Assembly: GCA_947034885.2 (NCBI GenBank)
Contig: OX344750.2
Span: 13,324,053 to 13,388,052 of the forward strand
Origin: Thuidium tamariscinum
Lineage: Eukaryota > Streptophyta > Bryopsida > Hypnales > Thuidiaceae
Direction: 5' to 3'
DNA length: 64,000 nucleotides
Below are positions 1 to 64,000 of the stretch, one piece after another; position 1 is the stretch's first letter, and the number at the start of each line of letters is the position of its first letter. A program made the position numbers and the translations under genes. Below the pieces are notes generated by a model. It saw only the letters and a program-made list of their open reading frames with translations. It did not search any database and was not told where the DNA came from.

Positions 1-489
1 TTTTTTAGAACAATCACACCATTGGAATTAGTGCATTTAAATTTCATCTTAGAGATATTATTAATTTAGGTTTTCCTTCTTATCTTGAACCTACTTCTAT
101 TTAACAAATTTTTGAAGAATAAAAATAATTTTTTTCAAATATATATTTTCTTAGGCTTTCAACTCAGTACTCCACCATAAAGATCAAAAGCTCAAAACTT
201 TGTAGTGCAAGAGAATTTAAGTTAAGAAGGTTAAAAGTCAAATAACCAAGTCTTACAATGTGTTGCAAAATTTATTTATTTAACTTTAAAGTTTAAGCAC
301 ACATGTACATCTTGCAATCTATGCGGTCAATTTTTTTTCTAAATTTCACAAATTTTCATACTAGTTAGGTATAAGATTCTAAGGTTGGATGTGGAAAAAT
401 AAAAAATTTCAAATTTTTTTCTCTTTGCTATAGAAATTGAAGTTTAAGTGTTTTTTGGTAGAAAAAAGGCCTTGGTCCTTTAGGGTTAA
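1..489 (-). repeat. Partial TTAA-flanked (piggyBac-type) non-autonomous element
   Basis: The right edge reads CCTTTAGGGTTAA (TTAA at 486-489), matching the CCCCTAAA/TTAA ends seen at 15570, 17522, 35116 and 37591. The interior is an inverted, diverged copy of 17522-18000, with shared tracts such as a 'ttggtagaaaaaaggcc' edge and an 'aagattctaaggttggatgtgg' stretch. The left end lies outside the window. It codes for nothing. Confidence 0.55.
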
Positions 490-2266
490 GAAGTCAAGTG
501 TTCTAAAATTACCCTTGTTCTTCAAATTGTCCCTCTATATAGTGCAAAAATCTTTATTATGATTTTCAAGCTCTTTCTTGTAATTATGCATTGAAAATAA
601 ACAATCTAGTTGTGTAGTTAAAACTTTTAATGTCATTTAAGAATGAGTGAAAGAAACCCTAAAAAAGAAGATGCAGTAGGGAACTATGTGGGTTGACTGT
701 TATGTGCCTTAATATAATTTTTTTATCTCACAAGATTCTTTCCAAATATCCTACTATAGGAAAAAAAAGTTGAAGAATTGTTGGTAGATGACTCTAGAAT
801 TATTCTTTGTGAACAGGTAACAACATTTAAAGAGGAGTATAGAGAGAATGCAAGCAAAGTATAAATATAAAACGGAATCTATTTTGTATTCTATTGGAAA
901 ATTTGCCAACTTGAAGAAAATTAATTAATAATATGGAAAAATACAATTGTGAAGTATTTGATGATACATCAACATTAAGGTGCTTAATGAGGAAGTTAGG
1001 TGTATTGCTCTGAAGAAGCAATTGGCAAGTGGATAGTTGGTGAACTTGCTTATGGATAAACCATGGTTGATGAAGCCCTTGAAAATAGTTCCCCCCACCC
1101 ACTGTGTTGTAATAGGACATGATATTACTATATTAGCATAAAATTCTCTTGTGCAAATATTTTGTAATTTTTGGCATAAAATTTATTCTCATTTTTTCAT
1201 TTTTAAATTATTGTGTAAGAAAATCTACAAAAATGAAATTGAAATATAACACGTAAAGGATCAAGAATCCCCTTGTCTACATATCAAGCTATGATTCATT
1301 CTATTTGGACTAGTGATGAAAAAATTATAGACAATCTTGTTTTTTGAGCAATTATAGAAACTTCTTGAAAAAATAACGTACTAGATATCATTTTGAATGC
1401 AATTTTCACAAATTTTCTAAAAAATTGTTTATCAAGGTTAAATTTTCTTCCTAGAAGAATCACACAATCAGAATTTATATGTTTCAATTCCATCCTAGAG
1501 CTATTAATAATTTATTTTTTTGTTTGACCTATTTCTACTTAATAATTCGTAAACCTCTAAGTGTTCATGCGGAGTTTTTTTGGTTGTTGCTTGACTTTGG
1601 GTAGAATTTTTGGGCATAATTTTTTTTTCAATTAAAAAAAATTGGATTGTCTTTCAACGTTTACATTCAAAACTAAGATCACTATGATCAAATAAAAATT
1701 ATAAGAAAAATAGCACGAAGTGTTTAGAATTGCATAGTGTTGAAAAGCTTAATATTTGGAGAAAGTGTTGATTCTTTCATTACTAGATCTTTTTCATTTT
1801 TTCACAAATCAATAGAAACCACAATTTTGACCAAACCAAAAAAAATTCAAGTGCTAAAGATGAAAATTATTTTTTTGGTGATTTTCTTGAAGTTATATCT
1901 TCAAAATTCATTTGAAGATAATCTAAAAACAACTTTAAGACTCTACCTATATAGATACTCTCTATTTTTCGTATTTTACATAATCTTCTTTGATGCTAAT
2001 TTCAAAAAAGTTATAGAACTTGTATTTTATCACATTTGTATTTTGTCCTAACTCCTTGGGCTTTTAGGAATTAGAGGTTGAAAACAAATTTATTTTTTTG
2101 GAATTTTTTTCCTTAGACTTTTAAATCAATTTTTTTAGTATAATATAACATAAAAAACAAAGTCTATAGTGCAAAAAATTTCCATGAATAACGGTCAAAG
2201 TCATTGAAATTGTAGCCCAACATTCAAAATTTTTTTTTCCAACTTTGAATGCTAATATCTTCTAAT
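490..2266. other. AT-rich DNA with fragments of dispersed repeats
   Basis: No gene is seen. About 1290-1560 resembles the inverted TTAA family (compare 1-130). About 1740-2115 resembles the tandemly repeated segment at 13.0-13.56 kb, including the closing phrase CTTGGGCTTTTAGG. The 97- and 104-codon open frames here lie in these repeats and have low-complexity translations. Confidence 0.45.
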
Positions 2267-3355
2267 GGGTGATTGCAAGAAACACTTATACTATTTGTTG
2301 CGTTTCGTCACACTTTATATTTATATTTTCTTCTTAGCCATAAGTTTTGTGTTATAGCTCCAAATGACTCAAAATTTATAGGAAAGATACTCATGGCTAT
2401 TATGTATTTATAATGAATTTTAGAGTTTTAAAAAAATATTATTATTATTTTAAAATAGACCCAAAAATTTCTCACAATACTTAATTTAGGGATTTTTAGC
2501 ACCATTAACCTCCAAAAAAACAAATTTTGATCTAAAATTTGGAGAGGATGGTTTTTTAGTAGACTTATAGCTATTGTCTAAAGTAATTTTAAAAATACTT
2601 ATTTTTATGTGTTGTAGAAGTCCACAAAGAGAGCTTCATTTTGCATTTTTTTTCAAAGGTATAAAACATTATTTTGGTGAGTTTTTTGGTCCAATCTCAT
2701 CACCAAAAAGTTTTTTCAAATTATGTATTTTTATTTATTTAAAAAAATATCATTTATTACAAATTAAAATGTTACAAGCTGTATTTTTTTCACTGGAACA
2801 TTGGACATAGAATTCTCATAGAATTCCAGTGAAGAAAATATAACTTGTAACATTTTAATTTGTAAGAAATAGTTTTTTTTTAAATACATAAAAATACATC
2901 ATTTACAAAAACTTTTTGGTGATGAGATTGGACCAAAAAACTCACCAAAATAATGTTTTATACCTTTGAAAAAAAATGCAAAATGAAGCTCTCTTTGTGG
3001 ACTTCTACAACACATAAAAATAAGTATTTTTAAAATTACTTTAGACAATAGCTATAAGTCTACTAAAAAACCATCCTCTCCAAATTTTAGATCAAAATTT
3101 GTTTTTTTGGAGGTTAATGGTGCTAAAAACCCCTAATTAAACCCCTAAATTAGTATTGTGAGAAATTTTTGGGGCTATTTAAAAATAATAAATTGTTTTT
3201 AAAAATTATCCAAAATTTATTATAAATACATAATAGCTATGAGTAGCTTCTTGCAAATTTTGAGTCATTTGGAGCTAAAACAAAAAAATTATGGCGAAAA
3301 ACAAATAAAAAACTAAGGTGTGACAAAAGGTTTTAAGTATTTCTTGAAATCACCC
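2267..3355. mobile_element. 1.09-kb palindromic foldback element, GGGTGATTGC family
   Basis: Two arms of about 540 bp read as reverse complements around a centre near 2811. For example, the CTTCATTTTGCATTTTTTTT tract near 2640 returns inverted near 2970. The ends are GGGTGATTGCAAGAAACACT and its complement ending CACCC, the same termini as 19917-20637 and 21031-21690. The flanks TAAT and TTAT may be a degraded 4-bp target duplication. An open frame at 2574-2810 is simply part of one arm. Confidence 0.8.
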
Positions 3356-3984
3356 TTATTTGTATAGTCAAACCTCATGAAAATTTTACCACATGATCCT
3401 AGACAAGTGAAGTACAAGATTTTATTGTTACATTCTAAATTTTTATTTTTTGTATTCTTAGATGAATAATTTTTTTTAAATTGCAATAGAAGAGGTCACT
3501 TTTTTTTTTAATGCTGTGGGATATCCTCATTTGTTTACCAAAAAGTAAAATAAAATAAAAAAGAGGTCGCCCCTACTATAAGGTTGTTTCTACCCAAGTC
3601 CCAGGGTCGCTCCTACAACTCTACAAGAAGTTGCCCCATATCTGTAGTCACCCATCTTTCTTAGATTTGCATGTGTCCCCAAATATAACATGTGGATGCC
3701 ACATGGCATCCAAGTGGTGTTATTTATTATGTGGTAAACTTTAAAAATTAAAGGTAACTTTGACTCTATTGGACGTTGCAAGCCCACGAGGGTATCCATT
3801 ACATGTTGTGTAACCTTTGGTTGTCACGATGTCGCAAAATCCAATTGTTCAAGAAGAAAAACTTGCTTGTAACATCATCTACTTTGAATAAGCCACATAT
3901 ATTCATTGGAAGTTAAAATACTAGAAAAAATCTCCTCTTTTCAAGCCTAATACAAAGGACAAATGGTTGCACTTTTGTCTTACA
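3356..3984. other. No gene seen
   Basis: AT-rich DNA with a slightly GC-richer block at 3565-3830. A 69-codon minus-strand frame there shows no recognisable domain and no splice context that I can support. Confidence 0.4.
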
Positions 3985-4715
3985 AGTAAATGCAATAAAC
4001 ACTCGTATTATTTTGTTCACATGACATGTATTGATTTGTTTTTTGGTCATACCTATTTTATTTTGACTCTAAATGACTTAAGATTTATAGGAAAGGTACT
4101 CATGACTATTACACAACTTGCCAAATTTTTTTTGCAATTTTTAAAAATAGTTAAATATTTAAAAATAGACCCCATTTGAATGTCACAATTGTCAATTTGG
4201 AAGTTTTTAGTACTACTTAGCACTCCAAAAACTAATTTGGAGGTGAAATTTGGAGAAGATGTTCTAGAACTGTAGAAGACTTGTAGCTAATCAGTTATTG
4301 GCAAAGGATTTTTGAAAATTAGTATTTTTATGTGGACATGTGGTGTATAAGTCTACAAAGTGAGCCTCCTGCTACGAATCTCTATGCATTTTGAAACATG
4401 TAAGAAATGATTTTGGTGAGTTTTTGGTGAATGACCATCTCCATAAAATTGCTGCAAATGGACAATTTTTTATTTTATTTTAAATTCTTTTTCCGATTTC
4501 TTTCTAATTAAAACATCAAAGTATATACTTTCTTGAGGCTTGACACTTTTCAAGTTCTTCTACTTAGAGATTTTTTAAGCAAATTTCCTTAGACAATTTT
4601 CTTCATCTTAAAGATGTTTACAACTTTACATTAATTATATTTTAAAATTAAAACAAAAATTATTTTTTAATTTTAAAATACTCCCCAAAAAATCATGCGT
4701 ATGAAACAAATAATA
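3985..4715. repeat. Degenerate GGGTGATTGC-family copy
   Basis: It shares ordered tracts with 21070-21690 and 30850-31527: the 'tttgactctaaatgacttaagatttat' region, the 'gtgtataagtctacaaagtgagc' region and the 'cacttttcaagttcttctacttagag' region. Its terminal GGGTG ends are no longer recognisable. Confidence 0.5.
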
Positions 4716-5180
4716 CAAGAAAAAAAAAGATTCTTTGTTATTCATCGGACACAAAACATCCTCCTCAACATTTAAAAGTTAATTTAGACCCGGGTGTTCT
4801 TCTAGGTTAAGGCCTGAAGGGCTTCCTGCACTGCAGTACGTCACAACGATCCGAATTCGTGTCCCCAAACATTTATAACGAAATTCTCCAACAGCGGTAT
4901 GAATTATGAAACCAGTCCATCACTCCATCTCAAGAGAGCTCTGTACTGTACAGAACTTGCTGCCGCATGTATAGAACACGACTAGCTTAGACCGAGAGCT
5001 AGACGAATTAAAAAAATGCAGAAACAATTGAAAGCAACCCTTAACCTTGAAGCGTCTCAATCCTTTTTTGAATTTTTGGTCATTTTCGCTTATAGCTTTG
5101 TACAGATATATCATTTACAGGAGTGAAATGAATTTGGTCATTAAGGAAGGTTGTCTTTTCTAGACTCAAGTGTTACATTT

Positions 5181-5510
5181 ATGGTCAATTTCGTTAAAAT
5201 GGCGGTATTCCAAGTGTCATTTTGACAAATTCTAGTGCCGTTTTGACATATTCCAGTGCCATTTTGACATATTCCATGTGCCACTTTGACAAATTTCAAG
5301 TGCCATTTTGACATATTTTTGTACCATTTTGACATAGAGGTTTAGTGGTAGAAAAAAAAATGTGCCATTTTAATGAAATGTTGTGCCATTTTAACGGAAT
5401 ATCATGCCATTTTAATGGAATGTCATGCCATTTTAATGGAATGTCATGCCATTTTAATGGAATGTCATGCCATTTTATTGGGGTATCGCCATTTTAACGA
5501 AATTGACCAT
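5181..5510. mobile_element. 330-bp MITE with ATTT target duplication and repeat-array arms
   Basis: The ends ATGGTCAATTTCGTTAAAAT and its inverse bound the element. ATTT lies immediately outside both ends (5177-5180 and 5511-5514), a 4-bp target duplication. Inside, the left half is a ~21-bp array of GTGCCATTTTGACATATTCC units. The right half is an array of GCCATTTTAATGGAATGTCAT units, which is the inverse pattern, so the whole element can fold back on itself. It is related to 10687-10996. There is no coding capacity. Confidence 0.8.
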
Positions 5511-5689
5511 ATTTGATAAATGAGAAGTTAATTGGATGAAATAGTGCCTTGAAGCCCTTTATTCATCGTCCAGAATATGGACGTCGGAGCGCTTCAGGGT
5601 TAAGAAACACTGCAACTGCTGCCAAGGTGTACAAGTCATACATTGGAACAAATGGGCACCACACGTAAGACTGAGCCGCACAGCTCAAC

Positions 5690-6480
5690 GAAGAGTTCAC
5701 ACCAGAACCGAGACGAAATTAACAATGGACCATTATATTGCACACTATGGAAACAAACATATGAAACACACAACGGAATCTAGCAACTTGGGAAGTTGGG
5801 AACCCGTAAATCTCTGTTCCATCAGTTACTGCACTGATCGATCAATCCCCTACCAAATTCCAGCCCTGCATGCATGTATTCCTATTCACATGAAATCACA
5901 GATTGGCAGCTAGTTTTGCCCTAGTCACATGAAACCGGCTGAGATCGACGACAGTCTTGCCTTATTCACATGAAACCTGAGATCTACGGATCGACATTAT
6001 TGTTCTAATCACCCTAAACCACACGAAACCAGAGATCGACATTCTTGGTGAACTTCGAACCCCGGGCGAGTACTAGTAGTGAATGATATATTTTCTGCAA
6101 CAAGAGTTCCCACTTGGACGACAACGAGGGGCTGACAGTTGCAGATCCGCCGACAGTACGGTGGATGCAGCCACAGAGTCTCCTGCAACAACAAGGACTG
6201 CAGTTGCCAGAAACCCCCGGGGGACGAAAACGATGGACCATTGTATTGTGCACTATATATGGAAACAAATTAAACACGCCATCTGATCGAGCAAAGTGGT
6301 AACCTTCGATCACTCTGTGATAAAATAACTGGGCTTATCAACTCAGCTAGTTAATTGGTTTCATGCATACATGCATGCCAGTAGCCCTTATCACATAAAG
6401 CCTGGGTGACAGTCGTCCTGCCGGAATTGCAATGGAACCACTCAGAGCCTGGTGACCCTGGGACTCCGGAGGGCAGGTAC
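5690..6480. repeat. Short direct repeats downstream of the 6.5-9.2 kb gene
   Basis: An ~90-bp segment beginning near 5722 (GGACCATTATATTGCACACTATGGAAAC when read in pieces) recurs diverged near 6232. A TCACATGAAACC-GAGATC motif recurs at about 5888, 5926, 5968, 6010 and 6390. The stretch 6060-6115 partly duplicates 6465-6500, the tail of the gene's last exon. This suggests local duplication around the 3' end of that gene. Confidence 0.5.
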
Positions 6481-6502
6481 TAGTGGTAAATGATTCTCTC
6501 CA

Positions 6503-9217
6503 TCAAGCTCTCAGGCTTAGAGGCTGAGGGCCAGGGGTGATCGTCGAGGATCCGTCGATGTCCTTTTTCGAGGAGTCGTGGTCGCCCTTGAAATCGTGAG
6601 TCAAGTCGCCTTCGAAGCTGAAGTCGCCCAGTGAGTACTTGCAGTAGCTGCAACCGTAGCAAAGCATATCAAATCCCATTAAAATATGCATGAGTAGAGC
6701 GGTAACACAAATCAATGCTAACATTCACAGTCAATCGGGGCTCTCCTTTCCATCTACACAAAGCTCAAAAAACTAGAACTGTTGTAGATTTATGTTTCAG
6801 GTTACGTACTTTCCGGTGGGCACTTCCACCGTGCGCTTGTCGAGCTCCTCCCTCACCACCGGGACGGAGATTTCCTCCTCCACGTATTCGGTGATGACAC
6901 GGGACACCTCCTCAATCCGGGGCACGTCGATGTACTCCACTACATCCACCAGCTCCGTCACCTCGCGCACCTCCTCCACAACCCTGCATACATACAAACC
7001 TCGTATGGGATTCGTTAATCTACAGTTATGGTTCAGATGTTTGCAATTCAGTGGACTGTCTGAAGTTTCAATCAGCGTCAATTTCGTTTAATTGGCGATG
7101 TTGCAGATACCGAAAGTGTGACATATATCTTGCCAGAGGTCTCATTTCAGATTCCAAACTCTAGGACTAGTATAGATTTGGTGTCAGGTCAGGAGAAGTA
7201 ATGGAATATTGCCAATTTAATGAATTGATGTTCAAAATGCAACTTCCAACAAAATTTTCTTAAAGTTTTTTGACTTGTTTTTTTGGAAATAAGCAAACAC
7301 TTCCACTAAAAGTCGAAACATCACATTGAACTTTGTAAATAACACCTTACCAAAAGAGGTATAGGAAGCAACCCATTCTTGAATCAACCCCCATTTTAGC
7401 AAGATAGGATGGTCTATTTTGGATTAGTTTTTGACATATTTGAATAGGGTGTACACGGCCATGAAACACTATGAATTGGTACTACACTTTTTCTATCATA
7501 GTAATGAACCACTTACAATTTTACAACTAGCCCTTGGTTGGAAATATGATAATCTCATGACCTATGTAACCCAAATGGGGTAAAAACAATCTTCACCTAC
7601 AAAATTTGTAATAATTTTGTTTCAAAAAATAAAATTCTGAAAAATATAGAATCTTTTTCAAATCTAATACTACACATGGGGAAATTTTTCCTTCAACAAA
7701 TCTGCACACTACATACATTCAATTGCTTATTTGGTCAAAAATGAATTGCCTCCCTTAAAATCCAAACACTATAAGGTGAAGAGGCCCATAAAGCGCCCAC
7801 CCTACAATTGAAACTAAATTTGGGGGAGGTGAAACTTCTTAAATTATTTTTTAATAAATTTTCCTTGAAAAACAAGTAAAATTGACAACTCTAACTCAAA
7901 TTATTTCATATTTTTCTAAGCTCTATGAAATTTGTTATGAAATTTTGAAGTTGAAATGACGTAAGGCTCTAAAACCGCCCATCAGTGTCTCAGAACCTAA
8001 CAAATTTATAGTGAAGTGGTTCAAATGACTTACCGGTAGAAAGTCTTGGGTACCGTCTTGGCCACCTTCCGCACGACTATAACCTGGTCGAAGCGCTCGA
8101 TTGGTTCCGTGATGATGCGTGTCTTGGGCACCCGGATGATTTGATTCTCATAGTGAATTTTTTTGATGACGTCCGTCCTCTCGATCTTTCGCATCTCAGG
8201 GTGGCGTTGGATGGCCGTCACCAGGGTCTCGTACCCCAGGAGCTGCATCACAATTAGCACATGCATTAGGTCCTCAAATTGGTTGAATTCGGGTTCCAGT
8301 CCGACCTCAAATTTAAGATGTACAACACAAGTACATGTTCAGTACTTGCTAGTCACAATTTCAGCCCTCACAAACACAGCGCTTGAGGAAAAATACATAT
8401 ATATATACACACAACCATACACCCACGGACGCTATTCAGTGTCACAGAACCTCGCCAAATCCACAGATGATTAAAACAAGCAGCTATGCAGTCTAAGCTT
8501 CTAGAGAGAGGTTCTGTCCTTGTAGCACTGGCACGAGTACTTAAGGTCTATTTAGACCTCAAACTTCAAACTTCGGTACATGCATGGACTCAAACTTCTT
8601 CACGAGTTCTTAAACTTCTCACATCAGGCACACGTACTCAGAATTCCTTACACGTACTCAAACTTCCTCGCTTGCATGTACTCATTCCTGAAATGAAACT
8701 TCCTCCCTTGATCTCAAATGAAACTTCCTCGTTTAATCTCAAAAGAAACTTCCTCCCTAATCTCAAACTTCTGTCAATGCTCAGGCTGCCATGTATTGCA
8801 GAGCCTCCTCCCTTTCGGTTGGAGCCAAGTTCGGTAAACTAATTAATACCAAGGTGCAGACCCACTGCCCCGTCGGTTATGCATGCATACCAGTTCGTCC
8901 TTTTTGGGCAATGGACAATACGGATCGCTGACATCCGTGATAAGCGACGTTGGGCGCAGTTTGGCGAGCTCCTTCTTAGTGAGTCCCAAACTGACGAGCT
9001 TCTCCTCGGGGAATTTCGATCCCAATCTGGCGAACTCCTCCTCAGTGAGTCCCACAACGCCATTGTCGTGGCCATTTACCACTGCATGGTCTGCCGCCTC
9101 TCGGAGTCCTTGCTCGTCTTGTCCCCCACCACCCGTGCCTTTCCCGAGTGCCGTCATCCCGGTTTCTTTGTTCTCGAGGGTCATGGCCGGCTTTGTCTTT
9201 CTCTGAAGCGTCGCCAT
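6503..9217 (-). CDS. Alveolin/articulin-like valine-proline charged-repeat protein, four exons
   Basis: The exons on the minus strand are 9217-8891, 8242-8034, 6983-6810 and 6647-6503. They sum to 855 bp and stay in frame (284 residues plus TGA). Every junction is GT-AG: donors GTATGC, GTAAGT, GTACGT; acceptors ATGCAG, ATGCAG, TTGCAG. The N-terminal part (1-109) holds paired LTEEEFARLG and LGLTKKELAKL segments. Residues 110-237 are dense V/I/E/R/K/P repeats such as IIRVPKTRIITEPIERF and ISVPVVREELDKRTVEVP. These resemble the VPV repeats of alveolins and articulins, membrane-skeleton or intermediate-filament-like proteins. The C-terminal tail is acidic and Ser/Gly/Asp-rich. No signal peptide or membrane segment is visible. 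An ATG at 9247 is also in frame, but a CCTGTAG acceptor lies between it and the chosen start, so 9217 is preferred. The gene model is firm; the family assignment is only resemblance in composition and repeats. Confidence 0.75.
6984..8033 (-). other. Intron 2 of the alveolin-like gene, filled by dispersed repeats
   Basis: A 1,050-bp AT-rich intron. About 7340-7760 matches the repeat at 14200-14570 and, inverted, 27430-27880. About 7770-7985 is an inverted relative of 34200-34390. The intron appears to have grown by repeat insertion. Confidence 0.5.
8243..8890 (-). other. Intron 1 of the alveolin-like gene, with AAACTTCCTC repeats
   Basis: A 648-bp intron. Read on the plus strand, 8555-8790 contains many copies of CTCAAACTTC and AAACTTCCTC in loose tandem. 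The plus-strand open frame across it follows this repeat. Confidence 0.6.
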
Positions 9218-9584
9218 CTCGACAAACTCTACAGGAGCACAATGCATGTCAGCCTAGATTACATTTCATGCAAGAACTTCATGATTCTAGAGATGACAGT
9301 CTAGTTTAGTCATTTTGGCGCGGATTCAGTACCTCGACTGACCCTCAGAGATGTACACCAGTTGCGAGCGAGTCCGGTGTTCACAAGCAGACCCTTTTCA
9401 ACTCAACGCCAGACTCTACACGACCACAGTGACGTCATCCTGGATTACAGTTCAGGAGTTTCATGGTTCGACGAAAGGCCAATTTCAGTCACATCGAAGC
9501 AGTTGCCGAACACCATTAATTGAGGGGTCCGGAGAATCCGAAAGAGATTCTAGATTGTAGACCACGTCAACTAACAATTAAATA

Positions 9585-9705
9585 CTCCCTCCGTCCCACT
9601 AAAAGCTCCCTAATTAGACTGATTTATCTAAAAAGCTTCCTAATTAGGCTGATTTACAGTCTTTGCAGGAAGAATTTGGGAAGCTTTTAGTTGGGACAGA
9701 GGGGG
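9585..9705. mobile_element. Stowaway-like MITE
   Basis: It opens with CTCCCTCCGTCCCACT after a TA and closes with AGTTGGGACAGAGGGGG, the inverted end. The CTCCCTCCGTCCCA terminus is the known hallmark of plant Stowaway (Tc1/mariner-derived) MITEs. It lies in the predicted 5' UTR intron of the neighbouring gene. Confidence 0.65.
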
Positions 9706-9956
9706 TTTGCGCAATCATCAGTTCATCGTTACCATTGCACTAGACTGAACAAATCTAATGAGTTCAGTACTTCCGTTTGATTTCAGAATGTGATTGCAGG
9801 TAGCTGGAAGCTCTAGCTAGACGGTCGGTAAATATTTCGCAAACCCGTGAATGATCTAGCGAGACACTAAAACTTCGCTTGTACGTACAAGGACATACAT
9901 CGAATGAACTGACTGGAATCGATCTAGACTGACTGGTTCCATGTATGAATCAGTAC

Positions 9957-10066
9957 CTTGTGTCAGAGTCGATTTCGATCAAAGCCTGTACCAAGATGAA
10001 ACAATGATTCACCAACTTGGTTGGAGCTCACTGCATCAGGTAGCTCGAGTTCGGGATTAAATAGGA
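9957..10066 (-). promoter_or_regulatory. Probable promoter and 5' UTR exon of the alveolin-like gene
   Basis: On the minus strand a CTATTTAATC TATA-like box lies at about 10060. About 100 bp downstream, ACACAAG|GTACTG at 9957 is a good splice donor that would join the CCTGTAG acceptor just upstream of the start ATG (about 9229). This gives a short untranslated first exon and a ~730-bp UTR intron. It is inferred from signals only. Confidence 0.35.
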
Positions 10067-10686
10067 GGACGGCACTCCGGGGAAGCTGATGTCAATGTGC
10101 ACGCTATCTACAGTACTACTACAGTACTACTACCTAATAGGTAGGTAGGATTTTGAGTACACGTGAGTCGCGTGACCCACAAGGGGACAAGAGTGAGGAC
10201 CCAGCCGAATAGCCGATGAGCGAGCGGATGAAGTCATGAGGACATCATCATTTTTTTATGACCATGAATACTGGACCACTTGGGAGTTGCCTGGTTGTAA
10301 TGGTTCAGGGTGGAACCGCCCTGCTACGTGCCCACGGAGAGACTGTGAGCCGTCGATCTAGAGTGCATGAACAAGACATGAGTGAGTAATGAATAGCATT
10401 ACAAGTCTAACCTCTTTACGGTACTTAAACCACGTTAAGCATAAAATTTTAGATATGTTACATAATTTCACCCTTCTCTTAGATCTTCTCCTAGATTCTC
10501 ACAGAGAAATGTTAGATAAATGGCACTGAATGATTCTTCATAACAGTCATTCCAAACATGCTGTGCTATGTGTTAGTATAAACAGAAATTTGATAAAGTA
10601 ATGTGCACATTACTGGAGAAAGATCCGGAAAAACAAGATCTGGAAGTCCTGCGGGCACCATCCGGGGTGATACCCATACCACTATT

Positions 10687-10996
10687 ATGGCAAATTTCAA
10701 AAAAATGGTGATATTCACTATGCCATTTTCCAGACCGCGCGGTCCAAACTAAAAGCTAACATCTAGGACAGATATAGATTTTCGGACATCTAAAACGTGT
10801 GTAGATTTACAAAATCTATGACGTTTTTACAATTCTGACCTTGTGGTCCGAAACATCTTGGACTAGTATAGATTTGAGTCATCTACAACACATACATTTC
10901 AAAAATGTATGACGGGTTTAGATTTCGGACCTTGCAGTCCGAACTGTAAAAACTGCCAAATTAATGGCATATCACCATTTTAACGAAATTCGCCAT
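10687..10996. mobile_element. 310-bp MITE with TATT target duplication
   Basis: The inverted ends ATGGCAAATTTC and GAAATTCGCCAT are followed by matching GGTGATAT tracts. TATT lies outside both ends (10683-10686 and 10997-11000). The interior carries two similar segments around TATAGATTT and TGGTCCGAAA / AGTCCGAACT. It belongs to the same family as 5181-5510. Confidence 0.75.
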
Positions 10997-11194
10997 TATT
11001 GCACTTGTACCTGTTAATAGTCCAAAACTTCATAAGTTTAATAAATGGTATTTGTTACAGTGTTTTATGATGTTGTATGTGTTTAGAAATCTTCTACTTG
11101 AAAGTTGCATACTCTGTATAAATTATTTGTTACGTGTTGTAATGCTGTATGCGTTAGAAATTTTCTACCGCTACTACTTGTAACATAATATTAA

Positions 11195-11282
11195 CTCCCT
11201 CTCTCCCACTGAAAGCTTCCCAAAATTTTTCCTGCAAAGACTGTAATCCAACCTTACCAGTAAGCTTTTATTGGGACAGAGT
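11195..11282. mobile_element. Second Stowaway-like MITE
   Basis: It begins CTCCCTCTCTCCCACTGAAA and ends TTATTGGGACAGAG, with TA dinucleotides close to both edges. It shares the AAAGCTTCCCAAAATTTTTC-type subterminal sequence with 9585-9705. It is about 88 bp long and non-coding. Confidence 0.65.
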
Positions 11283-11699
11283 ATTATCCAAATTACTGTG
11301 CAATCGCCAAACCCGGCCAGTTACCCACAACAAGAATCAGATTCCTGGAACTCTGTCTGAAGCTGAGGTCTGCCTGGAAGACGCTCGCCTGGTGAACTGA
11401 TCGTGAGTCCAGCGTTGTTGATCGGTGTGCAACCGAAAGGGGTGGAACTTCCATGCATGTTCGAAATTAACTGAAGCTTGAATTAATGAGCATGCATCAA
11501 TTGGAAAGTCCTCCGTAATTGAAGTTTGTTGACTTTGTTTTTAAGATAGAGCTCGTTTGAAGTTGTGCAAACTTGTGATCGACGATTAATTAGTTGGATC
11601 TAGAATCATGGAGATTTGGGTTGCATTTCAGAGGAAGTGATGAGTCTGGTTTCGGGTTGGTTTTGATGATTTAAAGCAGGGACAAACTATATTAGACTT

Positions 11700-11965
11700 A
11701 GGGTTTTTTATTTGGGGATTAAATCTCTAAATGTCTGAGCTACGTTTTTTGGCAACATAGCAATTTTGGGTAGCTCATTACGAATGAAATTTTTATTTAT
11801 TTTATTTGAAATTTTGACACAACATGTGTCCAAGGAGTAGCTTCAAGATCCAACAATTTTTATAACTTTTGATTACATGGTTAAGAAGTTATGTCATGAT
11901 ATGATGTTTTCAAAACCATACCTACCCTCAAACTACGTGATTGATACAGACTGAGTGTACTCGGA
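11700..11965. repeat. Fragment of the CCCCTAAA/TTAA element family
   Basis: Diverged from 15600-15760: it shares TTTTGGGTAGCTCA, the 'gaggagtagctt' stretch and the 'cataacttttga' stretch. The left edge GGATTAAATCTCTAAATG is a decayed TTAA terminus. The right part is missing. Confidence 0.45.
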
Positions 11966-12650
11966 AAGCATCCTGGTTGCCAGATCAGGAGATCACGCAG
12001 TCAGCCATTCACAGTCCACAACAATTTTTATTTTTATTTTTTATATTGCTTTCTATGGGGAGGTACTAGCTAAAGTCGGTAGGTCTGGCAGGCATGGCAT
12101 GCTACTGACTTACTGAATGTTACGTTCTTTTGCAATGACTTGTCGGCTGATGAGAAAAGGTGAGAAGGAAAGGAGCGATAAGGACTGCATCAGAAATATT
12201 TATTTGCTTTTACTTTTTCTTTAAACACTTGGACAATTTTCATTGAATATATATATTTACTTTCACGAAAAGCAAAGAAAATTATTCATTCACAGTACCT
12301 TCTCCAAAATATCCCTATTATCCATGCATTCCTTTTCCTTTTCAGACGTTCATGGGTTTTGCATGCCAAAGCCAAATTTCCAGTGAATTGAATTTCAATT
12401 GGAAGAAATGCACTTTTTTTCTTCTTGCAACACATGGACAATTTCCATTGAATATATATTTACTTTCAAGAAAAGCAAAGAAAATTATGCATTTACAGTA
12501 CCTTCTCCAATGCATTCATTTTCCTTTGGGGATATTCATAGGTTTTGCATGCCAAAGCCAAATTTCTAATGAACTGAATTGCAATTGGAAGAATTGCTCT
12601 TTTCAAATTACTCATTGTCTCGCCACCCAGTGAATGGTTGAGCATTCTGG
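11945..12650. repeat. Block duplicated at 28268-29165, with an internal tandem copy
   Basis: Shared tracts with 28.3-29.2 kb include CTCGGAAAGCATC, 'cagccattcaca-tccacaac', 'ctatggggaggtactag' and the 'ggttttgcatgccaaa' segment. Within this copy, about 12216-12410 is repeated in tandem at 12424-12605 (ACAATTTTCATTGAATATAT versus ACAATTTCCATTGAATATAT). No gene is supported. Confidence 0.55.
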
Positions 12651-12783
12651 GTGAAGATAATACAGAGTATCGCATGTACTTTTCTAAGTTCGACAATTCG
12701 GGAAGCAAATTGAATTTTTTTTCAATTTTGGCAATTTATGTGGACACTCTTAACTTTGGATTGATTTATTCAATTTATAGGTA

Positions 12784-14093
12784 GGGTGATTGCAAAAAAC
12801 ACTTGTACTATTTGTAAGTTGCATTTTGAACAGTACTCATGATATTTTTTCTAGAGTACTTTAAAATTAAAAAAGTACTTTAATATTTTTTTTAAATATG
12901 ATCAAACAAAAGTTATATCAAAAAAAGGAGAAGTAGCACAAAGTGTCTAAAATTGCTTAGTGTTGGAAAACTTACTATTTGGGGAAGGTATTGATGCTCT
13001 CATTAATAAATATTTTTTATTTTTTAACAAATCAATAAAAAGCACAATTTTGACCAGTCAAAAAAATTTCAAATCCTAAAAATAGAAATTGTATTTTCAA
13101 TGAATTTTTGAAGTTATATCTTCAAAATTCATTTGAAGAGAATCTATAAATATTTTTTTAATTTTTGTGCTTTACATTATCTTCTTTGATGCTAACTTCA
13201 AAAAAGTTGTAAAGCTTATATTTTATAACGCATTTGTATTTTGTCTTAATCCCTTGGGCTTTTAGAGGTTGAATATTTTTTATTTTTTTATAAATCAATA
13301 AAAAACACAATTTTAACCAATCAAATTCTTTTCAAATCCTAAAAATATAAATTGTATTTTCGGTGAATTTTTGAAGTTATATCTTCAAAATTCATTTAAA
13401 AATAATCTAAAAATATTTTTTTTACTTTGATTGTATGGATACTTTCTACTTTTTGTGCTTTACATTATCTTCTTTGATACTAACTTCAAAAAAGTTGTAA
13501 CACTTATATTTTTTATTACATTTGTGTTTTGTCCTAATCCCTTGGGCTTTTAGGGGTTAAGAAAATAGGCACTTTGATTCAAAAATTAGTTTAAAATAGT
13601 ATAAAAAAGTAAATATAAAAAAATAAAAACTGGCCATTTATAACAACTTTATGGATTGGAGATGGTCAATTACCAAAAAAAATCATGAAAATAATATTTA
13701 ATATGTTTCAAAATGCAAGCAAAAAGAAGTTCACTTTGTAGACTTTCACACCACATAGAATCAACTAATTTTAAAATATCTTCAGCAGAAAGTTGTATTT
13801 CTATACTACAAAGCACTCCACAAAATTTCACAATGTAACTTTTCAAGAAAAGGTACTCATTAGTACTAGAAACCTCCAAATTGGCAAGTATGATATACAT
13901 TTCACGCGTATTTTTTGATAGTAAACTATTTTTGAAAATTACCAAAAAATCAAGGAAGTTGTATGATAGTCAAAAGTACCTTCTTTATAAATTTTAAGTC
14001 ATTTGGAGTTAAAAGACAAAATTTATGGCCAAAAAAATAATCAACACCCAAGGTGTGACACAAAATAGGACAAGTGTTTCTTGCAATTGCTCG
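12784..14093. mobile_element. GGGTGATTGC-family element enlarged by another repeat
   Basis: It begins GGGTGATTGCAAAAAACACT and ends AGTGTTTCTTGCAATTGC. At 12900-13560 it contains a foreign segment made of two tandem ~270-bp units (about 13000-13265 and 13268-13556). The second unit ends CTTTTAGGGGTTAA at 13547-13560, the terminus of the TTAA family. The outer part is paralogous to 29272-29889. Confidence 0.55.
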
Positions 14094-14199
14094 GTAATTG
14101 TGTTCCTTCCTCTATTTTTTCTCAAGGAACAATTTTTTCAAATTTTAAGAAATATTTTTAAATCATTTTTAAAATTTTGACATTTTCCAAGTTTTCCCA

Positions 14200-14575
14200 A
14201 GTTATTTACGAAACTAACCTAAAAGATGGCAATCCATTTTTGATCAGCCCCCATTTCCAATCAATAGATTGTTTTCTTTCAATGAAGGTAGGGTGTAGTT
14301 TCCAAAGCAATTGAGGCACATTATGATTGGTTGCAAGGCTCTTATTAATGCAACTATTCCTTGGTTAGTTTTGCAATCAGCCTATATCACCGTTATAGGT
14401 TACAGAGAATCTTCTACTAAAAAATTCATAGTAATTACAATTTGTGTAATAAAATTCTGAAAAAATATGGCATCCTTCTGAATTCTATTTCTACACATGA
14501 AAAAAAAATTGCATTCAAAAAAGCTACACTCTACATATGTGTAATTGCTTAAGTGGTTGGAAATGGGTCGGATAC
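14200..14575 (+). repeat. Dispersed AT-rich repeat, second copy
   Basis: Clearly related to 7340-7760 and, inverted, to 27430-27880. Shared order: the 'cagcccccattt' tract, 'tagggtgta', 'ccttggttag', 'aaaattctgaaaaa-tat' and 'acactctacatatgtgtaattgctta'. There is no coding content. Confidence 0.55.
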
Positions 14576-15127
14576 TCTACACATATCGTATCTCGTTTGA
14601 AGCCTCATGAATAGATTATCGATGTTACTTTCTTCAACTTTGGGCTCATCAATTTAGTTATATATTGGCCACGTATGATCCTCAAAGATCCTCAAAGTTG
14701 CTAATAACAGTGAGACAAACTATTTTAAATCTAGTAGCAAGTTCTAAAAACATTCCATTCGGACAATACAAAGTTCGATCTCAGGTGCAATATAATTCAA
14801 CAACACAAGGTGGGTACACTCAAAAGCACCACAAATTGGTATTGTGCCTAGTCACTATTATTAGATTGTTCAAGTTTTTTTAAAGTCTTGTTGGCATGTA
14901 AAAGCATATTTTAATGCACCAAAGAATGTAGCATTTGGATATAGTATGCAAAAGTTATTAAGGGACAAAGTTTGTTTTTTAAAGCACCATCAACGGGAGT
15001 TTTGGGGTTGGATAGGGTTGAGGTGTCATCTACTCCCCTACCAAGCCACTTGTGGCTGGTATGCTTTGTATTTGTTCTCCTACAATGAAATTCCGTTTCA
15101 TTTGTGCGAAAAAAAAAGTGCCATTAA
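14576..15127. other. No gene supported
   Basis: Two plus-strand frames of 72 and 93 codons occur (14665-14883, 14946-15227). Neither has a recognisable motif. The second runs straight into the MITE at 15128, so it is unlikely to be a gene. Confidence 0.4.
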
Positions 15128-15467
15128 CATAAGAGGATTTTTGGGCCCCCAGAAGACCGTTTCAGGGGTGTTCCCCGAAATTGTTCCCACTACTACAGAC
15201 CAGCCCCCTATTGGTCTGAATTTTTGAATTTTGAAAAAAAAAAAATTTAAAAATTTAAAAAAAACTTCAGAATGTATTAAAGAAGAAAAAAATGATTTAA
15301 AAAAATATTTTAAAAATATTTAATATTTAATTAAAATTAATAAAAAAATATTATTTTCTGACGTGGCAATCGCTCGACCACATCAACATCGCATTCCCAG
15401 TGTTCCCTATGCATTCCCGGCGTTTGAGAACTCGCAGTCTTGTACAACAGCTGAAAATCCTCTTATG
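15128..15467. mobile_element. CACTA-like MITE, copy 1
   Basis: The ends are CATAAGAGGATTTTTGGG and the inverted CTGAAAATCCTCTTATG. It also carries the family's internal GACCGTTTCAGG, an AT-rich middle, and the GACGTGGCA...CCACATC segment near the right end. The TIR is degenerate in this copy. Copy 33814-34074 preserves a CACTAGAAGAAATTTGAGG start. Confidence 0.6.
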
Positions 15468-15569
15468 CATCTTTGTACATCATTGATTTTGGAAATGTAT
15501 ATAGACTCTGGATGGCGCTTTAAAGTCAACTGTACTTCTGAGTGTACCCACCTTAAGTGCCTTCTACTA

Positions 15570-16523
15570 TTAACCCCTAAACCCCCGGACAGCATTTTTT
15601 GAGATTATAGATTTTTTGGGCAGCTCACTACGGATGGAGTTTTTATTTTTTTTCTTTGAAATTTTGATACAATGTGTGCCCGAGGAGTAGCTTTAAAGCC
15701 CAACAATTTTCATAACTTTTGACTTTGTGGATAAAAAGTTATGGCATGATATGTTACTTTGTGTGCTCGGCGGGCAGCCCGGGCAGCTGAAAAAAAAAAT
15801 TCAAAAAAACTTCTTTTTGAAAAGTGAAATTTCAAATTGGTTCTTTAGGTTTATACAGACATGTGAAGCTTTGAATCAATCCATTCCAATCAATGAGTCA
15901 ACAGTTATGAAGATTTTAAGTTTGGGGTAGTTTGCAGCCAGTTACAGAATCTGCACAGCACAAAAAAAGTTTGAAATTCTTCATTTAATTCAATTTTTCA
16001 TATTTTTGAAAAAAAATAAAAACAAAAAGTGTAGATTGTTTATTTCAACATTTTAACCATTGGGATTGAAAATTTTCAATTCCATGAATAAAATGTTCAC
16101 AATTTAGTATTTTGGCTCATTTTTTACTTCTTTCTACTTACTTATTTTTTCCTATATGTTGTACAATTCCAAATGGTTTGAAATTTTTTGAGAATGTAGC
16201 CAACTTACATTGAAGTAAGAATTCAAAGAGTAACCACCATTTTGAAATTTTTTTCACACAAATGTGACCTTGTGAAGTGCAGCTGCCCGGATTTTCGCAG
16301 GGATAAAAAAACAGTTTTTGTCAATTCAAATGCTTATATCTTGCAATCTACATGGTGGAAATTTCTGAAATTTTTTCCACATGTTTACAAACCACCTTAC
16401 TACAAGATCCTACGGTTACATGAGTCAAAAATGTGTTTTTAAAAAAAATTGCTCTTGTATTAGAAATGGCAGTTTTGGAGCATTTTTTTTGGTGAAAACG
16501 CTGTCCGAGCGTTTAGGGGTTAA
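15570..16523. mobile_element. TTAA-flanked piggyBac-type MITE, 954 bp
   Basis: It is flanked by TTAA at both ends (15570-15573 and 16520-16523). It has ~23-bp inverted termini, CCCCTAAACCCCCGGACAGC at the left and GCTGTCCGAGCGTTTAGGGG at the right. TTAA duplication with CCC...GGG ends is the hallmark of the piggyBac superfamily. The interior has no transposase. It is inverted relative to 35116-36047. Confidence 0.75.
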
Positions 16524-17521
16524 TAGATTCTTAGGCAAAACATTATATCGATAATGTTTAATGTTAAGACTTAAATATTGTGAACAAAGTCGAGTTTGAA
16601 CTAAATGACTTAGTGAATATAGTCAAAAACCTTCATTTAGCTTTTATATATATATATATATATGGAAGGTAAATTACCCCATTGAAGGCACAATTGCAAT
16701 ATTGGTGTATATTTGAAAATTTGAATGTACATCACCTAAGTACCATTACAATTTTGCCTTCAATACTCAATAGGCTTGCTCCCATTTGGCCTAGAATGGG
16801 ATTATAGTTTATCTTATGTTTGTTACATTCACTAATAAGTACAAATGTAAGTTTGGTAAGCACAAACTTATCATTATTGAGTTGCCACCCAAACATTTTT
16901 TGTCACCTCTCCTAAAACCTATTTTTGAGTATCTAATTCAAAATATGAATTCAAAATTTTCTATATTTCTTCATCCAATTATGGTAAATCATAATTTTCC
17001 ATTATTCACTTGGGCCAAGGTAATAAATTGAAGTTTAGAGCTGAAAACTTCAAATTTTATTTTATCTCTTAAAAAACATGGACCATTTCCATTGAAGCTC
17101 CTAATTTTTCCTCCTCTTAGAAACATTCTTCTACTCATACAAAAGCTTTCAATTTAGTGATTTTTTTTCATTTTGGAGAAGGAACTAGTTGTTTTTTCAA
17201 TATTCATGTAATATCTTTTTTAAATAGTGAAATTAAATTGCCTTTACAATTAGACTGCCATATTCCAAGAAAATTACTTTACAAGCCATCAAAGTCAACA
17301 AATGTTTCTATGAATACTTCCATCTACACCAATAACTATTTCAATAACAATGTATGCATATATGGAAGTTCACGAGTTTCATCTATACCAATAACTAGTT
17401 CTAAAGAAGTGTGCATTCTTGTATAATAACAAAAAAAATTAATATAGTGTGGAATGTCAAGAAAGCAATGAGCTAAAACCTAATTTCACTATTTAGTGTA
17501 CATAAAAAAAATTTACAAATT
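16524..17521 (+). repeat. Block duplicated at 36770-37590
   Basis: About 16690-17520 is a direct duplicate of 36770-37590, with the 'gtacatcatctaagtac' tract, the 'ccatttggcct' segment and the 'ccatctacaccaataactatttcaataacaatgta' segment when read in pieces. A TA microsatellite lies at 16648-16665. The ORFs here are repeat-derived. Confidence 0.55.
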
Positions 17522-18427
17522 TTAATACCTAAAGGATCGAGGCTTTTTCTCTACCAAAAAACAGTGAAAACTGCCATTTCTATAGCAAAGATTAAAAAAA
17601 AATTATTTATTTATTTTCCACATCTAACCATATGATCTTATAACTCATTAGTATAAAAAAATTTGAAAAAAGTTTCAAAATTTTTGACCTTACAGATTGC
17701 TAGATATTTGCGTTTAAAGTGGAAAAAACAAGTTTTCCAGTACATTGAGGGACTTGATTTTCTTGACTTTGAACCTTTTTTAACTTTAAATTTTTGCACT
17801 ATAGAGTTCTGAGCTTTAAATCTTTCTAGTGAAGAATAGAGTTGAGAATTTAAGGAAAAAATCCAAAAAAACTTAATTTTCATGCTTAAAAAATTTGTTA
17901 AATAGAAGTAGATACACAATAGAAGGAAAATCTAGAATATTGATATCTTTTAGATGGAATTAAAATGTACTAATCCTAAAGGTGAGATTGTTCTAGCAAT
18001 TGAAGTACATGATGTAAAAAAATTGAAAAACTTGAAAAATTGCATTCAGAAATGAATCCTACAAGTGTTTTTTTCAAAAGGATGCTCTAACTGCCCAAAA
18101 AACAAGAATGTCCATAACTTTCTCATAACAAATCCAAATGAAATGAATCGAAGCTTTCCAGATAGAAAAAAATACAATCTATGAGGGGAAAAAAATTAGG
18201 ATTTAGAATCTTTTTTTGTGCCGCTCGAATTGCCCCCTCTCCCTTGTTTTGATCTTATTTGGACACAACTTGTTCTTAGGCACTGATAAAAAAAATATAC
18301 CCATGAAGATATTCAATTTCTATCTCCAAAAAAAATTTCAAAAAATCATGGCAAAATTTAAAGCAAAAAGGTACATGCCCAAAATCCCATTTGTCCCCTG
18401 AAAGGACAATGGTCTTTTAGGGGTTAA
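17522..18427. mobile_element. TTAA-flanked piggyBac-type MITE, 906 bp
   Basis: TTAA at 17522-17525 and 18424-18427. The right end TTTTAGGGG is intact and the left is degraded (TACCTAAAGG). It is a near-complete paralogue of 37591-39079 without the two insertions found there. Confidence 0.65.
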
Positions 18428-19916
18428 AAGATAGCTATAATCTAGTTGAAGTACTTTGATCCCCTAAAAATGAAATTTCCTTTATAAAAAATAGCCAACA
18501 TCTTTTGACCGTACTTAATTGGTAAGAAATCATGGATAAAAAAAATGCCATTCAATTCAACGTAGATTGTGCAGGTCTTGACCCAAAATACAAAGTGAAC
18601 CCAATAAGATAGATTTATACTAGATAAATTTTTGGCTTTCTAGTGCCACATTGCACCCAAAAAATAATTTGGCAAAAAAACTATAAAAAAATGCCAATAA
18701 ACTTGGATGAAATCACTAGACAACCTTGAAATTTAAAAAAATATTAGATGAAATTGCCTAATTATGGGTGAAAACCATACTATACATCCAATAAGTGATG
18801 AATGTTGCAATTTGGAGCACCACTATATCATTTTATAGGCCTCTATGGCACTTCTTCAAATATGAAAGAAAAACGCTGGAGCCAATCAAGTGTTCTTTCT
18901 TTTCTTTTTTGTAAACTTAGATTGGTCAGTACTATAGGTTTCCTATCTATAGAAGATAAAATAGGATAGAAATTCACAATGGCCCTAATTTATAATCCCA
19001 ATTACCAACTACTATTTACAAGCACTTTTACAAAATTATAAGGTAATTACACTTAAAATCATGCAAATAAGCAATTTAGCATTGTCCCCATTATTATATT
19101 GGAAAGCTTTTTGTTGGGTCATATTGGTAGCCCCAAAAATATTTTAGAGTCTTTCAGAATGCATTTTTGGGGGACTATGAATGATTTACAAATTTACAAA
19201 TACTAAAAGTAGGTGAACATTTCTAAAATTCAATTATAAACTCTCGTGAATAGTAAGAGTACATTTTAAGCAAGAATTTGGAATGAGCAATTTTAGAAAG
19301 TATGCTTTTTTAGGTGCAATTACCTTAGTCACACCATTTTGCTTCTTAGGAAATCTTTCTAGGCATTCAAAGGAGTATGTTTTCCTATTATGTAGTATTT
19401 TTTTTACTTATCAGTTATGAACATCTAAAATTTCTTTTTAGCTATTTTATGTAAATAGGAAAATTTTCTTTTGGGGGGTCATAATAGCTACATTACTGCA
19501 TACTATATTTTTTTTAAAAGCCAAATTTTACCTAGGTATCATCTACTTTGATATAAATATTACCAAATGTCACACAAGTGTCATACAAATATTACATAAT
19601 TAAAAAAATATTGAAGAAACAATTGTCTACTTTTCCAAAGATTTTCCAAAAAACAATGATTTAATGGTCATCAATCCTTAGTTCTCCTAATTTCTATCAT
19701 TTCTATTAGTTGGACATTATAGTGTACAAACTATGCTAGCTTAGTAGTTGGCTGTGAAAATATTTGATTATATAGCAACCTTTTTGAGAATTTGAGGCAA
19801 TAATACAAAATTTATTTTGACATAGACACTTCTCGGTTGGAAGTCTTGGAATGGGCAAAACAAATAAACCAAAGTGAAGTATCATAGTTTTGGTGCTTGT
19901 AAAATTGTATCAACAT
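18428..19916 (+). repeat. Block duplicated at 30105-30850 and 39080-39260
   Basis: 18428-18625 matches 39080-39265. 18628-19360 matches 30107-30850, starting at the TTTTTGGCTTTCTAGTGCCA tract and including 'tttcctatctatagaagata'. The rest, to 19916, is AT-rich with nothing recognised. Confidence 0.55.
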
Positions 19917-20637
19917 GGGTGATTGCAAGAAATACCTGTCCTATTTGTTGCATTTGGCTGATTTTTTTGGAAGTACTTTAAAATTTAAAAATAAATTTAA
20001 AATTTGAAAAAATATATAAATAATGTATATACCTCTAAGATGAAGGTTTTCACCGAAGGAATTGAATAGAAAAATTCTCTAAGTAGGAGAACTTGAAAAG
20101 TGCCAAACCTCCAGAAAATACATACCTTCATGTTTTAATGAGGGGAAAATAGTAAGAATAGATATTTTCAAAAAATAAAAAGCGGCCATTTTCAACAATT
20201 TTATAGAAATAGTCATTCATCAAAAAAATCACCAAAATAATATTTTATATGTTTCAAAATACAAGCAGAAGGGAGCTCATTTTGTAAACCTCTATACCAC
20301 ATAAAATTAACTATTTTTTTAAAAACTTTTGTGGAGAGCTAGAATTCTACTAGAAGACCATCTCATCTAAATTTCATGTTAAAATCATAAAAAAAAGGTA
20401 TTCCCTAGTACTAAAAAACCTTAAACTGCCAAGTGTGATATCCAATTGGGGTCTATTTTTGGATAGTAAACTATTTTTTTAAATTATGAAAAAATTAGAG
20501 AAGGTTTACGATAGTTATGAGTACCTTTCCTACAAATCTTAAGTCAATCGGAGCCAAAATACAAAATTTATGGCCAATAAATAGACCAGAATGTAACGTG
20601 TGACACATAATAGGACAAGTGTTTCTTGCAATCACCC
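19917..20637. mobile_element. GGGTGATTGC-family MITE, 721 bp, ACAT target duplication
   Basis: The ends are GGGTGATTGCAAGAAATACC and AGTGTTTCTTGCAATCACCC. ACAT lies directly outside both ends (19913-19916, 20638-20641). Non-autonomous: the interior is AT-rich and shared with 21031-21690, 29272-29889 and 30850-31527. Confidence 0.75.
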
Positions 20638-21030
20638 ACATAACAAAATTGACTTTCAAATAATGTATGCACTCATTGCTACCCAAAATGTGACACCTAC
20701 ACTTAAACCAAAACAACTAAACTAAAACCTACATATGGATCACTTGGGATCTCCGCAATTGGAACATAAGAAGCCTCAAAGATCAAAAGTTAATTAAGTT
20801 CTATAAACTTAGAGAGACAATGCTTAAAAAAGTGACAACGTAATTATTTATATAGGGTCCAAATAATGCATGCTGAAGTGTATTGGTGTTTTTTTTACAA
20901 TATTAAAACCTAAATATGAATCACTCAAGATTTACAAAGTTGGATAATGAGAAGCCTCAAAGAATCAAAAGTCAAGTTTTTGTACACTTAGAGAGACAAT
21001 GTTGTGAAATGTCACAACTTATTCATACAA
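20638..21030. repeat. Short tandemly duplicated spacer
   Basis: A segment around 20715-20855 ('aaacctacatatggatcac...gaagcctcaaagatcaaaagt...agagagacaatg') recurs at 20908-21010. No gene is seen. Confidence 0.5.
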
Positions 21031-21690
21031 GGGTGATTGCAAGAAACACTTGTCCTATTTTGTGTCAAACCTTGCATGTTGATAGTTTTTTGGCCATAAC
21101 TTTTGTCTTTTAACTCCAAATGGCTTAAGATTTCGAGACAAGGTACTGATGACTATCATACAACTTCCTTGATTTTTTGGTAATTTTCAAAAATGATTTA
21201 CTACCCCAAAATAGGCCCAAAATGTATGTCATACTTCCCAATTTGTAGGTTTCTAGTACTAATGAGTACCTTTTTTATTAAGTTACATTGTGAAATTTTG
21301 TGGAGTGCTTCCTACTATAGAAATACAGCTTTTGACTAAGGAATTTTAAAAATAATTAATTCTATGTTGTATGGAAGTCTATAAAGTGAGCTTTTTTCTA
21401 CTTGCATTTTGAAACATATAAAATATCATTTTCTTATTTATGCTATTTTAAACTAATTTTTGAATCAAAGTACCTATTTTCTTCAGATTTGGCACTTTTC
21501 AAGTTCTCCTACTTAGAGGATTTTTCTATCCATTTCCTTTAGTGAAAACCTTTGTCTTAGAGGTGTATATATTAATCATATTTTTTTAATTTTTAGGAAA
21601 TTTGTTTTCTAATTTTAAAGTACTCTAGAAAAATATCATGAGTATTGTTCAAAACAAAGCAAATAGTACAAGTGTTTCTTGCAACCACCC
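21031..21690. mobile_element. GGGTGATTGC-family MITE, 660 bp, ACAA target duplication
   Basis: The inverted ends GGGTGATTGCAAGAAACACT and GTGTTTCTTGCAACCACCC are flanked by ACAA (21027-21030 and 21691-21694). It is in the opposite internal orientation to 19917-20637. Confidence 0.75.
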
Positions 21691-22086
21691 ACAAGGTCCA
21701 AATAATGCATACTAAAGTGCACTAGAATCCCCTCTCACTTGGCCATCCAATCCACCACAAATTAATTTATATATCTAATAGTAGTAGACATGCTCAATTG
21801 CTATTATTGCACGTGGTATAGTACCCTCAATAGTATTGTACATTAAAATAATATATTAGCTAGTTGTACCCAAAGACGCAAGGGACACTAAATCTTCCAT
21901 TTGAAGTGGGCCCAATATGGTAGTTCTTGAATAGAAGAAGAAAAAATATATATTTTATACCATGTTTAGGGTATGTTCTACAGTTCATAACATTCAGTAG
22001 CCCATAGAAGGACTGCCTTTTCCTTTGTGCAGTCCCCATCACCTAATTTCATCTAACATTTCTTGAAGTTTGCAACTTTAGTTACT

Positions 22087-22165
22087 GAATGGTGTGGAAT
22101 ATTTCACACCATTTCATCTGCTAGATGGAATGGTGTGGGATATTCCACACCATTTCATCCGCTGG
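22087..22165. repeat. Two adjacent small palindromes
   Basis: GAATGGTGTGGAATATTTCA followed by CACCATTTC, then GGAATGGTGTGGGATATTCC followed by ACACCATTTC. Each is a near-perfect hairpin and together they are a tandem pair about 50 bp apart. Their origin is unknown. Confidence 0.6.
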
Positions 22166-22204
22166 GAGGCAGTGTAACAGGCTGCTACTGAATGTTATGT
22201 TGTT

Positions 22205-23080
22205 CCATGAAAATTGGGGTCTCTTATTGCAAATATGAATTCAGAATTTGAAAAAATAAATCATGCACAACAAAATACAAAATTCTGCATTTTTCCCTGA
22301 AGCAAATCCACCCTGTTGGGCACTTCCTGCCAAACAGGTCTTTTTCTCTTCTTTTTTTCCTTTTTTTTTTCTTTTTTTTTCTTTTTTTTTAACAAGTGGA
22401 CAATTTACCATCAACAGGTCTTTTTTTCAGGATCCGGAGGGGCGGGGACTGAAGCCCCAGTCCTGGCTTCGGTGGCAAATGGCCATGCTGGACCACGTGG
22501 ATTTCAATTTTGCTGCACAAAAATCTGACAAATGTCTCAAAGCCACGTGGCATCTGGCCATGATTTTCTCTTCTCAATGCATGGTTCATTTCATATCACA
22601 GGAATTCGTTGCACCAGACTATTGGGGGATAATTCCGTGATCCAAATGCACCACTTGCTGATTACTTTAGGAAGTTGTAGTGGATTTTGCACATTCTAGC
22701 GGTCCAAGGCCATCACGAGCATCACGTGGGTGTGTGGAATAATTTTTAAGAGTTGAGAGTTTTACCAAAAAATGAAAATATCTCCTATAGATCCCTCGTT
22801 GTAACGAGGACATGCTTCTTTTATGGACTCCTTGTTATGGAGGCATGCTTCTCTCATGGACTCGTTGAGTTTTTTGATTCCCACGTACACTTCTATGGGC
22901 TCTCTTTGATGAATGGTTGCTTCGAAAGAAAAAGATCAGGCAAATGATTGTCATGATTGTATGGTGATTCTCTTTCATTGCATCATTTGCATGTTGTTTT
23001 CCTTTGCTTGAATGAGGTGTTGTAACATTGAATTACATTGGAGGGGGATCATGCATACCTCAAGCGCCAATCAATTTTGC
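22205..23080 (+). repeat. Composite dispersed repeat, copy 1
   Basis: It shares with 31545-32300 and 55745-56460 a common order: 'ctgcatttttccctgaag-aaatccac', 'ggccatgctggaccacgtgg', 'catgggtg', 'atatctcctatagacc', 'ggcatgcttct', 'ttgcttgaatga' and 'cctcaagcgccaatcaattttg'. It includes a T-rich tract at 22330-22392. ORFs here are conserved only because the repeat is repeated. Confidence 0.6.
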
Positions 23081-23310
23081 AATGACGCTAGCATTTGAGC
23101 GTGGAGCGATGAGCCCATAAACTGTGAGCATGGAACTTGTGAGTGGTGAGCCTGTGAAAGCTAATTTTGGGAAAGTTTTGCCAAAAAAGCTTTTGGGTAA
23201 ATTTTTTCCCCTAAAATAGAATAAAATTTACTATTTATAGTAAGTTTTGTGACCTATTATCATGTCTCCTATAACCATGGATTGTCATAAATTTTTTAAC
23301 TTTATTGGCC
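23081..23310 (+). mobile_element. Solo MULE terminal sequence related to the 39.6-55.2 kb element
   Basis: GACGCTAGCATTTGAGCGTG and GGAGCGATGAGCCCATAAAC parallel the inverted right end of the large MULE (GACGCTAGTGTGCGAGCTTG, GGAGCGGTGAGCCTGTGAGC). Further in, GTGACCTATTATCATGTCTC and ATAACCATGG match its subterminal GACCTATGACCGTG and ATAACCGTGG. A similar sequence lies at 56464-56700. Confidence 0.6.
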
Positions 23311-23351
23311 CTAATGTTTTGAACAAACACATGATATAAAAACTCGTATTA

Positions 23352-23473
23352 TTGACTTTCCAATCAAAAATTATGAACAAAAATTAGAGGCAGTGTTTAG
23401 AGGTGTTCAAAACAAAGCTCCTTCAAACACTACCTCTAATTTTTGTCCATAATTTTTTATTGGAAAGTTGAAA
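23352..23473. repeat. Long hairpin, ~48-bp arms
   Basis: The left arm runs from GACTTTCCAATCAAAAATTA through ATTAGAGGCAGTGTTT. The right arm is its near-exact inverse, from AAACACTACCTCTAATTTTT to TTATTGGAAAGTTG. The loop is about 25 bp. Nothing here says whether it is a MITE remnant or a transcribed hairpin. Confidence 0.65.
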
Positions 23474-24149
23474 TCACAAACAAATTTTTTTCAATGAAAT
23501 TTATCCTCATTAACCAACTATTCTTAGTCCAAAGTTTTTTTGAAAAAAAATGTTTTTCTATGACTAAATGACCTCCAAAGTTCACTATTTTCTCAAAATA
23601 TGGAATTATTGTAAATGATAAACATTCTTAAAAGATTATCATTGTACTAATAATACAGCCTTCATTATAGATTTCCAAATTTTTCTTTTTGGTATGCATT
23701 ATAAACTTTGAAAATGAAACTTGAGGATTTTAAATTCAATACCATTTTAAAATTTAGAAAAAAAAATAACTTAAAGAATTGGTGCAATTGCAAGCTTTGA
23801 CTGTTACAACTCATATTACACCATCTTCAATGCTTCCATTCAAAATTTTCTTTTATAAATTTTTTTTCAAATTTAAGTTGTAAAATCATATTTCCATTTT
23901 AAACACTCCTAACATATTTTAAAAACATTAAATTATTCAATTATATATTGTAATTGAAATAAATTCTATTTCATCTTTTTTTTGAAAAATTACGATCTTT
24001 TCATTTATCCATAAAATCTTTGAAAAATATCATTTTAAACCCACAAAATACATTTTCTCTAATAAAAAAATAAAAAATTGCATATATCAATTATATAATA
24101 GGATGAATATAATTTTATAGTAAAAAGTTTCTTAAAGTCCAATACCATG

Positions 24150-26740
24150 GATATTTTAGGTGTATGAAAAAAATATTTGAAAATGTTTATACTAATCTCC
24201 ATTGCTACTTGTAATTCTCAAAAAAATAAAAAGATGTTTGAACTATTATTGAAATATTTACAAATTCATTTTCACATTTACTCACTAAAAATTATAATTA
24301 TGACTTTTTTCATAAAACAAGTAAAAAATTCTATAATTATTGACAATTTGTAGTCTTAGGTTGATAACATATAAGATTGGTATAACACAATTTAAGGGAA
24401 AAATGTAGCTCAAAGTTCTACCCATTTCAAAATGAATCTCCTCGTTTAAAACCGGTTTAAAGAAATTTCTAATAATGAACAAAAAAACATTTCAAATTCT
24501 TTTAAATCAATATGGAAAAAGGATTATTAGAATTTTTTATAATTGAATTTGGATATTCAACTATTAGAATTTACAAAAAAATTAATAATCATTTTCTTGA
24601 TTAGTGTTGAATCAACTAAAATTTATGCTAAATATAGTACTTACTTTGAAATGAATTTGTCAATTTCTTCTCAAGTTGAACATCATTTTCTAGTAGTATA
24701 CAGATATACAATTCTAATTAAAATCAACAAACTTTAGAGTCAAAATTTTCAACAATTGAAAAATTATTAGAAAAAATTTGTATTTCAATTTACTTATACA
24801 CTAATAGAAAAACAATGACCAAATTAGCAAAACATCAACAATTTTCTGTTAAATTCTATTGATTTGAATACTGGCCTTGACAACATCAACAAGTTTTTGC
24901 TCATTTTGTATAGATTAACAAAAATGTGTCATTGTTTTTGTTGATGAATAGTGCAATGACAAAATCAACAAAAATATGTTGAATTTTAAAAAAAAATTTA
25001 AGAATCTAATTTGAAATCTGTTACAAAATCTTTAAGAATCTTTTTGAAATTTTGATTTGGAACCTTTTGAGAATCTTTTAAACATCTTCTAAAAATCTAT
25101 TAGAATCTTCAATCTAAACATCTACTAGAATCTATTTGAATTTGGTGGAAATGTGGAATGCCATAAGAGGGTTTTTCAGGGCTTCAGGAGACCGTTTCAG
25201 CCCTGTTCCCCTATCTGCGAACGCGTAAGATAAAATAATAATAATAAAATAATAAAATGATAAAATAATTTTTTTATATTAAAAAATAATTTTAAAATTT
25301 TAAAAATAATTAAAAAATAATTTTTTTTTCAAAAAATAATATTAAAATATTAATTAAATATGATTATCTGATGTGGCAGCCTCTTGGCCACATCAGATCG
25401 CCTCAGTGGCAGCGTTTAGAGAGTTCCCATGGCCTGATAACTCACGGTCTTCCAGAGTAGCTAAAAATCCTCTTATGTTTATAATTAGAAGCCTCATGAA
25501 GTCCATCATAACTAATTATAACAAACTAAAAAATAGAACATCAAATCCAAATTTTATTCAAATATTTCATATGATATAATACTATGTTGCATTTTATTTT
25601 GAATTCCATTTTGAATTTCATTAGAATTCTAATGGAACTCAAAATCTATATCAAATTTCATGCTAATAAATTGATCATGTTTAAGTTTTACATTGTAAAA
25701 TACTAAAATTTGAATAGTTTCAAAGTCAAATTGAACTATTGAATATTATTATTAAAGTTTATAAAATTTTAAATTATAAATTCTATTAGATATTGACAAT
25801 CATGTCATCTAGCCATTTCTAAATATTAAATTATGTATTCAAAATATACGTCAATCAAATTATATACATTTATAGCTATTTATTTATTTATATTTAAAAA
25901 AATCTTTTTCTATATAAATTTGACTATAGGGTATAATTTCAAAGGAAAATAAGAATTAAAGTACATTTGCAAATATAGTACCAAAAATGTGAGAAAACTT
26001 TAGATTCTAAATCTCAAATTATTAAGAAACTAGTAATGACCATCCACCTCCTAACAAAATGCTTGTCAACTTTTTAGAATATGTTGAGTTTTATTAAAAT
26101 TTTCATCACTAAAACTACATTAAAATACAGATTGTATATATATAACAGTAAAGTTTTTTGATGTAAACTAAAAGTGTATATGCATATACTACTAGAAAAT
26201 GATGTTCAATTTAATAATAAATTATCAAATTTATTTGAAAGTAGGTACTACATTTTTTGTAAATTTTAGTTAATTCAATACTAATCTACAAATGCCTACC
26301 AAATATTTTTGTTGATTTTAATATTTGAACAACCTCATTCAATTAAAAAAAAATTCTAGTCATAAATTTTTTATTTTAATTTAGAAGAGTTTGAAATGTT
26401 TTTTGTCCTATTGAAAAAAGTTTTAAGCCATTTTTAAATTAGGGGATTCATTTTGAGATAGGCAAAATTTAAACTTCAAACTACATTTTCCCTTCAAATT
26501 GTATTGAAATACTAATCTTATGTATTTTCAACCTAAGACTACAAATTGTAAATCATTATAAAAAATTTCACCTTTTTTTTGAAAGATATTATTATTCTAA
26601 TTTTTAGTGAGTAAATGTGAAAATGAATTTGTAAAAATTTCAAATATGTTTACATTTACAATGAAGATTTTGTGAACATTTTCAAAATATTTTTTTCATA
26701 CACTTATAATACCTAAAGTACGCATTCTATACTACATTTC
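24150..26740. repeat. 2.6-kb inverted repeat (foldback) with a MITE in its loop
   Basis: The left arm (about 24150-24780) returns inverted at about 26140-26740. Examples: TCATTTTCACATTTACTCAC near 24268 versus GTGAGTAAATGTGAAAATGA near 26608; 'aatttgtagtcttaggttga' versus its inverse near 26540; 'gaacatcattttctagtagtat' versus its inverse near 26190. The arms are diverged, so the structure is old. A CACTA-like MITE (25162-25477) lies between them. Confidence 0.65.
25162..25477. mobile_element. CACTA-like MITE, copy 2
   Basis: The ends are CATAAGAGGGTTTTTCAGGG and the inverted CTAAAAATCCTCTTATG. Internal GACCGTTTCAGCCCTGTTCC and GATGTGGCAGCCTCTTGGCC match 36183-36442. Confidence 0.6.
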
Positions 26741-27429
26741 AATGTCCAAGAATATGTCTTAGAAAATACATGCACTGACGTTTTAATTTGTAAAAAATAG
26801 GAAAAAAAAATTTGAACAAAATTAAAAATTGTCCATTTGAGTAGACTTCTTGGTGATGAGGTTCAACAAGAAAAATGAGTTCAAAACCATTTTTAATGTT
26901 TAGAAGTGTGTGCGCTAGGGACACCTGTTTGCACTAATGTAGAGATCATAAAATTATGTTTTTTAAGATTTACTTTGAAAGGGACATGTCTACCTACTAT
27001 AAAAGTATACCACAAAAATTTCAACTAAAAATTATTAATTTAAACTACTCAAAAGTATACAAAACCACGAATCTTGAAAGTACAACAAATTAACAAAAAT
27101 AACTTATAAATATAAAATTATTTTTCAGAAATTCTTCAAAATATAGAATATAAATGAAATCAAAAATTCTAGAAAAGTTTTTTTTTGTTTTGGGCATTGG
27201 ATTCATCAATCAAAAGTTATGGTTTCAGACAGCACTACAAAAGTGGTCACCCTTTCTTGCAATAATCCATATTTCACATGGTTTGTTTCACTCACCACTA
27301 TCCTACTAGTATAAAAAGCTTCTCTCTTTTTTTAAATCTATACAAGAATGGATAAGAAGCTCAAAAAAGAAAGTAGATCTACAAATAAAATATGTGGTAT
27401 ACAAGCCATTTTATTGGATTCTATTCAAT
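26741..27429. other. AT-rich spacer
   Basis: No gene or clear element is recognised. A 61-codon minus-strand frame has no motif. Confidence 0.4.
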
Positions 27430-27885
27430 TGTGTTGCTTGGATGTATGGATTGACAACTTTTGGGAAATTCTTTGAGGCTGACATTGCAACCAAGGGCCT
27501 CCAAGAATGGGGGGGGGGGGAATCAATTTAAAGCGAAATAAAAACAATTTATGCCTGACAGACCCCGTAGAGTATTTCACCCATTTCCAATGATTTACGC
27601 AATTACACATATGTAGATTGTAGCTTTTTTGAATGCAATTTTTTTTTCACATATAGAAATAGAATTTAGAAAGATGCCATATTTTTCAAATTTTTTTAGT
27701 AGAAGATTTTCTTCGACCTATAATGGTGATATAGACTACTTGCAAAACCAACCAAGGACTAGTTGCATTCATGAAAGCCTTGCAACCAATCATAATATGC
27801 CACAATTGCTTTGAGAACTACACCACAACTTTATAGAAAGAAAACAACCTATTGATTGGAAATGGGAGTTCATCAAAAAGCACGA
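27430..27885 (-). repeat. Inverted copy of the 14.2-kb repeat
   Basis: Inverse of 14200-14570, including 'gcaattacacatatgtagattgtagc' and 'accaaggactagttgca'. A run of ten G residues at 27510-27519 marks the left part. Confidence 0.5.
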
Positions 27886-28267
27886 TGTTAAATCCTATAA
27901 ACAAAACTTACATGGCGTAGCGAATTTACCCTGGGATAAACACTGAAATTTTTTATTTTTTTCAAAATTTATTTTTTTCAAATTTCGAATTCATATTTGG
28001 ATTCGGAGATTCAAAATTAGCCAAGGAGAACTTTGCCACAACCCCAAACCCAACTAAACATAAACCCCCAAATCCTTATCAATCCTTGATAAAACAAGTT
28101 TTACCTGTTGGGGCTCAATTTACCTGCGCCACGTCAGTTTCGATTACAGGATTTAACATCTTGCGATCAGAAACGGGGTGCCATCTTCTAATAACACCAA
28201 AGTATTTACTAACAATCGGTGTGGACGTACCCTCTGACTTCATCTTAGAAGTTCAAGCACATGATTG

Positions 28268-29165
28268 TTATAGAATTGCACTCGGAAAGCATCATGGTTG
28301 CCAGATTGGAAGATGACATATTCAAAGCATCCCCACCGCACGGCTCAAGAAGGGGCTCGGAAAGGTTGCATTTGATGTGGGGGAAGAAGGTGGCCGGAGT
28401 GTCTGGAGTCAGGCTACCCCACCTTAGACTCAGAGAAATGGACGGGAAGGGGAACAACATGTTCTCCCAAAAAAAGCCTTAGCCATGTTATGGTGGTTTG
28501 AATGCAATTCTGATAGGTTTTGATGTAGGGGCACGTGCCTAGGGCCCTCTCCCCCATCTTCTTTGTGAATTTGCTTTGACCTATTTGAATGCGATGCGAC
28601 AAAAGCTGAGGAATGTACTTTGGGAAGAGAGCTACACCACATACCATGCTTGGCCCCCCCACTCTCCATTTCGCTGTCTCTGCAGGAAAATTGGCCGTGG
28701 CCGGTCTTTTTTTGAGTCGTGTTTTGCGTGACGTAGGGAACAAATTGTTGCCCGGCCCGGCTTTGTAGCTACTTTGAGTCTGATCTTGTGCAGGGATGGG
28801 ATGGTCTCAGCCATTCACAATCCACAACAGTTTTTTATATTTTTTTATATTACTTTCTATGGGGAGGTACTAGTTAAAGTCGGTAGGTCCATCGACAGTC
28901 TAGGCCCTACCACAGGTACCCCAGGCGGTCAACTTTAATTCTAGGCACATTCCCAGTATTTCAGGTGTCGGTTGTCCTAGTCGAACAAAAGGATCTTCGA
29001 CGTCCAGTACTTATTCAAAATATTTCTAGCATGCATGCATTCCTTTTCCTTTTCAGACTGACATTCATAGGTTTTGTATGCCAAATTTCCAATGAGTTGA
29101 ATTTCAATTGGAAGAAATGCTCTTTTTCAAATTACTCATCACCGAGTGAATGGTTGAGCATTTTT
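28268..29165 (+). repeat. Paralogue of 11945-12650 with ~500 bp of extra sequence
   Basis: The shared flanks match 11.9-12.65 kb. About 28315-28800 is extra and comparatively GC-rich, with several overlapping 60-109 codon frames on both strands. None shows a domain or splice-supported exon, so I do not call a gene. Confidence 0.4.
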
Positions 29166-29271
29166 ATTAGGTGAAAATAATACAGAGTATCATACGTGTA
29201 GGACTGTTTCGGCAAGTGATGGCAAAATACGATACTCTTAATTTTGGATTGATTCTTTCTATTTATCGGTA

Positions 29272-29889
29272 GGGTGATTGCAAGAAACACTTGTGTACTA
29301 TTTGTTGCCTTTTGAACAGTGCCCATGATTTTTTTCTAGAGTACTTTAAAATTAGAAAACTAATTTTTTTTAAATGTAAGAAAAATGATGAATGTACAGT
29401 TGTACACACCTCTAAGATGAAGGTTTTCACCAAAGGAAATGGATAGAAAAATCTTCTACATAGGAGAACTTGAAAAGTGCCAAATCTCAAGAAAATAGGT
29501 ACTTTGATTCAAAAATTAGTTTAAAATAGTCTGATAAGTAAATATGAAAAATAAAAAGTGGCCATTTGTAAGAACTTTATGGAGAAAGTCAATCACCAAA
29601 AAAAACCATGAAAATAATATTTTGTATATTTCAAAATGCAAGCAAAAAGAAGCTCACTTTGTAGATTTCCACACCACATAGAATCAACTATTTTAAAAAT
29701 TCCTTCGGTAGAAAGTTGTATATCTGTAGTAGAAAGCACTCCACAAAATTTCACAATGTAAATTTTTAGAAAAGGTACTCATTAGTACTAGAAACCTCCA
29801 AATTCGCAAGTGTGACATCATTTCGGTCCTAATTTTGGATAGTAAATTATTTTTGAAAATTACCAAAAAATCAGGGAAGTTGTATGATA
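29272..29889. mobile_element. GGGTGATTGC-family element truncated on the right
   Basis: The left end GGGTGATTGCAAGAAACACT is intact. The body is paralogous to 12784-14093 and stops at about 29889, where a different repeat (CAAAGACCCC...) begins. Confidence 0.6.
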
Positions 29890-30106
29890 TCAATCAAAGA
29901 CCCCTAAATAGCCAAGAGAGGTTAAAATAGGGGAATTTCTTGCTTTTACCCCCACAGAACACAAGCTTTTACCCTGCTGGTCCCATGGATTTAGCGTGAG
30001 TCAGTGATCTGCTCCACTCAAAAGGCTGAAAGATAAAAAGTTGATTTCCCTTCAGCAGGAGAGGTAGTTACTTGCTTCTGATAGGCAGGGAGCCAATCAG
30101 GGCTTT
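29890..30106 (+). repeat. Uninterrupted copy of the repeat that hosts the MULE
   Basis: It reads CAAAGACCCCTAAATAGCCA, AGAGAGGTTAAAATAGGGG, then TACCCCCACAGAACACAAGC. The same two halves lie at 39346-39376 and 55541-55740, separated by about 16.2 kb. This is therefore a related empty site for the nested insertion. Confidence 0.65.
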
Positions 30107-30850
30107 CTTTTTGGCTTTCTAGTGCCACATAGCACCAAAAAAAATAATCTGTCTAAAAAACACTACAAAAAATGCCAAAAAACTTAGAGGAAATCGCCAA
30201 ACAACTTTGAAATTTAAAAAAATATTAGATGAAATCATCCAATTATGAATGAGAACCATACTATACATCCAATAAGCGATGAATGTTGCAATTTGGAGCA
30301 CCACTATAATATTTTATTTTGTCACTATGGCACTTCTTCAAATATGAGGTAAAAGTGTTGGAGCCAATCAAGTGTTCTATTTTTTCTTTTTTGTAAACTG
30401 AGATTGGTTAGTACTATAGGTTTCCTATCTATAGAAGATAAGATAGGATTGAAATTCATAATGGCCCTAATTTGTAATTCCAATCACCAACTACTATTCA
30501 CAAGCACTTTTACTAAATTGTAAGGTAATTACACTTAAAATCATGCAAATAAGCAATTTAGCATTGTCCCCATTATTATATTGGAAAACTTTTTGTAGGG
30601 TCATATTGGTAGTCCCCAAAAGATTTAAGATTCTTTTAGAATGCATTTTGGAGGGACTATGAATGATTTATGAATGTTTAAAGTGCTAAAAGTAGGTGAA
30701 CATTTCTAAAATCTGATTATAGACTCTCATGAATAGTGAGAATATGTTTTAAGCAGGAATTTGGAATGAACAATTTTAGAAAGCATGCTATCTTAGGGGC
30801 AATTACCTTAGTCACACCATTTTGCTTAGTAGGAAATCTTTCTAGGAAAT
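30107..30850 (+). repeat. Duplicate of 18628-19360
   Basis: High similarity along the whole block, opening with TTTTTGGCTTTCTAGTGCCA-type sequence. No coding content is recognised. Confidence 0.6.
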
Positions 30851-31527
30851 TTTTTGTGTTTTAACTCCAAATGACTTAAAAGTTGAGATTTCTAGAGAAG
30901 GTACTAATGACTATCATACAACTTTCTTGATTTTTTGGTAATTTTCAAAAATAATTTACTATCCAAAGTAGGCCCAAAATGTATGTCACACTTGCCAATT
31001 TGGAGGATTCTAGTACTATTGAGTACCTTTTAAAAAAAGTTACATTGTGAAATTTTGTGGAGTGCTTTCTACTATAGAAATACAACTTTCTACAAAAGGA
31101 ATTTTAAAATAGTTGATTCTATGTGGTGTGGAAGTCTATAAAGTGAGCTTTTTTCTCCTTGCATTTTGAAACAAATTAAATATTATTTTCATAGGTTTTT
31201 TTTGGTGATTGACCATCTCCATAAAAAATGTATTTTTAGTATTTATTTATATATAATATTTTTAACTAATTTTTTAATCAAAATACGGATTTTCTTGAGA
31301 TTTGACACTTTCCAAGTTCTCCTACTTAGAGAATTTTTCTATCCATTTCCTTTGGTGAAAACCTTCATCTTAGAGGTATATATATTAATCATAATTTTTT
31401 AATTTAAAAAAAATTAATTTTTTAATTTAAAAAAAATTAATTTTTTAATTTTATCGTACTTTAGAAAAAAAATCATGAGTATCGTTCAAAATGCAACAAA
31501 TAGTACAAGTGTTTCTTGCAATCACCC
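30850..31527. mobile_element. GGGTGATTGC-family copy truncated on the left
   Basis: It ends AGTGTTTCTTGCAATCACCC, followed by ACAAGGTCC as at 21691. The left terminus is missing where the 30107-30850 block abuts. A tandem AATTTAAAAAAAATTAATTT-type run lies at about 31398-31452. Confidence 0.6.
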
Positions 31528-31544
31528 ACAAGGTCCAAATAATT

Positions 31545-32330
31545 TGCAAAATAAAAATCATGTACAACAATTAAAAACTTCTGCATTTTTCCCTGAAGCA
31601 AATCCACCCTGTGGGGCACACTTCCCCAAACAGGTCTCAGTTTTGAGGATCCAGAGGGGCGGGGCCTGAAGCCCGAATACTGGCGTCGGTGACAAATGGC
31701 CATGCTGGACCACGTGGATTTCAATTTTGCTGCCCAAAAATTTGACAAATGTCTCAAAGACACGTGGCATCTTGCCATGATTTTTTCTTCTCAAAGCATC
31801 GTTCATTTCATGTCAATGGGAATAGTTCCGTGATCCAAATGCACTTGCCCAACTACTTTTGCAAATTGAAGTGGATTTTGCACATTCAAGTGGTGCTTTA
31901 AGATATATGCAAGGCCACCATGAGCATCACATGGGTGCATGGAATAATTTTTAAGGGTTGACAGTTTTTATCCAAAAATGAGAATATCTCCTATAGACCC
32001 TCATTATGACGGCATGCTTCTTTCATGGACTCCCATCTTTGTTATGGAGGCATGCCACTCTCATGGGCTCATTGAATTTTTTTGATTCCCTCATGTGCTT
32101 CTATGGACTCTCTTTGACGAATGGTTGCTTCAAGAGAAAAAGACAAGACAAAGGATTGACATGATTGCATGTTGACTCTCTTTCATTGCATGGTTTGCAT
32201 ATTGTTTTTCTTTGCTTGAATGACATGTTGTAGCATTGAATTGCATTGGAGGGGGTTCATGCATGCCTCAAGCGCCAATCAATTTTGGAAGGGCCAAAAT
32301 TTGAAGCACCATAGATTGGGGCAAGATACT
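31545..32330 (+). repeat. Composite dispersed repeat, copy 2
   Basis: Parallel to 22260-23080 and 55790-56460. Unlike those two copies it continues past CAATCAATTTTGG into unrelated sequence with no MULE-like terminus, so it marks the pre-insertion state of that site. Confidence 0.6.
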
Positions 32331-33081
32331 AATCCATAAGATGAGATTTTGGAGAATAAGGGGCCGTTTCAGGCCAATTCTCTCTATTGTTTCCACAATA
32401 CTGAGGGAACGATTGACTGTTGTCAGCCCTCTTAACTACCCCCCATTTTCTTTTTTGCCTTGGCACATCCTTGAAGGTATTGTTTTGCTAGTTTCCAACC
32501 ATTTGCTCTCATTTCTAAAGACATTCAAAGCATCATAAGCATTTGTATCATTTGTTTTGTACTTCAGCTTGTAAGTCCATTACTAGAACTTAGCTAAATT
32601 TAGCACCTATCTTTTCAGATATTACTATAACCTACTGCAAGGCATATTAGCAGCATTAGTTTAGTTATAGAAATGTCTATAACCATCTATTTGAAAATGC
32701 TACATATATGTCTCTATGCATAAGCAATCCTCTAATATCTTGTCTTGTTTGTATAGAATAAAGGTATGCCAACTTGTCTTTTTTTGCCAAAAACTCCAAG
32801 AGGTATAGGGCCTCACCAGTACCCATCCCAAGAATACACCACAACAACTTGCAGATGAGGTTAGTGAGGATGCAACAGGTGTCTTTAGCCCTAATAGGTG
32901 TGTCATTGCCTTCACTCAAAGCAGAAAACATCAAAATCAAATATGTAAAACAATTTACTATAAAGTTTTGTCAATGAACCTGACTGCTACATGACTGTTG
33001 TGAAGTAGCTATCTCATTTGTGCAACTATAGTGACAACCGGCTTGATCAGGTAAAACAATGTGTAATCTGTCCAACTTGTC
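32331..33081. other. Unassigned stretch with a possible exon-like minus-strand frame
   Basis: At 32340-32450 a CGTTTCAGGCC segment resembles the edge of the CACTA-like MITE. At 32677-32940 a minus-strand frame of 87 codons (containing MGTGEALYLLEFLAKKDKLA) has a more protein-like composition than its surroundings. I recognise no family and see no confident splice sites. It could be a gene fragment. Confidence 0.25.
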
Positions 33082-33084
33082 TAA

Positions 33085-33223
33085 GGGACGTTTCACACTG
33101 TGGCCATCCAAGTTGAGAGGCCATCGATTCTAGCAATCAGATTTTAGAAACCATGATTTCCACCAATCAGATTTGAGAAAACCATGGCCTCTCAACTTGG
33201 ACGGTTGTAATCTAAAACGCCCC
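33085..33223. mobile_element. 139-bp PIF/Harbinger-like MITE, TAA target duplication
   Basis: It begins GGGACGTTTCAC and ends TCTAAAACGCCCC, with TAA outside both ends (33082-33084, 33224-33226). The subterminal CCAAGTTGAGAGGCCAT is repeated inverted as ATGGCCTCTCAACTTGG. TWA duplications with GGG-start ends suggest PIF/Harbinger. Confidence 0.65.
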
Positions 33224-33227
33224 TAAG

Positions 33228-33813
33228 AACCCTTAACTTACTCCCAGCCTCATAAGCTTGCTCAAACAGTTCTTGTGAACTCCCAGTTTGGTTCTTGAAA
33301 AAACCAGTGCTTGGCTATTGAATGATCTGTATCATTCATCTAGCTGGGTTGGCGACTGAGTGGGTTTCGTCCTGTGCTACTGTCGAGTTCCTGTGATCTC
33401 AGAACTGTTTTGGGAATTTACTGCAATCATGCTACCTTTCAAGAGAAATAGGCATCAACTTTGGCTGTCTTGAGAGTGAGTGGTAGCAGAACAAAATAGA
33501 GAAGAAAGGATTTTGTAAGTTGTGAAGGATTATTGGGAGTATTGTAAGACAAAACTAACTAAATATATGCTAATTCTACTATAGAAAGAGTTGCAAATTG
33601 GCTATCAAATTTTATTGTTTGTTGTAATTTTGACTAAAATGGCTTCATTAAAAGCCCTTTTTTACAGTGTAATGGTAGCGTAAAGATTTTTTTGGTAGAA
33701 ACCGAGCAAAATTAGCCAGTTTTGAAAACGCTGCTATTGACATGAGTTTTTGTTATTGTTTCCGGCCTCTAGGCATGGATGTGTTGCCTCTCTGCTTTGT
33801 AAGGGAGAAGGCT
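33228..33813. other. No gene recognised
   Basis: Mixed-composition single-copy-looking DNA. No supported open frame, RNA gene or repeat. Confidence 0.4.
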
Positions 33814-34074
33814 CACTAGAAGAAATTTGAGGGCATTAGAAGACTGCGGGTTCCCGGACTACGGGAACGCAGTTTCTGCTGCGTGAACTGAAATTCGACG
33901 TGGTTGAGAGGGTGCCACGTCATTAAATTTTTTGGGGGGAGGTTTTTTCATATTTTAGGACCCCAATTTTTTTTTTTTGGGTAAATACCGCCCTGACAAC
34001 AGCTAGCAGTTAGGGAACAGTTTCGAGGAACAGCCCCGAAACGGCCCTTTGGAGGCCTCAAATTTCTTCTAATG
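33814..34074. mobile_element. CACTA-like MITE, best-preserved copy
   Basis: It starts CACTAGAAGAAATTTGAGGG, a typical plant CACTA terminus, and ends CCTCAAATTTCTTCTAATG. It carries the internal ACGTGGT...GCCACGTCA and CCGAAACGGCC segments. No convincing 3-bp target duplication is seen. Confidence 0.65.
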
Positions 34075-35115
34075 TTTAAATGAATCAAGTTCTAAAATGG
34101 TGCCCTACTTTAAATGTACAGTATTTGTACATGTTGCTTTTTCATAGCCTTTTGTAGTGTATAGATAGTGTACATTTTAGCTAGGGCACCATTTTCGAGC
34201 CCTATGCCTTTTCAACTTAAAAATTTGATAACTAATTCCCCATAGCTCCAAAAAAATGAAACGACTTGGGTTAGGTGTGAATTCAACTTGTCTTTCAAGG
34301 AGAATGTACTAAAAAATATTTGAAGATGTTTCACCTCCCCGAAATTCAGTTTCAGCCCTTAGATGGGCGATTATTGAGCCTTCTCCCTTAATGCAATGGG
34401 CCCAGCCCACCCAGTTGTTCCAAAAAAAAAGAAAAAAAGTTTGAGGTAACAACTGTTCTATTTGTTTGTTTTAAAAAAAAAGATCCAACTGTACCAGAGG
34501 TGCCAGTAAGGTAGGAGGTTCAAACTCCAACAAGGTATTTAGAACCAAACATGGTTCAAAGGTACATTTTGCTTTATGCAATATTCCAAAATGTACAAAC
34601 TATGTACATTGTAGGAAGTGGTCGCTTTTAGAGCCCTATGGTTTTCGATTTCAAAATTTCATAACTAATTCCACAAAGCTCCAGAAAAATATGAAACAAC
34701 ATGAATTGGATGTCATTTCCTCTTGTCTTCCAAAAAATATTTATTGAAAAATATTTCAAGATGTTTTACCTCCCCTAAATTCAGCTTCTATCAGCGCTTA
34801 GATGGTCGCTTTATGGCTCCCTACCTTAACCACTACTAACAGTAGTTGGTTGCATTTACTATAGCTGGTTCAGTACCCGTCATTTTCAGGCTTATTTATT
34901 AGCTTGTAACTAAATTAAGGGTCGGGATTTACTTAATCTCCCATGCATGAATAAATCAGCAGCCATTGATAATGTAATTAGCTGTTTATTCTCGTACTAA
35001 TATTTCTTCTTTGCTGGTGATAACTCCTCCTCACAACTACACATGTTGGGAGATTTTGAATATCTTTTTTTCAGTAATTCATTTGAGCTTGAAATTTGGA
35101 ACACATGTCATCAAC
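34075..35115 (+). repeat. Two diverged tandem copies of an AT-rich repeat
   Basis: 34085-34390 and 34560-34845 share the order 'tgtacat', 'gagccctatg', 'ataactaattcc', 'agctccaaaaa', 'cttgtctt', 'caagatgtt-cacctccc' and 'cttagatgg-cg'. An inverted relative occupies part of the intron at 7770-7985. The remainder is AT-rich spacer. Confidence 0.5.
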
Positions 35116-36047
35116 TTAACCCCTAAAGGTTTTTGACTATGTTTTCACCAAAATTGCTCCAAAACTGTCATTTTTAGGATAACTATCAAATTTTAGGAAA
35201 AAAACATTTTAAGAATAATGTAACCGTAGGATCTTAGAGTACACTAGTTTGAGAGCATGTACAAAAAATTTCAGAAAATTCCGCCATGTAGATTGTAAGA
35301 TAATAGTGTTTGAAGTTACAAAAATCCCTTTTTTATCACTGCGGAAATCCGGGCAGCTGAACTTCAGAAGGCCACATTTGTATGAAAAAATATTCAAAAC
35401 GGTTGTTACTCTTTGGATTCATTCTTCAATTCAAGTTGGCTACATGCTCAAAAAATTTCAAATCATTTCGAATTGTACAACATGTACAAAAAAAATAGTA
35501 AGTAAAGAGAAGTAGAGAATGATTCAAAACACTAAATGTTTAACAATTTATTTATTGAATTGAAAAATGCCAATTTCAATGGTTCAAATGTTGTAATAAA
35601 CATTCTACACCCAATGTTTTTTGTTTTTTTCAAAAATATTGAAAATTGAGTAAAATAAAGGACTTTAAAGTTTATTTTAGAGTAGAGAATCCATAACTAC
35701 CCGCAAACTAAGATTCTTCATAACTATTGACTCATTAATCCAAATGGAATGATTCAAATATTTCCACATATATATAAATCTATAAAATCAATTTCAAATT
35801 TTGGTTTTCCAAAAAAGTGATTTTTTCTGATCTGCCCGAACTGCCCGAGTTGAGAAACAAACAACATATTATGCAATAACTTTTCAACCATGTAGTCAAA
35901 AGTCATGAAAATTGTTGGGCTTGAAAGATACTCCTCGTCCACACCTTCTATTAAATTTTGGTTCCAAAATATAGAAATCTCTAGTCACACGTACCTGCCC
36001 AAAATCGCTATGTTGCCAAAAAAGCACTTTGGTCCTTTAGGGGTTAA
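35116..36047. mobile_element. TTAA-flanked piggyBac-type MITE, 932 bp
   Basis: TTAA at 35116-35119 and 36044-36047, with termini CCCCTAAAGG and CCTTTAGGGG. The interior is an inverted paralogue of 15570-16523. Confidence 0.75.
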
Positions 36048-36182
36048 AGATGACTTCACAAAAAAGAATTCATGGTAAGAAACCAATTTTTCAGCTCTTG
36101 GGAGTCTATCAAAGTTTGCAATTGTGAAAACTTATCTCAAAACTATACATGTTGGGAGATTTTGAATACTTTTTTTTATAAC

Positions 36183-36442
36183 CATAAGAGAATTTTTCAG
36201 GGCTCTAAGAGACCGTTTCAGCCCGGTTCCCCAGTTTGTGAACCAGTCAGATTAAATAATAATTAAATTAAAAAATAAAAATAAAATAAATTTTAAATTT
36301 TAAGAATTTTTTTAAAAATTAAATATTATTATCTAATGTGGTAGTCTCTTGGCCACATGAAATCGCCTCTATGGCAGCTTTCAATGAGTTCACATAGTTC
36401 GGGAACTTACAGTCTTCTACACCAGCTGAAAATCCTCTTATA
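36183..36442. mobile_element. CACTA-like MITE, copy 4
   Basis: The ends are CATAAGAGAATTTTTCAGGG and CAGCTGAAAATCCTCTTATA, with internal GACCGTTTCAGCCCGGTTCC and CTCTTGGCCACAT. Confidence 0.6.
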
Positions 36443-37590
36443 CTTCAAATTTTTCACACATATTAAAAATATAGAGATTATTTCATGCCAAAAAATTCAT
36501 GGCCAAAAAAAAAAAAAATCCTTGGGAGGGTGTCAAAGTTGAAAGTAGTGAAATGTTTCTCACAACTACACGGGTTGGCAGGTTTTTAATTTTCTTTTTG
36601 TGTAAACATTTTGACCTTGAAATTTGGCATTCTTGTTATTAATTTACATGTGATGTTGTAAAACAAATTTCAAAGTAAAATATCAATTTTTGAGCTCTGA
36701 GTAGATTGGCAAAGTTGGCAAAGTTGAAATTGTTTTCACTATGGATCCAAAAATGCCATTTTGATTGGGACCCCCATTGTACATCATCTAAGTACAAATA
36801 CAATTTTGCTCTCAATACTTAATAGGTTTGTTCCCATTTGGCCTATCTCGAATGGGATTATAGTTTACCTTATCCTTGTTACATTTACTAATAAATACAA
36901 ATGTGAGTTTAATTAATAAGTACAAACTTATCATTATTGAATTGCCATCCAAACATCTTTTGTCACCTCTCCTAAAACCTAATTTTGAATGTCTAATTCC
37001 ATATATGAATTCGAAATTTTCTAAATTTCCTCATCTAATTATGGTAAATCATAATTTTTCATTGTTTGCTTGGATCAAGGTTATAAATTGAGGTCTAAAG
37101 CCGAAAACTTCCAATTTTGTTTTATTTCTTAAAAAATATGGACCATTTCCATTGATGCTCCAAATTTTTTCTCTTCTCATAAACATTCTTCTACTCATAC
37201 AAAAGCTTCCAATTTAGTGATATTTTCTTTTAGTTTTGGAGAAGGAATTGAATTAGTTGTTTCTTCAATATTCATGTCATATCCTCTCTAAATAGTGAAA
37301 TTAGATTGCTTTTACAATTAGGCTGCCTTATCCAAAGAAAATTACTTTATAAGCCATCAAAGAAATAAATGTTTCTATGAATACTTCCATCTACACCAAT
37401 AACTATTTCAATAACAATGTACACATATATAGAAGTTCAAGAGTTTCATCTACATCAATAACTAGTTCTAAAGTAGTGTGCATTCTTGTACAATAACAAA
37501 AAAAATTAATATAATGTGTAATGTCAAGAAAATAATGAAGGAAAACCTAATTTCACTATTTAGTGTATATACAAAATTTGGCTACAAATT
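36443..37590 (+). repeat. Duplicate of the 16.69-17.52 kb block plus spacer
   Basis: 36770-37590 parallels 16690-17520 in order. 36443-36769 is AT-rich with nothing recognised. Confidence 0.5.
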
Positions 37591-38386
37591 TTAACCCCTA
37601 AAAGATCGAGGCCTTTTCTCTACCAAAAAACAGTGAAAACTACCATTTCTATAGCAAAGATTAAAAAAAATTTAATCATTTTTTTTCACATCAAGCTTTA
37701 TGATCTTATAACTCACTAGTATAAAAAAGTGTGCACAAAGTTTCAGAATTTTTGACCTTACAGATTGCAAGATATTTGCATTTAAAGTGGAAAAAACAAG
37801 TTTTTCAATACATTGTAGGATAGGATTTTTTGACTTCGAACCTTTTTTAACTTAAATTTTTTGCAATAGAGAGTTTTGAGCTTTAAATGTTTCTACTAAA
37901 GAATAGAGTTGAAAATCTAGGAAAAGAAAAGAAATCCAAAAAACTTTAATTTTCATTCTTAAGAAAATTGTTAAGTAGAAGTAAGTTTATGATAGAAGGG
38001 AAATCTATAATATTGATATCTTCTAGATGGAATTAAAATTTACTAATCCTAAAGGTGTGATTGTTCTATCAAGTAAACTAAACAATGCCAAAAAAGAACT
38101 AAAAAATTTGAAAAATTTGAAAAATTGCATTCAAAAATGAATCCTACAACTTATTTTTTTCAAAGAAATGCTCTAACTACCCAAAAAACAAGAATATCCA
38201 TAACTTTCTCATAACAAATCCAAATGAAATGAATCAAATCTTTTTACATAGACAAAAATATAATCTATAAGAAAAAAAAATTTTTTAAAAATTTTAAATT
38301 TTTTTGGTGCTGCCCAAACTGCTTCCTCCCTCTTATTTTGACCTTATTTAGACATAACTTTTGTTCCTCGACACCGATTGTAAAAA

Positions 38387-38641
38387 CAATAGAAGGGATT
38401 TGAGGCCTCCAAAGGGCCGTTCCAGGGTTGTTTTCTGAAATTGTTCTTGTAACTGCTGGTCATTGTTAGGCCAACATTTACCAAAAAAAAAATTGGGGTC
38501 CTGAAAAATGAAAAAAAGCCCAAAAAATTTTAAGACGTGGCACTCTTCCGACCACATAGGATTTCTATTCACGTGGCAGAAACTACGTTCCCATAGTTTG
38601 GGAACCCACAATCTTCCAATGGCCTCAAAAATCCTCTAATG
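38387..38641. mobile_element. CACTA-like MITE, copy 5 (nested)
   Basis: It starts CAATAGAAGGGATTTGAGGC and ends GGCCTCAAAAATCCTCTAATG (read in parts). It is inserted in the TTAA element. The uninterrupted sequence can be read at about 18275-18300. Confidence 0.6.
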
Positions 38642-38774
38642 AAGTAATATCCCTATGAAGATATTCAATTTTTTATCTCCAAAAAAAATTTAAAAAAATC
38701 AGGACAAAATTTTAAGTAAAAAGGTACATGTTCAAAATCCCATTTGTCCCCCAAACAGCCCAAGGGGACAATGG

Positions 38775-39064
38775 CATGAGAAGAAATCTGAGGGCATTAC
38801 AAGGCCGTTTCGGGTTTGTTCCCGAAACGGCTCCCAATGCCGTTGACCGATGTCAGGCCGACTTTTATCGAAAAATAAATAAATAAATAAATAAATTTTG
38901 GATCCTGAAATATGAAAATAAGTCCCAAAAAAAACTTTGAATTTTTTAAATTTTATTACGTGGCAATGTCTCGACCACATAGGATTCGAGTTCACTGGAC
39001 AGAAACTGCGTTCTCGCAGTCTAAGAACCCGCAGTCTCCTAATGCCCTCAAATTTCATCTAATG
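38775..39064. mobile_element. CACTA-like MITE, copy 6 (nested)
   Basis: It starts CATGAGAAGAAATCTGAGGG and ends CCTCAAATTTCATCTAATG. The empty site at 18405-18420 (GACAATGGTCTTTTAGG) shows the insertion boundary. Internal CCGTTTCGGG and CCCGAAACGGC form a hairpin. Confidence 0.65.
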
Positions 39065-39376
39065 TCTTTTAGGGGTTAAAAGATAGCTATAAAATTGCTA
39101 CAATACTTTGATCCCCTAAAAATGAAATTTCCTTTATAAAAAATAGCCAACATCTTTTGACCGTACCCAAATAGTAAGAAATCATGCATAAAAAAATGCC
39201 ATTCAATTTCAACGTGGATTGTATGAGTCAATAAACCCAAATTACAAAGTAGACCTAACAAGCTAGATTTTCCCTAGGAAAAAATACTGAATTTTAAAAT
39301 TTTCCACACATGATAAAATATGAGAATTCTGAATTCATATTTGCAATCAAAGACCCCAAAATAGCCAAGAGAGGTT

Positions 39377-39593
39377 AACCCATTAAGGACCGTGGTTGAT
39401 TTAGGCGGCGGGCGTAGTTTTTGAACACAATTTTCAAAAAGTGCAATTTTTTGCCTTTTTAAAAGATGTAATTCTAAATCGGATTGAATAAATGAGTTCC
39501 ATGGGTTAAGTCCTTGAACCACACAAAAAATAAAAGTGATCCAACGGTTCATGTCTTTGTAATTACTCTTCAAACATTGATGTGTCATAAACA
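39377..39593 (+). mobile_element. Left part of the element that hosts the MULE
   Basis: It begins CCCATTAAGGACCGTGGTTG after TTAA. The matching inverted end CGGTCCTTAATGGGG lies at 55507-55521, beyond the MULE. With the MULE removed the host element is about 0.58 kb and non-coding. Confidence 0.55.
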
Positions 39594-39604
39594 CCCTTTG
39601 GCAC
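39594..39604. repeat. 11-bp target-site duplication, left
   Basis: CCCTTTGGCAC, repeated exactly at 55161-55171. MULEs typically duplicate 8-11 bp, so this fits. Confidence 0.85.
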
Positions 39605-39740
39605 AGGGTTGCTAGCGTGTGAGCCTGGGAGTGTGAGCCTGTGAGCCTGTAAGCCTGTGAGCAGGAACTTTTTTTTTCCAAAAAAGTGGATGAGGATCTG
39701 TAACCGTGGATTTACCTATGACCGTGGTTTTGAAAAATCT
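39605..39740 (+). repeat. Left terminal inverted repeat of the MULE
   Basis: Five GTGAGCCT-like units lie in the first 65 bp, then an A/T tract, then AACCGTGG and CCTATGACCGTGG. These mirror the right end at about 54960-55160. The repeated octamer is a plausible transposase-binding array. Confidence 0.75.
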
Positions 39741-39924
39741 ATACTGTTTTTGGATTGTTAGGGTTTAGGGTTAGAAATTCTTATCTAAAAATTTGGGGTT
39801 CATCAAAATAGCTTGTATTTCCAAATTTTGGATGAAAAAAATTGAGTAGCCTTAGGATCATATGTTTGTTTCCATTCTTCACCATTTATTTCTTGGAAGT
39901 ATACTGTATTTCGAGAAACATGAA

Positions 39925-40470
39925 ATATTGTATTCACTCACCCATTATTGAAGACGGAGACCTTATAAGAAGTGAATATTTATTTCATTCCCCATTTTTT
40001 TGGTCAGAGACATTGTAGGAAGTCAATATTGATTTCAGTCCCCATCTCGTATGGTAGAGACATTCTAGAAGGTGAATATTTTTTTCTTTCCCCATTTTTT
40101 TTGACGAAGATTTTCTACGAGGTGAATGTCTATTTCAATGCCCATTCTTTGGGATGGAAGCATGGAAGGAGGTAAATATATATTTCACTCCCAATTTTTT
40201 TTTCATGAAGACAATGTAGGAGGTTTATATTTATTTCACTCCCCATTTTTTTTAAAGATATTCCAAGAGGTGAATATTTCTTTGAGTTCACCTTTTTTGG
40301 ATGTAGATGTAGTATGAGGTTCTAGGGATTTGACTCCCCATTTTTTTTAATGAAGAGAATGTACGAGGTGATTAGCTATTTCACTCCCCATTAATTGCAT
40401 AGAGACTTTAAAGAAGGTTAATATTTATTTAAATCCCCATTTTGTTGGATGCTAACTTTGAAGGATATGA
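39925..40470 (+). repeat. Subterminal degenerate minisatellite, ~50-57 bp period
   Basis: About ten units built from GAGGTGAATATTTATTTCAC, then TCCCCATTTTTTT, then a variable GAAGACATTGTAG-like part. The CCCCAT words fall near 39990, 40042, 40097, 40141, 40243, 40345, 40386 and 40435. It lies between the left terminus and the 3' end of the methyltransferase gene. Confidence 0.65.
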
Positions 40471-40603
40471 ATATTATTTTTTTGATGCTAACTTTGAAGG
40501 ATATGAAAATCACTCAACATATAGCCATAAAGCACACAAATCCAATCATAATAAAAATCCAAACATACTGATTTGACTTATGAGATACGTCAATCTCATG
40601 AGT

Positions 40604-43600
40604 CTAATATGCAGTAGACTCCGCTGCATAGTCCCTATCACTAGAAGAGTCTGAAGTCTCTCTACCTTCCGATGCTGATCCATCTATGAATTCTAAGACA
40701 TTTAGAGCGTACGAAGGTTTACGGGATTTAGGTTTGGAAGTGCCAAACTCCGCAAACGCTGATGCTAGTTGCTCTGCATAGACTGGAAGATCGAATGGCT
40801 TCTCTGGGCTCAAAATGAGTCTTCGTCTCTTCTTTACTTGGTCCTGCGCGATCACTCCTTCGCTGCTGTAAATTCAATGGAAACATTGTTAGATGTATGA
40901 AACATAAATTAAATCAAGAATTTGAGAAAATTGAATTTAGGAAAAACTTACTTACTAGGTTTAGGGCGCCGAACAAATTTTCGAGGTACTATCACCATGG
41001 CCTCTTGGTCTTGTGATAACACAACTGTGGGCTCCTCCACACTTGGATCTGCGGTCACTGGAGAAGCAGACTTCTTCATTGGCAAGAGGACATGCTGGAA
41101 AATCCTCTTATCTTCCTCCAACGCTACAATATGCCTCCCGGTAGCACGGCAAGCAGTAATGGATGCACCTGCCAAAAACCATAATTTACATCATCTACAT
41201 AATGATCTTCTATAAAAATAATTTCATTGTGCACAAGTTGTAGAACAAGAATTCACCTGTAGAGGCAGTGCAGTCTACCACAATGTCCCCTTCATCTGTG
41301 GTGCCCTTTATGATGAATTGAATGAAGCGTGGGTCCTTCTCTCGAGCTCCTCACCACGCCATTCGATCCATGTCATTCACCAACATCGTGTCCTCTGTGG
41401 TGTAGTTCATGAGCAAGTCATCACGTCGAAGGCATACCTTTGCCTTCAGCATGGTCTGAGAGCGCCTGAATTCAAAGTTCGATTTCCCCTTGGCTCCCAG
41501 ATGTTTGACAAAAAGGGTGATGCCAAACTTCAATGTCTGCAGGCATAATCAAAACTCACATGAGATTAGAAAACAATAAAAAGCAACAAATTCAAATATA
41601 TTAAATTATTATAATGAAATGATAGAGTCTTACCGTTTGGTCGGGGTGAACTGCTGATGTAAGGTGCATCCGATTCATGCCCATCCAGTCCTTCTTCTTC
41701 TTGATGTTTGGATACTCCTGAAGAAGTCCTGCAATGGTTTCCAAGGAGTCCTGGCCCCAAGAATGAAACACTACAAGGCACCCATCGTCCTGCAAATGTT
41801 TGTGTGCAAAGTTGAAAGCCTGGAAAATTGTAAAGTAGTCCTTATCTGCGTTCCAATAAGGAATGTGCTTCGACCCCCCTATCTCTGGCACTGGCAAGTT
41901 CTCCTGGCAGTCAAAGATCATGAGATCAAATCCTGGCTGTCGATTGACGACCCCATCATACACCCTGGCCTTACCTACGACCATCTGCAAGAACATTTCT
42001 TCAATACATGAGTATTTCCAAGAACAAGTTCAGAAAATAAGCGCTTGTTAATCAAATAACAATCTCCATTGCTAAGAGAAAGAAGAAAATTACCTTTTGT
42101 AGAAAATCCATGACCTCTGTATAAGGGTTTGGTCCCCGGACTCCTTCGTTGTCCACCACCTCTGAAATTGAGACATCAAGAAGCAATTCCTCTGAGGTGA
42201 CATCATCATCATCTCCAAGAGCAATGACTTGTGTACCTTGTGTTATAACCTCCTCCGAGAAGTCTGGAAGTACAGACTTCCTCTTCAACCCACCTTGTGA
42301 TGCACCCTGCATCTGGGAGCCCTCATCCACTGCAGACGACGTTGGAATGCCACTTCCTTCTTCCTTCTTCTTTCCTTTACCTTTCTCCTTCTCCTTGTCC
42401 TTCTCCTCCTTCTCCTTCTCCGCCAATTTGGCCAAACGCTCCACCTCCTTCTTCTCCTTATGCTCCAAAGCCAGTTGAATCCGTGCTGCCTTCCTCCTGT
42501 CCATGGTCTCCCTCTTTGCAATAGCCCTCTTCCTCTCATTCTCACTAAGTCCTGGAAACTCGTCAACGTCCATGTTGATGGTACCTTGTCCTTCCAAAGA
42601 AGCCCGCAACTCTACCTCTGACGGATGCGTGTAGGAGATGGGGCAGTCAATGTACCATCCACCACCACTGAGATGTGAGGTAGTGAAGGTCTTGAGCTGA
42701 GTCGGAGTATACATGCAGTCTTTGGAGTTGCGGTCCAGAAAATTCTTCAAGAAGGTAGGTAGGTCCTCAGTCTTGATTGCTTCTTTACCTTCGAGCTCAT
42801 ATTTGAAGTACCTACAGTTTCAAGAGGATTCAATAAATACAAATGATAAAATTCAATCTCAACTACCAAATGATTTGACAACCTCTTTGAAAGGATACCA
42901 ACTACAAAGTATTTTTTCTAAATTCTCAATTTGAGATGGGAAATTTTAGTTTCAAAGTCTGCAAGGGACAAGAACTAGGGGGGTCCTTGAGCAACGTCCT
43001 TGAGGTAGCTCGGATCCGAGCTAAGTCTTGAAGGTAGGTGAAGGACCCCCCCAGTTTTTGATATCCTACATGATTTTTTGATTTTCACAAATTTTTTTTT
43101 GGGTGATCACATGCAAGAATGGACTTTTCATTCCTCATAATTCACTCTAAAATCGCAGTTTCACATGAAAAAAAATTAAACTTTGAGACTTCAAGTTTTG
43201 CAAGGAGCAAGAACTAGGGGGGTCCCTCATCATTCTCCTCAACATAGCTCGGATCCGAGCTATGTCGAGGAGGATGCTCAAGGACCCCCCTACTTTTTCA
43301 TTTCCTACTTCAATTCAAGATTTTTTTGAAATTTTTTTTGTGCCCCAATGCAAAGATTGACTTATAGGACATTCAATAACTATAATGTCAAACATGAGCT
43401 ATGATTTTTAGAGACTCACCGGAAAAGAACCCTTCTTACTGCCTGCTTTGATCCCTCAAAGGTGTTGAAGTTATCGCTTTTCTTGAAGTAGTTAGCTCCA
43501 TGAAGATGAGCTAGAAATCCTTGATCCCAGATCTTTGTTCTCCAACCTTCCAAATAGTCAAGGAGAGTCTCTGGTTTCTGTGGAACGTTCATATCTATAG

Positions 43601-45392
43601 GTATGTTGTCATGCCTCACAACACCCTCAAAAATATCCACCACTGCATCCTCAATCTGGATCAAAGAAAAAAAGAATTACAATTCACATGATTCAAAGTA
43701 CTATGCCTCATGATTAGAAAATTCAAATTATTATAAACATCAAATACAGAAATTGTTAAACTTGAAAACAAACTTCAAAGTAAGTTACTTACCCCAGCAT
43801 ACCAAACACAACGGTTTAGAAATGGTCCAAGTAGTAGCTCAGACACTGGCCTAGGTGGGAAACGCCTTGCATCACGTGAGGGAATAGAAGAGTTCCACCA
43901 CTGCAAGAATTTGATCTTGTGAGCTGCCGTTGTATTGCACGTTGCAACCATTTGGAGTTTCTCGAGAGTCATCTCGGGAACCTCATTTGTAGTCCAGTGT
44001 TTCTCAACCTGAAAAAAATGATGTGAGATTCACACTTCTAATTTTCAAGGTATAGACCATTTGCTTAATTTTTTGAAGTATGCAAAGTAGTTACCTCTTT
44101 CAAAAAGTCGGGCTCATTAGCCGGATTAGCAACGGCGGCCAATTTTGACATCTTCACATTGAGTTTTCCAGTCCTCTCATGTGCTGTAGATCTCATAGCG
44201 TGAGCAAGTCCCTCCGCAGTTTTCTTTTCCTCAGGCGTGATCTCGTTGTACTTTTGTACTGCAGCATCTGCGGCTTGAGAAATCTCTTGTTGCACATTTC
44301 CAAGGCCAATCAATGTGAACAAAAGCTTTAAGAACAAAACTGAATATACTAAAATGCATTGTATTGAAAGGAAGAATTATCACAATAATTTCATACTCGA
44401 AAAATGAAGGATGTGAAGACCTCAAGTGGCATAGAATACCACGTCTTCCTCAATTTATGTGCAGAACAGCGTTTAAGCTCAGATGGCCTCAACATTTCGT
44501 TGAAGCGCTCTATGGGTAAAAGCCCATACTTCTGAACCCTATAAAGGGTATGAACCAAATTGGTCTTCACGTGTGAGCCCTCTGTAGACCTGAAATTCAA
44601 CAAGGCTTTATAAGTATATGCATTTCATATTATATAAGCGAAGATGAAATAGTTTCAAAATTTTCTAAAAACATAAAACAAAACTTCAAAGACCAAATTC
44701 AAGTAAATAACTTACTTGTTAATGTCATGCATGACATGCATAGCTACCTCGATTTTGCCCTTTGTGTCCAACACAATTGAGTCCACTGCATAGTGCCAAG
44801 TTATGTCCTTGGAGTGCAGCCGGGAAATATGATTCATCCATGACAGCAGGCGGTGATTCCCGTCACACACAAAGAACTTCAAGTTCTTCAAGAAACTCAA
44901 TTCGGGAATAGACTGGATGTGGGCTTCAAAGATCTCATTCTTCTCTCTCCATAAAGGCCCCCATTTCTCTATCTCTTCCTCTGTGAATTTGGAGCTTTCT
45001 CCGGCTTCATTTGTGGTTGTGACATAGAAAATTGCTGCCCCGTCGAGGTAGTCCTTTGCAAATTTGTGTTCAAGCAATTCAAGATCGCAAGACAAAGTAG
45101 GTCTTACCATGGGCATCGCTACCATCCGGCACAAGGGAATTTGAAGCCGAAACAGATGATCAGGCTTCATCCTCAAGCCTGCAATGGTATTCACAGAGTC
45201 TACCTTGTGATATTGGCGGAGGTCATCCTCCAACAGGTCCTTGTCATCTTCATCCATGAATTCCTCCACCATGTCTTCACTTGTGACTCCTCTCCTCGCT
45301 TCACCACCAATGGGGGGTTGACTTGTAACATCCATGTTTTGGATTTCCATGATAGTTTCTTCTTGGGAAAGAACTACTGGAGACACTTCCAT
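40604..45392 (-). CDS. ParB-like domain + permuted SAM-dependent DNA methyltransferase, ten exons
   Basis: Exons on the minus strand: 45392-44716, 44589-44397, 44325-44095, 44008-43793, 43655-43420, 42811-42094, 41984-41634, 41536-41257, 41168-40952, 40865-40604. All junctions are GT-AG and the sum is 3,381 bp (1,126 residues plus stop). Residues ~70-225 look ParB-like, with FFVCDGNHRLLSW (DGNHR at 177-181) in place of the ParB GxRRxxA motif. A Lys/Glu-rich segment lies at ~595-665. Residues 776-786 (FDLMIFDCQEN) sit where motif IV belongs. Residues 957-968 (GDIVVDCTASTG) are motif I. This is the motif IV-before-I order of beta-class N4/N6-adenine/cytosine methyltransferases, often joined to ParB in phages and bacteria. 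DCQEN replaces the usual D/N/SPPY, so activity is uncertain. KKRRRL near the C-terminus suggests a nuclear protein. An in-frame TGA (41351-41353) interrupts clearly coding sequence. ATG 45392 directly follows an acceptor, so upstream exons may join in phase 0. Confidence 0.7.
42973..43057. repeat. GGGGGTCC-AGCTCGGATCCGAGCT palindrome, copy 1
   Basis: The outer arms AACTAGGGGGGTCCTT and AAGGACCCCCCCAGTTT enclose the 16-bp perfect palindrome AGCTCGGATCCGAGCT at 43007-43022. Confidence 0.8.
43212..43296. repeat. Palindrome, copy 2
   Basis: AACTAGGGGGGTCC and GGACCCCCCTACTTT arms. The centre extends to CTCAACATAGCTCGG and its inverse, making the strongest stem of the set. Confidence 0.8.
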
Positions 45393-45583
45393 CTGCAATA
45401 ATAAAACACCCATAAATGTATGACCACAAGCCTACCTTTATAACACAAAAATGCAAAGAAGAATTCAAGTTGAATTGAGAGATAAACTTTCAAAAGATAG
45501 AGTACATAAGTAAAACATTAATTTTGAAATATGTAAGGCTTTATAGTGCCATTTGAATATAAAACTTTTTGGAAAAACAGAAC

Positions 45584-48080
45584 CTAGTCAATCTCTACAT
45601 CTTCCTCAGAATCTGAGCTGAGGTGAATGAAGACTGGAACCTGTGGACCTATAGGACCACTGCAAGCACAAGTACATGTCTCTTGCAGTGGTGGACCATC
45701 AACAGTGATGGAGACCTGCGACTCAGAGCTATACTCAGTCTCTAAGCTCTCTGAAGACAAACACCTAAATCCCTTTTTTCTAGCAATCTCAGCAAGCCTC
45801 AAGGCATGCCTTCGCCTTCCCGCATTTGGGTCACTGACACGACTAAGCACAGAGCTCTGGAAAGCATCTACCGCATGCTCAGCGGCATCCATGACATCTC
45901 CAAAACTTACCAAGTCTGGTCCTCCTGCCTCCCCCTTATCACTAGAGACCTCCTTACTTGGGCGCCTTGATGTAGGAGTTTGTAAGGGTCCTGCTTCATG
46001 AACAATAGGGCCTCTTGGGGGCTCTACTACAGGTGAAGATGAGCCTGCACCATCACCTCTCTGTTTGAAACACAAAATACAGAACAATACCTCATATTAG
46101 CTTCCACTACCATAAGAAAGAAGTATGCAAAGAATTTTGATCGAAATTATTTAAAAAAAAAACAAAGGTCTTACAATGGCAAATAATGAATTGCGAAATT
46201 GAACCCTCTTAAAATATAAACTTTGAAGTCTTATCAAACAAAAAACTCTAGAGGATATAAGAATTTTATAAATTTTACCAATTTTTTGATTTTCAAAGTA
46301 AATTATCTTAAAACTGCCTAAAAGCGTCGTTCTTAAAAAAAAAATCACTCCAGGAAGACAAATTTTTTTGCTTGGTCAGAAAATAAGGGGGTCGGGCCAC
46401 GTCACGTCCGATGTGGCCGGACCCCCTCACTTTCTGGCCAGGCAGACAAACTTTCTGCTTGGTCAGAAAATAGGGGGGTCCGGCCACGTCACGGCCGACT
46501 AGGCTCGGATCCAAGCCACGTCGGACGTGACGTGGCCGGACCCCCTCACTTTCTGGCCTAGCTGGAAGAGAAGCGTCTGGAGTTCTTCTGGGACTTACAC
46601 CGCAGTTAAGAAACTGAATCAAACGAAGCTATTCTTTTTGGAAAAGATTCCATGAAACCAAAACGCTAGATGGATCCAAATTTTTTTTAAGAGTACTGGA
46701 AATTTAAAACCTAACAAGAACTACTTGCTCTCTCTCTTCCCTCTCGATTTCTCAATTTCAACGGACAAAACTGTCAATTGATTCTAGTTCGGCTTGCTGA
46801 TCGATACTTGGAGATTCGGAAGCAACAATAGAACACAGAAAGATTCTCGAGCAAGTAAGAACCAAATCATGAACTGAGGGGGTTCTGGTGAGTTAGTCAT
46901 GACCTAGCTCGGATCCGAGGCAGGTCAGACTGCATTTGGCTGGACCCCCTCGCATTTGAGCATTCGGAATGCAACAAGTCAGACAACCAGCGCCACATAA
47001 AAAAAAACCAAATACTATTTGTATTATCTGAGGAATATGGGGACTGGTATTTTGACAAATCCAGAAATGCTTTGCATAATTTGAGAAGCACGGTTGAAGC
47101 TGCTACGGATGGAGCCGAGACTACAAATCAGAAATCGTGAAGAAATGAAACCCACGGCATCGCGTGGAAAGAATCTCGAGCAGGCTCTCGGACTGAAATC
47201 CAAAAAACTCCGAACCACTTCGAAACAAGGGGGTCCTGCGGCAATTCACCTGTTTTAGCTCGAATCCGAGCTATAACAAGCTAGACTGCCGAAGACCCCC
47301 TCAATTAATGAAAATTTTGATTTCCCAAGCTCTGTATTCATGACCTGATGGTTGGTTTTGTCAAACTGTTGAGATCAAGAAAACAGGCACACGGAATGAA
47401 GTGGATACTTTCTCAAGCAGGTACTGAAAGATGAATCTAAAAATCCTCGAACTCTTACGAACAAGGGGTCCTGTTGATCTACAGCTAGTCTTGCTCGGAT
47501 CCAAGCTAAAACAAACCAAGCAGACCAAGACCCCCTCACTTAATGAGAAGTCTGATTTCAGAAGGTCGTTGTTCGTGACTTGAGTTTCTGCATTGCCCAA
47601 CTGGAAACGGCAAGGAAGCAAAAGTCCAGAATCGCGTGGACAGTTCTCAAGCAGGTACTCACACAAGAGAAAGAAAAACTCGAAACGCTTACAAACTAGG
47701 GGATCCTGATGTACTGGATCTGTACTAGCTCGGATCCGAGCTAAAGCAAGGCAGACTAACGAAGACCCCCTCACTTCTTGAAAACTTTGATTTCGCAAGG
47801 TTTGTATGCATGACTTCTAGATTCGGTTGACAGCTTGATCTCAAGAAATCAAGTCTTCACAGTACCCAAAACCCTCATTCAACATGCCTTGTTGAGGGCA
47901 TCACAAGTTAGGAATCTAAATCTGTACACAATAACAAGGCCACAACGCAGAGCGTGAGACTGAGAAACAAAAAACGAAAAGAAAAGAAGTGTGTACCTGC
48001 TCTGTCATTTGAATCTTGCTTCGTGGAGTTGGCGGATCTCCAGCGCCATCCCTTGCGCGACTCCGTGTAGATCTCCTCAT
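45584..48080 (-). CDS. Small two-exon nuclear protein with C-terminal SUMO-interacting motif
   Basis: Exon 1 is 48080-47997 (28 codons, ATG to donor CAG|GTACAC). Exon 2 is 46060-45584 (158 residues, acceptor TTTCAAACAG, stop TAG). Total 186 residues. The N-terminus is basic (MRRSTRSRARDG). The middle is Ser/Pro/Gly-rich with a short AEHAVDAFQSSVLSRV helix. A Cys cluster ETCTCACSG precedes the C-terminal VFIHLSSDSEEDVEID. A hydrophobic V-I-x-L core followed by Ser/Asp/Glu is the standard SUMO-interacting motif. It ends only ~190 bp upstream of the methyltransferase ATG, and exon 1 ends in phase 0. Exon 1 could therefore also splice directly to the methyltransferase exon at 45392. Separate gene versus alternative 3' product cannot be settled here. 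I recognise no homologue. Confidence 0.5.
46386..46549. repeat. Palindrome pair, copies 3 and 4
   Basis: 46386-46430 has AGGGGGTCGGGCCAC and GTGGCCGGACCCCCT with no BamHI-like centre. 46472-46549 has GGGGGGTCCGGCCACGTCAC and its near-exact inverse around GGCTCGGATCCAAGCC. They are separated by a repeated GGCAGACAAACTTTCTGCTT-like linker. Confidence 0.8.
46873..46951. repeat. Palindrome, copy 5
   Basis: Arms GAGGGGGTTC and GGACCCCCTC, centre TAGCTCGGATCCGAGGC. Confidence 0.7.
47228..47302. repeat. Palindrome, copy 6
   Basis: Arms AGGGGGTCCTGC and GACCCCCTC, centre TAGCTCGAATCCGAGCTA. Confidence 0.7.
47464..47538. repeat. Palindrome, copy 7
   Basis: Arms AGGGGTCCTG and GACCCCCTC, centre GCTCGGATCCAAGC. 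Confidence 0.7.
47695..47771. repeat. Palindrome, copy 8
   Basis: Arms AGGGGATCCTG and GACCCCCTC, centre TAGCTCGGATCCGAGCTA. Confidence 0.7.
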
Positions 48081-48446
48081 GGTGGACTCCTGGTGGTTCA
48101 ACAATACTGAAGATAAGAACCTCGAACGGCAGGTAGGAGAAAGAGAGACGGACATTCTGAGAACGAGAAGTGAAGGTAGAGAGGGAAACAGCCGCGCCAC
48201 CATAATATGCGGCTTTCTCCGCATTCCAGGCTCAGCCTCTCATGCAAGTGGATTCGGTTGAAGGACTCGAGGAAGTCTAGATTCATCTGCATGCCGAAGT
48301 ACAGAGGTGCAGCCGCGCGGAGAAGTGGAATCGGCGCCGAGAATAGAAAACAAAATCGTCGATCAAAATTCTTGATCAGTCTCCACCGCGATCACCTGCC
48401 GTTCCGGTTTGGTCTGCCACATACAGACCGGCTTGAGTGGCTGAAG

Positions 48447-48526
48447 GCGCCACGTGTCAATCTCTGATTTGGAGATTCTTGTGTGGACAAGTCTAGCTCG
48501 GATCCCGGTCGACTGACACGTGGCGC
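48447..48526. repeat. Palindrome variant near the start of the minus-strand unit, copy 9
   Basis: GCGCCACGTGTCAATC and GACTGACACGTGGCGC replace the GGGGGTCC arms around AGCTCGGATCCCGG. It lies about 370 bp upstream of the ATG at 48080, probably in promoter or leader sequence. Confidence 0.65.
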
Positions 48527-48529
48527 AAT

Positions 48530-49500
48530 GTTATTCGACAGAAGATGTTTTCTCTTGCATTTTTATTTTTATTTTTTTAACGTCCTTGAACACATAGACT
48601 GAACTTTGAGATATAAAGCAAAATGGAAACGAGAATCTTATTCTTATACGAGATTATTATTTATTTCCAACGTAATGCTGGAAAGAAAATATTATTGTTG
48701 TATTAGGATTCTAAAGAGATTTTCTTATTTAGGAGATGATATGTGGAAAGACAAGGAAGAAAGAAAAGAGCCAGCAAAGCATAGAATGTTCTTCAATTTA
48801 GAGAGGCCTATTTTAAAAGAGCATAGATTGAGTACGGAAAAACAATCTCACTCAAATAGTTTTGAAAAGGATCATATAATTTTAATTTGTAGTTTTGATG
48901 CTTAAAGTGTTTAGGGTTTCTAAGTTTAAGGTTGTTTCATAATTTGAAAGGAAAGCCCATTGATTTGTTGAATACCAAAGAATTGGACTGTGCAAAAGAA
49001 TTGGAAAACAAGAGTGTGGTGTCAAGTACTTCATAGCATTCTCAAAACTTTGGAATGATTTCAAAAGTTTCCATCTATAGTTTCTAGCAACTATGGACAT
49101 AGATTTAGTATTTGCCTTCAAATATGATAGAGCGGTAATATTAAATGTTTCTTCTCTCACATTAACTGTTCTCATTCTGTCCTTCTTGAAAATGGAATTA
49201 CGAACGAAGAGTGGGACTACTATTAACAGTATCATGTTTCTCCTATATTGGAAGCTCATCTATCAATGACACTCAATCATGTTACTTTTAAACTTTGACT
49301 ATACCTAGCCTACCAAATGATGGTCATCTTTCCCATTGCGTGGACAGGGGATGGCTATGTGGATCACGATCCTTTTCATCGTATTGAATTCTATTCACTA
49401 GAAGTCTAGAACTGAAATAAGTACTTAAAATACTTCAACATTACAGAATCTGTGTTGCTGTTTCATCAGTAGTGCAAAACTAAGGGAGGAAACAAGAAGT
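48530..49500. other. AT-rich spacer inside the MULE
   Basis: Contains a 99-codon plus frame and a 125-codon minus frame (48882-49259). Both have low-information translations and no domain, so I do not call them genes. It may be the intron that separates the 49.5-49.8 kb exon from the rest of the minus-strand unit. Confidence 0.4.
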
Positions 49501-49521
49501 AGAGTTTCTAAAGAGTCTTAC

Positions 49522-49827
49522 ATTTCCGGAGTCTAGCACCTTCGCTTCTTGCTGAATACTTGTGTTGTCCACAACCGTCTCCTCCACTTCCTCTGTGCTG
49601 TCAATTGGAGCATCACTCTCCTCGGCAGTACTCCCTATTTCGAAACGCAAAGTTTGACGAAGATCTCTGGCTCTGGGTTGGGTAGTTTTCGGTGCTAACC
49701 TACTTCCTTTCTTCATTCTAGCACTCTTCAAAGCCTTAGAAGATGAGAAATAGAGAGACCTACGGCGCTTCCGTGCTCTCCCTTGTTTCAAACTAACAAG
49801 AGGAAGTGTCCTATCTTCTACGAGCAT
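49522..49827 (-). CDS. Basic first exon of a minus-strand MULE gene, partner unknown
   Basis: ATG at 49827 opens a 102-codon exon ending GGAAAT|GTAAGA, a strong phase-0 donor. The translation is basic (GRARKRRRSLYFSSSKALKSARMKK, nuclear-localisation-like when read in parts) and then acidic (STEEVEETVVDN). If unspliced it would stop 16 codons later. The frame is open further upstream to about 49920 without an ATG. Phase 0 matches the acceptors at 46060 and 45392, so it could be an alternative first exon for either minus-strand product. No family is recognised. Confidence 0.4.
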
Positions 49828-49929
49828 GAAGTGAGAAGCAAAAAACTGGCTAGCTATCAATCTCTCGCGCAACTTGTAAAGAAAAGTAGAAGAAGAACTG
49901 TGAAGACGCTTGGTGGTGCCTCCCTCTTA

Positions 49930-50587
49930 TGGCATAGTAGAGAATTCCAGTGAATTCGTCACATTAGGGTGACTTCAATGGAGGAGCGTGGGAGTATGCC
50001 GTCACATGTGTGAAGGGACCTAGTTGTAGGGGCGCCGCCAAAATCCAATTGAAAGATGCAGCGGTGGTCGTCTTTTTATTGTTAGGGTCTTTAAATCGCC
50101 GCATCCTTGCAATTCAAAAGTTCTTCCGCGTCAGCTTCTAGGAGCTCTGTCCTGTCAGATATTGAAGTAAAATTCCTGCAGTATTTTGCCGGCGCTATGC
50201 AATCGATCACATTTGAAAAATACAAATTAATAATCGGATTCCAGACGCCATTTTAGGTGTATTGCTACGCAATTAATCAGATGTGTCTGGCCTTCTCTAA
50301 TGAATACTTTATCGTACAAAAGTGCCTATGCTAGGCAGGAACGTCTTCCTATTAGGCTAATTGATTTTATTATGTATTCTACTTTGAGCTGTAGTGAGAA
50401 GATGGTCATTATTGAAAATGTTAAGCACTTCGGCGGACATTAATACAGGAATAGTGAATATATATCAGAGAAGGGGAGAACATGGTAAAGCTCAAATGAA
50501 GTGGTAGTTGTATTCCCTCTTACCTGATTAGCTATGTAGATTTCATTGTCTTCTCTTTCTTCTTCAATCCCTTAGCAAGGTTCCACG
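49930..50587. promoter_or_regulatory. Presumed divergent promoter region of the MULE
   Basis: It lies between the minus-strand first exon and the plus-strand transposase. AATATATATCAG at about 50455-50466 is a TATA-like sequence ~130 bp before the transposase ATG. A pyrimidine-rich leader (TGTCTTCTCTTTCTTCTTC) precedes it. Position is the main argument. Confidence 0.35.
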
Positions 50588-53500
50588 ATGGCTTCCATTC
50601 AAGTAGAGGGGTATGCGGTTCCTATTGTATTTCCGGTAGTAGATGGTGGATGTGCTAGAGTAGCGAGCCACCTTCTCCATGTTCGATTTAAGTTCCTAGA
50701 ATGCTCTATATATGTTGAGGAAGAAAAAATATCAGAATCAGGTGAAGTTTATCAGTCTGTTCCTATTGACATGTCTATAGAAGATGGATCACGTTGCTGG
50801 TACCTTCCTCTAGGAAACTACAGAGCATATGGGCTTCCATTGTCTGCACTGAGTGCATCTACTGAAATCCTCAGTCGCCAATCAGACAATTCCATTGTAG
50901 ATATGCCAAAACCACCACATGCCGTTGCACTTAGCCCACCTCTACATGCTTTGCCAATGAATGAGATGCGTACAGTACTTCGTAAGGTGAAAGTAGAGAG
51001 ATTAGATACTATCATAGAGTTGTCTTCCGATTCCGAAGGAGAGCCTGTAGATTGCAAGTCCAAAAAGCCTCATGCTTTTGTTTCCCTCGAATCGTGCAAG
51101 ATGGAAAGAGTAGAATCATTTTCCGATACTCCATCTAGAAGTCCCTCAACTTCGTCACTTCCACTTCCTCTTGTACACCCGTATGTAGCAGGGAGAGAAA
51201 GCATTATGGAATGTTTGAAGAGACTCGCTACAATGCGCCGGTCTTGCAACGAACTGTCGACAATGAATCTGGATACTCTGAAGCACCTTCAAGTTCCATA
51301 CCTTCCAGCAGTATTTGATGGAGATGTCATCTTTGAACTGCCCCCGTGTCGTTCATCTTCTTCCTCGACAGGTGCCCGAAACTTGGAGGGAATGGACAAG
51401 CGGTACGACGGACATCCGTGGTGCAAGCTCATGACAACTAACATCCACAACTCTGACAACTTGAAATTTCGTAAGTCGTATTGTGCTGGCCATCTCGTTT
51501 GTGAAAATCCGAATTGTGATTATTTGAAGAGAGCTTCTAAGAAAAATGAAACAGAGTGGACTGGCTATATTGTGTTTCCTTTTAGTCCTGCAGAGTGTCC
51601 ACCAGCAAATTCAACTCTAGTATGCAAAGTCTGCAAAACTTCACCTTCATGTCTTAGCGAATGCAAGGCAAGGATATACTATGCATATGCTGATAACCCA
51701 GAACTCAGTAGGGCTGCAATTCACTTTGGAAAGTACGAACACCCTGTTGCTAAAGGGATGTATAGGGATTCCACGGAAAGAATTTGCGGTCTCATAGCAG
51801 AGCAAGTGGCAAAGACACCCATGGCCACGAACTCTGCTATTGCTCTTTCTGCTAGTAAAGAGTTCTTAACGAACTACTTGTTCCACAATGGAGAGGGAGA
51901 TAAAAAGATGTTGAGGGAGGAAGAAATGGAGGAGGTCATGGATCGCTTTCAATACCTAAGTAGTCCAAGTATTCGTAATGTTATTTCTTTTTTCCGTTCT
52001 AACAACCGAGGAGGAGTGATCGACAACATTATGACTATGAAGAGAGAGTCTAAGTTCGAATTCATACACGACAGTGTCTTCCCTGGACAAGGGAAGGAGA
52101 AAGTATACATCTTCAAGATGCTTACTGAAGGCCCAGGGAGTGGGGTGGACCTCGTAAAGCGCATGCAAGAAGGAGGTGATCTTCAGAATGCTTGGTTGAT
52201 GTTTGACCACGTGAAGCGCGTGAAGGATTGGACCACAATGGCTTGCCACGTATATGATACTCAATACAAAAAGGTGATGACCATTGCTATTTGCGATATG
52301 CAATCCGAAGACACCGAGATTCAAGTACAGTTTTGGAGAAGCTTGAATATGGTAATGCATTCACATGGGGTGACTAATCCAAACTTCAAGGGATTTATGG
52401 CGGATAGTGCCATGGCCAATTGGAATGCGGTACGCATTGTGTACGGAAGCGGTTCTGCCAATGTTGCCATGGAGAATCGAGAAAGAACATGTTTGCTGCA
52501 TTGGAGTACCTCTCTCCATAAGCATACACAGAAGTACATCAAAGAAGCATTCCATCAACAACACATTTCATTGTGCAAGCAGTACAAGGACTCCAAGAAT
52601 ATGGACCAAGCAGAGATACGGTACCTAGCTATCCGGTCATGGTGGCTATCATCTGGAGCTGCCAATGAAGATGCACTTCTTCACTTGGACCATTGGCTAG
52701 CTTTTTGGCATTTTCGTTACCGGCAATGGGGAGGCTTTATGGACATGGTATATTTAATCAATAATTGCAATTTGTATACCAATTTGAAGTTTGAATTTAC
52801 ATTCTCTAATACAAAGTTCAGTTCAATGTAAAATCTGATTTCTGTTGAAGTGGAAGTGTAATTTTCTTTTCGAGTTTTTTTTTGAAATTTTTTTTTAATT
52901 TTGTACTTCAAGATATGGAAAATAGGGGGTCCGGGTAATACTCAATCTACATGCCTCAGATCCGACGGTTCTCATCCGAGTATCAGGATGACCCCCTCAA
53001 TTTTATTCCTAACCTCAAAAAATGAACATCAGTAGGTATGCAATTCAAATATATTTGTCTATGTAGACTAGATTTTTTTTGAATTAGTCTGATTTTTAGT
53101 AATTCAATACGGATATATCTTTCTACAATGAGAAGTCCTTGGAAGTCGTAATTACTATTGAAATGTGTATTCAATAGTGACCCTAATATTACAATCTAGA
53201 AGTTTGTTGTCTTTGGACTATAAATTTCTAACTATTTTGGAAATTTTTGTTCATTTGTAGAAGCTGAATCTTGAAGAGATGTTGGACTTACCATCGTGCA
53301 ATCTATCTGAAACGGTGCATAACAAGTGGCTACAAATGTCTGGAAAGCGAGGGAACAACTTGTTTGATGCAACATGTGATAGTATCCGTGCTTGGATGCA
53401 AATGACAAACTATCGTACCTATTTGAGAGGTCATGCATCAGGATCAGGGCCGTCTAAGGGTGAGTTGAAGCTCAGAGCTGCTAGAAGGAGCGGGGATCCC

Positions 53501-54646
53501 AAAAAAATTGCAGATGCTTTGAATGAATTGCCTGGTTCAGAAGGTATTGGAACTAGAGTACCGCACTTAGAGGGAGAAGAAATATTTGGGAGTATGAAGA
53601 GGAAGTTGGATGTGCCCATTGGCGATGCAGGAGATTCACATAGACCGGACAAAGTGAACTTTTCTCAACCCCGTGTTCGAACAAGGTCCACAACAACTTC
53701 TTCACCTTCTTTGCAAAATAAGGGTAAAGAATTAGAAGATTCTACTGTAGGACATGTTACGATTGCATTTGAAAGTGACTGCGACATATCTAAGTGGCAT
53801 ATAGCAAGGATTAGCCACAAATCCAACGCAAGATGTCAAGCTCAACAATAGAGATCCAGCATAAAGTGCACGTCAAAAATTGCAAGAGGAAAGAAGGGAA
53901 CTCCAGCTCCTACCTATCGTGGACGAAAAGAGGAATATGGCAGTAAGCGAGAGGTTGTGGCAGATTTCTGGTTCTGTTGGGACGACATTGAACGATGTGT
54001 AAAAGGTACAAAGCGGAAGTGGGTAATTGATTGGCCACAGGTCTCGGAGGTATGGCCTGTTCTGAGTGGAACCAATCTCAACTGTGAAGAGACATTGCTC
54101 TTGCAGCATGCGAGATTCCACCTCCAAGTACGTCCAACATTATCACCACGGCGATTGTTCAGCATGTCAAAGATTTTCACCACTGTTTTGTATGACGAAC
54201 CTTCACCAAAGAACCCGGACACGTATCCTACAGTCAGGAACAATCGAACCATTCAAAGGACGGTAAATGCACCAACTACAGAACAACAGAATAAATGGGA
54301 AAGTGCAGGGAATGTCAGAGGACAAATTTTGGAGGTCACATTACTCCCTTTTCCTGGACTTGGTGCAATTGTGGTACTTGAGATAGGGTCAGATTCTAAC
54401 AGGAATGCATATCGAGTTACACTAGGAATGTTCCCAACGTGCACATGTCTAGATTTTGTGAATATGGCTGTTTCAGCTATTGGTGGTCGTCAACAGTACG
54501 TGAATTGCAAGCACTTGTACTACTTGTATAGGTACTTTTGCAAGATGGATGTCCACGAAGACAAATTCATTCATGCACCAAGTTATAGCTTCAATGAGTT
54601 GAAGCTACTTCTACTCCGAGCGGGAATTATTGCAATTCCAGAATAG
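50588..54646 (+). CDS. MULE transposase with GCM-like zinc region, SIM and SWIM finger
   Basis: Exon 1 is 50588-52747 (720 codons, donor ATG|GTATAT). Exon 2 is 53261-54646 (acceptor TCATTTGTAG). Together 1,181 residues with one in-frame TAG (53849-53851). The N-terminal half has a SUMO-interacting motif, TIIELSSDSEGE (141-152), and a Cys/His region at ~279-390 (YCAGHLVCENPNC, CKVCKTSPSCLSEC, HFGKYEH) like the WRKY-GCM1 zinc fold of this transposase group. The MULE core follows: D557 in HVYDTQYKKV, D606 in FMADSAMANWNAV, and CLLH (635-638) equivalent to the conserved C-x2-H. The C-terminal part carries the SWIM finger CTC...CKH in TCTCLDF and VNCKHLYYLY. SWIM fingers are standard in MULE transposases. 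The TAG lies inside sequence open on both sides. It is either a true stop or is removed by a possible 105-bp phase-0 intron, 53747-53851. The start ATG is the first in frame and is preceded by a pyrimidine-rich leader. Confidence 0.85.
52748..53260 (+). other. Transposase intron with palindrome copy 10
   Basis: A 513-bp AT-rich intron. The palindrome at 52924-52997 has arms AGGGGGTCC and GACCCCCTC around a diverged centre, CTCAGATCCGACGG. Confidence 0.65.
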
Positions 54647-54950
54647 GCATGGCTAGATATGTTGGTCTACTTGAATTGCATTTATAAATATATATTATGA
54701 TTGCCATTTGGAGTGAATTCTCTTGTATTACAGAAGTATTCTAAACTATTAATGCATTCACAAAGTGTCACAGAATGTTTTATCAAAAAAATTTGTTGAA
54801 TTAAATTGAGATGTATGAATACAACATTTTTTCTTATAAATCCCTTGCTAGTTTTGTAGATAATGGATAAACTACATGCTGAAAATTTTCCCCTAAACCT
54901 TGAAAGGCCTCACTCTTTAGCGAATAAAAGTTAAACTCAAAAATATAACA
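54647..54950. other. 3' flank of the transposase gene
   Basis: AT-rich sequence with a TTTATAAATATATATTATG tract just after the stop, probably containing the polyadenylation region. No further gene. Confidence 0.4.
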
Positions 54951-54954
54951 TTTC

Positions 54955-55160
54955 ACCTAAACCACGGTTATAATTGACACGGTCATAGGTCATATTTTCA
55001 CTATTTTCCGTAAAAAAACCAACTTTTCAACCAAAAAAATGGGAAAAAAAAAATTTTCAAAAAATTTTCAATTTTTTTGGTTTCCAGGCTCACAGGCTCA
55101 CAGGCTCCACACTCGCAGCTCACAGGCTCACCGCTCCAAGCTCGCACACTAGCGTCGTTG
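54955..55160 (-). repeat. Right terminal inverted repeat of the MULE
   Basis: AACCACGGTT, CACGGTCATAGGTC, an A/T tract, and then AGGCTCACAGGCTCACAGGC and AGCTCACAGGCTCACCG units run to CACTAGCGTCGTTG at the edge. It mirrors the left end. Confidence 0.8.
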
Positions 55161-55171
55161 CCCTTTGGCAC
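55161..55171. repeat. 11-bp target-site duplication, right
   Basis: CCCTTTGGCAC, identical to 39594-39604. Confidence 0.85.
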
Positions 55172-55521
55172 TGGTTATAATTAGGGTTTGCTACAATTGG
55201 ATATAGATTTGAATATATTGTTTGGAAATTGACCAAAACCTTCAATTTATTATTTCAAACACACACATAATTGTCCTTTCCATAAAATATGCATTTTTCA
55301 TTGAAAATTTCAATATGAAAGGTTGGACCATTTCAAGTTTGGCCAAGTACAACTCACTCATTTTTGCACACATTCTCTTAAAATTGGTTTTGTTAAATGC
55401 GCATAAAGACACTCTAAATGCATTCTTCCCTAAGTTTTTTGAGATCAAATGTTCTTCAAATTATAGGAGACAAAAAGTCCTCAAATCAACCCAAAGTGGT
55501 CGACCGGTCCTTAATGGGGTA
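55172..55521 (+). mobile_element. Right part of the element that hosts the MULE
   Basis: It ends CGGTCCTTAATGGGG, the inverse of the CCCATTAAGGACCG at 39377. The 133-codon frame spanning 55222-55623 crosses the element boundary and is not a gene. Confidence 0.5.
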
Positions 55522-55540
55522 AGAACATTCCCAAACACAG

Positions 55541-56463
55541 CACAAAATAGTTTTTTTTTTACTTTTACCCCCACAGAATACAAGCTTTTACCCTACTGGT
55601 CCTATGGATTTATCGTGATCTGATCCACCGCCACTCAAAAGGCTGAAAGATAAAAAGTTGATTTCCCTTCAGCAGGAGAGGTGGTTACTTACTTCTGATA
55701 GGCAGGGAGCCAATCAGGGCTTTCTACAGCTACTCTCAAGAAAATTGGGGTCTCTAATTACAAATATGAATTCTGAATTTGAAAAAAAAAAATCATACAC
55801 AACAAGTAAAAAAATTCTGCATTTTTCCCTGAAGTAAATCCACAAAGTAAGTCGGTGACAAATGGCCATGCTGGACCACGTGGATTTCAATTTTGCTGCC
55901 CAAAAATTTGACAAATGTCTCAAAGCCACGTGACATCTTTTGCCCTGATTTTCTCTTCTCAAACGATTCTCCATTTCATGTCAATGCAGAATTGGGGAAT
56001 AGTTCTGTAATCCAAATGCACTGCATGCATGCCGACTACTTTCCCAAGTTGTGGTCGAGTTTGCACACTCAAGGGGTACTTTAAGATATGCAAGGCCACC
56101 ATAAGCATCACATGGGTGCATGGAATAATTTTTAAAGGTTAAGAATTTTTACCAAAAAATGAGAATATCTCCTATAGACCCCTCGTGATGAGGGCATGCT
56201 TCTCTCATGGATTCCGATCCTTGTTTTGGAGGCATGCCACTCTCATGGGCTTGTTGAATTTTTTAAATTCCCTCGTATGCTTCTATGGACTCTCTTTAAT
56301 GAATGGTTGCTTCAAAAGAAAAAAGATAAGGCAAAGGATTGTCACGATTACATGTTGACTCTCTTTTATTGCATGTCTTACATGTAGATTTCCTTTGCTT
56401 GAATGAGATGTTGTAGTGTTGAATTGCATGGGAAGAGGTTCATATATGCCTCAAGCACCAATC
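55541..56463 (+). repeat. Interrupted host repeat and composite repeat copy 3
   Basis: 55541-55740 matches 29915-30105 (TACCCCCACAGAATACAAGC, CTTCAGCAGGAGAGG, GGCAGGGAGCCAATCAGGGC). 55745-56463 is the third copy of the composite repeat at 22205 and 31545. Confidence 0.6.
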
Positions 56464-56700
56464 AATTTTGGAACAACACTAAGATTCGAGCATGGAGCGG
56501 TGAGCCTATATATGAATTGCAAACATGGAACTTGTGAGTGGTGAGCCTTTGGAAGCTATTTTTCGGGAAAGTTTTGCCAATTTTTTTTTGGCTCAATCTT
56601 TTTTCAAAATAGAATAAAATTTACTATTTATAGTAAGTTTTGTGACCTATTACCGTGTCTCCTATGACCATGGATTGTGATAAATTAAAAATTTTATTGG
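56464..56700 (+). mobile_element. Second solo MULE-like terminus
   Basis: It carries AACACTAAGATTCGAGCATG, GGAGCGGTGAGCC and CTTGTGAGTGGTGAGCC, then GTGACCTATTACCGTGTCTC and ATGACCATGG. It parallels 23081-23310 at the same position relative to the composite repeat, so both derive from one ancestral insertion. Confidence 0.6.
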
Positions 56701-56749
56701 CCATAATTTTTTTGCAACGTATTTTGTCTTTCAAGCTCTTGTGAAAAGT

Positions 56750-57675
56750 TTAACCTCGAAAGGATCATGACTATGCTTCACTAAAATCGCTTTAAAACTG
56801 CCATTTGTCATAATCATTTTTTGATACATATAACCATAAGATCTTGTAGTAAGATTCTTTGAAAGAATGAAGAAAAAATTTCAGAATTTTTTGCCATGTA
56901 GATTGCAAGACTTTAGTGTTTGAAGCTACAAAATGCCTTTTTTTACCACTGCGAAAATCTGGACAACTTCACTTCACAAATCACAAGGTCACATCTATAA
57001 GAAAAAAAGTTCAAATTGTTGCAACTCTTTGAATTCATTCTTAAAGTCAAGTTGCCTATATACTCAAAAAATTTCAATCATTCGGAATTGTACAACATAT
57101 AGGAAAAAAATAGTGAACAGAAAGAAGTAGAAAATGAACTAAAATACAAAATTATAAACAATTAATTTATGGAATTGAAAAATGAAAATCCCAATGGTTA
57201 AAATGTTGTAATAATAATTCTATACTTACATCTTTTATTTTTTTTCCAAAAATATTAAAAATTGTATTAAATAAAGGATTTCAAACTTTTTTGTAGTGTA
57301 GAGATTCTATAACTAGCCACAAACTACCTCAAATTAAAACTCCTCGTAACTTTTGATTCATTGTTTGCAATGAAAAGATTCAAAGATTTTTACTTCCATA
57401 AAAATATAATAAACCAATTTCAAAAAAAATTCTTAAAAGAATCATTTTTAAAAGAGTTTTATTTTTGTGCCCAAACTGTCCATTGAGTAGAGAAAGTGAC
57501 ATATCATGCCATAACTTTTTAACCCTGTATTCAAAAGCTATGAAAATTGTTGGGCCTTAAATCTACTCCTTGTGCACACATTGTGTGAAAATTTCAAAGA
57601 AAAAAAATGAAAAATCCATTTGTATTTCGTAGTGAGGTGCCCAAAACCACTATGTTGCCAAAAAACGTTGTTTAA
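56750..57675. mobile_element. Degraded TTAA-family element
   Basis: It starts TTAACCTCGAAAGGATC and ends near GTTGTTTAA at 57675. The interior follows 35120-36030 in order (CTGCCATTT, 'tgccatgtagattgcaaga', 'cataacttttt-aacc', 'ccactatgttgccaaaaaa'). Confidence 0.6.
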
Positions 57676-58735
57676 ACATCATATTCATTAAAATGAGAGT
57701 TGTCCAGTGAAATGAGAGATTGGAACACTTTACAAATCACAAACATAGAAGAATCTACTAATAATTATTACTAAAAGAACAATAGAACATCACATTAAAT
57801 AGAGAATCAAGTCTTAAATATGAATAATTTTAAGGAAAATTTTCATAGAAGGTAGCAAATTTTATACATTGTAATCATTAAATGTACAAGTACAATGTGC
57901 AAACGCTTTGGATGTATACATCTTTTGCCTTCAATATAGAGAATATTTAAAATACTAATTTTTCTTCCTGATGCATAATTTTTCAACTCATTTAAGGAAT
58001 GTCATCCCAATGCACAAGGATAATCAAGAAGTGGCTACACCACCCATGAAGGAAAAAGCTACATCTTCAAAGCAACTAATCCAAAGTAAGTAACGCAATA
58101 AGTATAAGAAATCCTAGAAACATTTCCTTACACGGATCCAAGAGGTTGGCTCTTGTATACCACACTCCATTAAGTGTAACCTACGAGGACCAATATCTAG
58201 GACCGTGCGGAAAATGATTGAAGGATCCCATACTCGAAATCATTTGCGCTATTAACCATGAATACAAAATTTACAATACTATATACAATTGATGCTTACC
58301 ACTACATTCTTGATAGTTGAAGCATCTCATCTACCCCGACTACATTGGGCTTGTGAGTAGAAGCTTCAAAAGACAACACCATGGTTAGATAAGAAGAAAT
58401 TGGAAGAAATTGGAAGAAAAGCTCTATGGGCGCTTCATTCCCACCCTTGGAATTAAGCAATCACAACCAGGCTCTGGTCCTAATGATTCTACTACTTACG
58501 GGTGTCTAAGCGTCAATCCATTGTGCCTTCCAAGCAATGGATCTTCTTTACTAACCTACTTATCTTAATGTGTGTTTTGGTCTTACTTAGGCGTGGTTCC
58601 CTACTCTACTCGTTTCGTTCTCTTGTCCTACTTTTATGCCTTGTATCTGGTTTTAGTCTACTCTACGCGTGACATTTTCTATTCCATCTCTATGTCTTTG
58701 TATTGATTTTAGTCTATTCTACGTGTTCGTCTTTG
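57676..58735. other. No gene recognised
   Basis: AT-rich to ~58000, then a more balanced stretch with no supported frame over 60 codons and no RNA gene. The second half begins to show the TCTACTCTACG words of the following minisatellite. Confidence 0.4.
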
Positions 58736-59080
58736 CTTTTAATCTAATCTACGTATGTGTCTTGGCCTAATCCTACCCTACGTATTCTAAGCGAATACCT
58801 CTACTCTACATAGTTGTCTTGATCTAATTCTACTCTGCGTATTTTAATTGAATACCTCTACTTTACGTAGTTGTCTTGACCTAATTCTACTCTACGTATT
58901 TTAATTGGATACCTCTACTCTACGTAGTTGTCTTGGCCTAATTCTACTCTATGTATTTTAATTGGATACCTCTACTCTATGTAGTTGTCTTGGCCTAATT
59001 CTACTCTACATATTTTAATTGGATACCTCTACTCTACGTAGATGTCTTGATCTAATTCTACTCTACGTATTTTGTTCCTT
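58736..59080 (+). repeat. ~58-bp minisatellite, five to six units
   Basis: The unit is CTACTCTACGTAGTTGTCTT, then GACCTAATTCTACTCTACGT, then ATTTTAATTGGATACCT. Units begin near 58797, 58855, 58913, 58971 and 59029. They are highly alike, so amplification is fairly recent. Confidence 0.75.
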
Positions 59081-61800
59081 TTAACTTGTGGTTATTCCTT
59101 TGTTTCAGTCCCTACTTGCTAGTCACGGTTTCCTAATCACAACTGGTTCGTGGCCTTTAATTCTAACCGCTTGCTTATTCTAATCAATTGCACTAAAGAG
59201 AGAAGGGATTGGGTTAAAGTTTAGGAACCCACCTCTAGTATGTACGTGGCGGCCTCTCCTAGCTCCACCGCTCCCCACGCCATGTCCACCATAGCCATCC
59301 TTCGGCTTCGATTGAGATCCGATTCCGTCCTTTTAATTATCCCCTTCCGGGTGGATTTACAAATAGGCCTCTTGTAGAGTGATATTTTAATAGGGATTAA
59401 TCTATTGAAAAATATCTATAGTTTAAGTTTGTTCGCAGGGAAGAAGGAATCGGCCAATAGATAAGCCTAAAGATGACTATTGCCGTTAATTCCTAAAGAT
59501 TGCACAATAGGAAATGAGGAAAACGCTCAATCCCACTCACACCATAGACATAACCCATAGTTTTATTATAATTGAACCAGATGAAACTTATCCATTGTTT
59601 TGGTCTTTATTCCATAGCCCTAGCTTTCTCCAAGTCCAACCACCAGATGATCTCCAATTGATTCTTTTGAAGGCTTGACTGCATCACCATTGCTCCAATT
59701 GTCCCAGCATGTCTTCTAACACCAATTGATTCACCAAACCTCCTTCTCTAATTCTACCAATTGATTTCTTTCTAAAATATCCTCACAGTTACTATAGATA
59801 TCTTCAAATTCCGATTGCTCCAATTCTATAGATCTTCCTCTCAATACTGATTCTATTGATTCATTTCATGCCATCCATCACATCAGATATGCACAATTGC
59901 AACATGAATCTATAGACTTATACCCAGCCACCAACCATATCTACTATAGCTTCACACTCCAGCCAGTACATTCACTACCATAGGTTCTCACAATAGCAAT
60001 TCAACACACCATACATGCCATACAATTGACATCCCATTGTAACACAATTGATTCCATTCATATACATTCCTCAAAGCCAGCACAATAGACCAAGCACTCC
60101 ATCACATACAATCACACATAAACAATAGATTTGCAATTCAACTCCGCTTTATATTCATTCCCAAAAATTACAATTGATCCTCTCCATTTAGCGCCACAGC
60201 CTCACTCTGTATAACTATAGATTCAGCCCAATCACTCAAACACAAAAAAAATTATAGATGCTAAGACTCCAACACACCCACTCCACTCAACTATCGCTCA
60301 CACAGACTGCCGGCCTCTCTACCGCAGGAGCTCTGGCTTCCTCCAGACTGCCAACCAACTCAGCCAACAATTGATTTAACTGCAAATTCCCAACTCCCAT
60401 AGCAACCGCCTTTAACTGCCCACTCCCATTCATCCATTGACTGAACTATAGATGAAACCTAAGTGAAAACCAAAACTAACTGTGGACTGATTGCTATTTT
60501 TTCATTTTAGCCAATTGGTAGTTTTGGGTGTTATTCTTGTAGTTTGCCAATTGGTAGCGTACCTATAGAGGCTATACGGACTTATTGTAGAAATATACGG
60601 TGTAATTATCCAATTGGGTATTTCCAATGTGATTTGAAGAGGCATTCTCCCGATTGTTCCAATTGGCAGTTCTGGCTGGTGGGCCGGCTAGTGGTTACTT
60701 AAGTTGTTGTTTTTCAATTGGTTTTTGAGTTGACCTTAGAGAGACAGGCGCTCCTTCCAATCGGTGGAAGTAAAACAATTGTGTGTGTGTGATTTCGGAG
60801 TTGAATGAATAGAATGAATTAATTTGCCAATTGTGTGTGTTTATGTGTGATTGTGTGTGCTGTGTATGTGAGTCCAATTGGAGTTTCTGTATGTGTATAC
60901 CGATTGGATGTTGGGTGATGTTCTGTGTGCTGTTATGTGTTTGTATACCGATTAGGAGCTGTGAATTTCTGTATGACATATTTGGCAAATGGCCGATTGG
61001 ATTTTAATTGATTACATATGTATGAGTTGAATACAATACCGATTGGAAATTGACTGTAGCATCAAAATACCAATTGGATATGAAGTTGATCTGTGAAGGA
61101 AGAATACCGATTGGAATTTAATAGATAGTCTATGATGAAGAATACCGATTGGAGAAATAGTGTGCATTAAGTATATAAACCAATGAGTGGGTAATGTGTG
61201 TGTTTACCGATTGTAATAGATTGAGATAATTAGAGCAATTGGAATAGCTTTTATAATTAAGAGAAAATTAATGATAATATTATTAAAGATTAATCTGGAG
61301 AATTAATTTGAAATAGAAAACCGATTGTGAATGTTGTGTGTGAATAACCAATTGGAGGAAACTGTGAATTAAATTGAATACCAATTGGGAGATTATAAAG
61401 AACTGGAGTGGAATTGTAGAATCCGAGAGAACAATTGGAATTACAATTTGCAAAATTAGAATAATTGAATAGAAAATAATAGGGATTTAAATTGCAATTT
61501 AAGAAGCCATGCTGAGTGATGAAGAATGAGGAAAACCGATTGCTAAATTAATGAGACCATGTCTGTGATGCTGAAACCAATCGGTGATGCTGGAGTGCTG
61601 CCAAGAAATATCAATCGGGAGGCTAGGAGCAAAGTTGGGAGACCAATTGGAAAAGCTGGAAGATGAAGATCCAATTGATTAAGATAAGTGGGTTTAACTG
61701 ATTGGGCTTGATATAATAGGGATTATATTTACTTACACAATCTTGCAATTGGTAATTTCCTATGGGGTTACATTTTATATTCTAATTGGGATAATTTACC
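59081..61800. other. Long tract studded with CAATTGAT, CCAATTGG and CCGATTGG words
   Basis: From ~59520 to 60480 CAATTGAT-type words recur. From ~60480 to 61700 CCAATTGG, ACCGATTGG and AATACCGATTGG recur every 30-60 bp, with TGTGTGTG runs at 60780-60870. The words have a clear strand bias that changes near 60480. No protein-coding gene is seen; the 97-codon minus frame at 60695-60988 is a product of the repeats. The function is unknown. Confidence 0.55.
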
Positions 61801-62139
61801 TCCTAGCGTTCGAATCTTATAAAAAGGTTTATTTTTAGAAGAGATTAAAAATACTTCTACACTAACCAGCAACTATAGAGAGTTAACTCCAAAATACCAT
61901 GGTACTATAGAAAAATGGGAAAATTACCCATTGAAAACCAGAAAAAACAAAATGGCTACAATAGACCTATACTACACCTCTTTCCTAGGCTGTTTTATAC
62001 TTCTACTATTTCCTAGACTACTTCCCCAAGCTACCCTTGTAGTTGGGTTTTGCTTTTCTAAACTATGCTATCTCTTAAGTATTCTCTAATTCTAACTATA
62101 CTATCTCCTAAGTGTTTTTTCTAACCCCAACTTGTTTTA
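61801..62139. other. No gene seen
   Basis: AT-rich spacer with CTAACTATACTATCTCCTAA-type short repeats at ~62070-62115. Confidence 0.4.
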
Positions 62140-62500
62140 GGAAGAATGGCCCGAGCCCCTGGACCCCTGGATCCTAAGCCCGAACCCCTGACCCCGCCCG
62201 AACCCATGGCCCCAAGCCCGAACTCCTGGACCCCGAGCCTGAACCCCTGACCCTGCTTGAACCTCTGGACCTCGTCCCGATATCCTTGACCTCGCCCGAA
62301 CCCCTAACCCCGTCCCGATACCCGGAGAGCCCAGGGTCTGCTATGGCACCCGATGGAGAGGCCCGACGGATCTGCTGCGGCGCCCGACTGGGGAGCCCGG
62401 CAGGTCTGCTGCAGCGCCTGGCTGGAGGAGCCCGGTGGGCTGCTGTAGCACCCGATTGGGAGGGGAGCCCGGCTGGTCTGGCTGAGCGCTAGCTGGGCTG
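62140..62500 (+). repeat. GC-rich CCCGAACCCCTG repeat
   Basis: Short tandem units such as GCCCGAACCCCTGACCC and CTGGACCCCGAGCC cover 62148-62330. They are followed by GGAGCCCGGCAGGTCTGCTG-type units to ~62500. The abrupt shift in base composition stands out from the AT-rich surroundings. An open frame at 62286-62492 is a by-product. Confidence 0.65.
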
Positions 62501-64000
62501 GCTGGTTCTCTATTTTTCACAACCTTTGCCTAACAACTAGTCACACTTCTTGAGGGACTAATTTAACCAACCCTACACTAAGCTAAATGACCACACAAGG
62601 TTTCACCCAAAGGGTGGTTCACTACATATCCCTTTAAGAAAGTTACTACTCTATTGTTGGATGCTAAACGTTGCATTAGTGCCAAACATGTTGAACACTA
62701 AACGTTGAGACTAGCTCAAGGATGGCCTCCTTTGACACCCCACTAAGACTTGGGGGGTTCAAAGCTTCGCCGTGAAGGGAAGTTTTTGACACGTGGCTAA
62801 GATTTCCTATCTTCCTAAAGACGTAGGGAGGCCATAGCTTCGCCGTCCCCTATGGGACTAGCTTACCCGTGTGCACAAGAGAAGAGGGAGATGAGGAGTG
62901 ACATATGCTTATTCAAGAATAACGGTCAAAGCTTCGCCGTCCCCGATGGGACTAGCTTAACCTTGAGCACAAGAGAAGAGGGAGGAAAAGGTAGGTACAA
63001 GTTGCAACATACTCTCGAAGTCACCTCCCAAGTCACTCCTCGGTTCCTCACAAGTCTCTCCCACAACAACATTCACTTATTTCACAATGCAAAAGGTGGC
63101 CCAACATCAATTAGTAAAAGTTCCCACACAACTAGGGGGGGTCTTAAGTCCCCAAGTGCAAACCACAAGAACCAAGGGTGCAACAACCCCAAAACTATCA
63201 AAGGCTCCTTTGGCATCAAAAGCCAAAGGAAATCCGGCATAACTCGGGCCCAATAGTCCTCCTCCCTTAAATGGGTAGGAGTGAGAAAGAGAGAGAATGA
63301 GAGGAGAATGCCGCCCCTTTTATACTCAAAAGGGAGCAACACCCCCCCCCTTAATCTACTAAGAATAACTAGATGAGGGAAATTAGGAGGTCCGTACATG
63401 TTTACCAATCTCAAATCTAACTATCCACCTAAAATCTACACAATTTGAATTGAGAAATTCAAATCTTACCTAACCTTACAAGAACTTGCAAAACCACCTA
63501 ATTTACCTTCCCCAAAATTTACAAGTTCTCATATGGGAGAAGTTCCCATGTGTTCCCACCTACTTAATTTGAAATTACTTACACCAAGCACTTGGAGCCA
63601 CCTCCACTAACTTTTTGAGGTGGTACTTGCTCCCACATGTGCCCGGAGTTTCCCACGCATTCCCCACACGTTCCCCACGGCCATTGGGGCCCAAACTCTC
63701 CAAAAAAGCATTGGGGGGCCTTAAACCCCATTTTCTCCTCCATGTGCTGTCCCCAAAAGGCTAACTTTTGGAGTTTAGCTCTGAATGGCAAACGGATTGC
63801 GCCATTGGGTCCGGAAGGCTATAATTAGCCTATGGGAAACCCCTAATTCCTTAGACTCTGTCCCAATTCTCAAAGAATCTTAGTGTAAGTTGGGGTCAAA
63901 GTTGGGATAAATTCCCAACTTTTGGAGTTTGGCAATTTTGAACCCCAAACTTTCACCAATCTCCTAAGTAGATAGAGGGGGGTAGGAATAGACCCAAGAT
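62501..64000. other. Unassigned GC-balanced DNA with a direct repeat
   Basis: GGGACTAGCTTA-CC followed by GCACAAGAGAAGAGGGAG occurs at about 62857-62892 and 62948-62982, each preceded by AGCTTCGCCGTCCCC. A 134-codon plus frame and a 110-codon minus frame overlap across 62852-63414. Neither shows a domain and I support neither as a gene. It may be the edge of a larger element continuing beyond the window. Confidence 0.4.

Follow-up and report, generated by a model that had tools for sequence, protein, structure and literature searches.

A MULE-like DNA transposon in Thuidium tamariscinum with a ParB-methyltransferase-like second gene that lacks the DPPY signature

The window, a 64,000-nucleotide stretch of Thuidium tamariscinum DNA to which all coordinates given without a contig name refer, contains a 15.56-kb DNA transposon at 39604-55160 flanked by a 10-bp target duplication, CCCTTTGGCA. 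Comparison with genomic copies established the boundaries and duplications of the element, its association with a second gene, selection on that gene, the homology of the encoded protein to N6/N4 DNA methylases, at a score under the Pfam cut-off, and the absence of a DPPY motif from it. As a tentative reading, to which we would give slightly less than an even chance, the element belongs, as a defective member, to an old and abundant MULE-like family, whose second protein would recognise the element itself and, not acting as an ordinary N6A/N4C methylase, would serve in anti-silencing or in transposase assembly.

Copies were sought in the 363-Mb, 19-contig genome, which has six matches to the LEAFY family SAM_LFY (best 1.6e-27) where 14 control genomes have none, as would suit a land plant or a close relative. 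Two copies of CCCTTTGGCAC, at 39594 and 55161, are present in the window, with none on the opposite strand. The preliminary description had read this exact direct repeat as an 11-bp duplication; both copies are there, but the 11th base is the first C of the element (39604), matched by a flanking C by coincidence, leaving a true duplication of 10 bp (39594-39603 and 55161-55170, located by repeat match and copy comparison). The element termini are accordingly 5'-CAGGGTTGCTAG...CTAGCGTCGTTG-3'. When three other copies, whole or nearly whole, were compared, homology began at window position 39604 for two of them, while the third, with a shorter terminal array, aligned from 39644 onwards. In both copies in which the far end was covered, homology ended at 55160. 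We placed the edges at 39604 and 55160 because homology between copies stops there and duplications flank them. A script demanding at least 75% identity over 8-11 bp detected a 9-11-bp duplication around 18 of the 20 elements examined at both ends (14 exact, four with one mismatch, two without any), the duplicated sequences differing among the 18, as had been proposed for a single transposon unit with its own flanking duplication. A 21st, divergent element, read by eye, has CCTATGACCA on both sides.

The imperfect inverted termini noted previously proved to exceed chance (blastn 1e-9), and the two ends carry, inverted relative to each other, an AGCCTGTG array of period 8 together with CCGTGG motifs. 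The 5' terminus (39604-39662, plus strand) consists of CAGGGTTGC followed by an array of the AGCCTGTG-type 8-bp unit (TRF, 39614-39662). This layout recurs in copies C11_14841 and C11_12420, so that the same version of the end is retained in C11_12420 at a ParB identity of 56%; neither version nor array was found in the C2_8151 stretch (ParB identity 54%). The subterminal motifs AACCGTGG and TATGACCGTGG (39702-39727, plus strand) reappear inverted near the opposite end, where the 3' terminus (54955-55160, minus strand) comprises the inverted AGCCTGTG array, CCGTGG motifs and the final CTAGCGTCGTTG. In four copies, ~156 bp of terminus match the window at 91-94% identity, whereas the adjoining 750 bp are unalignable and the gene part is ~80% identical, which argues that the element ends are constrained. 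A mosaic origin, considered because the ends were 98% and the gene 70% identical, is accounted for by this conserved ~156-bp terminus. Inward of the left end, a tandem-repeat search delimited a noncoding array of a ~50-bp unit (39967-40444), to which a 48-bp-unit array in copy C11_14841 corresponds; TRF revealed no counterpart in the C11_12420 and C2_8151 stretches. Dispersed short repeats occupy 46064-49135, a region unalignable in two of three copies compared, and the window as a whole returned no tRNA or Rfam matches.

The transposase gene runs on the plus strand from 50588, and a protein search retrieved 58 relatives at 36-80% identity among the matches listed. Its exon 1 ORF (50588-52831) contains the conserved residues D540, D606, C635 and H638, and its C-terminal part (53261-54646, plus strand) a SWIM-like CxC...CxH, for which the Pfam SWIM model gave E 0.11 and 12.5 bits, short of its cut-off of 19.6. 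The window copy is interrupted by a premature TAG at 53849-53851, a position at which two of three copies compared retain an open frame. Among the known superfamilies, MULE would be the one that fits duplications of 9-11 bp, and duplication length, ends and motif layout together mark the element as MULE-like. Profile evidence was negative or equivocal: PF10551 was absent from the Pfam matches of 20 transposase alignment members, none of its 33 genome matches coincided, as compared by eye, with the 60 listed transposase places (best of 1076), and hhalign against six MULE ORFs, while aligning the expected D and C..H motifs, was not significant (E 0.15, Prob 0.4%; E 0.7 for the ParB profile as control). 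We therefore speak of a MULE-like element instead of a MULE, retaining from the earlier assignment of a MULE transposase what duplication length, ends and motif layout support, without the profile match. According to passages of PMC6446971, the MULE superfamily is characterised by 8-11-bp duplications, inverted ends, a SWIM finger and an extra ORF that is often antisense. The present element resembles it in duplication length, inverted ends and an extra antisense gene, and has a putative SWIM finger, differing in that its transposase escapes PF10551.

Divergent to the transposase, on the minus strand, lies the ParB-MTase gene, modelled from exon homology and splice signals as ~ten exons from 45392 down to 40604; for the methyltransferase part, full splicing covers the window and C11_12420 copies. 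A ParB/sulfiredoxin-like exon with a CDGNHR motif (44716-45392) is followed by linker exons at 44397-44589 (3' splice limit inferred from conservation), 44095-44300 (5' splice limit uncertain), 43793-44008 and 43420-43655, and by an exon with a K/E-rich linker (42094-42811). The methyltransferase-like part then begins with an exon bearing DCQENLPVP at the position expected for the motif IV DPPY (41634-41984), continues with one holding a motif I-like DCTASTG (41257-41536) and another into which the SAM motif extends (GASITACRATGRHIVALEED, 40952-41168), and closes with a last exon placed by exon homology (40604-40865). Re-analysis located the ParB, methyltransferase and transposase exons where they had first been described. 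Exon order and the splice sites inspected are common to three copies whose ParB exons are 54-69% identical. A premature TGA (41351-41353) interrupts the window copy in the motif I exon; the frame is open here in two of three copies compared, and the third has another stop adjoining. Since the ParB-MTase exons contain a stop somewhere in five of seven copies compared (none in the aligned exons of the other two), many family copies must be dead, and the window copy, with stops in both main genes, looks dead as well.

Judged from codon comparisons, the ParB-MTase gene is under purifying selection and about as constrained as the transposase. Relative to copy C11_14841, for which dS of ~0.8-1.3 makes the ratios rough, dN/dS was 0.10 over 1036 codons of ParB-MTase, which lacked exon 4, 0.12 over 1176 codons of the transposase and 0.08 for the methyltransferase exons alone. 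Against three close copies, the values were 0.19-0.30 for ParB-MTase and 0.20-0.46 for the transposase, exon 4 being counted out of frame in these three and missing in the others.

A structure model built from 44 sequences points to a ParB/sulfiredoxin (ParB/Noc-like) fold for the product of the ParB exon; an 18-sequence alignment had given an unusable model (mean pLDDT 35). Pfam matches were to DUF1015 (five of the 18 ParB sequences, best 5.6e-4; three of the 44, best 0.021) and to DndB (one of the 44, 0.032), both of which we take to be kin to ParB, and the window ParB exon matched none of the ParB-type Pfam families. Sequence searches of the PDB reached at best E 0.048 with the ParB and 0.56 with the methyltransferase alignment. 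The second part of the protein is homologous to N6/N4 DNA methylases, albeit with a Pfam score under the cut-off: PF01555 (N6_N4_Mtase) matched the spliced C11_12420 fragment with E 1.2e-4 and 22.5 bits (cut-off 26.7), and the NCBIfam CcrM model matched at 0.0034, far under its cut-off. Phmmer with the spliced methyltransferase returned nothing below 0.25 and a single DNA methylase, DpnA, at 0.96. A tblastn search of phages yielded weak partial matches in 66 records, with a best E of 3e-3 and no match covering 80% among the 20 of 66 listed. Motif IV precedes motif I, presumably the order of beta-class N6/N4 methylases.

The consensus of the catalytic motif IV is (D/N/S)PP(Y/F/W), and motif I is usually of the FxGxG type. 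Here, all 22 covering sequences (24 aligned) show a DC[QP]E-like motif IV in place of DPPY; the second position is never P and the fourth never aromatic, and motif I reads DCTASTG in its exon. The altered motif IV renders ordinary N6A/N4C methylation by this protein doubtful and weakens the earlier suggestion that the element methylates DNA. An active base methylase, placing 6mA or 4mC on the DNA of its own transposon and tolerating DC[QP]E as a variant, would accord with the homology to N6_N4_Mtase and phage methylases and with the strong selection on the methyltransferase exons; given that both diagnostic positions of motif IV are lost and motif I departs from its usual type, we regard it as unlikely, at about one chance in four. 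Such an activity was raised for proteins of this kind by the authors of the Ectocarpus study, in passages of PMC12477816.

Within the genome, the gene accompanies the transposon. Because the best candidates alone were scored, the following counts are lower bounds; for ParB exon matches these were the best 150 of 644. A correctly oriented ParB exon lies within 30 kb of 33 of the 40 scored 5' ends (best 40 of 232 candidates), in 28 of the 33 at 4.4-5.5 kb, and one was present within 45 kb of 35 of the 40 scored 3' ends (best 40 of 333). Among the 60 scored transposase exons (best of 1076), 52 have a ParB exon no more than 35 kb away and 45 have one at 8 kb or less, compared with a mean of 0.155 and a maximum of 2 in 200 draws of random placement for the 8-kb distance; the distance test used 88 of the 150 ParB matches, so that misses may be over-counted. 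Searching the genome by the termini thus recovered many bracketed copies, most scored ends enclosing a ParB-MTase gene, and the proposal that this gene is a regular part of the transposon is borne out, with neither a consistent lack of it nor a single-copy host gene being found. A stray host gene adjoining the element is ruled out by the association with 5' ends, 3' ends and transposase exons alike. Two ParB misses were looked at individually, of which at least one is genuine. The copy at C8:22868799-22896615, internally deleted, is complete at either end and exactly duplicated at its flanks, and its transposase exon contains two stops; it lacks the ParB exon with the rest of its middle and is possibly a derivative moved in trans. 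At C4:21.77 Mb, similarity did not extend past 0.8 kb within the 6 kb compared. Of the 150 ParB exons scored, 51 fall on contig C11 (17.5 Mb), a density of 2.9 per Mb as compared with 0.15-0.70 on C1-C9; we would guess at a sex chromosome or another low-recombination chromosome.

A purely mechanical role, with the ParB-MTase protein acting mainly as a transposition co-factor in end pairing, synapsis or target choice through ParB-type clamping or spreading and having no part in silencing, would suit the modelled ParB/Noc-like fold, the conservation of the ends between subfamilies and the association with the transposase. The ParB-less C8 copy with both ends and an exact duplication may speak against it, depending on when that copy moved, and we consider this role, too, to be improbable, on a par with active methylation. 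Passive capture of a host gene as a passenger, in the manner of Pack-MULEs, is very improbable even though MULEs often acquire further ORFs (passages of PMC6446971), since exon order is the same in copies down to ~54% ParB identity and dN/dS is 0.10, the host source gene having been sought among the 150 scored matches.

Family members carry two divergent genes, for a transposase and for a ParB-fold/methyltransferase-like protein. Under the reading that we prefer, self-recognition by a probably non-catalytic protein, the ParB part may recognise the element's own ends, with their AGCCTGTG array and CCGTGG motifs, or the noncoding tandem array, and the methyltransferase-like part may provide a SAM- or nucleic-acid-binding platform and not an ordinary N6A/N4C methylase. 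The outcome would be an element kept free of host silencing, or help in transposase assembly. Such a mode of action would resemble that of VANC accessory proteins of VANDAL elements, assembled from unrelated parts. VANC is not known to contain a ParB or methyltransferase domain and differs in this from the present protein, for which binding is a prediction. VANDAL elements of Arabidopsis carry VANC as an anti-silencing accessory gene (PMC10398659, PMC5735166), and the element described here likewise combines an accessory gene with short tandem repeats in noncoding parts. By analogy, its 50-bp array recalls the tandem repeats that VANC targets (passages of PMC10398659).

A ParB-methyltransferase combination in a transposon is already known from algae. 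Passages of PMC12477816 describe Sola1-1_Ec32 of Ectocarpus, a 21.5-kb Sola1 element with a gene for a ParB-like plus N4C/N6A methyltransferase protein opposite the transposase, mention green and red algal cases, and suggest that such a protein binds the sequence of its own element and modifies it. By description, both elements are large DNA transposons in which a single protein, encoded opposite to the transposase, is predicted to unite ParB-like and DNA-methyltransferase domains; unlike that Sola1 element of a brown alga, the present one is MULE-like, makes 10-bp duplications, resides in a land plant and has lost DPPY. With algal accessory genes of this type reported, the combination itself is not new, contrary to the earlier impression of an undescribed cargo. 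For a MULE or a land-plant transposon, we found no such gene among the open-licence PMC papers listed by our searches, and the words 'methyltransferase' and 'moss' do not occur in the main text of PMC6446971. As far as these listings go, the new aspects are the MULE-like type, the land-plant host, the hundreds of preliminary candidate loci, selection at the level of the transposase and the lost catalytic signature.

ParB-methylase accessory genes are thereby suggested to extend beyond algal transposons into a successful MULE-like lineage of a land plant, in which the degenerate active site offers a clear, testable alternative to self-methylation, and high copy number together with divergent subfamilies makes specificity experiments practical. 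METTL14-type pseudo-methyltransferases, too, have the fold of an N6-methylase but a catalytic motif that has degenerated; the likeness is an analogy, as these are RNA partner enzymes of another methylase class. More speculatively, and in our estimate with about one chance in five, land-plant transposons might have converted a ParB-DNA-methylase of bacterial type into a protein that does not methylate but recognises its own element and acts from the ends, as a clamp or against silencing. If true, DNA transposons would have a further route to manipulating host chromatin, beside VANC and the TET/JBP enzymes of fungal transposons.

Two further minus-strand ORFs look coding by sequence comparison: a small acidic one ending IHLSSDSEEDVEID (45584-46060), either a separate gene or a 5' exon, and a conserved one that is perhaps the 5' exon of a minus-strand gene (49483-49926). 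Their dN/dS was 0.30 each relative to copy C11_14841 and 0.34-0.55 relative to two copies; against a near-identical C1 copy with few changes, it was 2.86 and 1.98, respectively. The IHLSSDSEEDVEID end of the small ORF we take to be SIM-like. A stretch of the form I-x-L-S-S-D-S-E, which presumably resembles a SUMO-interacting motif, occurs both there (IHLSSDSEEDVEID, 45584-45640) and in the N-terminal part of the transposase (IIELSSDSEGEPV, within 50588-52831). Inside the small ORF, a GTAAGT (45905-45910) is predicted to allow an in-frame splice to the ParB-exon ATG at 45392, so that the small ORF and the ParB exon might be joined in some transcripts and kept apart in others.
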